A stretch of 64,000 bases of DNA from the NCBI RefSeq assembly GCF_023650955.1, contig NZ_CP098039.1, positions 2,294,001 to 2,358,000 of the forward strand, written 5' to 3'. Positions 1-64,000 of the stretch are shown piece after piece. Each line of letters opens with the position of its first letter. Position 1 is the stretch's first letter. Below the pieces are notes generated by a model. The model was not told the origin of the DNA. It did no database searches and saw nothing but the letters and a program-made list of their open reading frames with translations. This DNA comes from Thermosynechococcus sp. HN-54. Its GTDB lineage: Bacteria > Cyanobacteriota > Cyanobacteriia > Thermosynechococcales > Thermosynechococcaceae. Position numbers and translations under genes: made by a program.

Positions 1-2
1 AG

Positions 3-182
3 GATTGGTTGGTGCGGCAACGGCTCGCTGAAGCTCTAGGCAACCTGCCTAGCCCGAAAACCCAAGCCGCTCTGGAATACCTCGCCAAAGATGAGCATCC
101 CCATGTGGCGACGGCAGCCCAGATTTCTTTGCAACGCTTGCAAGAACGACTTTTCTCTGAAGTTCAGGGCACTGGCAATTGA
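3..182 (+). CDS. HEAT-repeat protein, C-terminal end (partial)
   Basis: The open frame enters from the left edge and stops at TGA 180-182, so only the last 59 residues are visible. They alternate amphipathic helices ('VRQRLAEALGNL', 'QAALEYLAKD', 'HVATAAQISLQRL') in the paired-helix rhythm of HEAT or PBS-lyase-like repeats. In cyanobacteria such repeats occur in phycobilin lyases (CpcE/F type) and NblB-like proteins, but also in many unrelated scaffolds. The fragment does not allow a choice. The start lies outside the window. Confidence 0.6.
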   Translation, partial: DWLVRQRLAEALGNLPSPKTQAALEYLAKDEHPHVATAAQISLQRLQERLFSEVQGTGN

Positions 183-268
183 GATCAAACTTTTTTGCCC
201 ACTGCGGTTTCTGCCACAACTCTCTAAACTGGAAAGAAAGGCGCGGCATCCGCAGTAACCTAATCTCT

Positions 269-775
269 ATGTCTATCCGAATTAAATTTCTTCCCTACCT
301 CGTGGCAGTGCTGATCGGGGTAATTGGTGCGATTATTCTTTCGCAACTGCACTTTACGCTCTGGTGGGAGCCAGACCTGCTGACCCAACCGCCACCCATT
401 GTCGAAGTAGAACCAGAAACAGCTCCTGTTCAGCCGTTACCCACTCCCCAAGCGCCAGCCAACCCGCAGCCGAATGGGCTACGCATCAGTAATCAAACGG
501 CCTTTCCAGTGCGCGTGGTGTTGCTCGCTGCCCGCGATCGCGCCCATCCTGATCAAGGCGCAGTTCACTGGGATTTTGCTCCTATGGAAGGCAATATTAA
601 GGGATTACTATTAACGCTGCCCGAAGGTAAGCTCACCCTCCAGTCGGGGGATATTGTCTTGGCTTTTACCCTCGATGGTTCCAAACGCTATTGGGGACCC
701 TATGTCATTGGTGAAAATAGCGAACTTCAGCGCGATCGCCAAACGCAGGAATGGCAGTTGATCCTGCGTCCCTAG
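269..775 (+). CDS. Membrane-anchored hypothetical protein with proline-rich linker
   Basis: A 168-residue protein of unknown function. I chose ATG 269 because it is followed at once by a basic stretch and one hydrophobic segment (residues about 6-28), as in an uncleaved signal anchor; an upstream in-frame ATG at 179 would put a cysteine-rich, unlikely N-terminus in front and overlap the preceding gene. After the anchor come a Pro/Glu/Gln-rich linker (about 35-68) and a compact C-terminal domain of about 95 residues, probably outside the cytoplasmic membrane. I do not recognise the domain. Its TAG stop is shared with the stop of the convergent response-regulator gene (sequence CTAG). Confidence 0.6.
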   Translation: MSIRIKFLPYLVAVLIGVIGAIILSQLHFTLWWEPDLLTQPPPIVEVEPETAPVQPLPTPQAPANPQPNGLRISNQTAFPVRVVLLAARDRAHPDQGAVHWDFAPMEGNIKGLLLTLPEGKLTLQSGDIVLAFTLDGSKRYWGPYVIGENSELQRDRQTQEWQLILRP

Positions 776-1149
776 GAGCCCTCTGAAGAAAGACCCGAAC
801 GGATAGTTTCCACCAGTTCCTCGCTGTGCCAAGGCTTGTACAAACAGCGATGCAAATTGGCCGCCTCATCCGCTTGGCCAGTGAGCATGACTTTCAACCC
901 CTTGGGAAACCGCTGATGCACTTGAACCAGAAACTCATCCCCTCGTACCCGTGGCATCAGCCAATCGGAGACAATGACGATGATTTCGGTGCTGTCCTGC
1001 TGAAATTCATCAATAATTTCTAGCGCTTCCTCGGCACTTTCTGCGGTTTCATAGAGGTAGCGATCGCCAAAAGCCGTTCGCAGCTGGGTTCGCAGGCTCT
1101 CAAGGATGACTCGTTCATCATCCACACATAAGATGACTGGCTTAGACAT
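772..1149 (-). CDS. Single-domain response regulator (CheY-like receiver)
   Basis: A stand-alone receiver domain of 125 residues with no output domain. The acidic pair (D10, D11 in 'CVDDE'), phosphoacceptor D62 in 'SDWLMP', the switch threonine T90 in 'LTG' and the conserved lysine K105 in 'YKPW' are all present, so phosphorylation should be possible. It follows the histidine kinase on the minus strand and overlaps its 3' end, so the two are almost certainly co-translated partners. ATG codons at 1149, 1158 and 1161 are all possible starts; none has a clear ribosome binding site, and I prefer 1149. The target of the phosphorylated regulator is not evident here. Confidence 0.85.
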   Translation of the reverse strand: MSKPVILCVDDERVILESLRTQLRTAFGDRYLYETAESAEEALEIIDEFQQDSTEIIVIVSDWLMPRVRGDEFLVQVHQRFPKGLKVMLTGQADEAANLHRCLYKPWHSEELVETIRSGLSSEGS

Positions 1150-2599
1150 GGGGGGCATCATCTATCGGTAAACCAACCCGAAACTGCGTGCAACCGGGGC
1201 GGGAGGTTACCTCGATCTTGCCTTGATGCTTGTCAATCATTTGGCGGACAATATCGAGTCCGAGACCGTTGCCTTCACCCGCAGGCTTGGTGGTAAAAAA
1301 TGGCTCAAAAATGCGGGGCAACACCGCCGCTGGAATCCCGCAGCCACTATCAATAATCTCTACCCAGAGATGAGACTGTGCTTGACGTACCACAATTTCC
1401 AAGCGCCCGCGCTCTTCCATTGCTTGCAAGGCATTGTGAATCAAAGTTTGGCCATACCTGCGTAGTTCATCGGCATAGCAAGGAATCGGCGGCACTGGCT
1501 CATAGCGTCGCACCACCTCAACCCCATGCTTGAGCTTGTTGTGATAAAGGGTCAACACTGTTTCTATCCCATTCACTACTTGGGCTGAGACCTTCTCGCT
1601 ATTTTGATTCATGCGGGCATAGGTTTTGAGGGCAAACACCACCTTGGCCGCTCGCTCAATCGCCGTCGTAATGGTGTGGGTACTGCGATCCAACAATGCC
1701 AATTGATGGGCAAGTTCGACAACCTGTTGGCCTTGGGGCGTCTGCAACAGGGTCAAGAGTTCGGGTGCAGGGCTGAGCACCCCTAGATCAATCAACGTTT
1801 CTGCCCAACCATCGGTATTGCTGATTCCTTGGGCGTCTAACTGTGCCATGATCTGGCGCTTGTACTGCCGCCGTTCCCGACTGGAGAGGGCAAGGGATTC
1901 ACTGCGACTCTGACCACACAGAGCAGCAAATTGCTCAAAGACAGGATCAGAGAGTTGGCGAACCACTGTGGGTAGGAGCGGCAGCGATCGCTCAGTGCAG
2001 AGATTAATCGTCTCAATGGAAGAGCGAATGGCTCCTAAAGGGGTATTGATTTCATGAGCAACCCCGGCCACCAGTTGTCCCAAGGCCGCCATTTTCTCCG
2101 CATGAATCAGTTCCTGTTGGGCTTTTTGCAGTTGATGGAGAGTGGCCTCTAACTCTTGATTTTTTTGCTGTAGGTCCTGTTCTGCGGCTTGCAGGCGGGC
2201 TAGGGCAATGTGTTGAGCCGTGACATCTTGGACAAACCCTTCAAAATAGAGCATTTGGCCATTGGTATCCCGCACCACGCGGCAGGTTTCCGAAATCCAG
2301 CAGCGACTGCCATCGCGGCGGTAGATCTCCGATTCAAAGTTGGTCAGTGTATCCTGCTGCGCCATCAGGTCAATAAATCGCTGCCGCTGCTCGGGGTCAA
2401 CATACAGCCGCGCATGGGCATTGGGCTGTGCCGCCAGCAAATCAGCAACGGAGTCATAGCCGTAAATGTGGGCAAGGGCAGGATTGGCACACAGATAGTT
2501 TCCCGCGAGATCCGTTTGGAAAATTCCCACAACTGCGTTTTCAAAGATGCTCTGAAAGTTCAAGTCACCACCATTGGTCAAGGGGGTCGTGGAGCCCAT
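1142..2599 (-). CDS. PAS-domain sensor histidine kinase
   Basis: A 485-residue soluble sensor kinase without obvious membrane segments. Domain order: PAS with following PAC segment (about 14-128), a coiled-coil linker (about 130-170), the dimerisation/phosphoacceptor helix with H182 in 'VAHEINTPLG', an insert of about 130 residues, and a C-terminal HATPase with the G boxes 'DSGCGIP' and 'GNGLGL' and the F box 'FEPFFTTK'. It phosphorylates a receiver, almost certainly the overlapping downstream response regulator. What the PAS domain senses (ligand, redox or light) cannot be told from sequence. Start ATG 2599. Confidence 0.88.
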   Translation of the reverse strand: MGSTTPLTNGGDLNFQSIFENAVVGIFQTDLAGNYLCANPALAHIYGYDSVADLLAAQPNAHARLYVDPEQRQRFIDLMAQQDTLTNFESEIYRRDGSRCWISETCRVVRDTNGQMLYFEGFVQDVTAQHIALARLQAAEQDLQQKNQELEATLHQLQKAQQELIHAEKMAALGQLVAGVAHEINTPLGAIRSSIETINLCTERSLPLLPTVVRQLSDPVFEQFAALCGQSRSESLALSSRERRQYKRQIMAQLDAQGISNTDGWAETLIDLGVLSPAPELLTLLQTPQGQQVVELAHQLALLDRSTHTITTAIERAAKVVFALKTYARMNQNSEKVSAQVVNGIETVLTLYHNKLKHGVEVVRRYEPVPPIPCYADELRRYGQTLIHNALQAMEERGRLEIVVRQAQSHLWVEIIDSGCGIPAAVLPRIFEPFFTTKPAGEGNGLGLDIVRQMIDKHQGKIEVTSRPGCTQFRVGLPIDDAPHV

Positions 2600-2762
2600 G
2601 GATTGCCCTCACATTCATCTCACTACCACCCTACCGTCCTTTTCTAAAATCAGGGATACCTCAGATATGAGCCTCTCCTCTAATTGCTTGGACACTTTTG
2701 AGGGTGCGCCCTCCCTGTGAAAAGGACGATCAACAGTTGCGGGAATTTTCACAACACCCCTG

Positions 2763-3380
2763 CTAGTGGCTGGTTTTCACCATGGATTTCGCCGTAGCGT
2801 GATGATTGTCTTGGGAAGTGGGGCGGGGTTGAATCACCCCATAGCCCCCATGATTGCGTTCATAGACGACGTTAATTTCTCCCGTATCGCGGTTGCGAAA
2901 GACATAGAAGTCGTGATCCACCATTTCCAAGTGCTCAAGGGCTTCTTGGATACTCATGGGGGGCATGGCAAAGTATTTCATGCGCACCACTTGTTCGGGC
3001 AGTTGCGGTGTGCGATCGCCCAGCAAATCCGTCACCACTGCGGGTTCCACTACACTATTAGTGTCTTTAGCGCGGGACTTGTCTTGGCGTTTTTCTTTGA
3101 GTTTGCGGAGTTTGCGGGCAATTTTGTCAGCAACGAGATCAATACTGGCGTAGAGATTTTCACTGCTTTCTTCGGCGCGAATCACTGAGCCATTAACAAA
3201 TAGGGTCACTTCAGCGGTTTGTTTAGGGGCTGTACTACGGTTACGAGCCACGGAAAGATGCACATCAACTTCGTTAATCACATTCTGGAAATGACTGGTG
3301 GCTCGCTCAATTTTTTGGTTCACATAGCTGCGAATGCCATCCGTAATATCAATGTTTTTACCGTGAATCACTAGCCTCAT
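2763..3380 (-). CDS. hpf: Long-form ribosome hibernation promoting factor (LrtA/HPF)
   Basis: A 205-residue protein starting '[13 protein letters not shown]'. Residues 1 to about 105 form the HPF/RaiA domain that binds the 30S decoding centre in resting cells; after a charged linker, the C-terminal about 60 residues ('[20 protein letters not shown]') form the dimerisation domain of long HPF, which joins two ribosomes into 100S particles. In cyanobacteria the family is known as LrtA, from light-repressed transcript. I chose ATG 3380 over an upstream ATG at 3401 because a GGGGAGG ribosome binding site sits correctly before 3380. The gene is divergent from lipB. Confidence 0.93.
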
Positions 3381-3478
3381 AGGGTTGCCTCCCCTGAGCA
3401 AAAAACAGATAAATCTAAGGCTGATCTACTTCCACCCTAACATCTTCGTATCGGGGATTACAGGGCATCCTGAGGCTC

Positions 3479-3506
3479 TTCACCTTTATTCGTGTTCTGT
3501 GATAAT
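3479..3506 (+). promoter_or_regulatory. Candidate sigma-70-type promoter of lipB
   Basis: A -35-like TTCACC (3479-3484) and a -10-like GATAAT (3501-3506) are separated by 16 bases. If used, transcription would start near 3513, downstream of the possible GTG start at 3492 and upstream of ATG 3543, which supports the shorter LipB. Confidence 0.35.
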
Positions 3507-3542
3507 TCTTATCCTCTAGACCTTGACAATCTGGCACCCCCT

Positions 3543-4223
3543 ATGAAAACTACCCTCGGTTGGCATTGTGCCTTGGGGATCATCCCCTATCGCGACGCTT
3601 GGCGCTGGCAACAGCAGCTTGTGGCTGAGCGCTGTCAGAATCCCGCCGCTCTCGATGTCCTCCTTACCCTTGAGCATCCCCCCATCTATACCCTTGGCCA
3701 AGGGGCAACCACAGCTCACCTTCACTTTGATCCCGTGGCTACGGGCATTGAGGTATTGCGCATTGAGCGGGGAGGCGATGTCACCTACCACTGCCCCGGC
3801 CAATTGGTGGCCTACCCAATTTTGAATTTACGCCGCCACCGCTGCGATTTGCATTGGTATCTCCACCAGTTGGAGGAAGTCATGATTCAAACCCTAGGGC
3901 ACTATGGCATTAAAGGGGAACGCGTTGCTGGCCTCACCGGTGTTTGGGTGGAGGGGTACAAGGTGGCGGCGATCGGGATCAAGGTGACCCGCTGGATTAC
4001 CTTCCACGGCATTGCCCTCAATGTGGTGAACGATTTGAAGGGCTTTGGTCGCATTGTCCCCTGTGGCATTGGCGATCGCCCCGTCGGGAACCTGCGGCAG
4101 TTTTGTGCCGACATTACCTTAGAGGAGGTGCGCCAGCGGTTTGTGACTGCCTTCGGCCATGTTTTTGCCCTCGAATTTGCCCCCAAAGCTCTTGCGGATC
4201 TCCTGATCCCCGTCTCTACTTGA
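3543..4223 (+). CDS. lipB: Octanoyltransferase LipB
   Basis: Transfers octanoyl groups from octanoyl-ACP to the lipoyl domains of 2-oxo-acid dehydrogenases and glycine cleavage H protein, the first step of lipoate synthesis. The 226-residue protein has the family signature '[17 protein letters not shown]' (residues 76-92), the catalytic lysine K140 in '[11 protein letters not shown]' and the catalytic cysteine C174 in 'IVPCGI'. An in-frame GTG at 3492 would add 17 residues unlike LipB; ATG 3543 agrees with the family N-terminus and with a possible promoter between the two codons. No lipA is present in the window. Confidence 0.94.
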
Positions 4224-4294
4224 CAAAATTTAATCTTTATTTCAGGAATCGGCTGTTATGAATTGGCAACTTTCGGGGCACAATTTAAGTCTAA

Positions 4295-4336
4295 GTAGAT
4301 TAGGATACAGGCCAACTCCCTCTCACCTGCTAGGCT
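4295..4336 (+). promoter_or_regulatory. Candidate NtcA-activated promoter before the sigma factor gene
   Basis: GTA (4295-4297), 8 bases, TAC (4306-4308), then 22 bases, then TAGGCT (4331-4336). This matches the established NtcA class II layout of GTA-N8-TAC about 22 bases before a TAN3T -10 box. Transcription would start near 4343 and leave a leader of about 100 bases. The six-base core alone is expected by chance about once per 4 kb; the correctly spaced -10 raises its value. Confidence 0.4.
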
Positions 4337-4443
4337 AACGCTATACAAACCTCAGCTTTATCAGTGCGAGTCGTCATCTTCATCTCGATAAATCTTTTAT
4401 CTACATTCTTCCTTGCCAAATACTGTTTAGAATCTGTGCTGCT

Positions 4444-5427
4444 ATGATGAACTCCGCTTCCAAAACTCCATCCCCTACACCCACTGTTAGCACCGATATG
4501 GTGCGCACATACCTACAGGAAATTGGGCGCGTGCCGCTGCTGACCCATGAACAGGAAATTATTCTGGGTAAACAGGTGCAGCAAATGATGGCACTGCGGG
4601 AAAAACGCGAGGCTCTCACCAAAGAACTGGGACGTGAACCCACCTTTGAAGAATGGGCGGCTGCCTCTAATCTCACGCCAACGGAATTGCGCAATATCCT
4701 TAAGCGCGGCGAACGAGCCAAGCAAAAAATGATTGAAGCCAACCTACGGCTGGTGGTTTCAGTGGCCAAGAAGTATCAAAAACGCAACCTAGAATTGCTG
4801 GACTTAGTGCAAGAGGGCACCCTTGGCCTCGAACGCGGTGTGGAGAAGTTTGATCCCACGCGAGGTTACAAGTTCTCTACCTATGCCTACTGGTGGATTC
4901 GTCAGGCAATTACGCGGGCGATCGCCCAACAGGCGCGCACGATTCGGCTGCCCATCCACATTACCGAGAAGCTGAACAAGATCAAACGCACTCAACGGGA
5001 ACTGGCGCAAAAACTGGGACGGAGTGCCACCCCTGCTGAGGTGGCAGCAGCCCTAGAACTCGAACCGGAGCAAATCCGTGAATACCTGACCCTTGCGCGC
5101 CAACCCGTTTCCCTTGATCTGCGCGTCGGGGACAATCAGGACACTGAACTCGGTGAACTGCTCGAGGATGACAGTCTTTCGCCAGAGCAATTTACCACGG
5201 TGGAGGCTCTACGGGACGATGTCAACCTGTGGCTGGCGGAACTCACCCCGCAACAACGGCAAGTACTCACCCTGCGCTATGGGTTGGGGAATGGTCAGGA
5301 ACTGTCCCTTGCCAAGGTGGGTGAGCAACTCAACCTGAGTCGGGAGCGAGTACGGCAACTGGAGCGGCAAGCCCTCGATCACCTGCGGCGGCGGCGCCAG
5401 CAAATGTATGAATACTTGGCCAGCTAA
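4444..5427 (+). CDS. Group 2 RNA polymerase sigma factor (SigB-SigE type)
   Basis: A 327-residue primary-like sigma factor that directs core RNA polymerase to sigma-70-type promoters. Region 1.2 is at about 18-50 ('[19 protein letters not shown]'), region 2 at about 95-165 with the core-binding and melting motif '[14 protein letters not shown]', region 3 at about 170-245, and region 4 at about 260-325 with the helix-turn-helix '[16 protein letters not shown]'. It lacks the long region 1.1 of SigA, so it is a non-essential group 2 factor. I cannot tell SigC from SigE or others by eye; a possible NtcA site upstream would suit SigE, which in Synechocystis is NtcA-controlled. It overlaps the next gene by 20 bases. 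Confidence 0.9.
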
Positions 5428-5917
5428 GGCGTGGATTGAGGCACTTGACCTGCAACCCCATCCAGAGGGGGGCTATTTCCGCGAGGTCTATCGCTCAGCA
5501 GGGAGCATTCCCGCAGCTGTTTTGCCTTCAGGCTTTCAGGGGGACGATCGCCCCTACTGCACAAGTATCTACTTTTTGCTCCCCGCCACGGCCTGTTCGC
5601 GGCTGCACCGTATTACCAGTGATGAACTGTGGCACTTTTATACGGGTAGTTGCCTGACCATTCACGTGATTTTACCCACAGGAGAGTATCAGCCCCTGCG
5701 CTTGGGGATCAATATCGCAGAGGGGGAGCAATTACAACAGGTGGTACCGGCGGGGGCCTGGTTTGGGGCAACAGTGGATGCGCCGGACAGTTTTAGTCTG
5801 GTGGGTTGTACCGTGGCACCGGGGTTTGACTTTCGCGATTTTGAATTGGGCGATCGCCAGCAGTTGCAGCAGCAGTTTCCCCAACACTGCACTTTGATTG
5901 AACGTCTAACCCCCTAA
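5408..5917 (+). CDS. Cupin superfamily protein, DUF985 type
   Basis: A 169-residue small beta-barrel protein. '[16 protein letters not shown]' near the N-terminus, 'SIYFLL' and '[15 protein letters not shown]' are typical of DUF985 cupins; the H/E residues there may bind a metal. The function is unknown in bacteria. The start ATG lies inside the last codons of the sigma factor gene (overlap 20 bases), so the two are probably translationally coupled. The TAA stop overlaps the stop of the convergent MscS gene by 4 bases. No other reading of the product suggests itself. Confidence 0.8.
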
Positions 5918-7695
5918 ACACTAAAAAGCGTTTGTAAACGGCGGCGAATCCAATGCAGGGGGGGCAGGCTCTTCGTTTCTTGGGAATCGACTAGGCCCAG
6001 TTCTTGAAGCACCTGTTGTCGCGCTGCCAGTTCGTGGGCAATTTCCTCCGCCAATTGGGGCTGGGCTTGCAGTAGTCGCTGTACCGCTGAGCGATGTACC
6101 ACAAATAGAACTGTTTCTTCCAAGGCTCGCACCGTCGCCGATCGCGGCATGCCCGTTAGCACTGAAATTTCGCCAAAGAAATCCCCCTCATAGAGCGTGG
6201 CTAAAATTTGATCCAACTGCTCAGAGCGCACTTCCACGGATCCCTCAAGGACAATGTAAAAGGCATCTCCCGGATCCCCTTCACAACAGATAATTTCCCC
6301 CACACCGTAAAACTGGCGATTGCCTAGCTCAATGAGCATTTGCAACTGGGCATTGGAACAGCGGGAAAAACAACTGATATTGCGCAGCATGTCAGCAAGG
6401 GAGGGTTCAGCTTTGGTTACTTCTCCAGTAGCCGGCTCAGCAACCGTGGAGGTTTCGGGTGCCCTTGCCACTGAACGCTGGTAATACTGCACCAAAGAGC
6501 GCAGTTCCCCCAAATCTCGCAACCGCAAATCCAACTGGGGAAAGGGAACTTCAATGTGCCGCTGCCGTAACTCCTGCTCAATGAGAAAATTGAGGGCACT
6601 TTTAATGGGTTCAGAATCCTGGGGACGGTTAATCCACACCAGCAGTTCAAAGAGGTAGGCATTTTCACCAAAGCTGCGAAACCAAACACTGGGGGGTGGG
6701 GTCAGTAAGACACGAGGATCTTGGCGGGCAGCGCTCAGGAGCGCTTCGGTCACAAGGACGGTATCACTGCCATAGGCGACATTCACAGGGATATGGATAC
6801 GGCTATCGGGGCTACCGTAACTCCAGTTAACGACGTTCTTTTCAATAAAGCGGTTGTTGGGGACAATCACGTATTGGCTATCATTGGTGCGGATAATCGT
6901 GGCGCGAATGGAGATTTTCTCAACGGTGCCCAGCAGGCCATCCACTTCAATAAAATCCCCGACTTTGATCGGATGTTCCAGCAAAATCGCTAAACCGCTA
7001 ATAAAGTTACTGGCGAGGGCTTGTAAACCAAAACCAAAACCAATCCCCAAAACCCCCGCCAATACAGTGAGGGAACTGAGATCAATGCCTGCGGTTTGCA
7101 GAACAATAATAAAGCCAATAAAGCTCAGGCTATAGCTAACCACGCGGGTGATGGTTTCTTGGCTGCCGCGATCCACCCGCAACTGCATGAGAATTCGGTT
7201 TTTGAGCCACTCGCTGACCCAGCGGGAGGTAAAAATCACTGCGAGGGAGAGAAAGAGAATTAAAAAGAGAAAGTTTAGGGTGATTTGCGTTCGCCCTAAC
7301 TCCATGAAGGGGGTGTTAAACACGACGCCGACCCGCTGCAGGAGAAACTGAATCGTCCTGTCAATGCGTTCGTGCCAAGGCGCTAAACTCTCTACGGATT
7401 GCAGCACCCAAGATAAAACCAATGACCAAAGTAGGATTCGCAACGCTAGGCGCAATAGAGCCGTCCCTAAGGAAATCCAAGGTTGGGAGGGGTGGCTGAC
7501 TTTCTGATCAAGCCGCTGTTGCAGTTGATCAATGCCCTTTTGCAGTAGCCAGTCAGTGACAATCGCGATCGCCACAATGGCAACAATTTGAGCGGCTTCA
7601 ATCAAGGCGATTCGTAAGCGTTGTGTCCGCGCCAGTTGAGCAATGAGAATACTTGAGGGGGCTGCTGCTAGAAATAGGCTCAGATACTTCATCAT
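5914..7695 (-). CDS. MscS-family mechanosensitive channel with C-terminal cyclic-nucleotide-binding domain
   Basis: A 593-residue inner-membrane protein. Hydrophobic segments lie at about 3-20, 30-50, 80-100, 138-158 and 185-235; the last includes the glycine/alanine-rich pore helix 'VLAGVLGIGFGFGLQALASN' of MscS. The cytoplasmic MscS beta and alpha/beta domains follow to about 395. Residues about 435-565 form a CAP-type cyclic-nucleotide-binding domain with a nearly canonical phosphate-binding cassette, 'FGEISVLTGMPRSATV' (E509, R518). Such channels may be gated or tuned by cAMP or cGMP as well as by tension. The start overlaps the ankyrin gene stop (ATGA), indicating one operon. Confidence 0.88.
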   Translation of the reverse strand: MMKYLSLFLAAAPSSILIAQLARTQRLRIALIEAAQIVAIVAIAIVTDWLLQKGIDQLQQRLDQKVSHPSQPWISLGTALLRLALRILLWSLVLSWVLQSVESLAPWHERIDRTIQFLLQRVGVVFNTPFMELGRTQITLNFLFLILFLSLAVIFTSRWVSEWLKNRILMQLRVDRGSQETITRVVSYSLSFIGFIIVLQTAGIDLSSLTVLAGVLGIGFGFGLQALASNFISGLAILLEHPIKVGDFIEVDGLLGTVEKISIRATIIRTNDSQYVIVPNNRFIEKNVVNWSYGSPDSRIHIPVNVAYGSDTVLVTEALLSAARQDPRVLLTPPPSVWFRSFGENAYLFELLVWINRPQDSEPIKSALNFLIEQELRQRHIEVPFPQLDLRLRDLGELRSLVQYYQRSVARAPETSTVAEPATGEVTKAEPSLADMLRNISCFSRCSNAQLQMLIELGNRQFYGVGEIICCEGDPGDAFYIVLEGSVEVRSEQLDQILATLYEGDFFGEISVLTGMPRSATVRALEETVLFVVHRSAVQRLLQAQPQLAEEIAHELAARQQVLQELGLVDSQETKSLPPLHWIRRRLQTLFSV

Positions 7696-8171
7696 GGTGC
7701 CAAAGATTGTGCGCGAGCGGCTTTAATGACTGCCACCACGTCGGTATGTTTCCCATCCAGCGCCCACACCAGAGCGGTCCAAGAATTTTGATCCTTGGCG
7801 TTTAGATCAGCACCTGCGGCAATGAGTTGCTTAACCGTAGCCGTTTGTCCCTTGGCCGCTGCCGCCATCAAAGGGGTGAGACCAAAGGCTGTTTGGGCAT
7901 TGACATTGGCTCCTGCTGTAAGAAGTGTCTCAACAATTGCTGTGTGCCCGCCCCCTGCGGCGGCCATCAAGGGCGTCCAACCCTCACTATCCCCTTGGTT
8001 GACATCTACGCCCGCGGCAATCAGTGCATTGACAATCTCGGTGTGACCCAGTTCAGCGGCTAGGGCTAGTGCCTCTGCTGTGATCTCGATACCGTTGGCG
8101 ATCGCCTCCTGGACAGCGGTTAGGTCTCCTTGCTCAATGGCGGTTTCAATTGCTGTCATCCCCTGCGTCAT
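7692..8171 (-). CDS. Ankyrin-repeat protein
   Basis: A 159-residue cytoplasmic protein made almost wholly of ankyrin repeats: 'GWTPLMAAAGGGHTAIVETLLTAGANVNA', read in pieces, recurs with 33-residue spacing about four times from residue 30 on. Ankyrin repeats mediate protein-protein contact; the partner may be the channel encoded immediately downstream, with which it overlaps by 3 bases. The open frame extends upstream to 8441, but that part is not repeat-like and runs antisense through petN, so I place the start at ATG 8171 (AGGCAGG nine bases upstream); ATG 8159 is an alternative. Confidence 0.82.
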   Translation of the reverse strand: MTQGMTAIETAIEQGDLTAVQEAIANGIEITAEALALAAELGHTEIVNALIAAGVDVNQGDSEGWTPLMAAAGGGHTAIVETLLTAGANVNAQTAFGLTPLMAAAAKGQTATVKQLIAAGADLNAKDQNSWTALVWALDGKHTDVVAVIKAARAQSLAP

Positions 8172-8262
8172 TGCCTGTGGCCTGCCTCTAATAACTCTAA
8201 TAAAGAAAAGATAATCTATCTGAGTTAAAATGAGGTCTGCATTGAGTTCAGGATCGCATGCC

Positions 8263-8352
8263 ATGGATATTATCACGCTCGGTTGGGTGGGTGTTCTCAG
8301 TGTCTTTACGCTCTCGATCGCCTTTGTGGTCTGGGGTCGCCACGGCATGTAG
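8263..8352 (+). CDS. petN: Cytochrome b6f complex subunit VIII, PetN
   Basis: A 29-residue single-span thylakoid protein starting '[12 protein letters not shown]' and ending 'VVWGRHGM'. Length, the single transmembrane helix and the invariant 'MDI.TLGW' and 'VVWGR' motifs match PetN, a small subunit required for assembly of the cytochrome b6f complex between the photosystems. The gene is followed after 18 bases by a 51-residue membrane protein and then argS on the same strand. petB and petD are encoded far away at 36.7-38.0 kb. Confidence 0.93.
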
Positions 8353-8370
8353 CGACGTAGGGCTGAGGGT

Positions 8371-8526
8371 ATGACCGTTTCACTAGCCGATCTGTTGGTT
8401 CTTGTTGCTTTATTGCTGCTCATTCTCGTGACGGGCGGCATTGGTTATCTCACCTTTGCGGAGTGGCGCGATCGCCGGCGTCTGCAAGCGGAGCAAAAAG
8501 AACAACGACGGGGGCGCAAACGTTAA
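8371..8526 (+). CDS. Small single-span membrane protein between petN and argS
   Basis: A 51-residue protein: N-terminal hydrophobic helix from about residue 5 to 28 (many Leu and Val), then a strongly charged tail rich in Arg, Lys, Glu and Gln ending 'QRRGRKR'. The start ATG 8371 follows GAGGGT directly. The TAA stop overlaps the argS ATG by one base (TAATG), a reliable sign of a real, translated gene coupled to argS. It lies 18 bases after petN. I do not recognise a named family; by position it could be a thylakoid or plasma-membrane accessory protein, but that is only inference. Confidence 0.75.
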
Positions 8527-10280
8527 TGGTGGCTCCTTTACGGCTTTTGGGCGATCGCCTCCTCAGTGCCCTACAATCAGTACTTCCCCTAGACAGCTAT
8601 CCCCAGCTGCTGCTACTGCCGGCCAGCCAAGCCAAGTTTGGCGACTATCAATCTAATGTTTGCCTTAGCCTCGCCAAGCAGGTGGGCAAAGCCCCCCGTG
8701 AACTAGCCCAAGCGGTGGTGGCACATCTTAACGTTGAAGATATCTGTCAGCCCGTTGAAATCGCCGGTTCCGGCTTCCTTAATTTTCGTCTCAAGCCAGA
8801 CTTTTTGGCACGCACCCTGCAAGCGGCTTTAGGGAGCGATCGCTTGGGCATTGCCCCTGTATCAAAGCCGCGCCGAGTGGTGGTTGATTTTTCCAGCCCC
8901 AACATTGCCAAGGAAATGCACGTCGGTCACCTGCGCTCCACCATTATTGGTGACTGCATTGCCCGCATTCTTGAATTTCAAGGACACGATGTGCTGCGGC
9001 TCAACCATGTGGGGGACTGGGGCACACAATTTGGCATGCTGATTGCCTACCTTGATGAGGTTTATCCTGACGCCCTGACTACGGCCAATGCCCTTGATTT
9101 GGGGGACTTAGTCAGCTTTTATAAAAAAGCCAAGCAGCGTTTTGACAGCGATCCTGAGTTCCAGCAAAAAGCGCGGCAGCAGGTGGTGGCGCTTCAGCAG
9201 GGGGAAGAACGGAGTCGCCGCGCGTGGCAGCTTCTATGTGAGCAATCGCGCCGCGAGTTTCAAAAGATCTACGATTTGCTGGATATTCAGCTCACGGAGC
9301 GAGGAGAGTCCTTCTACAATCCCTTTTTGCCGGCGGTGATTGAGGACTTAGCAGCTCTCGGCCTACTGGTGGAAGATCAAGGTGCCAAGGTGGTCTTTTT
9401 AGAGGGTTTCACCAATAAAGAGGGTCAACCCCAACCCTTGATTATTCAGAAGTCCGATGGGGGCTACAACTACGCAACCACGGATTTAGCCGCCCTGCGC
9501 TATCGCATTGACAAAGACCAAGCAGATTGGATTATCTATGTTACCGATGTTGGCCAGTCCACCCACTTTGCCCAAGTGTTTCAAGTGGCGCAGCGCGCAG
9601 GTTGGGTGCCTCCCCATGTCACGTTGACCCATGTCCCCTTTGGTTTGGTGCTGGGGGAAGATGGCAAACGCTTGAAAACGCGGTCTGGGGAAACGATTCG
9701 CCTCATGGATTTGCTGACGGAGGCGATCGCCCGCAGTCGAGCGGATTTAGAGCAACGCCTTGCCGCCGAAGGTCGCAGGGAATCTCCTGAATTCATTGAC
9801 ACGGTGGCGCGAGCGATCGGTATTGGTGCTGTCAAGTACGCGGATCTCAGCCAAAACCGCAACAGTAACTATGTCTTTAGCTATGACAAGATGCTCTCCT
9901 TGCAGGGCAACACTGCCCCCTACCTGCTCTATGCCTATGTGCGCGTCCAAGGACTGACGCGGCGCGGCGACATTGATTGGCGTACCCTCTCACCAGACAC
10001 CCCCTTACACCTAGAGGATGAAACTGAGCAGAAGCTGGCCAAGCATCTTGTGCAACTGGAGGAAACCCTTGACCTTGTCAGTACCGAGCTACTGCCCAAC
10101 CGCCTCTGCCAATACCTATTTGAACTGAGTCAGCTTTTTAACCAGTTCTACGATCGCTGCCCGATCCTCGCCGCCCCTGAGCCAACAAAACAATCCCGCT
10201 TGATCCTCGCCTATCTCACTGCCCAGACCCTTAAACTGGGACTCTCCCTACTGGGGATTCGAGTGTTGGATCGGATTTAG
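8526..10280 (+). CDS. argS: Arginine-tRNA ligase
   Basis: Charges tRNA-Arg with arginine. The 584-residue class I synthetase has the N-terminal additional domain (about 1-100), the HIGH motif as 'HVGH' (residues 132-135, in '[12 protein letters not shown]'), the Rossmann core with '[11 protein letters not shown]', a KMSKS equivalent 'GKRLKTRSG', and a C-terminal DALR anticodon-binding domain from about 460. An in-frame start at 8463 would lie inside the upstream gene; ATG 8526, overlapping its stop by one base, is chosen. Cotranscription with petN and the 51-residue gene is likely. Confidence 0.96.
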
Positions 10281-10327
10281 AGTGCCTAGCTATACTGGGG
10301 CGCAAGGCTGCTTCTGATTTTCCGAGT

Positions 10328-10660
10328 GTGGGAAGCCTGTGCTCTAAGCTTTTGCTGGCGGTCATCTTCCTGCTGATATGGCCGCATCTCTATCTCATGC
10401 AGTTTTATTTTCGGCTATTTCGCCGAGAATTACCCAATAGCCTAGAACTGGGCGGTTTGTTCATCATGTTCGTCATAGCAGGGGGAACGGGTATCGGTTT
10501 GCTAGTGGGTATAGCCATTGGGTTTGGTCTATTACCATGGCTTTGGCCTGAGTTGGGTCAACTATGGCAAGGGTTAACCGTGGTCGCTATCTATTTTGTC
10601 AATTCGCTCATCTGGTTTGAATTCGGCTATTGCTGGGGTCAGCGGGAAGCAAAGCGTTAA
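10328..10660 (+). CDS. Small polytopic membrane protein, unknown
   Basis: A 110-residue hydrophobic protein with about three membrane segments (residues 6-27, 42-72 with a Gly-rich run, 80-98) and a short basic end 'GQREAKR'. No family is recognised. The start is uncertain: the frame opens with GTG 10328, without a convincing ribosome binding site, and the next internal ATG (10397) would remove the first membrane segment. It stands 47 bases after argS on the same strand and may be the tail of that operon. Confidence 0.5.
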   Translation: MGSLCSKLLLAVIFLLIWPHLYLMQFYFRLFRRELPNSLELGGLFIMFVIAGGTGIGLLVGIAIGFGLLPWLWPELGQLWQGLTVVAIYFVNSLIWFEFGYCWGQREAKR

Positions 10661-10757
10661 TTCTCTTCTCTAGTGGCGTTCAGAGTGTTGAGCGTGTTCT
10701 ATTGATGTGAAAAGGGCTGTAAGATACATTGGTTGTTTGTGCGGTTGCGGCAGCGCA

Positions 10758-11339
10758 ATGATTAAAAATGATATTTGGATTCGGGCGATGGCTGCCCAAG
10801 GCATGATTCAGCCCTTTGAACCCACACTGGTGCGGCGAGTGGCCGAGCAGCCTGTGATTAGCTTTGGTCTTTCTTCCTACGGTTACGATATTCGCCTCAG
10901 CCCCAAGGAGTTTCGCATCTTTCGCCATGTGCCGGGAACAGTGGTCGATCCCAAAAACTTTAATCCTGCGAATCTGGAATCTGCGCCCCTCCATGAGGAT
11001 GCCAATGGCGCCTTTTTTATTTTGCCCGCCCATTCCTACGGCCTTGGGGTGGCGCTAGAACGGCTACAGGTCCCCGAAAATGTGACGGTTTTGTGTATCG
11101 GCAAGAGTTCCTATGCCCGTGCGGGGATTATTGCCAACCTGACACCGGCAGAAGCGGGCTGGCGAGGCCATCTGACCTTAGAATTCTCGAATTCATCTAG
11201 TGCAGACTGCCGCATCTATGCCAATGAAGGAGTAGTGCAATTGCTCTTTTTTGAGGGTGAACCCTGCGATGTCAGTTATGAAAGGCGGCGAGGCAAATAC
11301 CAAGATCAGCCGGAGGCGGTGACATTGGCGCGGGTTTGA
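10758..11339 (+). CDS. dcd: dCTP deaminase
   Basis: Converts dCTP to dUTP (or, in bifunctional forms, dUMP) and so feeds dTMP synthesis. The 193-residue protein contains the family hallmarks 'SFGLSSYGYDIRL', the nucleotide-binding 'GKSSYARAGI' and the catalytic segment 'EAGWRGHLTLEFSN' with its glutamate. I start at ATG 10758 ('MIKNDIWIRAMAAQGMI'); the frame is open upstream but not family-like. The 3' end overlaps the convergent GTPase gene by 34 bases. Whether it is mono- or bifunctional cannot be decided by eye. Confidence 0.92.
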   Translation: MIKNDIWIRAMAAQGMIQPFEPTLVRRVAEQPVISFGLSSYGYDIRLSPKEFRIFRHVPGTVVDPKNFNPANLESAPLHEDANGAFFILPAHSYGLGVALERLQVPENVTVLCIGKSSYARAGIIANLTPAEAGWRGHLTLEFSNSSSADCRIYANEGVVQLLFFEGEPCDVSYERRRGKYQDQPEAVTLARV

Positions 11340-12382
11340 TGGAGTTGCTGCAACAGTCGCTGGGGACCATAGGCTCCCCATTGATAGCCCTGCTGAAGAT
11401 AGGGATCAAGGCGGCGGCGAATCTGTTGGTAGCCCCAGAAGATCACTCCCCCCTGTAGGACAACATTGGTATTTACTCCCCAGAGTTCACTGCCGAAGGT
11501 CAGACCTTGCCAACTGGAGAGATAAATCGCCGCATACCATAGCAAGACAAACTGACTCAAGCTCCCAAAGGCAGGTAGGGGAAACGGCACGGCATAGGCT
11601 TGGCAGGCTTTGCGGATATAGGCGAGGGTACTGATCATCGCCAGCACGACATCGAAAAAGCCCCCCGGCAGCAGCAGGCTACCCATCATCTGTGCGGTTA
11701 ACCAAAACCATGCCGACGTGTCTTGAGTGCCAAGCGCTGCCCCTAGGCTCTGTTCAACTTGACTGGCTTGGTGAAGAATTCGCAGGGCACGGGCACGGGG
11801 AGCCTCCTGTTGTAGCCACTGCTGAAGAAGCTGTCGCAGTTCGGGAATGCCTTGCCCCGTTGTGCTGCTCACAGCAATACCTTCAGCCATTGGCGGGTAG
11901 AGATCCGCCTTGGTGAGAATGAGCTTGTGGGGAATTCCAAGGCTGTTCAGGCGATCGCGCGCTCGGCATTCAACAGGTGTGAGGCTGTCTTGGGTCACAA
12001 AAAGGACGAGATCGGCTGTCTCCACTGCGGCCCACGTCATGGCTTCCCGTTCACTCCCCGCGACTTCATCAAGACCAGAGGTGTCCGTCAGATCAACAAT
12101 TTGATCCTGACAGTGCCAGCGAACCGTTCGCGGCCATTGAGTCGTGCCATGAATGGCGCCCACGGGAAAAATCGCTTCGCCGTAGAGGGCATTCAAAAGG
12201 GCAGACTTGCCCCGACTGACTTGACCGAGGACAACGATGTGCCATGCGCTCTGGTGCAGGCGATCGCGCAAGTTATAAAGGGTCTGCCATTGAGCACTGA
12301 GTTGAGGATGGTGCGCCTGATGCCACGCGAGGAGTTCCTCTAGACATTTAGCTGTTATGTCTAGGATGGGTAGGCTACTCAC
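11306..12382 (-). CDS. Membrane-associated Era/dynamin-like GTPase
   Basis: A 358-residue protein. The P-loop 'GQVSRGKSAL' (about residues 53-62), the switch threonine in 'GTTQWP', G3 'DTSGLDE' and G4 'LTKADL' define a TrmE-Era-type GTPase. The C-terminal half has about three hydrophobic segments ('MMGSLLLPGGFFDVVLAMI', 'FVLLWYAAIYLSSW', 'GGVIFWGYQQI'), so it is probably membrane-bound, as in the cyanobacterial GTPase families related to DUF697. The GTG at 12382 is preferred because it overlaps the end of the 50-residue gene by 8 bases; an upstream ATG at 12430 lies inside that gene. The cellular role is unknown. Confidence 0.8.
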   Translation of the reverse strand: MSSLPILDITAKCLEELLAWHQAHHPQLSAQWQTLYNLRDRLHQSAWHIVVLGQVSRGKSALLNALYGEAIFPVGAIHGTTQWPRTVRWHCQDQIVDLTDTSGLDEVAGSEREAMTWAAVETADLVLFVTQDSLTPVECRARDRLNSLGIPHKLILTKADLYPPMAEGIAVSSTTGQGIPELRQLLQQWLQQEAPRARALRILHQASQVEQSLGAALGTQDTSAWFWLTAQMMGSLLLPGGFFDVVLAMISTLAYIRKACQAYAVPFPLPAFGSLSQFVLLWYAAIYLSSWQGLTFGSELWGVNTNVVLQGGVIFWGYQQIRRRLDPYLQQGYQWGAYGPQRLLQQLHQTRANVTASG

Positions 12383-12527
12383 GGCGAAACAGCGACCAAT
12401 TGGAGGCCACCACCAAACCAACCGCAGCAATTAAGACGACCGGTAAGGGAATCACCCACTGCCGCAGGTGCAATACGGCTTCGCTGAGCAAGAACAAAAT
12501 AATAAAGCTGGCGATCGCAATCCCCAT
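12375..12527 (-). CDS. Small two-helix membrane protein
   Basis: A 50-residue protein, 'MGIAIASFIILFLLSE' at the start, with two hydrophobic helices (residues about 2-16 and 23-42) separated by 'HLRQWVIP', ending 'SLFRRE'. It begins three bases after the stop of the pentapeptide-repeat gene and its end overlaps the GTPase start by 8 bases, so it is the middle gene of a tight minus-strand operon. The two-helix layout would let it anchor or assist the GTPase, but no homologous family is recognised. Confidence 0.65.
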   Translation of the reverse strand: MGIAIASFIILFLLSEAVLHLRQWVIPLPVVLIAAVGLVVASNWSLFRRE

Positions 12528-12530
12528 AGG

Positions 12531-12992
12531 CTAGCGACGGCGGGTGGGTTCTTCTAAAAAGGAGGCCTTTTGACCATTGGGCAAGGTGGCATCACGGACT
12601 GTCCGTACTCGCGCTAGGAGATCGCGCCCCCCTAGAATCGCCTCCACCAACTGTGCCCCCACGAGAATGGCTCGATCTAAACGGGTCATGAGTAGGCTTG
12701 CTCCAGTGAGGTTGGCATTGGTGAGATTGGCTTTCGTTAAATCAGCGTTATTGAGGACAGCACCACTGAGGTTAGCGCGGCTGAGGTTGGCTCCGCGCAA
12801 GTTGGCAGCATTGAGGTTGGCTCCCCGCAGATCGGCTCCCTGAAGATGCCGCCCCCGTAACCGAGCATAGCTGAGATCGCAGTTGGGGCAATTGCCCGTG
12901 CGCCGCAGCTGTTCCAAATGGGCTGGATTGGCGGCCCAAGCAGGGGTACTGACTAGGAGCAGGCAAAGGGCAGGCGCAACCTTGACAATCAT
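12531..12992 (-). CDS. Exported pentapeptide-repeat protein
   Basis: A 153-residue protein with a signal peptide (about 1-20, cleavage after 'TPAWA'), a short segment with two cysteines ('[11 protein letters not shown]') and about 14 pentapeptide repeats of the A(D/N)LXX type (residues about 40-115, e.g. '[15 protein letters not shown]'), which fold into a right-handed beta helix. Pentapeptide proteins with signal peptides are abundant in the cyanobacterial periplasm and thylakoid lumen; their roles are mostly unknown. It is the first gene of the operon with the 50-residue membrane protein and the GTPase. Confidence 0.85.
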
Positions 12993-13030
12993 CGCACTCT
13001 CTCAACGGTGTCTATACTGGACATCCTAAC

Positions 13031-14137
13031 CTACGCCGGTTGTACCAGATTTTCAAGGCCATCCACCACCTTAGCGGAGAGAATCTTATCCCCTTGGCGC
13101 AGTTGTCGCAGGGTTTCTTCTCCCTCTACGACATAGCCAAAGACGGCATAGCGACCATCCAAGAGGTTCAGTCCTGCGGGGGTCAATTCAGGTTCAAAGA
13201 GCAAAAAGAAAAATTGTGATGAGCCACCATTGGGATCATCGTTGGGACGCGCCAAGGCGACAGTACCATAGGCGGAAAAGGGGAGCACAGGATGTTCTAA
13301 GTAACGCCCTGCATCCTCAAGGGTGATGCCATAGAGAGGATACTTGTCGCCCTCCACCAGAATTTCAAGGGGAATGGCACGGTATTGGTTGGTTTTTGGG
13401 TCAATGAAGCCCACCTCTGGCCCCGGTGGATCCCCTGCTTGCAGCACATAGGATTCCTCAGCACGAGTAAAGGGCAGGCCATCGTAGAAGTGGCGTTGGA
13501 TTAAGTCCACAAAGTTGCCAGCGGTCAGGGGGGCACTGTAGCCATCGACAACAATCGTGAGATTCCCCTTGGTGGTTTCCATTTCCACGGTGGCACGACC
13601 CAGCAATCGCGGCAGATGCTCGTAGCCCTTGGGAGGCGTATAGCTAAAGTTTTGTACCATCATGGCCTCCAAGTCCCCCACTTTATCGAGGGCGGCGGCT
13701 TTAGCGGGCAAGAGTTGGCTGCGATCTTTGGCTTTGGCGGCTTCCTGTAGCCTGTCGAGGGAGGTCTCTAACTCTGTCAACAGGGTTTTGGCTGCCTCCT
13801 GTTTCTCGGCAGGGAGACTTTTGAGCAGTTCATCGGCGCGATCGCGAACTATTACTTTGGCTTTACTAACGTTGCTGGCAATTTTTGACCACTGTTTGCC
13901 GCGCACCCAAAAAGAGATTTGTTCTAGATCCCTTTGCAGTTCTCGTACGGTTGGATTGTCAATCGGTAAGGCCCAACGGAGCAGCGCTTTGGGATCAGTA
14001 ATGGCATTCCCTTGGGGCAAAGCAGCAATTAACGGATGTTCAACAGGCAGCGCGATCGCCAGCGGCGGCAGCAGGAATGTCCCCAACCAGAGGAGCAGTA
14101 TCACCAGAAGAGCAAGCCAGCGTTTGCGTCGTTTCAC
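13031..14137 (-). CDS. Lumenal/periplasmic cyclophilin-type peptidyl-prolyl isomerase (TLP38/TLP40-like)
   Basis: A 368-residue exported protein. A basic start and hydrophobic segment (residues 1-29) form the signal peptide. Residues about 55-175 are a helical bundle resembling the PsbQ-like domain of plant thylakoid-lumen cyclophilins, and about 185-360 form the cyclophilin barrel ('METTKGNLTIVV', 'GNFVDLIQRHFYDGLPFTR', 'NGGSSQFFFLL'). The architecture matches spinach TLP40 and Arabidopsis CYP38, which assist photosystem II assembly. Several residues of the classic cyclophilin active site differ ('FTRAEESYVLQAGD'), so isomerase activity may be weak. Confidence 0.85.
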   Translation of the reverse strand: MKRRKRWLALLVILLLWLGTFLLPPLAIALPVEHPLIAALPQGNAITDPKALLRWALPIDNPTVRELQRDLEQISFWVRGKQWSKIASNVSKAKVIVRDRADELLKSLPAEKQEAAKTLLTELETSLDRLQEAAKAKDRSQLLPAKAAALDKVGDLEAMMVQNFSYTPPKGYEHLPRLLGRATVEMETTKGNLTIVVDGYSAPLTAGNFVDLIQRHFYDGLPFTRAEESYVLQAGDPPGPEVGFIDPKTNQYRAIPLEILVEGDKYPLYGITLEDAGRYLEHPVLPFSAYGTVALARPNDDPNGGSSQFFFLLFEPELTPAGLNLLDGRYAVFGYVVEGEETLRQLRQGDKILSAKVVDGLENLVQPA

Positions 14138-14205
14138 CGTTTCTTCCCATGACTTCGTCTCCCCTCAGTGTATCGGACGGGGCGATCGCCCTCCAAGGGG
14201 GAGGT

Positions 14206-14271
14206 TTTCATTTTTCTTTCATTTTCTTGGGCATCCTGTGTTAGGCTGAGAATTATGAAAGGATTATGAAA
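14206..14271 (+). promoter_or_regulatory. Paired 11-base-period repeats upstream of mntC
   Basis: TTTCAT occurs at 14206-14211 and again at 14217-14222; its reverse complement ATGAAA ends the two copies of ATTATGAAA at 14252-14260 and 14263-14271. Each pair repeats with an 11-base period, one helical turn, and the two pairs face each other across about 30 bases. Such spacing is typical of a response-regulator dimer or other helical-phase binding protein. In Synechocystis mntCAB is repressed by the ManS/ManR system; whether this is a ManR site is inference. Confidence 0.45.
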
Positions 14272-14275
14272 TATA

Positions 14276-15214
14276 ATGCGCGGTTTGAGTTGGTTACTGG
14301 TGGGAATTCTCTTGGTGGGTGGGTGTGCAGCCCCTGCGCCACAACAACCTGAGGAAACTCGCCAAACCCGAACCAATCAAAATGAACGCCCCTTAGTGCT
14401 GACCACGTTTACAGTCCTTGCCGATATGGCACAACAGGTGGCGGGCGATCGCCTGCGGGTGGAATCCCTGATTAAACCGGGAGCTGAAGTCCACGGCTAC
14501 GAATTTACCCCCAGTGACTTGGTGCGGGGGCAGGAAGCCGCTCTCATTTTAGAAAATGGCCTTGGCCTCGAACGTTGGGGCGATCGCTTCTACAACAGCC
14601 TACCAAATGTGCCCCGTGTCACACTCACAGAGGGGATTACCCCTATTCCCATTCAAGAGGATGCCTATCAAGGCAAACCCAATCCCCATGCGTGGATGTC
14701 ACCCCAAAATGCCTTAGTATACGTTGAGAACATTCGCAAGGCGCTAACAGAACTTGATCCCGCTGGCGCAGACCTCTATGCCGCCAACGCCGAAGCCTAC
14801 AAAGCCCAAATTCGCGCCCTTGATCAAGAGCTACGTCAAGCCCTAGCAGCTCTCCCTGCCAACAAACGCTACATCGTCACCTGTGAAGGTGCCTTCTCCT
14901 ACCTTGCGCGGGATTATGACCTTGAGGAAGTGTATCTCTGGCCGGTGAATGCCGATCAGGAGGGGACGCCCCAACAAATGACACGGGTGATTGACATTGT
15001 GCGGCGTCAACAAATCCCCGCTGTGTTCTGTGAAAGTACGGTCAATGCTGGTCCCCAAAAACAGGTGGCACGGGAGTCTGGGGCCACATTTGCCGGCATT
15101 TTTTATGTGGATTCCCTATCGCCCCCTGACGGCAATGCACCGACATACCTTGACTTGCTGCGGTACAACATCAACACCCTGATTCGCGGTCTTATTGGGA
15201 GGACACCACCATGA
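14276..15214 (+). CDS. mntC: Manganese ABC transporter, substrate-binding lipoprotein MntC
   Basis: Captures Mn2+ in the periplasm for an ABC importer. The 312-residue protein has a lipoprotein signal with C17 in 'LVGGC' and the cluster 9 binding-protein fold. Metal ligands expected from MntC are all visible: H73 ('EVHGYE'), H138 ('NPHAWMSP'), E204 ('TCEGAFSYLARDY') and D279 ('YVDSLS'); the glutamate in place of a third histidine favours Mn or Fe over Zn. ATG 14276 overlaps a TATAAT (14272-14277), so either the mRNA has another promoter or translation starts at a nearby TTG (14285). It overlaps mntA by 4 bases. Confidence 0.92.
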   Translation: MRGLSWLLVGILLVGGCAAPAPQQPEETRQTRTNQNERPLVLTTFTVLADMAQQVAGDRLRVESLIKPGAEVHGYEFTPSDLVRGQEAALILENGLGLERWGDRFYNSLPNVPRVTLTEGITPIPIQEDAYQGKPNPHAWMSPQNALVYVENIRKALTELDPAGADLYAANAEAYKAQIRALDQELRQALAALPANKRYIVTCEGAFSYLARDYDLEEVYLWPVNADQEGTPQQMTRVIDIVRRQQIPAVFCESTVNAGPQKQVARESGATFAGIFYVDSLSPPDGNAPTYLDLLRYNINTLIRGLIGRTPP

Positions 15215-15957
15215 TTTCTAGCCCTGCCGTTGATTTACAAGATGTGACGGTCGCCTATCACCGTCACCTTGCTCTCCATGGAGCAACGTTGCAATTGCCC
15301 GCAGGCACCATCTGTGGGGTAGTGGGCATGAATGGGGCTGGCAAGTCAACCCTTTTCAAGGCGATCATGGGGTTTGTTAAACCCATTCGAGGTCAGGTGC
15401 GCATCCATGGCTTACCCCTCCGGCACGTGCAACGGCAGTCCCTTGTGGCCTATGTCCCCCAGAGCGAAGATGTGGACTGGCAGTTCCCTCTACGGGTCTG
15501 GGATGTCGTGATGATGGGGCGCTATGGCAAAATGAACTGGCTGCGCCAACCGAGAGCGGTCGATCGCCAGCGGGTACGGGAAAGTCTAGAGCAGGTGGAA
15601 CTATGGCCCTTGCGGTACCGCCAAATTGGTGAACTCTCAGGAGGCCAAAAGAAACGCATGTTCCTTGCCCGCGCCTTTGCCCAAGAAGCACAGGTGTTGC
15701 TCTTGGATGAACCCTTTGCGGGTGTGGATGTGAAAACGGAGAAACTGATTATTGATCTCCTCATGGCAGAGCGGGAGAAGGGGCACACGATTCTCATCTC
15801 CACCCACGATCTCTCCTCAATTACCACCTTTTGTGATCAGGTGGTGCTGGTGAACCGCAGTATCTTGGCCTATGGCCGCACCAGTGAGGTGTTTACCCCA
15901 GAAAATCTGGCGCGAGCCTTCGAGGGATCCCTGAGGATCCCCCGGCGCTGTGACTAG
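15211..15957 (+). CDS. mntA: Manganese ABC transporter, ATP-binding protein MntA
   Basis: The 248-residue ATPase of the Mn importer. Walker A is 'GMNGAGKST' (39-47), the signature is 'LSGGQ' (142-146) and Walker B is 'LLLDEP' (163-168), followed by the H-loop in 'STHDLSS'. The ATG overlaps the mntC stop (ATGA), so translation is coupled. In Synechocystis the order is mntC-mntA-mntB, but no permease follows here: the next gene is convergent and unrelated, and the two stop codons share CTAG. The membrane subunit must come from elsewhere. Confidence 0.9.
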
Positions 15958-17117
15958 CTGCGACGAATCGGCGTGCCACAGGGATAGGTGGCTACAGACG
16001 CTTCAGTGGGCAGGTCTTTCACCTTTTGCTGAAGTTGTGCTTGTAGGTAGAGCTGCTGGAGGCGTTCGACCATTTCGCCGCGGCGATCGTAGAGGCGTTT
16101 GAGAGGACGGGGTTGACAGCGACTCAGGCAGTAGGCAGTGAGGATGGGGAGGGCGATCGTGCTATCGGTGTAGCAGACCACCGTATCCCGCAACCCTTGG
16201 GGATCCACCTTGCCCCAACTGACGGCTTCACTGGGCACAGCGCCCGAGAGGCCACCTGTATCCGGACGCGCATCGGTAATCTGAATAAAGTAATCGTGTC
16301 CCCGTTCCTCTAGCCCCAAGACCTCATGGATTTGCGGCTGGGTTTGCAGCAGGAAGTTTTTCGGACTACCACCGCCAATAATTAACGCTGCACTCTTGCC
16401 CTTGCCCTCAGCCGCTTCACGGGCAAAGTAAGCAATGGCTGCGGTTTCATTGACATCAATGGCAGGGTCAATGACCAGTTTCGAGCCTTCGAGGGCGATC
16501 GCCGCCACATTCATACCAATGGAGCTATCACCGGGAGAGGAGGTGTAAATAGGCACACCACACTCATAGGCTGTGGCCAGCAAGCAGGAATGGGTTTGTC
16601 CCCGCTGCACTTCCAGTTCCCGCACATAGCGCCCTAAGTGGTAGTGAAACTCCGCTGTACCCATACGGCGCTGGAAAATTTCACTACGCAGCACTTGCCG
16701 CAAAAAGGCATCGGTTTCAAGGAGGACATCGTAGTCAAAGATAATGTCATAAATGCGGATTTTGCTTTCCTTGCGCAGTTGCACATCATCCACAAAAGGA
16801 TGCGCCGCATAGAGATCCATGCCGAGGGCATAGTGAATGTCGTGGTAGAGATTAGCCCCAGTACTGATGATGTAATCAATAAACCCAGCGCGCACCAAAG
16901 GCGCAAGGGCAGAGATCCCCAAACCCGTCGGCGTCATGGCGCCTGAGAGGCTCAGACCAACCGTCACTTCTGGCTGAAACACCCGTTGGCTCAACAGTTG
17001 GCAAATTTCCCGCAAGCGTGCTGAGTTATAGGCAGTGAAGTATTTATCAATGAGTTCTGTCAAACTGATATTTTCGGGAATGGGAGCAGGGGTAATGGGG
17101 GTAGCAAATGCAGACAT
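15954..17117 (-). CDS. Deoxyhypusine synthase-like protein
   Basis: A 387-residue member of the deoxyhypusine synthase superfamily, NAD-dependent enzymes that move the aminobutyl group of spermidine. Visible motifs are '[15 protein letters not shown]' near the NAD site, 'STGANLYHD', '[13 protein letters not shown]' and 'EAVSWGKV', whose K303 corresponds to the catalytic lysine of the eukaryotic enzyme. Bacteria lack eIF5A, so the true acceptor is probably another amine, as in homospermidine synthases. ATG 17117 is chosen for its GAGGAA ribosome binding site seven bases upstream; the frame also contains an ATG at 17144. The stop is shared with the convergent mntA. Confidence 0.87.
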
Positions 17118-17514
17118 CGGTCGTTCCTCGCAAGCTAATTCCACAGCAGGCGCAGCCGCTCAGGCGGGAACTACCCCAACCACAGCATTGCTTAACCCGC
17201 TGAGGGGTTTTCATGGTTTCTAATAGCTAAAAACTTGAAGTGCCGTAACAGTGCTCAACGTGATCAACACTTCTGATCGACCCAGTTCACAACGGTGTGA
17301 ACCTCCAGTTGCAGGCCGATCAGCTCATACTCGGTCCTTCGCAATGATCCACGACTGAGAGTGCAGGGATGGCTGCTCGCCGTTGGCGCAACCCCATTTC
17401 GAGATACCAAGGTGTGATGTTGGGATAGCCCATCAACGTCAATTGTTTCACTGTTGACAAGTCCCATACCCTTACATTACGAGATCACTATAACACTTCA
17501 TTACCCAATTTGCC
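17118..17514. other. Long non-coding stretch upstream of the deoxyhypusine-synthase-like gene
   Basis: About 400 bases without a convincing gene. On the minus strand, as leader of the downstream gene, two hairpins can form: CCGC-TCAG-GCGG at 17156-17167 and AACCC-GCTGAG-GGGTT at 17194-17209. The rest (about 17220-17480) shows only short open frames on both strands, none with known motifs. It could hold a leader RNA or a decayed gene. Confidence 0.4.
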
Positions 17515-17691
17515 GTGCACATCGCCTATTATGCTTTTGCTGCTTGTTTCACCGTCTTCCTCATTCTCTACGTTTTGCGAGGAATCGCTTGGCTGACAAT
17601 GCTACCGGGCGGCATTTTCTTGGCCCTTGCCATGGCCAGTTGGTTGACGGGACTGTGGTCAATTCTTGCCTTCTTAAGGCAGCGCTATTAA
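17515..17691 (+). CDS. Possible small two-helix membrane protein
   Basis: A 58-residue frame from GTG 17515 to TAA 17689-17691, with two hydrophobic stretches (residues about 4-22 'YYAFAACFTVFLILYVL' and 27-52 'LPGGIFLALAMASWLTGLW') and a basic end 'LRQRY'. The composition is that of a real membrane protein rather than a random frame, but the start codon is uncertain (an in-frame stop lies at 17491-17493) and no ribosome binding site is obvious. It converges with the degenerate P-type ATPase gene with an 18-base gap. Confidence 0.45.
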   Translation: MHIAYYAFAACFTVFLILYVLRGIAWLTMLPGGIFLALAMASWLTGLWSILAFLRQRY

Positions 17692-17709
17692 AGGCTGGAT
17701 GAGCCACAA

Positions 17710-19530
17710 TTAGGCCACAACCAGTTGGGGGGACTCTGGGTACAACGGTTGCAGTTGCAGGGGTACAGGCCTTGGTGAGGTCGGCAATAGCTCTGTGCGA
17801 AACTGGGGTGCGTTGCCCTGCCAAAACTCGGCCATAAAGGCAGTGGCGTTGTTGGTGACGACATTCACCACCGGATGCAGGCCGAAAAACATCCCACCAA
17901 AGGTGACAGCCAAGTTGGGTAGGGCAATTAAGGCCACATTTTGATAGGTTCGCTCTAGGGCATCGCGGGCAATGGCAATGCCACGGCCAAGGGCAGACCA
18001 ATCCCCATCCAACAGGATCACCACTTTGGCATTGGGAGCAAAGGTGGGGGGCTGCCAGCGAATCGGCAAGCACGTGGATTCAGGACAGGAGCACGTTTCA
18101 CCAAAACTCAGCCATCCGCCCCGTCGACCGTTGCTCCTGAGGTAGGTCTGAAGATCGGCGAGGCGATCGCTCGTGAGATCGGTGGTGCCCTCAAGGGGCA
18201 TGCCGTGATCCTGCAGAAGATAGGTATGAATGCCAAGCTGTCGCAATTGGTGAATTAGCAGTTGTGCCTCTTGGGGCTGGGGGAGACCCTGCCGCGCATC
18301 AATCACCAAGCAGTCCAGTTGCGCCAGTTGTTCTAGAGTACCTGCTGTGGGTAAATAGACCCCCTGTTGCACGGCAAATACCTGTGCTGAAAGCATCACC
18401 GTCCGTAGGGACAGTTGCACACCACTACCAAAGTCAAATTGCAACGGGGCGATCGCCGGCCCGTAGGCACCCGTAGCCAGCCAGAGGGCACCACTGAGGG
18501 CAAGGGTTGGCAGCACGGCATGGCGGGCAAATTCCCCCTGTTGGTGGGCAAGGGCACTGTCATAGACCGGTTCAGTGTGTAGCAGATCCGTAATCAGACC
18601 AAGGCGTGTTTGCCAACCGGTGCGCACCACCCGCAGCTGGAGTTGTCCCGTGAGAATTTGACAGCCGGCATAGAGAGCCTCGCCGGGACGACACACCCAC
18701 ACCTGTCGGGAAGCTTCAAAATGAGCAGGCTCAACTTCCGCTAACCCGGCAACAACGCAGCCATCCGCTGGCACAACATCCCCCGGTCGTAGCCACAGGA
18801 GATCACCGGCTTGCAACTCCTGACTTTCGATCATCAGCGACTGCCCTTGACGTTCCACTGTGAGCTGTTCATAGTGAGCCATCAAAACACTGGGATATAG
18901 ATGCAACTGTTGTCGTCGCTGGCGATCGCGCAGATCTGCCCGTGCCCCGACTAACGTGGTCTTCAATGCAGGCGCCAACAACTGACCATTGGCCGTGTGC
19001 ACAGCCATCCAGAGGCTATCGAGCAAATCCACATTGGGGGGATGCCCCTGACTGATTTGATGCCCTACCCGTTGAAACCACGGCCAAGCACTGGCCAAGA
19101 CTGTTGCCCCGACAACCACCAAGGGCAATTCCAAGGGCACACTCAGCAGTGAAACCCCCAAGGCCACCAAGGGCAGTCCCAAGCGTTCCCAATCGGTTTC
19201 AAGGCGAGCATCAGCCTCCACTTGTGCTTCGTAGTCTTCGAGGGCAATCGCATCCGCAGGAGCCGCACTGGCAGGAAGGGGCTGGGGCATGGCCACCATG
19301 GCCTGCTGAAAACAGTGATTCAAGCGTTCATAGACCGCTGCTTCATCAAGCGAATGGGGTTGATACTCCACCACCACGGTTGCCGCTTGGGGATTGAGCC
19401 GTACCCGCTCGACAATGGCCAAAGATTCTAGCAACTGCACCAATAACTCTCCGTAGGCGGGGTCCCGCTGCACACGCGGCACGCGAAAGCGCACTCGCCC
19501 TGTTGTGGCATGAACAATTTGCTGTTCCAT
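17710..19530 (-). CDS. Degenerate P-type (P1B-like) ATPase, catalytic motifs lost
   Basis: A 606-residue protein with the full plan of a heavy-metal P-type ATPase but no catalytic motifs. An HMA-2-like N-terminal domain ('VHATTGRVRFRVPRV') is followed by membrane segments, an actuator domain ('LWLRPGDVVPADG'), further membrane segments, a shortened P domain and a normal C-terminal membrane pair ('NVALIALPNLAVTFGGMFFG'). Where the TGE loop should be there is 'HFEASRQ' (about 270-276); where DKTGT should be there is 'DARQG' (D411); the CPC-type metal motif is absent ('LSLRTVMLS'); and GDGIND has become 'LDGDWSA'. The frame is uninterrupted, so it is a conserved non-catalytic protein rather than debris. 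ATG 19554 is an alternative start. Confidence 0.82.
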   Translation of the reverse strand: MEQQIVHATTGRVRFRVPRVQRDPAYGELLVQLLESLAIVERVRLNPQAATVVVEYQPHSLDEAAVYERLNHCFQQAMVAMPQPLPASAAPADAIALEDYEAQVEADARLETDWERLGLPLVALGVSLLSVPLELPLVVVGATVLASAWPWFQRVGHQISQGHPPNVDLLDSLWMAVHTANGQLLAPALKTTLVGARADLRDRQRRQQLHLYPSVLMAHYEQLTVERQGQSLMIESQELQAGDLLWLRPGDVVPADGCVVAGLAEVEPAHFEASRQVWVCRPGEALYAGCQILTGQLQLRVVRTGWQTRLGLITDLLHTEPVYDSALAHQQGEFARHAVLPTLALSGALWLATGAYGPAIAPLQFDFGSGVQLSLRTVMLSAQVFAVQQGVYLPTAGTLEQLAQLDCLVIDARQGLPQPQEAQLLIHQLRQLGIHTYLLQDHGMPLEGTTDLTSDRLADLQTYLRSNGRRGGWLSFGETCSCPESTCLPIRWQPPTFAPNAKVVILLDGDWSALGRGIAIARDALERTYQNVALIALPNLAVTFGGMFFGLHPVVNVVTNNATAFMAEFWQGNAPQFRTELLPTSPRPVPLQLQPLYPESPQLVVA

Positions 19531-19598
19531 GACGACTTGACAAATTAAAGTCATGACGACTACGCTTTAGAAAGCAACGTTATGTAGAGGACTCCACC

Positions 19599-20333
19599 AT
19601 GCTACCCAACCGTGAAGGGCAACGTGTTCCCGAAGTCACCTTTCGCACCCGTGAAGGCGATCAATGGGTCAATGTGACCACCAATGATTTGTTCAATGGC
19701 AAAACTATTGTCGTGTTTGCTTTGCCGGGTGCTTTCACCCCTACCTGTTCCTCGACCCATCTCCCCGGCTACAACGAATTGGCACCTCTGTTACGCGAAT
19801 GTGGCGTGGATGACATCCTCTGCATTTCCGTGAATGATGCCTTTGTCATGAATGAGTGGGGTAAAACCCAGCAGGCGGAGAAGGTGCGCCTCATTCCCGA
19901 TGGTAATGGTGAATTTACCGCCGGCATGGGCATGCTTGTCGATAAGGAAGACCTTGGTTTTGGCAAGCGCTCTTGGCGCTATTCAATGCTGGTGAAGGAT
20001 GGGATCATCGAAAAAATGTTCATTGAACCCGAAGAACCCGGCGACCCCTTCAAGGTCTCGGATGCGGAAACGATGCTCTGCTACCTCAACCCCCGCTACA
20101 AGCGGCAATGTGTGTCGCTCTTTACGAAGCGGGGCTGCCCCTACTGTGCCAAGGCAAAAACCCTGCTGGCGGAAAAGGGCATTCACTACGATGAGATTGT
20201 TGTCGGTGAGGGGGCTAGCCTGCGATCGCTCCAAGCGGTTACCGGGGCAACGACAGTTCCCCAAGTCTTTATTGACGGCAAATACATTGGCGGTTCCGAG
20301 GCACTGGCGGAATACTTGGCCACCCATTGTTAA
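19599..20333 (+). CDS. Peroxiredoxin-glutaredoxin fusion protein
   Basis: A 244-residue hybrid thiol peroxidase that reduces hydroperoxides using its own glutaredoxin domain and glutathione. Residues 1 to about 160 are a Prx5/type II peroxiredoxin with the peroxidatic cysteine C50 in '[12 protein letters not shown]'; residues about 168-244 are a glutaredoxin with the active site 'CPYC' (C180, C183) and '[14 protein letters not shown]' for glutathione binding. Similar fusions are known from Haemophilus and other bacteria. Divergent from the degenerate ATPase gene, 68 bases apart. Confidence 0.93.
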
Positions 20334-20410
20334 GTATCTTCGCTAAAGCAGCGGCAGGCAAGAATTTCACCCAAAAATGGAGTAATGAACTGCCTGCATC
20401 CCCGCCATCT

Positions 20411-22084
20411 ATGACAAAGCCACACTTTTGGACACGCTTTTTCCTGTGCCTGTTGTTCGCTTTTTTACTGGTAGGGGGGCAGGCACGGGTGCCCTCAATG
20501 GCTCAAACTGCTGCAACGCCACCACCGCCCCCTGAGATTCAGGAATACCCAGTCACCCTCGATGGCGAAGTTTTGTTTGAGGTGCGCCAAGGCATTGGCT
20601 CCTTTACCCCTGAGGAGCGGGCAGCAGCAATTCAACATCGTATCCTACAAGTGGCAGAGGATGAAGACATTCCCGTTGAGAGCATCACCATTAAACGTGT
20701 TGGCGATCGCGAGAATGTCAGTGTTGTGCAGGGGAACCGCCCGCTCGTCACCATTACAAGAGCGGATGTGGGCGATCGCTTGGAAAGTCAAGAAGAAGTC
20801 GCCGTTGAACTGACCCAGCGCATTCGCGCAGCAATCAGCCGTTATCGTCAAGATCGCGTGCCCCAAACTCTTCTCAAAAATACCATCTTGGCGATTTTAA
20901 CAACTGTTCTCACCCTGATTCTCTGTTCTGTTATTCTTCGCATCTCCGCCAAGGTTTTTCCCCCTGTGAGTCGCTGGGGTGGGGAGCGGATTCCCCCTTT
21001 ACGCCTGCAAAATTTTGAGATTATTTCTCAGGAAACAGTGGAGCATTGGCTATTGCGGATATTCCAGTTTACCCGCCTGATACTGCTGCTGTTTGTTCTC
21101 TATCTGTACCTAACGTTTGTTTTCAATCTCTTTCCTTGGACACGCACCTTTGGCAAGAATTTCCTCAACCACTTCTTGGGTTCCCTTGAATTTATTCTCA
21201 CGAGTATTGGCAACTATCTTCCCAATTTGGTGGCGATCGCCCTCATTAGCGCTATCACCTACTACATCCTAAAGGGGATGCGGGCTATTTTTAGCGCCAT
21301 TGAAAGTGAGCGCCTGCTGATTCCCGGCTTTTATACCGACTGGGCAAAACCGACCTACAACCTACTGCAAATTCTAATTATTGCTTTAGCGGCAGTCGTG
21401 GTTTTTCCCTACTTACCCGGCTTTGATTCACCGGCCTTTCGGGGCATTTCTGTGTTTTTGGGGATTCTCTTTTCCTTGGGTTCCACCTCGGCGATCGCCA
21501 ACGTCGTCGGTGGTGTCATTCTCATTTATACTCGTTCCTTTCAACAGGGGGATCTCATTCAAATTGGTGATGTTCAGGGAATCGTTGTTCAAAAAACCTT
21601 ACTGGTCACCCGCATCTGTCGTCCCAACAACCAAATCGTCACTATTCCCAACTCCTCACTCCTCAACAGCAATGTCACCAACCTGTCCGTTGCTATCCGC
21701 GAACTAGACCGCCCCTTAATTTTGCAAACCACGATTACCCTTGGCTATGATGTACCCTGGCGGGAGGTCTATGCCGCCATGATTGAAGCGGGTCGCCGCA
21801 CTGAGGGGGTTTTAGCGGAACCGTCTCCTTTTGTTTGGCAAACCGCACTGAACGATTTTCATATTAGCTATCAACTGAATGTCTATACCCGTGATTGGCC
21901 TCGCGTCCCTTGCATTATGTCGGAACTTCACGAAAACTTGCAGGATGCTTGTAACGAAGCAGGGATCGAAATCATGTCACCCAGTTACTTGGCCCTGCGG
22001 GATGGTAACACTAGTACCATTCCCAACAATTACCTAGGGGATGACTATTTCCCGCCGGGATTCCGCATTATCTTACCCAAATAG
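20411..22084 (+). CDS. MscS-family mechanosensitive channel with extended N-terminus
   Basis: A 557-residue membrane protein. A signal peptide (about 5-35) precedes an exported domain of about 130 residues ('EDIPVESITIKRVGDRENVSV'), then four or more membrane segments (about 160-180, 220-245, 265-300, 320-360), and the MscS pore and cytoplasmic domains (about 345-530; 'GSTSAIANVVGGVILIYTRSF', 'RPNNQIVTIPNSSLLNSNVTN'). The pore helix resembles that of small-conductance-type channels used against osmotic downshift. ATG 20411 is preferred over 20327, which overlaps the previous gene. Unlike the channel at 5914-7695, it has no nucleotide-binding domain. Confidence 0.87.
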   Translation: MTKPHFWTRFFLCLLFAFLLVGGQARVPSMAQTAATPPPPPEIQEYPVTLDGEVLFEVRQGIGSFTPEERAAAIQHRILQVAEDEDIPVESITIKRVGDRENVSVVQGNRPLVTITRADVGDRLESQEEVAVELTQRIRAAISRYRQDRVPQTLLKNTILAILTTVLTLILCSVILRISAKVFPPVSRWGGERIPPLRLQNFEIISQETVEHWLLRIFQFTRLILLLFVLYLYLTFVFNLFPWTRTFGKNFLNHFLGSLEFILTSIGNYLPNLVAIALISAITYYILKGMRAIFSAIESERLLIPGFYTDWAKPTYNLLQILIIALAAVVVFPYLPGFDSPAFRGISVFLGILFSLGSTSAIANVVGGVILIYTRSFQQGDLIQIGDVQGIVVQKTLLVTRICRPNNQIVTIPNSSLLNSNVTNLSVAIRELDRPLILQTTITLGYDVPWREVYAAMIEAGRRTEGVLAEPSPFVWQTALNDFHISYQLNVYTRDWPRVPCIMSELHENLQDACNEAGIEIMSPSYLALRDGNTSTIPNNYLGDDYFPPGFRIILPK

Positions 22085-22197
22085 CACTAGGCTGGCATCA
22101 GCAAGATCAGACTCGCTCCGCAGGTTCTTCGAGTGCAAGGGCTTATTGACTGGAGGCTTGCTAGGCTAGAGGCAGGCAATGTTTGAAGGAGTGGCTG

Positions 22198-22566
22198 ATG
22201 AGTCTTCTGGGCAATCTCATTTGGCTAATTTTTGGTGGCTTCCTGACGGGCATTGGCTATATGATTGGTGGCTTGACCCTCTGCCTCACGATCATTGGCA
22301 TTCCTTTTGGGATTAAAGCCATAGAACTTGGCTGGAGCGCTCTATTTCCTTTTGGCAAGCAGATTGTTGAGGCGCCCAATGCCAACAGTACCTTAACAAT
22401 GATCTTTAATATTCTGTGGCTATTGGTTGTGGGTTGGGGCATTGCCCTCAATCATTTAATTTGGGGAGTGATCTTAGCGGTTACAATTATCGGCCTGCCC
22501 TTTGCCCAACAGCACTTCAAGCTAATGATTTTGGCACTCCTGCCCTTTGGCCGCGCGCTGAAGTGA
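22198..22566 (+). CDS. YccF (DUF307) family inner-membrane protein
   Basis: A 122-residue membrane protein with two copies of the YccF motif, 'LTIIGIPFGIKAIELGWSALFPFG' (in pieces, about residues 26-52) and 'VTIIGLPFAQQHFKLMILALLPFG' (about 92-118), and three to four hydrophobic helices. Function unknown. ATG 22198 is chosen because AAGGAG ends six bases upstream; an in-frame TTG at 22183 lies before that site and is unlikely. Confidence 0.85.
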   Translation: MSLLGNLIWLIFGGFLTGIGYMIGGLTLCLTIIGIPFGIKAIELGWSALFPFGKQIVEAPNANSTLTMIFNILWLLVVGWGIALNHLIWGVILAVTIIGLPFAQQHFKLMILALLPFGRALK

Positions 22567-22578
22567 TTTTCAATGATT

Positions 22579-22596
22579 GGGGGCCAAGACGCCCCC
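22579..22596. terminator. GC-rich hairpin between yccF and psaX
   Basis: GGGGGC (22579-22584), six-base loop, GCCCCC (22591-22596), placed in the gap between two convergent genes. It has no T-tract on either strand, so a bidirectional, imperfect terminator is the most that can be claimed. Confidence 0.45.
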
Positions 22597-22617
22597 TCAG
22601 TCCGTTCCTCTCAATTC

Positions 22618-22728
22618 CTACTTGAGGATGCCAAAGTAGTAGGCAGCAACCAAGAAGTTAATGGCCAACAGCAGTACAGCCCAAAAGGTACGGAAAGCGT
22701 AGGTGGGTTTTGCAGATTTTGTTGCCAT
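22618..22728 (-). CDS. psaX: Photosystem I subunit PsaX
   Basis: A 36-residue single-span protein, 'MATKSAKPTYAFRTFWAVLL' at the start and 'AAYYFGILK' at the end. It matches the PsaX subunit seen in the Thermosynechococcus photosystem I crystal structure, a peripheral helix that binds one chlorophyll. The gene is present in only some cyanobacteria, so it is a useful taxonomic marker. ATG 22728 has GAGGA eight bases upstream; a longer in-frame extension to 22818 is not PsaX-like. Confidence 0.96.
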   Translation of the reverse strand: MATKSAKPTYAFRTFWAVLLLAINFLVAAYYFGILK

Positions 22729-22762
22729 AGTTGACATCCTCTTGATGGGAAACGGCAACCCT

Positions 22763-22768
22763 ATTATA
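22763..22768 (-). promoter_or_regulatory. Canonical -10 box of psaX
   Basis: On the minus strand TATAAT (22763-22768) lies 34 bases before the psaX start, with only a weak -35 (TACAGG at 22786-22791, 17-base spacing). Confidence 0.5.
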
Positions 22769-22942
22769 CGCCACCGAGAGAGTCTCCTGTATGCTTGAGG
22801 TGACGTGATATACTTCAAATGAATTCTAGCTAAAACTGCCTAGGGTCTGGAGAATCAAAAAATAATCCAAAGCCCAAGGTCGGCCTCAAGGTTGCTAGAG
22901 TATATTCTTAAGGCTGCTAATTCGTTATAAGGGTTCTGATTT

Positions 22943-23266
22943 ATGTCCAGTGCATTGTCCGTCACGGATGCCACCTTTGAAGAAGAAGTATTAAATAGCG
23001 ATATTCCTGTATTGGTGGACTTTTGGGCGCCTTGGTGTGGACCCTGCCGCATGGTAGCGCCCGTTGTTGACGAAATTGCCAATGAGTATCAGGGTAGAGT
23101 CAAGGTCGTCAAGGTGAACACCGATGAAAACTCTAAGGTAGCGACCGACTACGGCATTCGCAGCATCCCGACGCTGATGATCTTCAAGGGAGGACAAAAG
23201 GTCGATATTTTGGTCGGTGCCGTACCCAAAACCAAAATTGAAGCAACCCTTGCGCAGTTTCTCTAG
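22943..23266 (+). CDS. trxA: Thioredoxin (m-type TrxA)
   Basis: A 107-residue dithiol reductase with the active site 'WCGPC' (about residues 31-35) in '[14 protein letters not shown]', the cis-proline loop '[13 protein letters not shown]' and the normal C-terminal helix. It is a typical cyanobacterial/chloroplast m-type thioredoxin, reduced by ferredoxin-thioredoxin reductase in the light. It begins 22 bases before thiS in the same direction, possibly an operon with it. Confidence 0.95.
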
Positions 23267-23287
23267 GTTAGATACGCCCTTACGGCT

Positions 23288-23509
23288 ATGGTTCCTGTTG
23301 AGCCAGCGATCGTCGTTCATGTCAATGGCACTCCTCACACCTTGAGGCGATCGCTCTCAATTCCAGAACTTTGTGACCTGCTCAATATTCACCCCCGCCT
23401 TGTTGCCATTGAATACAATGGTGAGATTTTGCATCGGCAGTTTTGGGAAACCACCTATGTGCAGGCGGGCGATCGCTTGGAAATTGTCACGATTGTTGGT
23501 GGCGGCTGA
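23288..23509 (+). CDS. thiS: Sulfur carrier protein ThiS
   Basis: A 73-residue ubiquitin-fold protein that carries the thiocarboxylate sulfur for the thiazole ring of thiamine. The diagnostic C-terminus is a glycine run ('IVTIVGGG') whose last glycine is adenylated by ThiF/MoeB-type enzymes. 'VHVNGTPHTL' opens the fold. The TGA stop overlaps the ATG of the following lipoprotein gene (TGATG). No thiG or thiF lies in the window. Confidence 0.88.
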   Translation: MVPVEPAIVVHVNGTPHTLRRSLSIPELCDLLNIHPRLVAIEYNGEILHRQFWETTYVQAGDRLEIVTIVGGG

Positions 23510-25257
23510 TGCGCGGGTGGCAATGGCCTCTGATTGCGCTACTGGTGTGTCTGTGCACCCTTAGCCTCGGAAGCTGTGCTGGCTTAATTACTCCGCGGGC
23601 AAACCAGTTAGTTACCGCCATCACCTCAGACCCGAAAACGTTTAACTATGCCCTAAGTCAAGAATCGCCCAATGTTTTTGGCTACCTCTACACCGGCTTG
23701 ATTCAAGAAAATGGCCTGACTGGTGAACTGGAGCCTGCCCTTGCTGAATTTTGGGACATCAAGCCAGACACTTTAGAGATTGTCTTTCAACTCAAACCCA
23801 ATCTAAAGTGGTCGGACGGGGTTCCCCTCACCAGTGAGGATGTCGTCTTCACCTACAACGAGATCTATTTCAATCCGGAAATTCCCACGAGTAGCCGCGA
23901 TATTCTCCGCATTGGCCAGAAGGGGTTGCTACCTGAAGTGACAGCCCAAGGCGATCGCCAAGTGACGTTTAAGCTGCCTGAACCCTTTGCCCCGTTTCTA
24001 CGCAATACTGGATTGCCGATTTTGCCTGCCCATCTGTTGCGGGAAGCGGTACGAGAACGGGATAGCCAAGGGCGGTTGAAGTTCCTGTCTATGTGGGGAA
24101 CGGATACGGATCCGCGGCAGATTGTGGGGAATGGTCCCTTTGTCATGGATCGCTATGTGAATAGCCAGCGGTTGATCTTTCGGCGTAATCCTTTTTACTG
24201 GCGATCGCCCCTGCCCCATCTTGAACGGTTTATTTGGCAAATTGTTGAATCCACCGACACCGCCATGCTGCAATTTCGCTCCGGCGGTCTGGATTTATTT
24301 GCCGTTACCCCTGAGATGTTTTCCCTCCTAAAGCGGGAAGAAAAGCGGGGTCAGTTTCGCATCTACAACAGCGGGCCAAGTCCCAACACCCTTTTTCTGT
24401 GTTTTAATCTGAATCGCGGGCGGCGCAATGGAAAGCCCCTCGTGGATCCCGTGAAATCGGAGTGGTTTAACGATGTCCGCTTCCGGCAGGCGGTGGCCTA
24501 TGCCCTCGATCGCCAGCGGATGATTAACAACATTTACCAAGGCCTAGGGGCACCCCAGCATTCCACCATTCCCGTCCAAAGTCTTTTTTACTTCTCGCCG
24601 GAGGAGGGACTGCCCACCTACAGTTACGACGTTGCCAAAGCTAAGGAATTATTGAAAGAAGCGGGCTTTCGCTACGATGACCAAGGGCGACTCTTTGATG
24701 CGCAGGGAAACCGCGTTCGCTTTTCCTTGGTGACCAACGCTGGCAACAAAATCCGCGAGGCCATTGCCACCCAAATTCAGCAGGACTTGGGGGCGATCGG
24801 CATGCAGGTAGATCTGCAATTTTTGGCCTTTAGTACACTGGTGGATCGCCTGTCCAATTCCCTAGAGTGGGAAGCCCATATCCTTGGTTTTACGGGCGGT
24901 GGCAATGAACCCAATAGTGGTGCCAATATCTGGCGGGTGGATGGCCTTTTGCATACGTTCAATCAGCAACCGGCACCCAATCAACCGCCCATTACAGGTC
25001 GGGTCGTGGCTGACTGGGAACAACGCATTAGCGATCTCTATGTGCAGGGGGCACAGGAACTCAATCTGGAACGGCGCAAGCAAATCTATGCTGAAGCGCA
25101 GCGACTGGCTCAGGAATATCTCCCTTTTATCTACTTGGTGAATCCCCTCTCCCTCACGGCTTTTCGCAATCATGTGGTCGGTGCCAATCCCACGGCGCTG
25201 GGGGGTGCCCTGTGGAATCTGGATGAACTGAAGGTGGCAATGGCAGCAATGGATTAG
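23509..25257 (+). CDS. Peptide/nickel-type ABC transporter substrate-binding lipoprotein (family 5)
   Basis: A 582-residue extracytoplasmic binding protein of the OppA/DppA class. It has a lipoprotein signal ending 'LGSC' (cysteine at about residue 26), then the family pattern 'SDPKTFNYALSQESPN', 'PALAEFWDIKPDTLEIVFQL', 'LKWSDGVPLTSEDVVFTYN' and 'VRFRQAVAYALDRQRMI'. The start ATG overlaps the thiS stop by one base. No permease or ATPase genes follow; the stop overlaps the convergent mazG stop by 4 bases. The ligand is unknown; peptides are most likely from the family. Confidence 0.87.
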   Translation: MRGWQWPLIALLVCLCTLSLGSCAGLITPRANQLVTAITSDPKTFNYALSQESPNVFGYLYTGLIQENGLTGELEPALAEFWDIKPDTLEIVFQLKPNLKWSDGVPLTSEDVVFTYNEIYFNPEIPTSSRDILRIGQKGLLPEVTAQGDRQVTFKLPEPFAPFLRNTGLPILPAHLLREAVRERDSQGRLKFLSMWGTDTDPRQIVGNGPFVMDRYVNSQRLIFRRNPFYWRSPLPHLERFIWQIVESTDTAMLQFRSGGLDLFAVTPEMFSLLKREEKRGQFRIYNSGPSPNTLFLCFNLNRGRRNGKPLVDPVKSEWFNDVRFRQAVAYALDRQRMINNIYQGLGAPQHSTIPVQSLFYFSPEEGLPTYSYDVAKAKELLKEAGFRYDDQGRLFDAQGNRVRFSLVTNAGNKIREAIATQIQQDLGAIGMQVDLQFLAFSTLVDRLSNSLEWEAHILGFTGGGNEPNSGANIWRVDGLLHTFNQQPAPNQPPITGRVVADWEQRISDLYVQGAQELNLERRKQIYAEAQRLAQEYLPFIYLVNPLSLTAFRNHVVGANPTALGGALWNLDELKVAMAAMD

Positions 25258-26360
25258 GTCTCTTCGGGTTTCGTCTCTAAGGGTGCTTCAGTGGGATTTT
25301 CTGCGGCCAACTGTACCTTAGCCCGCTGCCAGAGGGCTTCGAGTTCCTCTAGCGTGTAAGTTTCAAGGGGGCGATCAATGGCCGCCTCAATGCATTCGAG
25401 GCGTTGGATAAAGCGTTGGTAGGTTTGTTGCAGCGCATTCACGGGATCCAGTTGGCACCAGCGGGCTAGGTTAATCACACTAAAGAGCAGATCCCCTAAT
25501 TCGGCAGTCTGCTGTTCGGCATTCCCTTGGAGCAGTGCCTCCTGAAATTCCGCCAGTTCCTCGTAAAATTTCTCCCAAGCCCCGCTAATGGTTGGCCAAT
25601 CCAAACCGGCACGGCTTGCCCGCTCGCCAATTTTCATCCCCGCCATTAGGGGCGGAAGGGTGCGAGCATAGCGTTGCAGTTTTTGACTCAGGGGGATGGG
25701 TTCCTCGGTACCCTTTTCAGTGGCCTTGATCTGCTCCCATTGGTCGCGCACCTCTTGAGCGGTTGTCAGGGCTACTTCGCCAAAGACATGGGGATGGCGG
25801 CGGATCAATTTGTCAGTAATCCCTTGAATGACTTGGGCAAGGGTAAATTGGTTGGCTTCTTGGGCCAGTTGACTCTGGAGCACAACTTGCAGCAACAGGT
25901 CTCCCAATTCTTCGGCGATCGCCCCCGTATCGCCCTCTTGCAAGGCATGCACCACTTCATAGGCCTCCTCAAGGACATAGGGAATCAGGCTGGTTGGCGT
26001 TTGCTGCAAATCCCAAGGGCAGCCCCGCTCTGGATGGCGCAATTCACGGACGACATCAATCAAGCGTTGAAATTGGGTCAAGGCCTCTGGTAGGGGGGGC
26101 GGAACATAAAGTTGTAAAGGACAGTTGGCCTCAGTTAGCTCTGCCAATTCCCCAAGGGTGAGGGGAAGACTGTGGTGTTGGGCATCAATCAGCGTTAACA
26201 GCGTATCTAAAGGCCAATGGCGGCGGAAATGTTGAGCCAAGCGGTGGGCGATCGCCAGCGTCGGAATCTCAGTAATCAAGCCGCCCTGAGGCAATTCAGT
26301 CGCCTCTGCCAAGACAGTTGCAGCCGACAAAACAGTGAGGGGCATGGCCATAGGAGACAT
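25254..26360 (-). CDS. mazG: Nucleoside triphosphate pyrophosphohydrolase MazG
   Basis: Hydrolyses NTPs to NMP and pyrophosphate, cleaning the pool of abnormal nucleotides. About 368 residues: an N-terminal extension of about 100 residues without recognised motif, then two MazG domains. The first has 'LRHPERGCPWDLQQTPTSL', 'EEAYEVVHAL' and 'EELGDLLLQV', the acidic metal-binding helices; the second has 'KFYEELAEFQEAL' and 'AELGDLLFSVINLARW'. The start is uncertain: ATG 26360 is used here, with a GTG at 26378 as alternative. Convergent with the lipoprotein gene, sharing its stop. Confidence 0.9.
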   Translation of the reverse strand: MSPMAMPLTVLSAATVLAEATELPQGGLITEIPTLAIAHRLAQHFRRHWPLDTLLTLIDAQHHSLPLTLGELAELTEANCPLQLYVPPPLPEALTQFQRLIDVVRELRHPERGCPWDLQQTPTSLIPYVLEEAYEVVHALQEGDTGAIAEELGDLLLQVVLQSQLAQEANQFTLAQVIQGITDKLIRRHPHVFGEVALTTAQEVRDQWEQIKATEKGTEEPIPLSQKLQRYARTLPPLMAGMKIGERASRAGLDWPTISGAWEKFYEELAEFQEALLQGNAEQQTAELGDLLFSVINLARWCQLDPVNALQQTYQRFIQRLECIEAAIDRPLETYTLEELEALWQRAKVQLAAENPTEAPLETKPEET

Positions 26361-26495
26361 CACTGGACGCTGAATCACTATTGCTTGCCTATCATCGCCA
26401 ATTTTCTAACGTTAATGCTAGGGGTCTCCTCGATGTTGGCCATCCACCCCCTGATTGAGCTTTTTCTGCCTGACCTTGCAGTAGTCAACAGTGGG

Positions 26496-26525
26496 AGTGT
26501 GTCACACTAAATGTAACAAAACATT
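26496..26525 (+). promoter_or_regulatory. Inverted repeats upstream of hslO
   Basis: A perfect palindrome AGTGTG-T-CACACT (26496-26508) is followed by a second inverted repeat AATGT-AACAAA-ACATT (26510-26525), 14 bases before the hslO ATG. The position fits an operator or a translation-controlling hairpin; the binding protein is unknown. Confidence 0.35.
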
Positions 26526-26538
26526 TCTTAGGTTGATC

Positions 26539-27438
26539 ATGGCAGATTTTCTGTTGCGAGCGACTGCTGCGGCTGAAGGCATCCGTGCCGTGGGTGTCAT
26601 TACCACTCAACTCACCGATGAAGCCCGCAAACGCCACCAACTCTCCTATGTGGCGACGGCTGCTTTGGGACGAACCATGGCTGCTGGCTTAATTCTTGCC
26701 TCCAGTTTCAAACAGCCCCAAGCACGGGTGAATGTGCGCATTCAGGGCAACGGTCCTTTAGGCACCATTTTTGCCGATGCGGGAGCCGATGGCACAGTTC
26801 GTGGCTATGTGCAGTACCCCCGTGTCGAACTGCCCCCCAATGCCAAGGGCAAGCTGGATGTGGGTGCAGCGGTGGGTCATCAGGGGTATCTCTATGTCAT
26901 TCACGATCTTGGCTATGGTTATCCCTATTCCAGTACCGTAGAGTTGATCTCGGGGGAAATTGCCGAAGATATTACCTACTATCTCGCCACCTCAGAGCAA
27001 ACCCCCTCCGCCCTGATGTTGGGTGTGTTTGTCGAAGAGGCGGGGGTAACCGCCGCGGGTGGGTTAATGTTACAGGTGCTGCCCAAGGCGGCCAATGATG
27101 AACACCTGATCGCCACCCTTGAAGAACGGGTTGCCAATCTTAAGGGCTTTACACCGCTGCTACAGGCGGGGCGGACACTGCCGGATATCTTTCAGGAACT
27201 CCTTGGGGATATGGATTTGCAAATCTTGCCCCAACGGCAAATGGTGCGCTTCCACTGTGGCTGTTCCCATGAACGGATGCTAGCGGCACTCAAGCTCCTA
27301 GGAGAAGCAGAATTAAAGGATATTCTAGCCACAGAGGCGAAGGCAGAAGCCACCTGTCAGTTCTGTAATGCTGTCTATTGGGCCGATCAGCCGATGTTAG
27401 AGCAATTGATTGCGGAGTTGGCCACTGCCTCAGTCTAG
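26539..27438 (+). CDS. hslO: Redox-regulated chaperonin Hsp33
   Basis: A 299-residue holdase chaperone activated by oxidative unfolding. The N-terminal substrate-binding fold is visible ('DFLLRATAAAEGIRAVGV', 'HQLSYVATAALGRTMAA'), and the C-terminal zinc switch has the four cysteines as 'HCGCSHERM' and 'CQFC' (CXC-X27-32-CXXC). ATG 26539 ('MADFLL') agrees with the family start; the frame is open to 26491 but contains the upstream inverted repeats. Confidence 0.95.
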   Translation: MADFLLRATAAAEGIRAVGVITTQLTDEARKRHQLSYVATAALGRTMAAGLILASSFKQPQARVNVRIQGNGPLGTIFADAGADGTVRGYVQYPRVELPPNAKGKLDVGAAVGHQGYLYVIHDLGYGYPYSSTVELISGEIAEDITYYLATSEQTPSALMLGVFVEEAGVTAAGGLMLQVLPKAANDEHLIATLEERVANLKGFTPLLQAGRTLPDIFQELLGDMDLQILPQRQMVRFHCGCSHERMLAALKLLGEAELKDILATEAKAEATCQFCNAVYWADQPMLEQLIAELATASV

Positions 27439-27463
27439 CCGTTGCATCTGAGGAGTCTGCGTC

Positions 27464-28840
27464 ATGTCCAGTGTGGTTGCTAGTGCCCAGCCCCCGTTGC
27501 ATTTTCTACCTCAGCGGTTTAGCTACCCCGTCTGGTGGATCGTGGCGCGACTCCTGCCCCTCTACATCCGCTATGGTTTGGGTCTGAAGCATGTCGCAGG
27601 GATCAATGTTGAAACCCTTGCCCGTTATTATGAACAGTTTCAACAGGGGCAGGTACGGCTGCTGATTGCTTTTCGGCATCCCTGCACGGATGATCCCTTG
27701 GTGATGGGCTACTTAATGTGGCATCTATTGCCGCAGACGGCACGGCGACTGGGTATTCGGCTGCAACCACCAACAAATGGGTATTTTCTCTACGATCGCG
27801 GGATTCCCCTCTGGGCAGGGGAGCAAATTGGTTGGCTTTTCTCACGCCTAGGGGGGATTTCAATTATGCGCGGCAAGCTCGATAGCCAAGCCCTGCGATC
27901 GGCACGGGAGCTACTCTTGGAGGGACGATTTCCCCTCGCCGCTGCCCCAGAGGGAGCAACCAATGAACACAACGAACTAGTGGCACCTTTAGAGCCGGGC
28001 GTGGCACAACTGGGATTTTGGTGCCTAGAAGACTTGGCCAAGGCGGGGCGATCGCTCCCTGTGGTCATTCTCCCCGTTGGCATTCAGTACACCCTCAGTC
28101 AGCCCTCTTGGGAACGCATGGCAATACTGATGGCACAACTAGAGAACCGCCTTGGCTGCCCCACAAATTCTCAGAGTACCCAACCAGAAGACCTCTACCG
28201 CCGCCTGCTAAATTTAGCGATGCACCTGCTGGATCGCTTAGAAACCTTTTATGCGACGTCCTATCGCCAAGATTTTCCCGAACTGCCCCCCTTTGACTCT
28301 CCCAATGCCGAATTGGCAGCACGAATTCAGCGACTCCTCAATAGTGCCCTTGTGGTGGCAGAGTCTTATTTTGGTCTCAAGCCCAGTGAAGACTTTGTGA
28401 GTCGGTGTCGGCGGATTGAGCAGGCCGCATGGGAGCGCATGTTTCGGGGGGATTTAGACCAGCTTTCGTCCGTCGAGCGCTGCTTAGCGAATTGGCTGGC
28501 CGAAGAAGCCAATGTCCGATTGCGCCATATGCGTCTCGCGGAGCGATTTACCTCGATTACAGGTAGCTATATCCGTGAAAAATTCACGATTAATCGCTTT
28601 GCTGATGTGGCACTGATTCTCTGGCGAACGTTTGATTGGCTAGAGGGAAAAAGCCCAAACGTGAATCGCTTGGTAGGACTGCGCCAAGTGCGAGTTAGTG
28701 TCGGTGAACCACTGAATTTAGACACCTATTGGCCTCTGTATCGTCGCGATCGCCAAGGGGCACGGCAGGCCGTCAAGGAAGTCACTGATCAGATTCGCCA
28801 ACAATTTGAAGCGCTAATTGTACCTACGGATGCTTATTGA
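27464..28840 (+). CDS. PlsC-like acyltransferase with long C-terminal extension
   Basis: A 458-residue protein of the glycerolipid acyltransferase superfamily. The catalytic HX4D is 'HPCTDD' (about residue 72), followed by 'GGISIMRG' (block II) and 'PLAAAPEGATNEHN' (block III, EGXX). About 200 residues follow the acyltransferase domain; they are helical and unrecognised. The natural acceptor is unknown: lysophosphatidic acid, another lysolipid or a sugar are all possible. It starts 25 bases after hslO and converges on a second acyltransferase gene with a gap of 4 bases. Confidence 0.75.
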   Translation: MSSVVASAQPPLHFLPQRFSYPVWWIVARLLPLYIRYGLGLKHVAGINVETLARYYEQFQQGQVRLLIAFRHPCTDDPLVMGYLMWHLLPQTARRLGIRLQPPTNGYFLYDRGIPLWAGEQIGWLFSRLGGISIMRGKLDSQALRSARELLLEGRFPLAAAPEGATNEHNELVAPLEPGVAQLGFWCLEDLAKAGRSLPVVILPVGIQYTLSQPSWERMAILMAQLENRLGCPTNSQSTQPEDLYRRLLNLAMHLLDRLETFYATSYRQDFPELPPFDSPNAELAARIQRLLNSALVVAESYFGLKPSEDFVSRCRRIEQAAWERMFRGDLDQLSSVERCLANWLAEEANVRLRHMRLAERFTSITGSYIREKFTINRFADVALILWRTFDWLEGKSPNVNRLVGLRQVRVSVGEPLNLDTYWPLYRRDRQGARQAVKEVTDQIRQQFEALIVPTDAY

Positions 28841-28844
28841 AGGT

Positions 28845-29531
28845 CTAAGCGAAACACAGGAGCGATCGCCCCTCCTGAAGCTGCTGAAGTGCCCTCAACA
28901 GATCACGGGTCAGCTGCGGAGCAGCCTGTTTGGGGCGGCTCAAATCGTAATGGTGTGTACTCAAGGGGGCGCCAATGACGACCTTGACATCACTCCGCCA
29001 GCGGGGGTAGGGCTGAGCATACTCCAGTAAAATCGGCACAATTTTAATCGCTTCTTCACAGCGCTGGGCAGCCTGAAGAGCTAAGCGAGCTAGGCCCGGC
29101 TTTAGAGGATGAATCTGGCGATCGCGAAAGATATTCCCCTCCGGAAAGACCACTAAGGCTTGTCCTTGGCGCAGGAGTTCCACACCCGTGCGCAGTGCAC
29201 TCACAGATGGTGCCTTGGTATTCACAGGAAAGCCACCACAGCGACCAATGATCCAGCCCTGTACCCCCAGCATCTCATCATGGGAGACCATATAATAGAG
29301 GTCGCGCCCACTCACCCGCCGCCCTGTGACATAGGGAATAATCAGGGCATCCCAACGGGAACGATGGGTCGGTGCCAAGATCACTGGTCCCGTTTTAGGG
29401 AGATGATCCTGCCCTGTAACTTCAAGGGTGCGAAAATAGCCGCGGAGAACCCCATCTCCTGCCAAGCGGTACATCAATGGAGTCAGCAGCGGGGAAATCT
29501 GCGGCAGTGGCGATTGGATGGACTTCAACAT
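28845..29531 (-). CDS. plsC: 1-acyl-sn-glycerol-3-phosphate acyltransferase (PlsC family)
   Basis: A 228-residue acyltransferase of membrane lipid synthesis. HX4D is 'HRSRWD' (about residues 56-61); 'GGFPVNTKAPS' and 'VVFPEGNIFRD' are the next two conserved blocks and 'KIVPILLEY' the fourth. It probably adds the second acyl chain to lysophosphatidate. The region immediately upstream of ATG 29531 is the end of the IS element and lacks a ribosome binding site, so the insertion may have displaced its original promoter and leader. Confidence 0.85.
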   Translation of the reverse strand: MLKSIQSPLPQISPLLTPLMYRLAGDGVLRGYFRTLEVTGQDHLPKTGPVILAPTHRSRWDALIIPYVTGRRVSGRDLYYMVSHDEMLGVQGWIIGRCGGFPVNTKAPSVSALRTGVELLRQGQALVVFPEGNIFRDRQIHPLKPGLARLALQAAQRCEEAIKIVPILLEYAQPYPRWRSDVKVVIGAPLSTHHYDLSRPKQAAPQLTRDLLRALQQLQEGRSLLCFA

Positions 29532-29555
29532 CAGTTACGAGGAGTAAACTTCCCA

Positions 29556-29569
29556 CCGACTAAAGTCGG
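29556..29569. repeat. Right-end hairpin of the IS element
   Basis: CCGACT-AA-AGTCGG, a perfect 6-base stem with a 2-base loop, lying 16 bases after the tnpB stop. The same core is found at the other end (30763-30774). In related elements this region encodes the 3' scaffold of the guide RNA. Confidence 0.7.
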
Positions 29570-29584
29570 GGGCTTTCAGTCGCC

Positions 29585-30736
29585 CTAGGCAATTTGGCAA
29601 GCCAAACCGCCTGAACTTCTAGCAAGCGTTACGCACTTGCCCAATGAGGAAATGACGAGCGCGCCATTCAAATCAGCGTCACCTTGCCATCCACAATGAC
29701 CACAAGCAAACTCTTTGCCCTTTCGATAGGACTGCAAAGGTTCGGGATGAATCTGCAGGCAGCGATGACAAGTTTGGCTAGTATACGCTGGATTGACGGC
29801 AACCCACCTCACCCCCTCTCGCAGACATTTGTACTCAATCAACTGCCGTAACTGATAGAACGACCAGCAATTTGAGCGTCTGCGTTCGGTTTTACTTCGC
29901 GGTTGTTGATTCAAGCGCTCGCGAATTCCCGTCAAGTCCTCAATCGCGATCACCGCATTGAGCGCTTTTGCTTCACGGACAATCGCGGCACTGATGGAAT
30001 GGTTGAGCCATTCTTGAAAGCGTCGTTCTTGACCCGCCAGCCGTTTCAAGAGTTTTCGGCAAGCTCGCCTTGAACTTCTTGTGCCCTGCGAGGCTCGTTT
30101 TTGAATTGACGCTCTCACTCGATGAAATCGGTCTCGAAGTTCGTTTAACGGATTCCCATCCCAACCTCTCCCTGTACTGGTTTTAGCAATCTCTCGTCGC
30201 CCCAAGTCCACACCAATGACAGTGGTCCGTTCAGAAGGTTGAGGAACCTCTTCGGTTATTTGAATGTGGATATAGTAGAAGCCATCCCGATGTTTGCACA
30301 ACTGAGCAGCGGTTGGCCTTCGCCCTCTCAATTTCTCCCTTTGGTATTCACCAATATCGAGTTGGAGGGTCTCTCGACGACCCAAAAGGGTCAGGCGAAC
30401 CAACTCGTCTTTTTCCCGAAAGGCAAAGATGCGGGCGTCAAAATCAGCCGAAGTTGAGTTAAACGCTTTGACAACTTTACCTTTCAGTTTGGCGGTCTGG
30501 CGGTTGGCTCCTACTCTGGCACAAACCCGAACAGCTTGATTAGCGCTCAACCCAAACCGAGAACGCAGTTCACGATAAACCATGTTTTGAATGGTTATCT
30601 TATTCGTTACCGTCGGTTGAACGGTTTTGTTGGTAAAGTTGCACGCATCGGCAAACGCCTTCAAGAATCTCTCGATTTCGAGGGACTGTTCCGGAGTCGG
30701 TCGAAGCTTGCAAACGACTGTTAGGGTTTGTTCCAT
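29585..30736 (-). CDS. tnpB: TnpB RNA-guided nuclease of an IS200/IS605 element
   Basis: A 383-residue TnpB, ancestor type of Cas12. The RuvC-like catalytic triad is intact: D177 in 'VIGVDLGRRE', E266 in 'IAIEDLTGI', and D355 in 'GDADLNGALV'. The zinc ribbon 'TCHRCL...FACGHCGWQ' has all four cysteines. TnpB uses an RNA derived from its own 3' end to cut DNA next to a short target motif and so maintains the element. ATG 30736 ('MEQTLTVVCKLRPTPEQ') is the family-like start; the frame runs upstream through the left-end hairpins to 30835 but that part is not coding-like. Confidence 0.9.
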   Translation of the reverse strand: MEQTLTVVCKLRPTPEQSLEIERFLKAFADACNFTNKTVQPTVTNKITIQNMVYRELRSRFGLSANQAVRVCARVGANRQTAKLKGKVVKAFNSTSADFDARIFAFREKDELVRLTLLGRRETLQLDIGEYQREKLRGRRPTAAQLCKHRDGFYYIHIQITEEVPQPSERTTVIGVDLGRREIAKTSTGRGWDGNPLNELRDRFHRVRASIQKRASQGTRSSRRACRKLLKRLAGQERRFQEWLNHSISAAIVREAKALNAVIAIEDLTGIRERLNQQPRSKTERRRSNCWSFYQLRQLIEYKCLREGVRWVAVNPAYTSQTCHRCLQIHPEPLQSYRKGKEFACGHCGWQGDADLNGALVISSLGKCVTLARSSGGLACQIA

Positions 30737-30762
30737 AGATAAAATGGTATCAACTCTAGCAC

Positions 30763-30809
30763 CGACTAAAGTCGTCTCTGTCTTTCCTCCCCGTACTAAA
30801 GTAACGGGG
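30763..30809. repeat. Left-end hairpins of the IS element
   Basis: Two hairpins: CGACT-AA-AGTCG (30763-30774), identical in core to the right-end hairpin, and CCCCGT-ACT-AA-AGT-A-ACGGGG (30789-30809), a stem with a single bulge. Both share the loop context ACTAAAGT. They are likely the single-strand recognition structures for the transposase. Confidence 0.65.
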
Positions 30810-30937
30810 CTTCCAGACATAAATTCGGTGAACACGGGCTAGCACACCAAAACTAGCTTAGGGCGATCGCTCCACTCTTGCTAGGGATGGCGAACCAGTT
30901 CGCAAATTGGCAAATTGAGTCCCAGTGAGTTATTGGC

Positions 30938-31504
30938 TTAGTTATTGGCAATGCTGAGAATCCAAGTGCCCACATAGCGCATCAGGGGAATATCCCCAGG
31001 GGAACCAATGCGCGCATTGAAATAGTACATGCCGCCATTATTGGGGTTGCGGACATTGTTGAGAACGACTTGCACCGGGGTTCCCGCCGGAATCACCTCA
31101 GCGGGCACAATGTCAATGACGCGGTTATCGCGATCAAGGGAGACCTCGGCTAGCTCAATTTTTTTGCCGGGATCGCGGCGAAATTGGAAGAAGCTATTAC
31201 CACGATTCCCCCCTACTCGCACTTCAATGCCTTTAGGATCAATGATGCCGTTGTAGTAGTCGGGGTAGGTGATGTTGATGCGATTGATGGCCACCTTCTG
31301 CTGACCAAGGCGCAGCCAATAGCGATCGCCCATAAACCCCGGCGTACCGTTCTCCAAGTGATACTGCAACTGCTGTCGGCCACTGGGGCCTTCCCCCCAC
31401 GTAAACGTAAACCCCTGATTGGCTTGGGCACGGACAAGGGCAGGACTCATGAGGCCAAGACCACACCCCAAGAGAACCAGAACCGGTAGGAAACGCTTCA
31501 CCAT
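30938..31504 (-). CDS. Exported DUF2808 protein
   Basis: A 188-residue protein with a signal peptide (about 1-26, 'VLVLLGCGLGLMSPALVRA') and a beta-rich mature domain of the DUF2808 type ('YWLRLGQQKVAINRINITYPDYYNG', in pieces; 'IPAGTPVQVVLNNVRNPN'). The family is nearly confined to cyanobacteria; members are periplasmic or outer-membrane associated and their function is unknown. ATG 31504 is chosen rather than 31525 because it begins the signal peptide ('MVKRFLP'). Confidence 0.8.
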   Translation of the reverse strand: MVKRFLPVLVLLGCGLGLMSPALVRAQANQGFTFTWGEGPSGRQQLQYHLENGTPGFMGDRYWLRLGQQKVAINRINITYPDYYNGIIDPKGIEVRVGGNRGNSFFQFRRDPGKKIELAEVSLDRDNRVIDIVPAEVIPAGTPVQVVLNNVRNPNNGGMYYFNARIGSPGDIPLMRYVGTWILSIANN

Positions 31505-31655
31505 AAATAACCCTACTGACGACACACCACAGACACCTGACTTTTTGACGGGGAGGATTCGCTCAACGTTCCCCTACGGATCAGTCTGCTTAGTATCCTA
31601 GCGGCAAAGACTCACCATTGCGAAGAAAAACTAAACTTTATTGAGAGATTTTCCC

Positions 31656-31937
31656 TTAGTTGCTGGTTTGCTGCACCAACTGAGCAAAGAAGCCACCCCG
31701 ACTAGTGACACTGGAGGGAGCATCCTTATCGGCCATTTGCACCGCCACAATTTCTGAGGTGAGGACAGTTAACTTCTTGCCCACTTGGCGATCGCAGGTG
31801 AGTTCAAGGACAGCCGGCGTGCCACTGGCCATGGCCTGCTGAATTTGCTGATAGACTGCGGTTGCTGCTGCGCTTTCTTTGCGCTCAATGCTGACGGGCA
31901 TGGGGACATGACGCAGAATTAAATCAATCGTGTACAT
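31656..31937 (-). CDS. UPF0367 family protein
   Basis: A 93-residue protein starting 'MYTIDLILRHVPMPVSIERK', the signature of the cyanobacterial UPF0367 family. It has no membrane segment or catalytic motif that I can see. The family is widely conserved in cyanobacteria and unstudied. It is followed downstream only by a 151-base gap before the DUF2808 gene; with the HAD gene upstream (61-base gap) it could form a loose operon. Confidence 0.82.
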   Translation of the reverse strand: MYTIDLILRHVPMPVSIERKESAAATAVYQQIQQAMASGTPAVLELTCDRQVGKKLTVLTSEIVAVQMADKDAPSSVTSRGGFFAQLVQQTSN

Positions 31938-31998
31938 TGTGTTCTTTACGCATCAGGAGGGGTAAGTATCTCTAATGTAAAACGCTGTAGCGAGAAAA

Positions 31999-32784
31999 TC
32001 ACCGATGAGTCAGCGTGCTTGTCCACTGCTGGTGGAGCGATCGCAACAGCAGCACATCCACATAGGTTGTCCAGCCCACCTCACCGCGAATCACTTGAAA
32101 GGGGTAGTCCGGTTCCCCTAGACAATCCAGCACAAGAGCCGCATCGCGAAAATCGTGATCCTTGGTGTAGTCGGTAATTGTAATAATCGTCGTCAAGCCA
32201 CTGGCAGTGGCCGCCTGAATGCCGTTGGCGGAATCCTCAAAGGCAAGGCACTCCTGCGGCGAGAGGCGCATTTTTTCAAGGGTATAGAAGTAAATGTCAG
32301 GCGCCGGTTTTTTGGCTGGCACCACATCCCCAGCGGCAATGATCTCAAACCAACTGACGCCATCAGCAGCAAGGGCATTTTCCAAAAGGGCAGTCACGTT
32401 GGCAGGCGTCGTCGTGGTGGCGATCGCTAGACGTAACCCCGCTGCACGGGCTTCAGTGAGGAGCCGCTTAACGCCTGGTCGCAGGGGAATTGCACCTTCC
32501 GCCAATAGTTCCGTATAGTAGCGGGTCTTCGCTTTGTGGAGATCGGCAATCAAGGCATCCAGGTTTTGGGGACGCGGCCAATCCGGACGAAAGCGATCAA
32601 GGTAATACTTCATGCGCTCTTTACCCCCCGCCACCGCCAGCAGCTGACCATAGAGGGGAACGTCCCACTCCCAATCTAGACCCGCCGCAGCAAAGGCCTT
32701 GTTGAAAGCAACGCGATGGCCATCCCGCTCGGTGTCCGCTAAGGTGCCATCCACATCAAAAATCAGGGCTTTAAGGTGAGCCAT
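31999..32784 (-). CDS. HAD-superfamily phosphatase, CbbY type
   Basis: A 261-residue sugar-phosphate phosphatase. HAD motif I is 'FDVDGTLADTE' (residues 9-19; nucleophile D10), the cap domain follows, motif II is 'ATTTTPANV', motif III includes 'KKPAPDIY' and motif IV is 'FEDSANGIQAA'. The length and the 'DTERDGHR' start are those of the CbbY family, which removes the Rubisco inhibitor xylulose-1,5-bisphosphate in other phototrophs. The substrate here is inferred from the family only. Confidence 0.85.
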   Translation of the reverse strand: MAHLKALIFDVDGTLADTERDGHRVAFNKAFAAAGLDWEWDVPLYGQLLAVAGGKERMKYYLDRFRPDWPRPQNLDALIADLHKAKTRYYTELLAEGAIPLRPGVKRLLTEARAAGLRLAIATTTTPANVTALLENALAADGVSWFEIIAAGDVVPAKKPAPDIYFYTLEKMRLSPQECLAFEDSANGIQAATASGLTTIITITDYTKDHDFRDAALVLDCLGEPDYPFQVIRGEVGWTTYVDVLLLRSLHQQWTSTLTHR

Positions 32785-32799
32785 AGAATTTTAACTAAA

Positions 32800-32811
32800 C
32801 CCCTTTTGGGG
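32800..32811 (-). terminator. Palindromic hairpin between two minus-strand genes
   Basis: On the minus strand CCCC-AAAA-GGGG is followed by TTTAGTT. It lies just after the stop of the upstream gene (32818) and 16 bases before the HAD phosphatase start, so it may end transcription of the former or attenuate the latter. The T-tract is short. Confidence 0.4.
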
Positions 32812-32817
32812 GAAGAC

Positions 32818-33516
32818 TTAATTGAATGACTGTAATTTTACCAGTCGTGCTCGCACTGCCTGATCATTGCCCACTGGTTCCCGGAATTGCCATGTTTCCT
32901 CAGGGCCAAGGCCATAGACCTGTACCGAGACTGCCCCAACTCGCTGCCCGCCCTTATCAAAGAGTTCAAAATCCGCTTGGATCAGGCGAAAGTGGTCTTC
33001 ACTGTAATTTTTCAGAACACCCACAATAAACGGTGTGCCCCCCTCAATGTGCCACTTAAAGTCCGTCATCGCGACCCCTTTTTGAGCAAGGGTACCCTCG
33101 ATCAACTGCTGCATTCGTTGCTGTTGCTGCCACTGACCGAGATGATAGCTAAAGATCACAAGTAAACTGACAACCCCGGCAGCGATCGCCACCACCCACG
33201 GAGCCGAGGAGGCATAAACTGGAGCCGCCAGCGCTGGATTGGGGGGACGCAGATCAATCACCTCTTCCCAGTCGGGCTTGGGGGAGCCTTGAATGCGACC
33301 GATAATTTTAATGCGGGCAATATCGTCAAGGTGAAACTGTCCCAAGCGAGACTTGAGCAGATCGACTAGGGCAGAATAATGGGCAACGGTGCCGGGGGGC
33401 TTGTTCAAAACAATGTTTAATTGGTTGCGAAACTGATTGACTTGAACCACAACGGCATGTTCTGAAAGCACGTCCTGAAGTATTTCACGAATTTGTTCAA
33501 CTTGTAGTAGCCCCAT
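32818..33516 (-). CDS. Single-pass membrane protein, unknown (FxLYD-like C-terminus)
   Basis: A 232-residue protein. Residues 1-90 form a cytoplasmic domain ('QIREILQDVLSEHAVVVQV', then a pattern of alternating strands and helices), one membrane helix follows at about 105-126, then a short basic helical segment and an exported beta domain ('WHIEGGTPFIVGVLKNYSEDHFRLIQADFELFD', read in pieces), which resembles FxLYD domains. I know no function. It is the first gene before the HAD phosphatase on the minus strand. Confidence 0.6.
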   Translation of the reverse strand: MGLLQVEQIREILQDVLSEHAVVVQVNQFRNQLNIVLNKPPGTVAHYSALVDLLKSRLGQFHLDDIARIKIIGRIQGSPKPDWEEVIDLRPPNPALAAPVYASSAPWVVAIAAGVVSLLVIFSYHLGQWQQQQRMQQLIEGTLAQKGVAMTDFKWHIEGGTPFIVGVLKNYSEDHFRLIQADFELFDKGGQRVGAVSVQVYGLGPEETWQFREPVGNDQAVRARLVKLQSFN

Positions 33517-33636
33517 GCCCGCAACCCCTACCTTGTGGTAACAGAATGACCGTTGGGCAACCTTTGCCGACCAATGACAAACTAACCGTTCTATGTGCCA
33601 GTGTACACAAAGTCCCAGTCTTACAAATCTGGGAAT

Positions 33637-35088
33637 TCACGGTATTTTACAGCTGCGGCGGGGGAGCCGACAGCGATCGCAATGGCCACAACGCAACCCC
33701 CTTGCCTCAGTAGCAAAACCAAAGGCTTGGAGAAGAAACTGCCAGCGGCAGCCGCGGTGATAGAGAAACTCTTGCATCAACTGTTCTTGCGTATTTTGGG
33801 GTGGGGGTGGCACCTGTGCCAAGGGTTGACGGCAATAGTGAAAGGGGTCTTGCCAGCGGAGTCTCCCCTGTTGATGCAGTAGTGCCAGCGTCAGTTCCAC
33901 CTCAGGAAAGTGTTGCCGCAGTTCCTGAAGATTACCCTTGAGAGGCAGACGCGCCTGAAGTGCCATCGCCCGCGCGTAAATTTCCTTACTTTGGCGTTGA
34001 AAAAATTGCCAACGCTGTTGATCTTCGCGATCCAAGCCCCAGCGATCGCTCACCAAGGCCAGTGCCTGTGCCGGTTGACCATCTCGCCCCGCACGGCCCA
34101 CCTCTTGGAGATATTCACTGAGTTGCAGCGGCGGCTGATAGTGGCAGATCCAGCGCACATTGGCTTTATTGACTCCCATGCCAAAGGCATTGGTGCAGAC
34201 CACAAAGGGAATGTGTCCCTCTAACCAAGCGGCTTCAATCGAACGTCGCTGTGCTGCCGGTAGTCCACCATGGTAAGCAGTGGTGCAGTATCCTTGCTGG
34301 CTTAGCCACATAGCGAGGCTCTCACAGTCGCGGCGGGTGCGGGCATAGATGAGTCCCGAGGCTCCCTGCTGCTCGTTGAGAAATTGCTGGAGACAATGGC
34401 GGCGATACCCCCGACTCCAGACAGAACGCACCGCTAAGTGGAGATTGGCACGATAGGGGCTGTGAATCACCTGCACGGGCTGCTTTAACCCCAAGACCTC
34501 AATGAGCGTGCGCTGGGTACGGGGATCGGCGGTGGCAGTAAAGGCAGCGATCGCTAGGGGTGGGTGCTGAGGTTTACATTGGCGAAGGGTCGGTCGCACT
34601 GTTCCCAAGCGCCGATACACCGGTCGAAAGCGATCGCCCCATTGAACGAGGCAGTGGGCTTCATCCACAATCAAGCCATTGAGGTGCACCTGCGCTGAAC
34701 AGAGGCGCTGCCAAAGAGGGCTAGAAAATAGCGACTCCGGCGAAAGATACAGCAAACGGTAGTCTCTTAGGTGCGAGAGAATCTGGCGGCGTTGGCTGCT
34801 GGGCAGTTCACTATGATAGGCTGCGGCCGCAAGACCCCGTTGCCGCAATTCAGTGATCTGATTTTCCATGAGGGCAAGCAGCGGCGAGATCACCAGCGTC
34901 AATCCCCCCTGAAGCAGCGCTGGCAATTGAAAACAGAGACTTTTGCCCGCTCCTGTAGGAAGAACAATTAAGGCATCCTGTCGTTGTAACAAGGCCGCCA
35001 TGACCTCTGCTTGGGGCGATCGCAGCTCAGAATAGCCCCAGTAGTCTTGTAGGGCAGCCTGAATTCGCTCTAACTGGGCATCCGACAT
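33637..35088 (-). CDS. recQ: ATP-dependent DNA helicase RecQ
   Basis: A 483-residue 3'-5' helicase for repair of stalled replication. Motif 0 is in 'GYSELRSPQAEVM', Walker A 'PTGAGKSLCFQLP' (about 43-55), DEAH box 'VDEAHCLVQWG', motif IV 'IYARTRRDCE', motif VI 'YLQEVGRAGRDGQ'. The C-terminal zinc-binding cysteines 'CGHCDRC' are present, but the protein ends soon after, without winged-helix extension of normal size or HRDC domain, as in short cyanobacterial RecQ forms. No neighbouring repair genes. Confidence 0.92.
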   Translation of the reverse strand: MSDAQLERIQAALQDYWGYSELRSPQAEVMAALLQRQDALIVLPTGAGKSLCFQLPALLQGGLTLVISPLLALMENQITELRQRGLAAAAYHSELPSSQRRQILSHLRDYRLLYLSPESLFSSPLWQRLCSAQVHLNGLIVDEAHCLVQWGDRFRPVYRRLGTVRPTLRQCKPQHPPLAIAAFTATADPRTQRTLIEVLGLKQPVQVIHSPYRANLHLAVRSVWSRGYRRHCLQQFLNEQQGASGLIYARTRRDCESLAMWLSQQGYCTTAYHGGLPAAQRRSIEAAWLEGHIPFVVCTNAFGMGVNKANVRWICHYQPPLQLSEYLQEVGRAGRDGQPAQALALVSDRWGLDREDQQRWQFFQRQSKEIYARAMALQARLPLKGNLQELRQHFPEVELTLALLHQQGRLRWQDPFHYCRQPLAQVPPPPQNTQEQLMQEFLYHRGCRWQFLLQAFGFATEARGLRCGHCDRCRLPRRSCKIP

Positions 35089-35262
35089 TTTAAGGGGATT
35101 GGATTGCGGAAAAACTCAATGCTGCAAAAAGCGGCACAGTCGTCTGCAGGGGGCTAAGGGAGTCAATTTAGAATTAATTTTAAGCAAGACCTGTAAGGAT
35201 GCCTAAGCCCCTTTCGGCCTATCACTGTTGCCGAAGTGTAAAACACCTATGGAGATCAACCT

Positions 35263-35736
35263 ATGGGCATGAAATTTGCGCCACTGGTAGGCGTGGTAAT
35301 GTTGGCAGCGGTGGTCGCTCCAGCAACTGCCCAAAGTCGCCGCCAACCCATCAATCCCCAGCAATTTCCCATTAGCCAACCCACCCTACCCCAAGCCATA
35401 GATCGCATTGATGGTACCCAAGGGTACTGGCAGGATGACTCGATTGCAGGCGATGCTGCGTTTATGTTTGGAGCCCCCACCTATCGCGACAATGACATCA
35501 TCAATCGAGCACGGCGGGTCAACTACGTTTCTACGGATGCATGGTACCAGCAAAGCAATACCCCCCCCATTCGCACCCGTGATCTCGACAGCCCCTTCTG
35601 CACCTCAATGTACGGCACCCCCTTCCCTTGCAATTTGATGGTCGAGTCCCCCCTGCCTCCGCCCCAACAGCCCTTCTTTGCCCCCCCACCACCGCCAGCG
35701 GTCATGCCGGCTCCCCCCGTGCGTGCTCTCTATTAG
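35263..35736 (+). CDS. Exported proline-rich hypothetical protein
   Basis: A 157-residue protein with a signal peptide (about 1-23, 'VVMLAAVVAPATAQ') and a mature part with two cysteines ('SPFCTSMYGTPFPCNLM') and a Pro-rich C-terminus ('PPPPAVMPAPP'). No known family is recognised. GGAG lies nine bases before ATG 35263, and the gene is followed by a clear intrinsic terminator (35758-35780), so it is a single-gene unit. The two cysteines could form a disulphide outside the cytoplasm. Confidence 0.65.
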   Translation: MGMKFAPLVGVVMLAAVVAPATAQSRRQPINPQQFPISQPTLPQAIDRIDGTQGYWQDDSIAGDAAFMFGAPTYRDNDIINRARRVNYVSTDAWYQQSNTPPIRTRDLDSPFCTSMYGTPFPCNLMVESPLPPPQQPFFAPPPPPAVMPAPPVRALY

Positions 35737-35757
35737 ATTCAGCGGCAAAGTTAACCC

Positions 35758-35780
35758 GTGGGGGCACTGCCCCCTTTTTT
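35758..35780 (+). terminator. Intrinsic terminator
   Basis: GGGGGC (35760-35765), 3-base loop, GCCCCC (35769-35774), then six T (35775-35780). Classic rho-independent terminator 22 bases after the exported-protein gene. Confidence 0.88.
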
Positions 35781-36127
35781 GGTTTTTAAGGGGCGATCGC
35801 TAATACTCCCTTTTAGCTCAGGGGCTATGGCATCTGCCATGCAGTTCTATTAGAATAAATTTCAGTGATTAAACAATCGTTAATAAGTGTTTTATTTTTC
35901 TTAAAAGTGTTCCCGTTGAACAACCACCTAACTTTTGTTTTTCTTATCACGAGCGATCGCAAGACTGATCACTAGATTGATTTCTATTTCCTTGCTTAGG
36001 GTATGATTAGGTCTTTCTGACTTGAATGATGCCAAACTCCCCCCTATAAAATGTATAAAATCCAGCTGCTATTCAAGCTGCTATCAACTGTTGTCCTATT
36101 ACACAACTGAGCTATAGGTTCTTCCTA
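35781..36127. other. AT-rich gap before the NYN-domain gene
   Basis: About 350 AT-rich bases with no open frame of note on either strand. It presumably holds the promoter of the gene at 36128; I see no clear -35/-10 pair or operator. Confidence 0.4.
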
Positions 36128-36661
36128 ATGATGCTTCCCCATCAAGAACGCCTCTCAATTTTTATCGATGGGAATAACATGTTCTATGCCCAGCAAAAAA
36201 ATGGCTGGTTTTTCGATCCCCGTCGTGTTCTCGAATTCTTTACCCGCGATCCCAACATTGTATTAGTCAACGCTTTTTGGTACACCGGCCTCAAGGACAC
36301 GCAAGATCAGCGTTCATTTCGCGATGCCCTCATTAACTTGGGCTACACGGTGCGCACAAAACTCTTAAAAGAGTACTACGATGAAACCCTTGGCAAGTAT
36401 TACCAAAAAGCCAATTTAGACATTGAAATTGTGATTGATATGTTCAATACGGTTGGTCAGTACGATCGCGTGGTTCTTTTTAGTGGCGATGGCGATTTTG
36501 AGCGGGCAATCGAGTTGCTGCGTTCCAAAAATACCCACATCACGGTTGTTTCCACTGAAGGCATGATTGCCCGTGAACTGCGCAATGCCACCGATCGCTA
36601 CATTGACTTAAATGAAATTCGCCCCTTTATTGAAAAAATTGACCCGCAAAATGCCAACTAA
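36128..36661 (+). CDS. NYN-domain protein of the LabA/DUF88 family
   Basis: A 177-residue PIN-like putative RNase. 'LSIFIDGNNMFYAQQKNGWFF', read in pieces, gives the N-terminal acidic motif with D14; 'DIEIVIDMF' and 'VVLFSGDGDFERAIELLRS' carry the next conserved aspartates of the NYN metal site. The family includes LabA, which in Synechococcus elongatus takes part in circadian output through KaiC/RpaA. Paralogues exist, so I do not claim it is LabA itself. Start at ATG 36128 or the adjacent ATG 36131. Convergent with petD. Confidence 0.85.
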   Translation: MMLPHQERLSIFIDGNNMFYAQQKNGWFFDPRRVLEFFTRDPNIVLVNAFWYTGLKDTQDQRSFRDALINLGYTVRTKLLKEYYDETLGKYYQKANLDIEIVIDMFNTVGQYDRVVLFSGDGDFERAIELLRSKNTHITVVSTEGMIARELRNATDRYIDLNEIRPFIEKIDPQNAN

Positions 36662-36716
36662 AAAGCGCACCCAGCGATCGCCAGATGCGCAGCGAATCAG
36701 GTGTGTTCTGCTCTTC

Positions 36717-37202
36717 CTAGAACAGGCCGAGGGTCAGTGACTTATCCAAGGGGAAAGCAGCACCAATCCCTAGCCACAGCGTCACCAAGGTACCAAAGAG
36801 GAAGACCGTCATGGCCACTGGACGACGGAAGGGATTTTGGAACTTGTTGACACTTTCGATGAAAGGAATCAGCATCAAGCCCAAGGGAATCGAAGCATTC
36901 ATGAGGACGCCCAGCAGCTTGTTGGGCACCACGCGGAAAATTTGGAATGTCGGGTAGAGGTACCACTCTGGCAAAATTTCCAAGGGCGTGGCAAAGGGAT
37001 CCGCGGGTTCACCAACCATCGCCGGATCCATGACCGCTAGGCCGACCACAAGGGCGATCGTGCCCATAATCACCACAGGGAAGATATAGAGCAGGTCATT
37101 GGGCCAAGCGGGTTCGCCATAGTAGTTGTGGCCCATGCCTTTTTTCAGTTTTGCCCGCAGTGCCGGATTCGTTAAATCAGGCTTTTTCAAAACTTTTGCC
37201 AT
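36717..37202 (-). CDS. petD: Cytochrome b6f complex subunit IV, PetD
   Basis: A 161-residue thylakoid protein with three membrane helices (about 37-57, 95-115, 130-150). '[21 protein letters not shown]', read in pieces, '[13 protein letters not shown]' (the PEWY motif of the quinol-oxidation site) and 'NPFRRPVA' identify PetD. Together with PetB it corresponds to mitochondrial cytochrome b. It follows petB on the minus strand after 105 bases, in the normal petB-petD operon. Confidence 0.97.
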
Positions 37203-37307
37203 AAATCAATCGTTCTCCTAGAGGGTCAGCAAGGGGGAGATTACTTGGAGCATAACAAGGGGAACCGCCATGCATGGCAGTCTTTGTTACATTTCTTGAT
37301 GCAGGGC

Positions 37308-37955
37308 TTACAGGGGACCGGAAATACCCTGTTTGCGAATCATCAGGAAATGCATCAGCATAAAGACGGCGATCGACCACGGCAGCACAAAGGTGTGCAA
37401 GCTGTAGAAGCGCGTAAGCGTGGCTTGACCGACACTTTCACCACCGCGCATGAGTTCCACCAGTTGGTCACCCACCACTGGGATAGCAGCGGGAATACCG
37501 GACACGATCTTGACTGCCCAATAGCCCACTTGATCCCAAGGGAGGGAGTAACCCGTCACCCCAAAGCTGACGGTAATCACCGCCAAAACCACACCCGTTA
37601 CCCACGTCAGTTCACGGGGTTTCTTGAAGCCACCGGTGAGGTAAACCCGAAAGACGTGCAAAATCATCATCAGCACCATCATGCTGGCCGACCACTTGTG
37701 AATGGAGCGGATCAGCCAGCCAAAGTTGACCTCATTCATGATGTACTGCACAGAGGCAAAGGCTTCCGCCACCGTCGGTTTGTAGTAAAACGTCATGGCA
37801 AAGCCCGTGGCAAATTGAATCAAAAAACAGGTGAGGGTAATGCCACCAAGACAGTAAAAAATGTTTACGTGGGGCGGCACATACTTGCTGGTGATGTCAT
37901 CAGCGATCGCCTGAATTTCGAGGCGTTCCTCAAACCAGTCGTAAACTTTGTTCAT
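37308..37955 (-). CDS. petB: Cytochrome b6, PetB
   Basis: A 215-residue four-helix protein of the cytochrome b6f complex that binds two b haems and the extra haem c(n). The N-terminus '[20 protein letters not shown]' (exactly the usual cyanobacterial start), C35 in 'FYCLGG' (covalent haem site), the haem-ligand histidines in '[18 protein letters not shown]' and '[11 protein letters not shown]' and the Q-site segment 'PGYSLPWDQ'-like '[14 protein letters not shown]' are all visible. First gene of petB-petD, divergent from the gene at 38160. Confidence 0.97.
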
Positions 37956-38159
37956 AACAGTGATTAGTCCTGCGAAACCGCTGCTTTACTTTGAAAAATG
38001 TAACATATGCCCTCTCAGACTTTCCATATTCAGTTACAGGCTTCTCAGGTTGATTGGCGCTACCGAGCGTCCGATAATAAAGTCTCAACAGCTTCAGGAT
38101 GCCTTGGGGCTGTGTCCTCTGCTATCTTCACTCACAACGACCACTTGGGAGGCTTTTAG

Positions 38160-38513
38160 ATGAATCTGTTGAAGAAACTCTTTGGTGCGATCTTTGGCCT
38201 ATTTGGGGCGATCGCCAAACTTTTTGGATTTGGCAAAAAGAGCGAATTTTACATTGAACTAGAGGAAAGCAAGGCTGCCCCTGCTGCACCGCCAGCCCCT
38301 ACTAAAGCGGCAGAACCTGCCCCCACCCCTGAACCTGCTCCTGCTCCTCAACCCGTTGCCGCAGCACCCACCCCCATTACCACAGCTTCGGCAGAACCCA
38401 CACCTACCCCTGTCACCCCCAGTGTTCCCTACACCCGTTTTGCTCGTCGTCGTCCGGGTGCCAATATGGCGGCATTCTTAAATATGGCGCGGCAAGTTCG
38501 TCCTTCTACCTAG
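38160..38513 (+). CDS. Conserved-looking cyanobacterial protein with amphipathic N-terminus
   Basis: A 117-residue protein of three parts: an amphipathic or hydrophobic N-terminal helix rich in Phe and Gly ('LKKLFGAIFGLFGAIAKLFGFG', read in pieces, residues 4-25) with 'KKSEFYIELEE' after it; a long Ala/Pro linker (about 38-90); and a basic C-terminal motif 'YTRFARRRPGANMAAFLNMA'. It looks like a membrane-surface tether with a conserved binding tail. No function is known to me. It has its own intrinsic terminator at 38562-38587. Confidence 0.65.
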   Translation: MNLLKKLFGAIFGLFGAIAKLFGFGKKSEFYIELEESKAAPAAPPAPTKAAEPAPTPEPAPAPQPVAAAPTPITTASAEPTPTPVTPSVPYTRFARRRPGANMAAFLNMARQVRPST

Positions 38514-38561
38514 GTATGTAGAAGTCAACCATTCCTTATCTCAAAGGGGCGACTGATGTCG

Positions 38562-38587
38562 AAGGGTGCATTGGTGTGCCCTTTTTT
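38562..38587 (+). terminator. Intrinsic terminator
   Basis: A 9-base stem including two G-T pairs (38562-38570 with 38575-38583), loop TTGG, and a run of six T (38582-38587), 49 bases after the stop of the 117-residue gene. Confidence 0.8.
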
Positions 38588-38681
38588 CATGCTGCAACTG
38601 GTGCTGCAACTGGCACGCTCGTTTATTGCAAGATGCCCCTAGGTGCAGTAGGATGCTGGCAAATTGTGAGGGTGTACAGCT

Positions 38682-39962
38682 ATGGGTCAACAGCCGTCAA
38701 GCGGATGGGCAGCCGCAAAAATCTGCGCAGGGTTACTCCTCCTCTTGACCATTGGAGCCTGCGAGGCCGACACAACCACCTCAACGGGCGAAGGACTGCG
38801 CATTGGCTCACTATTGCCCTCCACCGGTGACTTGGCCTCGGTGGGAACCCCCATTGCTGAGGTGGTACCGCTGCTGGTGGAAACCGTCAATGCCTGTGGT
38901 GGCGTCAATGGGCAGCCCGTGACGCTCATTGCTGCCGATGATCAATCCAATCCCGCCTCCGGCGCCGAAGCCATGACCAAATTAGTCGAGATTGACCGGG
39001 TCGCAGGGGTGGTTGGTTCCTTTGGCAGTAGTGTCTCCAATGCCGCCGCCGATATTGCCACGCGGGGTCGGGTCATGCTGATTTCCCCCGGCAGTACCAG
39101 TACCCTCCTCACCGAACGCGCCAAGAAAGGAGACTTTAACGGCTACTGGGCACGCACCGCTCCCCCCGATAACTACCAAGCCCAAGCCCTTGCCCAACTG
39201 GCCAAAGAACAGGGGTATCAACGAGTCGCCACTGTGGTGATCAACAATGATTATGGCCGCAGCTTTGAGCAGGAATTTACCCGCGCCTTCAAAGCTCTAG
39301 GGGGAACTGTGATCAACGAAGATCGCCCCACCCGTTATGATGAACGGGCAACCACCTTTACCACAGAAGCCGCTGCCGCCTTTGGCGGAAACCCTGATGC
39401 AGTCGTCGCTATTTTGTATCCTGAAACGGGCAGCTTGCTCCTAAAATCAGCTTTCGAGCAAGGCTTAACCAAAGATGTCGCTATCTTGCTCACAGACGGT
39501 GTCAAATCGGATAGTTTCCCTGAGCAAGTGGGACGTACCCCCGATGGCAAATACATTATTGCCGGTGCCAAGGGGACGGTTCCCGGTGCTGATGGTCAAG
39601 CCCTGAGTCGCCTGCGAGAACTGTGGCGTACCAAAAAAGGAAGCGATCTTCCCGCCTTCGGTGCTCAAGCTTGGGATGCGGCGGCTCTTCTGGTTCTCGC
39701 TGCCCAAGCCGCAGGCGAAAATACCGGTGAAGGGATTCGCAGCAAAGTGCGAGAAGTGGCCAACCCTCCGGGCGAGGCAGTGGATGATGTGTGCGCCGCC
39801 CTAGCTCTATTGCGGGAAGGCAAAGAAATTAACTACCAAGGTGCCAGTGGCAATGTGGACATTGATGAAAATGGCGATGTTGTCGGGGTCTATGACATTT
39901 GGCAGGTCACCGATGACGGTAAATTAAAGGTTATTGGTCAAGTGAATCCCCAAAAACCTTAG
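38682..39962 (+). CDS. Branched-chain amino-acid-type ABC transporter substrate-binding lipoprotein
   Basis: A 426-residue periplasmic binding protein of the LivJ/type I class. Lipoprotein signal with cysteine at about residue 27 ('LTIGAC'); then '[17 protein letters not shown]', '[20 protein letters not shown]', '[17 protein letters not shown]' and '[21 protein letters not shown]', the alternating strand-helix pattern of this fold. The ligand is probably an amino acid or related compound. No permease or ATPase lies nearby. It is followed after 2 bases by yajQ, so they may share a transcript. Confidence 0.88.
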
Positions 39963-39964
39963 GC

Positions 39965-40456
39965 ATGGCAAGCACATTTTCCTTTGATATTGTGAGTGAC
40001 TTTGACTGGCAGGAGCTGGTCAATGCAGTGGATCAAACGGAGCGCGAGATCAAAGCCCGCTATGACCTCAAGGATACCCAGACCACCCTTGAGTTAACCA
40101 AAGAGGGACTGACGATTCACACGGATAGTGAATTTACATTGAATTCAGTGCAAACGATTTTGCAGCAGAAAGTGGCAAAGCGGCAGTTGTCGCTGAAAAT
40201 TTTTGACTATGGCCCTGTGGAGACGGCGGCAGGTCAACGGGTGAAACAACTGATCAAGTTGCGCCGTGGGATTAATTCTGAATTGGCCAAGGAGATTAGC
40301 AAACTGATCCGCAATGAATTTAAGAAGGTGCAGGCCTCGATCCAAGGGGATGTGGTGCGGGTCAGTGCCAAGTCCAAGGATGATTTACAAGCGGTGATCC
40401 AACGCCTGAAAACGGAGGATTACCCCGTGCCGTTACAATTTACGAATTACCGCTAG
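39965..40456 (+). CDS. yajQ: YajQ family nucleotide-binding protein
   Basis: A 163-residue protein of the YajQ (UPF0234) family: '[22 protein letters not shown]', read in pieces, '[18 protein letters not shown]' and '[28 protein letters not shown]' are diagnostic, giving two small ferredoxin-like domains. Family members bind tRNA/nucleotides and, in Xanthomonas, cyclic di-GMP. Its role in cyanobacteria is unknown. It starts 2 bases after the lipoprotein gene and is followed after 13 bases by the DUF2854 gene. Confidence 0.93.
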
Positions 40457-40469
40457 GGGTTTGAGGATC

Positions 40470-41036
40470 ATGTTGGGGTCGGTTTCGCTGGGGACACTGG
40501 GGTTAATTGTGGGGTCATTGCTGACGGTGGTAGGGGTAGCGGCCTATGCCACAGGAAATGCCACGTTGAATCTTGCTGGTTTTTTTTACGGTGTGCCCCT
40601 GCTGTTGGGAGGACTTGCTCTTAAGGCGGCGGAACTCAAGCCAGTGCCCTATCGGGAAGCGCCAACTCCAGAGGTAATTGCTGCCCGTGCCCAAGCGACG
40701 CCAACCCAAACGCAAATCCGTAAGGATGTCACCCGCTATCGCTATGGCCAAGAAGCACATCTGGACAGTACATTGACGAGTCTGGGACTCAGCCCTTCAG
40801 ATGCAGAGCGTCCTGTTTTGGTGGCGATCGCCGAAACCTTAACGGAGGGTGCTTACACATTAGTTTTGGAATTTGACTCTCCTGCAGTACCCCTAGAGGT
40901 ATGGCAGTCTAAGCAAGCGAAAATGCAGCGGTTTTTTGGGCCAAATATCAATGTTGCCATTATCGATCGGGGAGATAACCGCATTGCTGTGGCGCTGATT
41001 CGTGAAACAGTGGCCAACCCTGTTCCAATTCACTAG
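40470..41036 (+). CDS. DUF2854 membrane protein
   Basis: A 188-residue protein with two N-terminal membrane helices (about 8-28 and 35-55, 'LNLAGFFYGVPLLLGGLALK') and a soluble domain ('YRYGQEAHLDSTLTSLGLSPSD', read in pieces; 'GPNINVAIIDRGDNRIAVALIRE'). This pattern is that of DUF2854, conserved in cyanobacteria and in plant chloroplasts, with unknown function. ATG 40470 is used; a TTG at 40461 is in frame but lies inside the possible ribosome binding site. Confidence 0.8.
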   Translation: MLGSVSLGTLGLIVGSLLTVVGVAAYATGNATLNLAGFFYGVPLLLGGLALKAAELKPVPYREAPTPEVIAARAQATPTQTQIRKDVTRYRYGQEAHLDSTLTSLGLSPSDAERPVLVAIAETLTEGAYTLVLEFDSPAVPLEVWQSKQAKMQRFFGPNINVAIIDRGDNRIAVALIRETVANPVPIH

Positions 41037-41173
41037 GATTGTTACTAAACAGGCGTTCTTCTGAATTCCGGTGTTACCATAACATCATTATTGCGGCACT
41101 CTAAGCAAAGAGTAAGACTTCCTACGAACAGTCTTCTCCTGAAAACGCATCTTTGGAATTAGTAATTACGGCT

Positions 41174-43129
41174 ATGGGTAAAGTCATTGGCATTGACCTT
41201 GGAACCACCAATAGTTGTGTGGCAGTCTTAGAGGGGGGGAATCCCGTCGTAATTCCCAGTGCAGAGGGCGGGCGCACCACCCCCAGTATTGTCGCCTTTG
41301 GCAAATCGGGCGAACGGTTGGTGGGTCAACTAGCCAAGCGGCAAGCCGTCACTAATGCTGAAAACACCGTTTTTAGTATCAAGCGGTTTATTGGTCGCCG
41401 CTGGGAGGAAACGGATCAAGAACGTGCCCGGGTGCCCTATACCTGTGTGCCGGGTCGCGATGGCATGGTGGATGTGCAAATTCGCGATCGCACCTATACC
41501 CCCCAAGAAATTTCCGCCATGATCCTGCAAAAGCTGAAGCAGGATGCGGAAGCCTATCTGGGGGAACCCGTGACCCAAGCTGTAATTACCGTGCCTGCTT
41601 ATTTTAGTGATGCGCAGCGCCAAGCCACTAAAGATGCGGGGGCGATCGCTGGCCTTGAGGTAATGCGCATTATCAACGAGCCAACGGCCGCCTCCTTGGC
41701 CTACGGCATTGACAAGCAGGATCAAGATCAAACCATTTTGGTTTTTGACCTTGGCGGCGGCACCTTTGATGTCTCGATTCTGCAACTGGGGGATGGCGTC
41801 TTTGAGGTGCGCTCCACGGCCGGTAACAATCACCTTGGCGGCGATAACTTTGACGAGTGTATCCTCGATTGGTTGCTGGCCTCCTTCAAGGAACAGGAGG
41901 GAATTGATCTCTCGAAAGACAAAATGGCCCTGCAACGCCTGCGGGAGGCCGCCGAAAAAGCCAAAGTTGAGCTATCGGGAACCCTGAGCACCTCAATTAA
42001 CTTGCCCTTCATTACGGCTGATGAAACCGGTCCGAAGCACCTTGAGATCGAACTCACCCGCAGTAAGTTTGAGGAACTCTGCGCCCACTTGGTTCAGGCC
42101 ACCCTCGAACCCATGCAGCAGGCGATCGCCGATGCGGGTCTGACCGTTCAGGATATTGACCGCGTCTTACTCGTCGGTGGTTCCACCCGTATTCCTGCGA
42201 TTCAGGAGTTAGTGAAGCAATTCTGTGGTAGAAATCCCGATCGCTCCGTTAATCCTGATGAAGCAGTTGCCGTAGGGGCGGCCATTCAAGGGGGAATTCT
42301 TGGCAAGGAAACGACGGTCAAAGATCTTCTCCTCCTCGATGTCACTCCCCTTTCGCTGGGTTTGGAAACCCTTGGGGGTGTATTTACCAAAATCATTGAA
42401 CGCAACACTACCCTCCCTACCAGTAAAACGCAGACCTTTTCCACGGCTACCGATGGTCAAACGGTCGTGGAAATTGCTGTCTATCAAGGGGAGCGTCCAA
42501 TGGCAAAAGATAATAAACAACTGGCCTGCTTTGAGCTTACCGGCATTGCCCCTGCCCCTCGTGGTGTACCGCAAATTGATGTCACGTTTGATATTGATGC
42601 CAACGGTATCCTGAGTGTGTCTGCCGTCGATCGCGCCACCGGTCGCCAACAAAGTGTGCGCATTACCAATCGCGGTGGCCTCAGCAGCATGGAAATCGAG
42701 CGCATGCGCCAAGAAGCAACGATTTATGCCCAAGCCGACCAAATCAAGAAAGAGATTGCCGAATTGCGCAACCAAGCTGATGCCCTGCTGTACAGCTATG
42801 AATCAACGATCAAAAACCATGGCATTACCTTGACCCCGGATCTGCGAGCACGGATTGAGCCAGTGGTTCAGAGTATGCAGGCAGCAATGGTGGATGACAA
42901 CATTACCCCCGATGAAATTCGCAAGCGAATGGAAGCCCTGCAGCAAGCCTTGGTCACCTTGGGATCTGTGGTGTATCAACAGACCGCAGGCGGTTCAATG
43001 ATGACCTCAACCCCGACAATGGGGGGGGCTACGATTAGTTCCCAAGCCACTCAAGTTTTAGATAGTGATGCCACAATGATCAGCGATAATGAAGAAACAG
43101 TTGTTTCAGATTATGAAGCGGTTGATTAA
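41174..43129 (+). CDS. dnaK: Chaperone DnaK (Hsp70)
   Basis: A 651-residue Hsp70. The ATPase domain (about 1-385) shows '[13 protein letters not shown]', '[20 protein letters not shown]', '[11 protein letters not shown]' and '[13 protein letters not shown]'; the substrate domain follows, and the C-terminus ends with an acidic Asp/Glu tail ('[14 protein letters not shown]') rather than EEVD. Cyanobacteria have several DnaK copies; this one sits with dnaJ as a major housekeeping or heat-shock copy (DnaK2-like), which is inferred. ATG 41174 ('[10 protein letters not shown]') is the family start. Confidence 0.96.
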
Positions 43130-43146
43130 TTTAGGTAACGGTGGCT

Positions 43147-44280
43147 ATGGCTCGTGATTTCTATGAGATCTTGGGTGTCTCACGCTCTGCGGATGCTGAA
43201 GAATTAAAACGAGCCTATCGGCGCTTGGCTCGCAAGTATCACCCCGATGTCAACAAAGAACCGGGCGCTGAAGAAAAGTTCAAGGAAATCAACCGCGCCT
43301 ACGAGGTGCTCTCGGATCCCCAAGCGCGAGCCAACTACGATCGCTTTGGTGAAACCGGGGTCAGTGGTGTCGGCGCTGCTGGCTTCAGTGACTTTGGCAT
43401 TGGTGACATGGGTGGCTTCGCCGATATTTTTGAAACCTTCTTTGGGGGTGGATTTGGTGGATTTACCACCAGTGGGCGGCGACAGCAGGGGCCAACCCGC
43501 GGTGAAGATCTGCGCTATGACCTCAAACTGGAATTTCGCGAAGCCGTTTTTGGGGGCGAGAAGGAAATTCGTGTTAATCATTTGGAAACTTGCAAGACCT
43601 GTCAAGGGAGTGGGGCAAAGCCCGGTACGCGGCCAGTGACCTGTAGTACTTGCGGGGGAATGGGTCAAGTGCGGCGATCGGCACGGACCCCCTTCGGCAG
43701 TTTTACGCAATTGACCACTTGTCCGACCTGTGGTGGCGCTGGGGTGGTGATTGAGGATCGCTGCGAGTCCTGCGGCGGTCAGGGCCATGTCCAAGTGAGC
43801 AAAAAGTTGAAAATTACGATTCCTGCTGGAGTTGATAATGGCACGCGGCTACGGGTCTCTGGTGAAGGGGATGCCGGTCTACGGGGAGGCCCACCCGGGG
43901 ATCTCTACGTTTATCTTTTTGTTGAACCAGATCCGGAGTTTCAGCGCGAAGGTAACAATATCCTGTCGCGGATTAAAATTAGCTACCTGCAAGCGATTCT
44001 CGGCTGTCGGATTGCGGTGAATACGGTGGATGGGGAAGCCGAACTGAAGATTCCCGCCGGGACTCAACCCGGCACTGTGTTGGTTTTAGAGGGTCGAGGT
44101 GTCCCTCGGGTGGGCAATCCTGTGGCGCGGGGCGATCACCTCATTACCGTTGATGTGGAAATTCCCACCCATATCAGTCATGAGGAGCGAGAACTCTTGG
44201 AGAAATTGGCGAAAATTCGCGGCGAGCGCATGGGCAAAGGCGGATTAGAAGGCTTCCTCGGCAGCTTATTTGGTGGCTAG
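43147..44280 (+). CDS. dnaJ: Chaperone DnaJ (Hsp40, type I)
   Basis: A 377-residue co-chaperone that loads substrates on DnaK and stimulates its ATPase. It has the J domain (1-70) with 'HPDVN' (HPD motif), a Gly/Phe-rich region (about 72-110), the zinc domain with four CXXCXGXG motifs ('CKTCQGSG', 'CSTCGGMG', 'CPTCGGAG', 'CESCGGQG') and the C-terminal substrate domains. It starts 17 bases after dnaK. GTG 43141 is an alternative start two codons upstream of ATG 43147. Confidence 0.96.
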
Positions 44281-44324
44281 GGAGCGTTGCCTAGAATAGA
44301 GAAAAACGTTGGGGGCTGGCTGCC

Positions 44325-45434
44325 ATGCTGACTGAGGTCTTGACCGCACTGGAGCAAGGAAATTTCCAACAGGCGGAACAATTGCTCGCAGCCTTGTCTC
44401 CTGAGGATCCCCGTGTGCTGTTGTGCCGAGGTCAACTCTATCTCAAGAAAGAGCGACTAGAGGAGGCTGAGGCAGACTTTCGCCAATTACTGCGGCTGAA
44501 CTGTGGCCCCAAGCTGACGCAAATGGCTCGGTGTGGCCTCGAAAAAATCGAGCAAATTCGCCAACAGCAGCGGCAACAGGCCATTTTAGAAACCCATGCC
44601 GTGGTGGGAGTCGAGCAGCAGGGCGTTCTGATCCTTGAAGGGGTGGCTGCTGTTGAGCAGCGGACGATCCTTGCTCGTCTTTTGGCCACCATGTTTAAGA
44701 TTGACCCCTACACGGCGCGACTGTTGATTCCGTCGCGGGGCTGGCGGTTGATCCGCACGGGCAACTTTGCGGAACTCACGGTCTATTGCCAAGAGCTGAA
44801 ACGACAGGGCTTTGCCCTCTTTTGTGTTCCGTTTGAAGCGCTGACAGCAATACCGGTCTTGCAGGTACGTTATTTTGCGGCCTTAGACCCACAGCCTCGT
44901 GTGGTCTGTACCAGTTCCCTATCGCCGGAGCCAGTGGAGCTGACATTTGCGTGGTCGCAGGTGAGCCAGCGGGTGGAAGGATTACTGCCCATTTTTGAGC
45001 AGGTGTTTGATCGCGATCGCCAAGGTAAGGTGACTCGCAAAGAACAAATTCAGGATCATGCTCAATGCTGTGATCTCCACCTCTTTGAGGAAAATCAAAT
45101 TCTACGTTTTTATCGCGGGGGCTACCAGTTTCACCAAGGCATTCCCTTGAACCAAGTGGCAACAGTTATCTCTAGTGATTTGGATTTGGATCAAAACACC
45201 TCATGGGTGAAGTGGCGGCAGTTGTCGAGCCTCTGGCAGCAGCACTGTGGCGATCGCCCCGTATGGCAAGACTTCACCAGCTTTGCAGAAACCGCCTTGG
45301 ACTTTACAGAACTCCTGAGTAAAATTCCCCCCCACATTAACCTCTTTCGCCGTGAGGACAGTCCTTGGGATGCCGCCTTCATGCTCTACAGCAGTTTGGC
45401 CTTTCACCGTGCCCGCAGTGGCAGCAACCGCTAA
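44325..45434 (+). CDS. TPR-containing cyanobacterial protein
   Basis: A 369-residue soluble protein. The first about 80 residues form two tetratricopeptide-like helix pairs ('LEQGNFQQAEQLLAAL', 'LYLKKERLEEAEADFRQLLRL'); a coiled segment rich in Gln follows, then about 270 residues of a domain I do not recognise ('RLLIPSRGWRLIRTG', 'RFYRGGYQFHQGIP'). It is probably conserved in cyanobacteria, but the function is unknown. It follows dnaJ after 44 bases and may belong to the chaperone operon. Confidence 0.65.
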   Translation: MLTEVLTALEQGNFQQAEQLLAALSPEDPRVLLCRGQLYLKKERLEEAEADFRQLLRLNCGPKLTQMARCGLEKIEQIRQQQRQQAILETHAVVGVEQQGVLILEGVAAVEQRTILARLLATMFKIDPYTARLLIPSRGWRLIRTGNFAELTVYCQELKRQGFALFCVPFEALTAIPVLQVRYFAALDPQPRVVCTSSLSPEPVELTFAWSQVSQRVEGLLPIFEQVFDRDRQGKVTRKEQIQDHAQCCDLHLFEENQILRFYRGGYQFHQGIPLNQVATVISSDLDLDQNTSWVKWRQLSSLWQQHCGDRPVWQDFTSFAETALDFTELLSKIPPHINLFRREDSPWDAAFMLYSSLAFHRARSGSNR

Positions 45435-45455
45435 GCTAGAAACAGAAGTCTGCTC

Positions 45456-46139
45456 GTGCGAGTATCTGTGCTGCACCGACTCCAACAAGCAATTAAAAAT
45501 GATCTCATCGCTGGTCTGCTGGTGGTGATCCCGCTGGCAACAACGATTTGGCTATCGATTTCTGTTTCTAGTTGGGTGTTGGATCTCCTCACCCGTATTC
45601 CCAAGCAAGTGAATCCCTTCAAAACATGGCACCCCCTGCTGGTGGATCTGCTCAATGTGGCAGTGGGCATTGCTGTGCCCTTAACAGGGATCTTGCTCAT
45701 TGGCTTGATGGCACGCAATATCTTTGGCCAGTGGCTCTTGAACACAGGTGAGAGCATTCTCAAGCGCATTCCCTTGGCAGGCACCATTTATAAAGTGCTG
45801 CAACAACTCCTAGAGACGATTCTGCGGGACTCGCGCGATCGCTTTCGGCGGGTGGTGCTCGTAGAATATCCGCGTCCGGGTCTGTGGGCCGTGGCCTTTG
45901 TCACTGGCACAATTAATGGTTCATTGCAAACGGTCTTTTCCGAGCCGATGTTAAGTCTATTTATCCCCTCATCCCCTAACCCCACCACCGGTTGGTATGT
46001 GATTGCCAGTGAGCGGGATGTGCGAGATCTGGATATTTCGATCGAGGATGCCTTTAAGCTGATTATTTCCGGGGGGATTGTGACACCGGGATCGGCTCCG
46101 ACCTCGACCCTGTCCCCCGCCCCTGCTTCGTTGCGTTAA
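45456..46139 (+). CDS. DUF502 family membrane protein
   Basis: A 227-residue protein with two membrane helices (about 18-40 and 65-88) and the DUF502 signatures 'GLLVVIPLATTIWL', 'GEGILKRIPLAGTIYK'-like 'GESILKRIPLAGTIYKVLQQ' and 'VVLVEYPRPGLWAVAFVTG'. The family occurs in bacteria and plants (LCV-like proteins); its function is unknown. Start GTG 45456. It is 21 bases after the TPR gene and 24 bases before nusB, so the three appear to be one operon. Confidence 0.85.
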   Translation: MRVSVLHRLQQAIKNDLIAGLLVVIPLATTIWLSISVSSWVLDLLTRIPKQVNPFKTWHPLLVDLLNVAVGIAVPLTGILLIGLMARNIFGQWLLNTGESILKRIPLAGTIYKVLQQLLETILRDSRDRFRRVVLVEYPRPGLWAVAFVTGTINGSLQTVFSEPMLSLFIPSSPNPTTGWYVIASERDVRDLDISIEDAFKLIISGGIVTPGSAPTSTLSPAPASLR

Positions 46140-46163
46140 GAACTTGTTTTTGAGGATTTACCC

Positions 46164-46802
46164 ATGATTACTGCTCGTCGTGTTGCCCGTGAATTGGCGT
46201 TGCTGAGTGCCGCTCAGGTGTTACGCCAACCGAAACTGCTCGATGAAAGTGACTGCCGCAGCTTGATCCTGACAGCCGTACGTACGCTGGCGAGTGATGT
46301 GCGCGATACCCTCGAACAGGCCGGCACTGAACTTAGTGAAAGTCAGCGACTGCTCCACCACAGTGAGTTTCAGTTGCCCCACCTCGAAAAGGCACAGATG
46401 GTGCTTCAAGATGCCCTCAAGCGGGCGGAAAAGGGCTTGAACAAAATAGGCGCTGCTCTCGATTTACCCGAAATTCTCTACTTTGCCCATCAAGAGGAAG
46501 TTCAAACCTACGCGATCGCCCTACTGCGCTGTTTGCAGCGACACCAAACGGAGATTCAAGAACTGGTGAATCGCTCAATGGTGGATTGGCAACTGGAGCG
46601 ACTGACGCACTTAGATCGCGCCATTATTGAAATTGCCGTCGCAGAGATGCGCTATCTTGACGTGGCGAAGCAAGTGGCGATCAACGAGGCCATTGAACTG
46701 GCCAAACGCTACAGCGATCAGGGCAGCCACCGCTTTATCAATGGCGTGCTGCGGCGGATCAGTGAAGCCCTTGACACGGCTCAGGCGGCCACTGGTAACT
46801 GA
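46164..46802 (+). CDS. nusB: Transcription antitermination factor NusB
   Basis: A 212-residue all-helical protein which, with NusE (S10), binds boxA of rRNA transcripts to prevent early termination. The N-terminal '[17 protein letters not shown]' and C-terminal '[17 protein letters not shown]' and '[26 protein letters not shown]', read in pieces, are typical. It is longer than E. coli NusB (139 residues) through a central insertion, as is usual in cyanobacteria. The 3' end overlaps the convergent gene by 22 bases. Confidence 0.93.
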
Positions 46803-47215
46803 AACGACTGCCATAGTTGCTGCCGCCCCAATTCCACATCCTCAGGCCGACATTGCCAGTGGGGATGGGCACTCATCACCAAACTTTCGAGGGTTTCGCG
46901 ATCAAAGAGATGCCAAACGGGAGCACCGTCAACATGGTGGGCGATCGCCAGCAGATTTTCAGCCACACAGTGAATTTCTAAACAGGTGGCTGCCCGCTGA
47001 ATTTGCAACTGCTGCCCCGGTAGGAGCGATCGCACGGACTCCATGATCTCCCGCAGTTCCGAGATGCTCTGGACACAGACCCCCGGAACGGCCACCCGTT
47101 GTCGGGAATCCCCATTGACTTGCAGCCAATAATGACGGCTGGGATCAATTCCCAAGAGCCAAGGATCAACATCATCTAAGCGATAACGGGGAGCCAAAGA
47201 GAGTCCGTGCATCAT
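46781..47215 (-). CDS. Hypothetical protein
   Basis: A 144-residue soluble protein, '[23 protein letters not shown]' (in pieces) at the N-terminus, with mixed alpha/beta character and a Trp/His-rich C-terminal half. No family is recognised. The start is ATG 47215 or 47212. Its 3' end overlaps nusB by 22 bases. The Pho-box-like repeats at 47418-47447 lie about 200 bases upstream and, in the CTTAACCT sense, point towards this gene, with a possible -10 (GATAAC) at 47402-47407. Confidence 0.6.
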
Positions 47216-47417
47216 CTATCCATTTCCTAAATCAGAGCATTGATATCTGGCGATCGCTAGGGATCACTCTCGTATATGTAGTGTGATAAGTCTCCTTTAT
47301 TTGATCAATCAAAGTTAATAATGCTTAATCTTTTGCCCATAATTGTTAACAAAGCTCCGTTTGCCCACCGGTGAGAGCACGTTTTTGTTACAGCAGCTAC
47401 GGTTATCCGAGGGGAAT

Positions 47418-47447
47418 TGGTTAAAATGAAGTTAAGAATAGGTTAAC
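47418..47447. promoter_or_regulatory. Pho-box-like tandem repeats
   Basis: Three 8-base repeats, each separated by 3 bases: TGGTTAAA (47418-47425), AAGTTAAG (47429-47436) and AGGTTAAC (47440-47447). On the other strand they read GTTAACCT, CTTAACTT, TTTAACCA, close to the cyanobacterial Pho box PyTTAAPyPy(T/A) bound by SphR/PhoB. The 11-base period matches exactly. The site lies between two divergent genes and ends 26 bases before ATG 47474. Confidence 0.6.
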
Positions 47448-47473
47448 CCCTGAGGGAAAAGGATAGGTAAGCA

Positions 47474-47707
47474 ATGAATAAATACGAATTTTTACATCCC
47501 CACAGCCGTTACTACGGTGAGTTTACACCCGAAAACTTTTTATTTGATGCCAACTTGCAGGAGTTTGCCACCCGAGTGAGCTACATTTCTGGCCTCGAAA
47601 ACAGTGGCAAGCTCTCCCCTCAGGAAGCCTATGAGCAAATTAAAAACCTTTGGAAAGAGCTGAAAGCGAGCAAAAAAGCGTTGCTAGATACGGCACCCCC
47701 TAGCTAG
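47474..47707 (+). CDS. DUF7219-type small cyanobacterial protein
   Basis: A 77-residue soluble protein with '[20 protein letters not shown]' near the N-terminus, then '[16 protein letters not shown]' and a helical, Lys-rich C-terminal half. The pattern fits the small cyanobacterial family DUF7219; no function is known. A GGATAGG ribosome-binding-like stretch precedes ATG 47474. The Pho-box-like repeats upstream suggest a link with phosphate supply. Its TAG stop is shared with the convergent aroB stop (CTAG). Confidence 0.8.
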
Positions 47708-48828
47708 GCTTGGAGCCGATGGAGCGTCTCTCGAATCAGTTCGGTCGGCACCTGATCAAAAATTTCCACATGGCCAATGGCAGTGGGGAGAATAAACCGC
47801 ACCTTTTGCGCCTGAACCTTCTTGTCATGCTGAAGGAGTGCCAGCAGTCCCTCGACATCAAAGTGAGCCGGGATCGTTGTCGGTAGTTTTGCTTTGAGAA
47901 TCAGTGCCCGTTGGGCGGCGGCTTCCGCTGACCAATACCCCAAGGCCACCGCCAGTTCGCCAGCGGCAATCATACCAATGGCCACCGCCTCGCCGTGATT
48001 CAAAAGACGATAGTTGCCCATACTTTCCAAGGCATGGCCAATGGTGTGCCCGTAATTCAAAATGGCGCGCAGACCCGCTTCCCGCTCATCCTTGCTCACC
48101 ACATCCACCTTCGCTTGGCAGGAACGCTGCAGGATTTGGAGCAACTGCTCAGCAGGCAAAGCAGCCATGCGATCCAAGCGCGGCAACTGACTCAACAAAT
48201 CGAATAGCTTAGCATCCCAAATCACGCCGTACTTAATTACCTCTGCCATGCCAGCCCGGAATTCTCTGGGGGGCAGGGTTGCCAAAACATCGGGATCAAT
48301 GACCACAAGACGGGGTTGATGAAAGGCACCAATGAGATTTTTGCCTTGGGGATGGTTCACCCCTGTTTTCCCGCCAATCGCTGCATCCACCATTGCCAAG
48401 AGACTCGTGGGAATCTGCACCACCGCAATGCCCCGCAACCAAGTAGCCGCTGCAAAGCCAGTCATGTCCCCAATCACACCACCTCCTAGGGCAAAGAGGG
48501 TGGAACCCCGCTCTAAACGCTGAGTCAGGGCAGCATCATAAATCTTTTCAACAGTTCTGAGGGTTTTGTAGCGTTCCCCTGCTGGGAGAATACAGGGGGT
48601 GACCTGCCAGCCCGCTTGCGTTAATGCCTCTTGCACATCCGTGCCGTAGTGCCGCCAAATTTGTGGATTGGAAACGATGAGGGCAGGGGCTTTCGGTGTC
48701 AAGGGCGTATGTTCGGCCAAAAGTGCGGGCAACTGTCGCCGTGTGTTGGCACCAATGGCAATTCGGTAGGAGTGTTCACCAAGGGGAACGGGAATCAGCG
48801 TCGTCATTGTCGGATTTGCTGAGGACAT
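47704..48828 (-). CDS. aroB: 3-dehydroquinate synthase
   Basis: Second enzyme of the shikimate pathway: converts DAHP to 3-dehydroquinate with NAD and Zn2+. About 374 residues: '[19 protein letters not shown]', read as the NAD-binding region, '[22 protein letters not shown]', in pieces, '[22 protein letters not shown]' likewise, the metal ligands E in 'AEVIKYGVI' and histidines in '[12 protein letters not shown]' and '[11 protein letters not shown]'. ATG 48828 is used; ATG 48807 ('MTTLIPV') is equally plausible. The AmpG-like permease gene lies 16 bases upstream on the same strand. Confidence 0.94.
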
Positions 48829-48844
48829 CTACATTTAAGTATTT

Positions 48845-50110
48845 TCAGTCATCACTGCCGGGGCGGGGAAAGGCTGGCTTCGCTTGCCAAGGGGCAAAAA
48901 ACGGCAAAAGCAGCAGGGCTGGTAATGCAGCGCCAATCGTAAAGAGAAAAAAGAGCGGCCACCCCATGATCTCTGCCGCTTTGCCCGCAGGGGCTGCTAG
49001 TATATCCCGACTAAAGGCAAACAGACTGGAGAGCAGCGCATACTGCGTTGCACTAAACTGGGGGTTGCAGAGGCTCATTAAGAGAGCCGTCAGAGCAGCG
49101 ATCGCCAGCCCCGCACAGAAGTTATCAATACTGATCGCGGCCACCATCACCGTTGGATTGGTACCGGCATTGGCCAAAACAAAGTAGGAGATATTGCTGG
49201 AGGCTTGCAATCCCCCCATGATCCACAGAGCACGGTGAATACCGATTTGACTGATGGCTGCCCCGCCGGCAAGGGCACCAACAATGGTGGCAATCAACCC
49301 CACACCCCCTTGCACCGCGCCAATTTGGGTTTGGCTAAAGCCCTGCTGCAACAGAAAAGGGGTCATCATGTTCCCTGTGAGGGCATCCCCCAAGCGGTAG
49401 AGGCAGATAAAGAGCAGAATAATCAGCCCCGTTCCCCAGCCGTAGCGCTGGAAAAAGTCAAGGAAGGGGCGAATCACTGCTTGCGCCAATGAAGGAGGAG
49501 CCGGGGGATGGACTTCGGGTTCCGGTGCCCAAAGGGTAGTGACCATGCCCACTAGCATCAGCAGCGCCATTAGGACGTAAACCACGGGCCAGGGCAGTTG
49601 ATCCGCAAGGATTAGGGCTAGGGAACCCGTGACCAAGAGCGCAATGCGATAGCCAAGGACGTAAATACCCGCACCCGCCCCCATTTCAAGGGGTTCTAGG
49701 ACATCGGCACGGTAGGCATCCACGGCAATATCTTGGCTGGCGCTCAAGAAGGCAATGGCGAAGGCATTCACCGCCAACAGCCGCAGGCTCGTACTGGGAT
49801 CCTGTACCGCCATGAGGGCGATCGCCCCCAAGAGGAGCACCTGAATCAGCAGTAACCAGCCCCGCCGCCGTCCCAAAAAGGGAATCGTATAGCGATCTAG
49901 CAAGGGGGACCAGAGAAATTTCAGTGAGTAGGGCAACCCCACTAGGCTAAAGAGGCCAATGGCGGTCAAGTCAATGCCCTCAACAGTCATCCATGCTTGC
50001 AGTGTTCGGCTGGTGAGAAACAGGGGCAACCCTGACGAGAACCCCAACAAGAGCAGTGCCGCCATTTTGCGACTTTGAAAAACCCGTAGGGCTGCGCCGA
50101 TTCCTGCCAT
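48845..50110 (-). CDS. Major facilitator superfamily permease, AmpG-like
   Basis: A 421-residue inner-membrane protein with about 12 helices. The N-terminal motif 'LLLGFSSGLPLFLTSRTLQAW', in pieces, 'LPYSLKFLWSPLLDR' and 'ASQDIAVDAYRADVL' are those of the AmpG/acetyl-CoA transporter-like branch, which in Enterobacteria imports anhydro-muropeptides. In cyanobacteria recycling of muropeptides is one possible role, inferred from family only. It probably forms an operon with aroB downstream. Confidence 0.85.
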   Translation of the reverse strand: MAGIGAALRVFQSRKMAALLLLGFSSGLPLFLTSRTLQAWMTVEGIDLTAIGLFSLVGLPYSLKFLWSPLLDRYTIPFLGRRRGWLLLIQVLLLGAIALMAVQDPSTSLRLLAVNAFAIAFLSASQDIAVDAYRADVLEPLEMGAGAGIYVLGYRIALLVTGSLALILADQLPWPVVYVLMALLMLVGMVTTLWAPEPEVHPPAPPSLAQAVIRPFLDFFQRYGWGTGLIILLFICLYRLGDALTGNMMTPFLLQQGFSQTQIGAVQGGVGLIATIVGALAGGAAISQIGIHRALWIMGGLQASSNISYFVLANAGTNPTVMVAAISIDNFCAGLAIAALTALLMSLCNPQFSATQYALLSSLFAFSRDILAAPAGKAAEIMGWPLFFLFTIGAALPALLLLPFFAPWQAKPAFPRPGSDD

Positions 50111-50166
50111 TCATTTTGTTCCACTGCTTGAGACTTGCCCTAGTGTAGAGCAAAAGGGGCAGGAAC

Positions 50167-52767
50167 CTAAAGACTACTGGCTTGACTGATGCGGCTGGGG
50201 CGAAAAGCAGGCCGACACGTGTCCAAGGAAACAGGAACGGGTTCAACGTGCCAGATGTCTTTGCAGTACTCGGCAATCGTGCGATCGCTGGAGAATTTGC
50301 CCATGCGTGCCACATTAAGAATTGACATTTGTGTCCAGTGGGTCTTGTCGCGGAAGGCTTGGGCGGCCCGTTGCTGACAGTCCACATAGGATTGGTAGTC
50401 CGCTAGGAGCATGTATTGATCCTCGTTGAGTAGGGAACTGACAATCGGTTCAAATAGCCTCGGCTCACGCGGATTGAAGTAGTCGGAAATCAGGCTGTCA
50501 ATCACCTTCTTGAGCATTGGGTTGCTGTTGTAGTACTCACGGGGATTGTAGCCCTCCGCTTTCAAGCTCATCACTTCCTGAGCCGTCAGACCAAAGAGGA
50601 AGAAGTTTTCTGGCCCCACCTCTTGGCGAATTTCCACATTTGCCCCATCGAGGGTGCCAATCGTCAGCGCCCCATTGAGGGCAAACTTCATATTCCCGGT
50701 TCCGGAGGCCTCCTTACCAGCAGTGGAAATTTGCTCCGACAGATCCGCAGCAGGGTAAACCATTTCCCCAAGGGAGACGGAATAATTACTCAGGAACACT
50801 ACTTTGAGGCGGCCATTGACATCACTGTCGTGGTTGACCATGTCCCCTACAGAATTGATCAGTTTGATAATCATCTTGGCCATGAAGTAGCCAGGAGCCG
50901 CCTTGCCGCCAAAAATAAACGTGCGCGGCTGAATGTCAATGTTGGGATTGGCCTTGATGTGTTCGTAGAGCGTAATGATGTGGAGCACCGCCAAGTGCTG
51001 CCGCTTGTACTCGTGGATGCGCTTAATTTGGATATCAAAGAGGGAATAGGGATCCACTTCAATTTGGTTGTTGCGCCAGATGTACTCCGCTAGGCGCTCT
51101 TTATTCGCCTGTTTAATTTGCTGCCACTTGGCCTGAAAGGCGGGATCCGTGGCGTAGGGTTCTAGACCCCGCAGGTCTTCAAGGTGGGTAATCCAGCGAT
51201 CGCTCTTCAGCGTTTCGGTAATCAGACTGGCCAAGCGGGGATTACTCATCAATAGCCAACGGCGGGGGGTAATGCCATTGGTTTTGTTCTGGAACTTGTT
51301 GGGGTACATCTCGTAGAAGTCCCGCATCAGCTCCTGCTTGATCAGTTCTGTGTGCAGTTCGGCTACCCCGTTTACCGTATGGCTGCCGACACAGGCCAAA
51401 TGCGCCATGCGCACCTGCTTGGGATGACCTTCCTCAATGAGGGACATCCGTGCCAACCGTGCTGTATTACCGGGGTAGCGCAGGCGAATCTCATTCAGGA
51501 AGCGGTAGTTAATCTCGTAAATGATTTCCAAGTGGCGCGGTAGCAGTTGACCAAAGAGATCCACCGACCAGCGTTCGAGGGCTTCCGCCAGCAGCGTGTG
51601 GTTGGTATAGGCAAAGGTGCGCTGCGTAATGTCCCACGCTTTTTCCCATGTCAATTGATACTCATCCACCAGTAGGCGCATCAGTTCAGCCACACCAATA
51701 GCGGGGTGGGTATCGTTGAGCTGAATGGCCACTTTATCGGGGAAAGCATCAAAGCTGGTGTGCCGCCGCAAGTAGAGACGAATAATGTCCTGCAACGAAC
51801 AGGAGACAAAGAAATACTGTTGCTGCAGCCGCAATTCTTTGCCTTGGGGGGTGTTGTCGTTGGGGTAGAGAACTTTCGAGATATTCTCACTAAAGGTTTT
51901 TTCCGAAACCGCTTGGGTGTAGTCACCAGCGTTGAACACTTGGAGGTTAAAGTCCTGAGCGGCACGCGCACTCCAGAGGCGCAGGGTGTTCACCGTATTT
52001 TTGCCATAGCCAGGGATTGGCGTGTCGTAGGGCGTGCCAAAAACGGTAGTGCTAGGAACCCACCGCACTCGGTAGTGCCCTTGGGCATCGGTGTAGGCTT
52101 CAGTATGACCGCCAAACTTAACTTCAACGTTGTAATCGGGACGGGCAATCTCCCAAGGGTTACCAAAGCGCAACCAGTTGTCGGGCACTTCGTGCTGCCA
52201 GCCATTGGTAATGATTTGCTCGAAAATACCAAACTCGTAGCGAATGCCGTAGCCGACAGCAGGAATTTCAAGAGTCGCGAGAGAGTCGAGGAAACAAGCT
52301 GCCAAGCGTCCCAAACCGCCATTGCCTAGCCCCGGCTCGGGTTCACGATCCATGAGTTCATTGAGGTCAAGGCCAAAGTCAGCCATGGCCTGTTTGGTTT
52401 GCTCGTAGAGGCCGACGTTCATCAGGTTGTTCAGGAGCAGACGACCAATGAGAAACTCTGCCGACAGGTAATAGACCACCTTGGCATCCTGCTCAAAATA
52501 GGTTTGGGCGGTTTTAATCCGCCGATGCAGCAGGCGATCGCGCACCGTGTAGGCCAGCGCCATGAAGTAATCGTAGGGCGTAGCAAACATGGCATCCTTG
52601 CCCTGGATGTAGTGCAAGTTATCAACAAAAGCGCGCTTCAGGGTTTGCACTGTCATCCCTGTGCGATCGCTCTCGATATACAAATCGCAGTGTTCATCGT
52701 TGGTAGGGGTCGTGGAGGGAGAAACTGAATTAACAGCGTGACCGTTAGGAGTGGCGGAGTTATTCAT
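50167..52767 (-). CDS. glgP: Glycogen phosphorylase
   Basis: Cleaves glycogen with phosphate to glucose-1-phosphate. The 866-residue enzyme shows 'NGGLGRLAACFLDSLATL' and 'GYGIRYEFGIFEQ' of the active site, 'QLNDTHPAI', 'NGITPRRWL', and the pyridoxal-phosphate lysine in 'EASGTGNMKFALNGALTIGT'. The N-terminal about 30 residues are low-complexity. Cyanobacteria usually have two GlgP copies, one linked to heat or night metabolism in Synechocystis; which this is cannot be said. A GTA-N8-TAC site with a -10 lies 65-80 bases upstream. Confidence 0.96.
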   Translation of the reverse strand: MNNSATPNGHAVNSVSPSTTPTNDEHCDLYIESDRTGMTVQTLKRAFVDNLHYIQGKDAMFATPYDYFMALAYTVRDRLLHRRIKTAQTYFEQDAKVVYYLSAEFLIGRLLLNNLMNVGLYEQTKQAMADFGLDLNELMDREPEPGLGNGGLGRLAACFLDSLATLEIPAVGYGIRYEFGIFEQIITNGWQHEVPDNWLRFGNPWEIARPDYNVEVKFGGHTEAYTDAQGHYRVRWVPSTTVFGTPYDTPIPGYGKNTVNTLRLWSARAAQDFNLQVFNAGDYTQAVSEKTFSENISKVLYPNDNTPQGKELRLQQQYFFVSCSLQDIIRLYLRRHTSFDAFPDKVAIQLNDTHPAIGVAELMRLLVDEYQLTWEKAWDITQRTFAYTNHTLLAEALERWSVDLFGQLLPRHLEIIYEINYRFLNEIRLRYPGNTARLARMSLIEEGHPKQVRMAHLACVGSHTVNGVAELHTELIKQELMRDFYEMYPNKFQNKTNGITPRRWLLMSNPRLASLITETLKSDRWITHLEDLRGLEPYATDPAFQAKWQQIKQANKERLAEYIWRNNQIEVDPYSLFDIQIKRIHEYKRQHLAVLHIITLYEHIKANPNIDIQPRTFIFGGKAAPGYFMAKMIIKLINSVGDMVNHDSDVNGRLKVVFLSNYSVSLGEMVYPAADLSEQISTAGKEASGTGNMKFALNGALTIGTLDGANVEIRQEVGPENFFLFGLTAQEVMSLKAEGYNPREYYNSNPMLKKVIDSLISDYFNPREPRLFEPIVSSLLNEDQYMLLADYQSYVDCQQRAAQAFRDKTHWTQMSILNVARMGKFSSDRTIAEYCKDIWHVEPVPVSLDTCRPAFRPSRISQASSL

Positions 52768-52802
52768 GCAAACTGTGGCTCTGAAGGAATCGGAAATAAC
52801 TT

Positions 52803-52845
52803 AACTTAAGGCTAATACAGATCTAGGAAATGTACATTAGATTAC
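52803..52845 (-). promoter_or_regulatory. Candidate NtcA-activated promoter of glgP
   Basis: On the minus strand GTA-ATCTAATG-TAC (52845 to 52832) is followed after 23 bases by TAAGTT (52808 to 52803), fitting NtcA's GTA-N8-TAC and a TAN3T -10 box at the class II distance. It lies 65 bases before the glgP ATG at its near edge. Confidence 0.4.
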
Positions 52846-52931
52846 CGCTCTGGGAATTTTAATAATTCATTTACCTGTCTTTACATTTTTTTTAATCTTC
52901 TCAAAGAGTCCCTAGATGGCCAACGGAATTC

Positions 52932-53363
52932 CTAGTCAAACCAGCCAATTTCAGCATCGCCTAGGTGGGAGGCATTGGGATTGGGCGTGGGAATCTCATT
53001 GACCAAGGGCTTAAATCCTACGTCCTCAAAACGGTAGGGCTGAGGTGCTGTGAGTTGGCGAATCACAGCTTTGGCCTCTTCAAATTCGGCGTGTAGTTCT
53101 TGCTGGCGAGTCTGAAGTTCCTGAAAGTCTGTTTCAAGAGCTTGGGCGCGATCGCGCCACATTTGCACGTCCTGTTGCAGTTGTTCTATTTGAATGCGTT
53201 GGGCGTTTTTCTCAGCTTCTACTGCGGCTAATGTTGCTTTGAGGGTCGCCAATTCTTGCTCAAGTTCTGCCTTGGTGGGCTGATGGCGACTCCGCTTGCT
53301 GGGGGCTTGACGCTGTTTGGCTGCCTCTTGCCGCAGTAAATCACTGAGATTTTGGTGTTCCAT
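52932..53363 (-). CDS. Coiled-coil protein, unknown
   Basis: A 143-residue protein with a basic N-terminus ('KQRQAPSKRSRHQPTKAE') and a heptad-rich coiled coil (about 32-105, 'LATLKATLAAVEAEKNAQ' and onwards), followed by a short non-helical tail with 'PYRFEDVGFKPLVNEIP' and ending 'AEIGWFD'. Such a tail after a coiled coil may be a binding motif. No family known. ATG 53363 is chosen; a TTG at 53375 is also in frame. Confidence 0.65.
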   Translation of the reverse strand: MEHQNLSDLLRQEAAKQRQAPSKRSRHQPTKAELEQELATLKATLAAVEAEKNAQRIQIEQLQQDVQMWRDRAQALETDFQELQTRQQELHAEFEEAKAVIRQLTAPQPYRFEDVGFKPLVNEIPTPNPNASHLGDAEIGWFD

Positions 53364-53543
53364 CAATTCACTCAATCATTGACCCAAATTACAGCTCTCT
53401 TTGAGATCCAGTGAGCACACTAGACAAGCTGACAAATTGGCTTTACCGCAGGAGCAGAACCTATGGCTGCACTCACCTTCTCTAGAACCACCTGAATGTT
53501 CACTGTCAGTATTGATCTTTGCATAAAATTCCCCCTGATCCGC

Positions 53544-53549
53544 TATAAT
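53544..53549 (+). promoter_or_regulatory. Candidate -10 box of murA
   Basis: TATAAT at 53544-53549, 33 bases before ATG 53583, in AT-rich sequence. No good -35 at 17 bases. Confidence 0.4.
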
Positions 53550-53582
53550 CGCTTGGAATTCTTTTGGCTGTGAGAGTGAAAT

Positions 53583-54902
53583 ATGCTAACCTCGACCGTG
53601 ACGCCGCTGACAACAGAACAGGCACACCTAAGAATTCAGGGGGGCTATCGGTTATCGGGTGAGGTGAGGATTAGCGGAGCCAAGAATTCCGCACTGGTAC
53701 TAATGGCAGGGGCACTCTTGGCAGCAGACACGACAGTTCTTCATGCCGTTCCAGATTTAGCAGATATTCGCCGTCTTGCAGAGATTCTACAGGCCTTGGG
53801 AGTAAAGGTACAACGCCTCGGCATTGAGACAATTGCCATTGATGCCACAGACTTGAATACCAATGACCCCCCCTACAGTTTGGTCAGTCAACTGCGGGCG
53901 AGTTTCTTTGCCATTGGCCCTCTGGTGGCACGGTTGGGAATTGCTCGCGTCCCCTTGCCGGGGGGGTGCGCCATTGGTGCTCGCCCAGTGGAACTGCATG
54001 TGCGTGGTCTGCAAGCGATGGGTGCCGAAGTCACGATTGATCACGGTGTGGTTACCGCCAGTGCCCCCAAACTGAAGGGAACGCGGATCTATTTGGACTA
54101 TCCTAGTGTCGGCGCCACCGAAACCCTGATGATGGCCGCCACCCTTGCTGAGGGGGAAACCACGATCGAAAATGCCGCCCAAGAACCCGAAGTGGTGGAT
54201 TTAGCCAACTTCTGTATCGCAATGGGGGCAAAAATCTATGGCGCAGGTACCAACTCGATCACCATTGTCGGGGTCGATCGTCTCCACGGCACTGAATACG
54301 AAATTATCCCCGATCGCATCGAAGCGGGCACATTTCTCTTGGGCGCTGCTGTCACTCGCTCAGCCATTACCCTCGCACCCGTGATTCCCAGCCACCTGAC
54401 TCCAGTTATCGCCAAACTTGCAGAAATGGGAGCAACGGTTGAATTTCCCGATCCCACCCGTGTCCGCTTTACCCCTGCCCAGCGCTATCGTGCCACCGAC
54501 ATTGAAACACTCCCCTACCCTGGCTTTCCCACGGATATGCAGGCCTTGATGATGACGTTGCTGGCCATCAGTGAGGGGAATAGTTTAGTTAGCGAAACGG
54601 TGTTTGAAAATCGCTTTGGCCATGTGGCTGAACTGAATCGCATGGGTGCCGATATTCGCGTCAAAGGGAATCACGCCGCCATCCGAGGGGTGCCTCATCT
54701 TTCCGGTGCACCCGTAACAGGTACGGATTTACGTGCCACAGCGGCTTTAGTTGTTGCTGGACTGGCTGCCCACGGCGAAACCCACGTCTATGGCTTGCAG
54801 CACTTAGATCGGGGCTACTGGCAAATTGAAGCCAAGCTGCGGGGTTTGGGCGCACAGTTAGAGCGCTATATTCCGAATGCAGCCCCCTCTCCAGTTTTTT
54901 AG
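53583..54902 (+). CDS. murA: UDP-N-acetylglucosamine 1-carboxyvinyltransferase
   Basis: First committed step of peptidoglycan synthesis: transfers enolpyruvate from PEP to UDP-GlcNAc. The 439-residue protein begins its core with '[20 protein letters not shown]', in pieces, has the catalytic cysteine C129 in '[14 protein letters not shown]' (the fosfomycin target), and '[14 protein letters not shown]' and '[13 protein letters not shown]' further on. The Cys form predicts fosfomycin sensitivity. The last 45 bases overlap the convergent gene at 54858. Confidence 0.96.
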
Positions 54903-55430
54903 TCCGGCCTTGGGGGCAACTGCAATCTCGGTTCCTATGCCCCCTGTCCATTGCGCCATCACATTCGCCAGCACTTCAGCTACGGTGGGTGTCCAATGCT
55001 CCCATGCACTGAGGGGGAGAGCTAAGGCGCCCCAATAGGCACCAAAAAGACAGCTTAAGAGAAGACCAGCGCTGGGTTGCTGCTTGATAACAATTTCATG
55101 GGCTAATTCTAAGTCCCAAGGGGCGATCGCGAGGGCATAGCGGACAATGTCCTCTCTGGTGGAGGGTAGCGGTAAAGGCTCAGGTGCCCAAGCCGCCTCT
55201 AGGTATTCATGTAGGAGGGTCTGGATCTCTTGCAACTCTGCTGGTACTGAGATCAGGGGTTGATCCCATGCCGCGAGCAACTGTGGCAGCTGGCTCCACC
55301 AATCTCCTTGGCTGTGGGTCAACCATTGGTGCGGCAGTGTCTGGGCGAGATTGAGATCTTCTTTGGCTATGCCCCATAGGAGTCCAAGGAGGGCACCACG
55401 AAACTGCTCATAGACGCCTCCTCTGACCAT
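54858..55430 (-). CDS. ADP-ribosylglycohydrolase-like protein, shortened
   Basis: A 190-residue protein. The N-terminal '[17 protein letters not shown]' and C-terminal '[20 protein letters not shown]' resemble the first and last helices of ADP-ribosylglycohydrolases ('GALLGLAVGDALG' and 'GALAGAYYG'), but the metal-binding aspartates are not evident and the protein is only about two thirds of the usual size. It may therefore be a degenerate or non-catalytic relative. It overlaps murA by 45 bases and lies 5 bases downstream of the methyltransferase gene on the same strand. Confidence 0.5.
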
Positions 55431-55435
55431 TGCGG

Positions 55436-56059
55436 CTACTGCTTTTGACCCACAACAGCATAGAAAGGATCAGTAAATCCTAGCCAAGACCAGCGACGGG
55501 GCAGATGGGTTTCGATCACCTTGAGGGAGGGAATGCTGTGGATATAGGTTTGCACTAGCTGCACGCGATCGCCCTCTGTACCCTCACGCCACGCCTGAAT
55601 CGCTTTTTCAAAAAACATGCGATTTGAGAAGCTGACAATGACAACCCCTTGAGGCTTGAGGATACGGGCAATTTCTGTAAAGGTTGCCTCAGGATACTGG
55701 AGGTACTGCACCGACACCGCCATCAGTACGGCATCAAAACTGGCGTCCTCTAAGGGCAAGGCCAACTCTTCATTGAGGTTCTGGACAAAGTAGCGATCCA
55801 GCCGCGGGTTGTGAGCCAACTCCGCCGCATTCATGCCATGGCCGACCACTTCCTGAAAGGATAGTTCCGGCGGCAGATGCGACACCCAACTACTCATTAA
55901 GTCCAAGACCCGCATCTGCGGCTGCAGGTATTGGCGGTAGAGATCCGTGAGGCGCGCCAGAAAGAAATCATCCACATGGGTGACAAAGCGCGGTGCCGCG
56001 TAGAAAAGAGCATCACTGCGGCTATCCAATTTCGTGCGCTGTTGGGGATTGAGAATCAT
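55436..56059 (-). CDS. SAM-dependent methyltransferase (class I)
   Basis: A 207-residue protein of the Rossmann methyltransferase fold. Motif I is '[15 protein letters not shown]' (an atypical form lacking the glycine-rich GXGXG), motif II '[22 protein letters not shown]', in pieces, and '[18 protein letters not shown]' a later strand. The substrate is unknown; the lack of the normal glycine loop is worth noting, but similar proteins exist. The ATG overlaps the proS stop (ATGA), so it is cotranslated with proS. Confidence 0.75.
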
Positions 56060-57864
56060 GGGGCTAACTGCTGAGCAATCTCCTTTTGAAGATAACGAAC
56101 AACTTCAGTTAAGGGGAGGGTGGATTTGGCACCGCTTGCCCGAATCACGAGTTCCACTTCACCGTTGGCGATCGCGCGCCCAGTCACTAGTCGATAGGGA
56201 ATGCCAATCAAATCCGCATCTTTGAATTTCACCCCTGCCCGCTCATCGCGATCGTCGAGGAGTACCTCAATCCCTGCCGCCTGAAACTGCTTGTACAGGT
56301 CATTGGCCACCTGCATTTGCTGCTGATCCTCGATGTTGGGCACGACAATGATTACTTGATAAGGGGCGATCGCCAGCGGCCAAATGATGCCATGTTGATC
56401 GTGGTGCTGCTCTACTGCTGCCTGAGCCAAGCGGGAAACGCCAATACCATAGCAGCCCATCACCAACGGTACCTCCGCGCCCTGTTCATTGGTGTAGGTG
56501 GCCTTCATCGCCTCAGAGTACTTTGTCCCCAACTGGAAAATATGGCCAATTTCAATGCCCCTTGCTGTTTCTAAGTGCTGCGTTGGATCATGGCAGGCGC
56601 GATCACCCGCTTGGGCTTTGCGAACATCGGCCACAATGGCCGGTAATGGACAGGATTTGCCCCAATTGACACCCACCCGATGCTGTTGATCGCGATTGGC
56701 TCCTGTAATAAACTGCTTCAACTCAGTGACGGTGTGATCGGCAATGCGAATCCAGTGGGGAATGATCTGAGGATCGGCTTTAATAACCCGATCTTCTATG
56801 TCAGGGCCAATGTAACCAAAGGGAATCGGTGTTGCTGCCCACTCTTGGGCTGTATTGGCCTCCACTATTCGCAGATCCAACAATTTGGTTGCCCCATAGT
56901 TGGGAGCTAGGGAGGTCAAGGTGTTGTGTAGCTTAACGGTATTGACCTCTTGATCACCCCGAATACTCACCAACACCAATCCAACCCGCCCATTATCGAA
57001 GACAGCTCGATAGAGGACATTTTTAACAATCTGGGTGGGATGGCACTGCAAATACTCAACAAGGGCATCAATCGTCGCTGTATTCGGGGTATCCAGCGTT
57101 GCCGTCTTTTTGTAGGTGGTCGGTACAGGGTCAGGGGGCAAGGAAACCGCCTTTTCCACATTGGCAGCGTATTGGCCATCAGCGGTATAGAGTACTTCAT
57201 CTTCACCAGCAGCCGCCAAGACCATAAATTCGTGGGATCCGGATCCGCCAATGGCACCGGAATCCGCCTCCACGGCTCGAAAGGTCAAACCACAGCGCTG
57301 CAGAATGCGGTTGTAGGTATCGTACATCACCTGATAGGTTTCTTTGAGGCTCGCCACATCCGCGTGAAACGAGTAGCCGTCCTTCATGATGAATTCGCGT
57401 CCGCGCATCAGGCCAAATCGGGGACGAATCTCATCGCGGAATTTTGTTTGAATTTGGTACAGGTGAACCGGCAGCTGACGATAGGAGCGAATCAAGTCCT
57501 TGGCGAGGGTGGTGATCACCTCTTCATGGGTGGGGCCTAGTCCCAACTGCCGCTCAGCACGATCGGTGAGGGAAAACATGATCCCTTCGGCTTTGGTGTA
57601 GGTATCCCAGCGTCCTGACTCTTGCCACAGTTCAGCGGGTTGCAGTTGCGGCAGCAAACACTCCAAGGCACCACTGCGATTCATTTCCTCACGGACAATG
57701 GCGCTTACTTTTTGCAACACTCGCCACATCAAGGGCAGATAGCTATAAATGCCACTGGCAATCCGCCGAATGTACCCCGCCCGCAGGAGCAATTTGTGGC
57801 TAGGAATTTCTGCTTCCGCTGGATCATCGCGAAGCGTGACAAAGAGCATTTGCGATAGGCGCAT
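56056..57864 (-). CDS. proS: Proline-tRNA ligase
   Basis: Charges tRNA-Pro. The 602-residue class II synthetase is of the bacterial type, with an editing (INS) domain between motifs 2 and 3: motif 1 in '[17 protein letters not shown]', motif 2 '[22 protein letters not shown]', in pieces, the INS domain at about 225-400, motif 3 '[19 protein letters not shown]', and the C-terminal anticodon-binding domain ('[20 protein letters not shown]'). First gene of a unit with the methyltransferase and the shortened hydrolase-like gene. Confidence 0.95.
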
Positions 57865-57917
57865 GGCTGGGCTACTGATACTGCACAGAGCCTCTATTTT
57901 ACGATGGCAGGCGATCG

Positions 57918-59783
57918 CTAGGGGGTAGCGGTTGGTTCGGGTTCCGCTGGTGGCGGTTGAACCGGTGTCGGCGTAGGGGCAGCCGTGGCTTCAGGGATTG
58001 GTGAAGGACTGGCAGGGGCAGCCGTGGTTTCAGGGGTAGGCGTGGGAGATGCCTCAGGGGTTGGCGAGGGCGTCACTGCTTCTGGCGTGGGTGTTGCTGG
58101 GGGAGCGGATTCTGGCTTGATTACTGGTTCAGAGGGACTTTCCGAGGGACTAGGGGGGCTTTCCCACCAAGTGGGAGTTGGCGCTGCCTGTTGACGTTGG
58201 CGCACCGCTAGTTCGTAATCCCACTGCCAAATTTTGTTTAGGGCTTCACGGTAGAGGGCGCGATCAGGCCCAATTTGCTCAGCCGTGCGAATGGCCTCCT
58301 CCAACTTGCCTTCCCGTGCTAGGCGAATCGCCCGATCCAGAATAGGACGATCCTCAATTGCCTCCAGTTTTTCCTGCCACTCATTGCGGTAGTTGGCCAC
58401 CACTGGAGCGAGCACTGCATTGTCAGGAAAGTGTTTGAGCACCCCTAGGGCGGCTTGATACTGCTTCCGTTCTGCAAGGGCGATCGCTGCATGGAGCAGG
58501 GGCTGCTCATCAATCGTGCCGAGATCCCGTTGCCAAAGGGCAATCAAACCTTGAGCTTGACCCCGTTTCGGCTGACCAAGGGGTACCTGCTGGGCTTGAG
58601 CAATGGCCAAGGCATACCCCCAGCGCAAACGGGAGTTGGCGAGCCATGTGGCCCACTGAAGATGCTGCTGGTTGCGCAACTGCTGCTGCCATGTCTTGAG
58701 GTAGGCTTGAGCCGATTCATAGAAGGGATCCGTGGTGGGAATCTGCTGCACGCGGGCGATCGCCTCCCAGTAGCCCAAAACCGTTCCCTTAGCCGCAAGG
58801 GCTTTGGCCTGCCCCAAGATCACAATCGGGCGATCATGGTAGGAGACATCGAGGGCTGGGGCAATTTTTTCAATCAGTGCCAAGGCACCCTCGCGATCGC
58901 CGGCCGCTAGGCGTTCTTCAGCGTACACAAACACTTCGGGAATCCAACGACGAATATCCGCCTGAGCTTGGGAATAGACAACCGCCTCTGGGGGAATTTT
59001 CAGAGCCAGCATGACCGCCTCCGCCAGTTCATTGGCCGTTAACCACGCCGCCAAATCCCGTGCCTGTACCAGTTGTACCCACGCATCCTGTTCTTGGGAG
59101 ATGCGCACCGAGAGCTTTTGTGCCTGTTCGCGCCAGTAGTCGGTGCCCAACTGATTCATCAATTTCACTTGTAGTAATGCCAATCCCCAATCTTGCTGGC
59201 GCAGCGCCGCCTCAGCCGTGGCCAACAAGTTTCCACCTTCTCCCACATTCGTTGCCGTCAGTAGCTCTTGGGCTTGGGAGTAGCTCGCTGCGGTGGTGGG
59301 GATTTTTTTGAGGAGCAGCGTTGCCAGTTCGATATTGCCTTGGCTCAACTGTTGGCGGGCAATCACGAGTAGGGCGGCTGACCATTCATCCATGCGCCGC
59401 TTAGCTTGGGGAAAAAGGGGGTGATCTTCTGGCCACTGACTGACGGTTTCAATGGCTTGAGCGAGAGAGGGTAAGTTGCCGTGGAGGGCTGCTTGATCGG
59501 CACAGTAGAGGCGATCGCCATCACTCATGACGAGGCCGGGGTGACGACAATCGGGCAAGGGGGGTAAAACCAATAGCCAAGCACTGGCGGTCATCAGGGT
59601 TGCCCCAGAGATTAAAAAAGGGAGCAGCCAAGGCCAGCCCTCGTAGGCCATGAGTCGTTGGCGATAGGCTTGCCAGCGGGAGGGAATAGATTCAGTAGCT
59701 GTTGTCATCACGGGGGCGATCGCTAGCTCCGCTGACTTAGGAACCCGCCGGAACCACCGTTGCCAAACCTCTAGTGCTTTCAT
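57918..59783 (-). CDS. Large single-pass membrane protein with helical repeats and Pro/Thr-rich tail
   Basis: A 621-residue protein of unknown function. After a basic cytoplasmic N-terminus (about 1-45), one membrane helix (about 47-70), then an extended alpha-helical region with TPR-like character (about 95-520; 'ALFLIEKIAP'-type repeats, many Ala, Gln, Leu and Trp), and a low-complexity tail of Pro, Thr, Glu, Ala and Ser (about 535-621). It resembles cyanobacterial proteins annotated as chromosome-segregation-like, but that name has no support here. ATG 59783 is chosen; GTG 59807 is in frame. Confidence 0.65.
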
Positions 59784-59968
59784 TTCCTGCTGCGGCTCCT
59801 CACCCACTGCCTGAAGCTTCCCTAGGATGCTAGGGAGGTCGTTAGAACTTGTTATAGCAAATCAACTTGGCAATTCCCTCCTGAAGTTGCCGTTTCCCAC
59901 GGCAGGATTATAATTTAAGGATACGAATCGCAATAATCCTTAACATTTCTCCTGATTTTGCAACGCCT

Positions 59969-60967
59969 GTGACCGCACTCTGGCAACGCTTGATTTTAAT
60001 CTCCCCCTTTTTCTTTTGGGGAACTGCCATGGTGGCCATGAAGGAGGTCATGCCCCATACCTCACCGCTGTGGGTTGCCGGCGTGCGCCTAGTGCCCGCA
60101 GGGCTGCTTGTTTTAGCGGTGGCGATCGCCCTCGGTAAACCCCAACCCAATAGCTTGCGGGCGTGGGGATGGATTAGTCTGTTTGCCCTTGTGGATGGCC
60201 TTTTATTTCAGGGGTTTCTTGCCACCGGCTTATCCAAAACCGGGGCAGGTCTGGGGTCAGTGATGATTGATTCGCAACCCCTTGCGGTGGCATTGCTGTC
60301 GCGCTGGCTGTATCAAGAGCGGGTTGGCGGCTGGGGCTGGCTGGGGCTATTCCTTGGGTTACTGGGCATTAGCGGCATCGGTCTAGGAGATGATCTCATC
60401 ACCCTGCTCCATCAACCCACCGCATGGCAAGGCATTCCTTGGGGACAGTGGTGGCAGCGAGGCGAACTGTGGATGCTGTTGGCAGCCCTTTCGATGGCGG
60501 TGGGGACAATTCTCATGCGTCCCTTGGCACGCTATGCGGATCCCGTTGTGGCTACAGGCTGGCACATGGTCTTGGGTGGGTTGCCGCTATTGCTCTTGCC
60601 GAGCCTGAATACGCCTGCGCCTTGGGCAGACCTACACTGGTCAGATGTCCTCAACCTTGGCTATGCCACTCTCTTTGGCAGTGCTCTGTCCTACGGTGTC
60701 TTTTTCTATTTCGCTGCTCAGGGGAATCTCACCAGTCTTAGTGCCCTGACATTTCTCACCCCTGTCTTTGCCCTTACCTTTGGTCATTGGATCTTGGGGG
60801 AAACGCTGAGTCAAGTTCAGTTGGTGGGGGTGGGTCTGACGCTCATGAGCATTTACATCATCAATCAGCGCCAAGTCCTAGGACGTTGGTGGCAACAACT
60901 TCCCTTGCCCACACGCTTGCGTGAATCGGCAACCTCGGTCAGCGTTAAAGTAGTCGATCAAAAGTAG
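59969..60967 (+). CDS. EamA/DMT-family transporter
   Basis: A 332-residue inner-membrane permease with about ten helices in two EamA repeats ('FFFWGTAMVAMKEVMP' in the first, 'LSMAVGTILMRPL' in the second). Family members export amino acids and other metabolites or move nucleotide sugars; the substrate is unknown. Start GTG 59969. The C-terminus is odd: a 14-base tandem duplication (60947-60974) shifts the frame to a stop at 60965. Without it the frame would run on into the next gene. Confidence 0.85.
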   Translation: MTALWQRLILISPFFFWGTAMVAMKEVMPHTSPLWVAGVRLVPAGLLVLAVAIALGKPQPNSLRAWGWISLFALVDGLLFQGFLATGLSKTGAGLGSVMIDSQPLAVALLSRWLYQERVGGWGWLGLFLGLLGISGIGLGDDLITLLHQPTAWQGIPWGQWWQRGELWMLLAALSMAVGTILMRPLARYADPVVATGWHMVLGGLPLLLLPSLNTPAPWADLHWSDVLNLGYATLFGSALSYGVFFYFAAQGNLTSLSALTFLTPVFALTFGHWILGETLSQVQLVGVGLTLMSIYIINQRQVLGRWWQQLPLPTRLRESATSVSVKVVDQK

Positions 60968-60974
60968 TCGATCA
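60947..60974. repeat. 14-base tandem duplication at the end of the EamA gene
   Basis: AAAGTAGTCGATCA occurs twice without spacer (60947-60960, 60961-60974). Because 14 is not a multiple of three, it changes the reading frame at the end of the transporter gene. Confidence 0.9.
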
Positions 60975-61029
60975 ACCTCAGTCAAATAGGTCAGTTTCCT
61001 GCCCAGCGTCCCCACACCCCAGCGAGTCT

Positions 61030-61818
61030 ATGAATGATCCCTTTCACCTGATCCAGTTATCAGATCTCCATTTATTTGCCACCGATGAAGGCAGACTCCT
61101 TGGCTTGCCCACAGCACAATCCTTAGCAGCGGTTCTAGCAGCCATCCGCAATCGTTTTCCTGCTGACGCCTTGCTACTCACAGGAGACTTAGCCCAAGAA
61201 CCCGTCGCTGCTACCTACGAACGGTTGGCCACCGCCTTTGGGGACTTTACCTGCCCCGTATATTGGATTCCCGGCAACCATGATGAGCCAAGGGTAATGC
61301 TGCCGGCGCTTGAGCATCCGCCGTTGAGGGGCGATCGCCAGATACCACTTGGCGCTTGGCAGGGCATTTTGCTGAATTCTCAAGTTGATGGCAAAGTCCA
61401 TGGTGAATTCAGCACCGAGACCCTCAATTGGCTGGATGAACAGTTAGGGGCTGCGAGCGATCGCCCCACCTTAATTGCACTACATCATCCCCCCTTTGAA
61501 ACGGGCGCCCCATGGCTCGACAGTAGCCGGCTGCAAAACCCTGAACAATTCTTTGCTGTATTGGATCGCCACCCTCAAGTCAAACTCGTCCTCTTTGGCC
61601 ATATCCATCAGGAATTTGCCACGGAGCGGCAAGGGGTGACGTATTTGGGCTGCCCCTCCACCTGTATCCAGTTTTTGCCCCTTGCCCCTGAATTTTCCCT
61701 TGAACCCATTGGCCCTGGATTTCGTCAGCTGTGGTTGCATCCCGATGGCACATTTAGAACCCAGATTGAGCGCGTAGAGATACCGCTAACACTGGACTTC
61801 AGTGCCAAAGGCTACTAA
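61030..61818 (+). CDS. Metallophosphoesterase, CpdA-like (class III cyclic-nucleotide phosphodiesterase)
   Basis: A 262-residue phosphodiesterase with all five metal-binding motifs: 'LSDLHLF' (D, H), 'LLTGDLAQ' (GD), 'WIPGNHDEP' (GNHD), 'ALHHPP' and 'LFGHIHQE' (GHXH). This arrangement is that of CpdA/Rv0805-type enzymes, which hydrolyse cAMP, though other phosphoesters are possible. If it acts on cAMP it could set the signal for CRP-like proteins and for channels such as the one at 5914-7695. ATG 61030 is 62 bases after the EamA stop. Confidence 0.87.
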   Translation: MNDPFHLIQLSDLHLFATDEGRLLGLPTAQSLAAVLAAIRNRFPADALLLTGDLAQEPVAATYERLATAFGDFTCPVYWIPGNHDEPRVMLPALEHPPLRGDRQIPLGAWQGILLNSQVDGKVHGEFSTETLNWLDEQLGAASDRPTLIALHHPPFETGAPWLDSSRLQNPEQFFAVLDRHPQVKLVLFGHIHQEFATERQGVTYLGCPSTCIQFLPLAPEFSLEPIGPGFRQLWLHPDGTFRTQIERVEIPLTLDFSAKGY

Positions 61819-61887
61819 AACCTAGGCGATAGCTGCATTTGTAGGCTATACCTAATTAGAAGTTTGCGTAGGTAGGAGTGGTAGGTC

Positions 61888-63573
61888 ATGAACCTGAGTC
61901 GGAACACTGAGGAGCTGAAAACGGTTCCCGAAATGACCGGCGGTCGAGTCCCCTATACCCCCCGCAACCATCGCCGCATTCTCTGCATTTTTCCCCGCTA
62001 CAGTCGCTCCTTTGGTACGTTTCACCACGCCTACCCCCTCATGGGCACTGTCCGGGCGTTTATGCCCCCCCAAGGGATTCTTCTCGTGGCTGCCTACCTA
62101 CCGCAATCTTGGGACGTGCACTTTATTGATGAAAATGTCCAGCCGGCAACCGAGGAGGACTACGCTTGGGCGGATATTGTGATCACCAGTGGCATGCACA
62201 TTCAGCGGCCACAAATTTTAGAAATTAACGAAATTGCCCATCGTCACGGTAAACTCACTGCCCTTGGCGGACCTTCTGTATCGAGTTGTCCAGAATATTA
62301 CCCTGATGTGGATATTCTCCACCTAGGAGAATTGGGGGATGCCACCGACAAGATGATTGCCTACTTTGATGAATATGGCAGCCAGCGTCCACCCCAGCAA
62401 CTCATCTTTGAAACCACTGCCCGCTTGCCCCTGAGTGAATTTCCGGTGCCCGCCTATCAGCATGTGCGCATGGAAAACTATTTCCTCGGCAGTGTTCAAT
62501 TTTCCAGTGGTTGTCCCTTTCGCTGTGAGTTTTGCGATATTCCTGAACTCTATGGCCGCAATCCCCGCCTGAAAACGCCGCAGCAGATTCTCAAGGAATT
62601 GGACACCATGCTAGCCTCAGGCAATCCGGGGGCGGTCTACTTTGTGGATGACAACTTCATTGGCAATCGTCGCGCCGTCATGGAACTGCTGCCCCACCTC
62701 ATTGACTGGCAAAAAGCCAATGGCTACCCGCTGCAATTTGCCTGTGAAGCCACACTGAACATTGCCCAAAGCCCAAAACTTTTGGAAATGATGCGGGAAG
62801 CCTATTTCTGCACGATTTTCTGTGGCATTGAAACCCCAGAACCCGAAGCCCTCCATGCCATTCACAAGGATCAAAACCTAAGTATGCCGATTTTAGAGGC
62901 CGTGCAAACCCTCAATAGTTACGGCATGGAAGTGGTCTCTGGCATCATTATTGGTTTTGATACGGATACCCCAGAAACGGGCGATCGCATCCTTGAGTTT
63001 ATTCGCGCCTCCCACATCCCCACCTTGACGATTAACCTGCTGCACGCCCTACCCCGTACACCTCTCTGGCGCCGCCTTGAAGCAGAAGGTCGCCTCAACC
63101 ATGATGAAAATCGCGAGTCCAATGTCGAGTTCCTCATGCCCTACGAAGAGGTAGTGGAAATGTGGCGCCGCACCATCACAACCGCCTATGAACCGGAGTT
63201 TCTCTACGAGCGGTTTGCCTATCAAATGGAACACACCTATCCCAACCGCATTGCGGTGCCCAATAGCCCAGCTCGCCTCAGCCGCGAAAATATCCTGCGG
63301 GGACTGCGGATCATGAAAAATCTGCTCTGGCACGTGGGGCTTTGGGGCAGCTACCGCAAGACCTTCTGGAAACTAGCATGGCCCGCCTTGAAAAAAGGCC
63401 AAATTGAACAGGTGATCCACGTGGGTGTGGTCGGGCATCATCTGATTAACTTTGCCCAAGAATGTGCACGAGGGGATGAAGCGGCCTCCTTCTATGCCCA
63501 ACGCCTGCGGCAAAAAAACACAACGGCCACCTCGCCCAAATCTGCCATCAAGTTACCAGTGAAACTGCGCTAA
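61888..63573 (+). CDS. B12-binding radical SAM methyltransferase, HpnP-like
   Basis: A 561-residue class B radical SAM protein. An N-terminal cobalamin-binding Rossmann domain ('ILCIFPRYSRSFGTF', 'PPQGILLVAAYLP', 'FIDENVQPA', 'ITSGMHIQRPQI', 'GGPSVSSCPEYYP') is followed by the radical SAM domain with C209, C213 and C216 in 'SSGCPFRCEFCDIPELYGR', and a C-terminal region of the DUF4070 type. From memory this pattern is close to HpnP, the hopanoid C-2 methylase, but related proteins with other substrates exist, so the gene name is left open. A GTAGGAG stretch precedes ATG 61888. Confidence 0.75.
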   Translation: MNLSRNTEELKTVPEMTGGRVPYTPRNHRRILCIFPRYSRSFGTFHHAYPLMGTVRAFMPPQGILLVAAYLPQSWDVHFIDENVQPATEEDYAWADIVITSGMHIQRPQILEINEIAHRHGKLTALGGPSVSSCPEYYPDVDILHLGELGDATDKMIAYFDEYGSQRPPQQLIFETTARLPLSEFPVPAYQHVRMENYFLGSVQFSSGCPFRCEFCDIPELYGRNPRLKTPQQILKELDTMLASGNPGAVYFVDDNFIGNRRAVMELLPHLIDWQKANGYPLQFACEATLNIAQSPKLLEMMREAYFCTIFCGIETPEPEALHAIHKDQNLSMPILEAVQTLNSYGMEVVSGIIIGFDTDTPETGDRILEFIRASHIPTLTINLLHALPRTPLWRRLEAEGRLNHDENRESNVEFLMPYEEVVEMWRRTITTAYEPEFLYERFAYQMEHTYPNRIAVPNSPARLSRENILRGLRIMKNLLWHVGLWGSYRKTFWKLAWPALKKGQIEQVIHVGVVGHHLINFAQECARGDEAASFYAQRLRQKNTTATSPKSAIKLPVKLR

Positions 63574-63589
63574 CGCTCCTCACGGCATT

Positions 63590-63605
63590 CACCCTCCCTA
63601 GGGTG
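63590..63605 (+). terminator. Possible terminator hairpin
   Basis: CACCCT-CCCT-AGGGTG, a 6-base stem 17 bases after the radical SAM gene, followed by GGGTGATTTATTTA rather than a pure T-run. Confidence 0.4.
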
Positions 63606-63630
63606 GGGTGATTTATTTACTTTACAGTCA

Positions 63631-63636
63631 TATAAT
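63631..63636 (+). promoter_or_regulatory. Candidate -10 box of the ArsR-type gene
   Basis: TATAAT at 63631-63636 in AT-rich sequence, 55 bases before ATG 63691. No convincing -35 at 17 bases. Confidence 0.35.
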
Positions 63637-63690
63637 AGAATTACTAAGTTAAGTTATCTTGATCTGTGTCTCTAGTGTGCGATACCCCCT

Positions 63691-64000
63691 ATGGTTGACC
63701 TCCCCTCCCCTGACTTGCTCACCCACGTTGCCGAGTATTTCAAAGTGCTGTCGGAACCGAGTCGCCTGCAAGTGCTCTGTGCCTTAAAACAGGGACGACG
63801 CAATGTCTCGGAGATTATTCAAGAGACGGGGTTGGGGCAGGCCAATGTCTCAAAGCACTTGAAAACTCTTGCTCAGGCTGGTCTGGTGCGGCGACAACCC
63901 CAAGGGGTTACCGTCTATTATGAAATTGCTGACCCGACGATCTTTCCGCTGTGTGATCTGGTGTGCCAGCGGCTGAGGCAGCGCATTGAGGAGCAATCCC
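63691..64000 (+). CDS. ArsR-family transcriptional regulator (partial at right edge)
   Basis: The first 103 residues of a winged helix-turn-helix protein; the gene runs off the window. 'YFKVLSEPSRLQVLCALKQG' (in pieces), 'SEIIQETGLGQANVSKHLKTL' (recognition helix 'QANVSKHLKTL') and the wing 'RRQPQGVTVYYEIAD' are typical of ArsR/SmtB regulators. The classic metal site CXC in the recognition helix is absent; two cysteines occur in the last visible helix ('LCDLVCQRL'). Ligand and targets are unknown; it may regulate its own or downstream genes outside the window. Confidence 0.85.
   Translation, partial: MVDLPSPDLLTHVAEYFKVLSEPSRLQVLCALKQGRRNVSEIIQETGLGQANVSKHLKTLAQAGLVRRQPQGVTVYYEIADPTIFPLCDLVCQRLRQRIEEQS

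Follow-up and report, generated by a model that had tools for sequence, protein, structure and literature searches.

P1B ATPases such as CtaA, PacS and ZiaA (model TIGR01525) share with the protein analyzed here an eight-helix topology, the A-domain fold and the C-terminal segment, whereas the latter lacks TGE, DKTGT, TGD, GDGxND and the N domain. The cyanobacterial HMA_2/CoBaHMA P1B ATPases (the paralogues p1 and p2 of the same genome, and the A- and B-types) resemble it also in the N-terminal domain, in DxGxG at M4 in most of them and in the conserved Asn of the last helices, but have retained the N domain and every catalytic motif. Calcyanin, the ccyA product and a marker of intracellular amorphous CaCO3, has in common with it the HMA_2 domain, the genome distribution, the gene clusters of G404 and G389 and a 49-aa domain; on the other hand, calcyanin contains glycine-zipper repeats and lacks the membrane body of an ATPase, and the dead ATPase is not a calcyanin. 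Published carbonate formers include a "T." species. According to a 2021 review (PMC9292747), none of the transporters identified to date is specific to carbonate formers, and a 2025 paper found no equivalent ATPases in cyanobacteria (PMC11773610). No pseudoenzyme of the P-type ATPase superfamily was found described in the literature searched.

The gene lies in the window, the whole 64,000-nucleotide stretch of Thermosynechococcus sp. HN-54 DNA that was analyzed. The open frame of 606 residues claimed by the original prediction was confirmed as an uninterrupted 606-codon frame on the minus strand (17710-19530), and its start codon at 19530 (MEQQ) is the start common to the orthologues. The features of the gene, all on the minus strand, are as follows.

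17710..19530, minus strand: coding sequence of the 606-aa catalytically dead P1B-ATPase-like protein (P0001), from the frame, orthologues and dN/dS
19330..19521, minus strand: HMA_2 (CoBaHMA-type) N-terminal domain, residues 4-67 (Pfam PF19991, E 6.2e-8; segment dN/dS 0.07)
18904..19194, minus strand: predicted membrane helices 1-4, residues 113-209 (alignment, low-confidence model, 21 clade-invariant positions)
18580..18867, minus strand: actuator (A) domain with the catalytic loop lost, residues 222-317 (PF00122; 2hc8 match)
18709..18720, minus strand: FEAS replacing the TGES phosphatase loop, residues 271-274 (paralogue alignment)
18367..18570, minus strand: membrane helices after the A domain, residues 321-388, with the lowest dN/dS of the protein, 0.05 (alignment, dN/dS, low-confidence model)
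18421..18435, minus strand: DFGSG at the CPC/CPx position, residues 366-370, clade-invariant and resembling the DxGTG of the intact putative partner subtype (alignment)
18286..18300, minus strand: DARQG replacing DKTGT, residues 411-415 (paralogue alignment)
18022..18345, minus strand: P-domain remnant, residues 396-503, N domain deleted; relaxed, dN/dS 0.29, 2/108 positions invariant (alignment, dN/dS)
17815..18021, minus strand: P1B segment of the C-terminus including the final two helices, residues 504-572 (within the segment 41-42% identical to the intact paralogue; 20 invariant positions)
17848..17853, minus strand: Asn-Asn in the last helix, residues 560-561, unchanged across the clade and the putative partner subtype (alignment)

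Pfam assigned HMA_2 (PF19991) to residues 4-67, with 33.2 bits against a cut-off of 30, and E1-E2_ATPase to residues 222-358 (E 1.5e-19), and gave no match to the HAD hydrolase domain in the 606-aa protein. P1B ATPases are its best sequence and fold matches, and the homology spans the A domain, the helices and the C-terminal segment, indicating that the protein is P1B by descent; the P1B models score far under their cut-off (TIGR01525 of NCBIfam, 70.5 bits vs 346 needed). P1B ATPases also ranked first in the fold search, made with a low-confidence model from six sequences (pLDDT 51.5) that lends weak support only. A plasmid collection searched with the protein gave no match, and neither an RNA family nor a convincing promoter was found in the gene region.

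Alignment with the paralogues of the same genome revealed that TGES has become FEAS and DKTGT has become DARQG, and TGD and GDGIND were unrecognisable. Compared with the 770-774 aa paralogues, the protein has lost about 140 residues, which make up the N domain and the beginning of the P domain. Catalysis by the known P-type cycle is impossible for this protein. The original prediction of a P1B-ATPase anatomy without TGE, DKTGT and GDGIND was therefore correct according to both Pfam and the paralogue alignment, but the scaffold is not intact as had been proposed, since it lacks the N domain and half of the P domain. The supposed loss of a CPC motif was also mistaken in detail. The intact p1 and p2 carry DLGTG and DFGSG, respectively, at M4, and neither has CPC, indicating that its absence is ancestral and that the motif was never present in this lineage; CPC loss as a derived trait was thus ruled out.

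Orthologues were found in 9/10 other genomes of the genus, with 76-90% identity, which excludes chance. The copy of G006, a metagenome-assembled genome (MAG) with about 2.7x coverage, is split by a frameshift, and G009 is without the gene. At the DKTGT position the congeners have DARAG or DGRAG/DGRSG, so the shared loss of the motif that the original prediction proposed to look for in orthologues was found across the genus, and a recent loss in one strain was rejected. Wider searches yielded further members in G287, G408, G404, G389, G554 and G494, and full-length intermediates carrying DRTGT and GDGINE in G539, G501 and G511 (L069-L071). In a maximum-likelihood tree the 10 pseudo-ATPase and 3 intermediate sequences, from several genera, form one clade with 100/100 support, surrounded by intact HMA_2/CoBaHMA P1B ATPases; its nearest neighbour is the intact A-type, a placement with weak support. 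A conserved branch of P-type ATPases without catalytic motifs would be a clear case of a pseudoenzyme in this superfamily.

Judging from these sequences, the catalytic loss is old and not a recent decay. The full-length DRTGT/GDGINE forms may represent a halfway stage, and the N domain appears to have been lost once or twice inside the clade. The catalytic sites would have been lost in the clade ancestor, probably by point changes first and deletion of the N domain after, and the protein would have been retained for its membrane part and N-terminal domain. Microcystis-like genomes (G106, G245, G364 and G584; L147, L148, L150 and L151) encode HMA_2 P1B-like proteins that lack A and N domains and are about 500 aa long, and G595 (L098) a comparable short protein of 319 aa. 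The forms of about 500 aa fall outside the clade, pointing to a second, separate catalytic loss. Methylococcus-like homologues (L042, L043, L045) were rejected as clade members because they keep DKTGT.

The HMA_2 domain also heads a protein of 322-329 aa in Thermosynechococcus. In this genome it has 325 aa (L081:2286-3263) and combines HMA_2 with three glycine-zipper-like repeats, read by eye, an architecture by which we take it to be calcyanin. The calcyanin-like gene was found in 11/386 genomes of a phylum sample, and 6/6 genomes with the dead ATPase are among those 11, at a threshold (E 1e-95) which forms without the A domain, such as that of G494, would escape. Overall, 17/18 genomes with a clade protein also have the calcyanin-like gene; the exception is G554, in which no convincing calcyanin was found. 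By genus, all three with the dead ATPase are calcyanin-positive (3/3 vs 5/142 genera; p 2e-5), and in the order of the window's organism the same four of 11 genera carry both genes (4/4 vs 4/11; p 0.003), values which take no account of kinship and overstate independence, because the genomes are related and clusters may travel together. In the order of G389 both genes occur in G389, G501, G511 and G539. Clade proteins thus occur almost only together with the calcyanin-like gene, an association that the original prediction did not contain. The clade is absent from two calcyanin-positive groups, the Gloeomargarita-like G095/G249 and the Microcystis-like genomes, indicating that the dead ATPase is not universal to the trait and probably not required for it.

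The paralogue p1 (771 aa, G000:C1:261.5-263.8 kb) belongs to the B-type by the tree. The B-type (at least 62% identity to p1) was present in 14 of the 80 genomes tested: 13 are calcyanin-positive and the 14th is G554. It was absent from all calcyanin-negative controls among those 80. In three lineages (G554, G539/G501 and G494) a dead or intermediate ATPase adjoins an intact ATPase of the B-type and shares its strand, with one 137-aa gene between the two in G539/G501. Calcyanin, an ArsA-like ATPase and the dead ATPase have the same order in G404 and G389. The G404 contig that holds them also carries a calcium/proton exchanger (TIGR00378, 352 bits vs cut-off 211), 3 bases after the B-type gene, and in G389 the dead ATPase has a Na/Ca-exchanger-family gene as its neighbour. 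A domain of 49 aa that has no Pfam name, xLAKRLxxxxxAxxxxRxxxxFxxWSxxxDPxxxAWxYxPxSKxF (loci L079, L162, L183, L077, L076, L138, L090), was found in the calcyanins of G404 and G389, in the dead or intermediate ATPases of G404 and G539 and in the B-type ATPases of G404, G539, G501, G554 and G448; no other carrier was found in 2.4 Mb of DNA, a biased set. The ATPase clusters repeatedly contain a small DUF5132-like protein (L077:8931-9242, L184:3874-4251, L184:4465-4851, L076:4361-4753, L079:11427-11771).

Losses within the genus are also shared. Neither the dead ATPase nor p1 was found across the whole G009 genome, in which calcyanin is reduced to a 68-residue remnant (L192:10844-11047) still beside its usual neighbour, and p2 to an 82-residue remnant (L198:1397-1618) between its usual neighbours. 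G009, with its calcyanin remnant, is thus without all three pumps: the dead ATPase, p1 and an intact p2. The G006 copies of calcyanin and the dead ATPase each carry a frameshift, and sequencing error is possible at the coverage of that MAG.

Our favoured explanation, to which we give slightly better than an even chance, is that the dead ATPase is a non-pumping membrane partner of the intact CoBaHMA B-type ATPase (p1 in this genome) in a calcyanin-linked carbonate system. It would act as a regulator, assembly subunit or ion-binding subunit of the B-type pump, and the system would load alkaline-earth ions, calcium or others, for the amorphous carbonate formed inside the cell. A sensor, a partner or a scaffold had been put forward for this protein in the original prediction; a non-pumping role is supported, and the idea of a partner of an active ATPase is directly supported by the three lineages in which the gene adjoins an intact P1B one. 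With DxGxG and Asn-Asn positions and no cysteines, the pump may carry a hard cation, for instance calcium, and the neighbouring calcium exchanger fits this putative ion. We propose more tentatively, and with some doubt, that calcyanin, one CoBaHMA P1B subtype, the Ca/H exchanger and the dead ATPase constitute a dedicated ion-loading complex for intracellular carbonate; this would be the first P-type ATPase system tied to cyanobacterial carbonate formation, and one with a pseudoenzyme subunit. The intact P1B subtype and its dead relative, which track the calcyanin-like gene, are candidates for the route of Ca, Sr and Ba into this carbonate.

The substitution pattern bears on what the protein is retained for. 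Among nine orthologues (36 pairs, NG86) the median dN/dS was 0.12, with a range of 0.08-0.20, compared with 0.056 for p1 and 0.10 for p2. Within the protein, dN/dS was 0.07 for HMA_2, 0.05 for the helices after the A domain and 0.07 for the C-terminal helices, rising to 0.29 in the P remnant and 0.56 in the tail. Ten clade members share 74 invariant positions, of which 58 are in the membrane, 12 in HMA_2 and 2/108 in the P remnant; G494 has no A domain, and hence no invariants are possible in the A segment. Purifying selection therefore holds the membrane body and the HMA_2 domain of a dead ATPase, in the same range as in an intact paralogue, bearing out the original claim that the protein is maintained by selection.

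The polar membrane residues D366, N539, N560 and N561 are invariant even though catalysis is gone, and dN/dS is lowest in the membrane helices. Both observations would also suit a membrane protein that senses ions or passively conducts cations, in which the DFGSG and Asn-Asn helices bind a divalent cation, HMA_2 reports or anchors and no pump partner is needed, as would the position of the gene in Thermosynechococcus, where it stands alone in its neighbourhood, beside neither the B-type ATPase nor calcyanin. We consider this explanation unlikely, since a partner is suggested both by the three lineages in which an intact P1B ATPase is adjacent and by the loss of the gene together with p1 in G009. 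It seems improbable that the protein is a scaffold which shapes lipid or membrane for the carbonate compartment, with HMA_2 (CoBaHMA) binding anionic lipid or calcyanin. Lipid binding is an idea reportedly put forward for this domain in the CoBaHMA paper, and a scaffold would account for the strong conservation of H7, G11, R12 and R14 in HMA_2, for the presence of that domain at the head of calcyanin and for the second domain, of 49 aa, common to calcyanin, pseudo-ATPases and B-type ATPases; the invariant polar residues along the ion path, however, are not needed by a scaffold.

A pseudogene, or slow decay without function, could be argued from the missing catalytic motifs, the faster evolution of the P remnant and tail, and the frameshifted copy in one MAG and absence from one genome, but is very improbable and was rejected, as all 36 pairs lie at dN/dS 0.08-0.20, the frames are open in nine genomes and the same losses extend across an ancient clade. 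In line with this, neither orthologues with an intact DKTGT nor a dN/dS near 1, by which the original prediction would have had to give way to a pseudogene, were observed.

Other genes near the dead ATPase were recognized by eye. Two genes away, at 20327-22084 of the window, is an MscS-like mechanosensitive channel; the neighbourhood around this channel and the dead ATPase is not conserved in G008 or G287. For carbonate formers, mechanosensitive channels are among the candidates proposed for the entry of calcium (PMC9292747). A peroxiredoxin-glutaredoxin fusion gene (19599-20333) is divergent from the dead ATPase, and a deoxyhypusine-synthase-like gene, unusual in bacteria, lies on the minus strand at 15954-17144.
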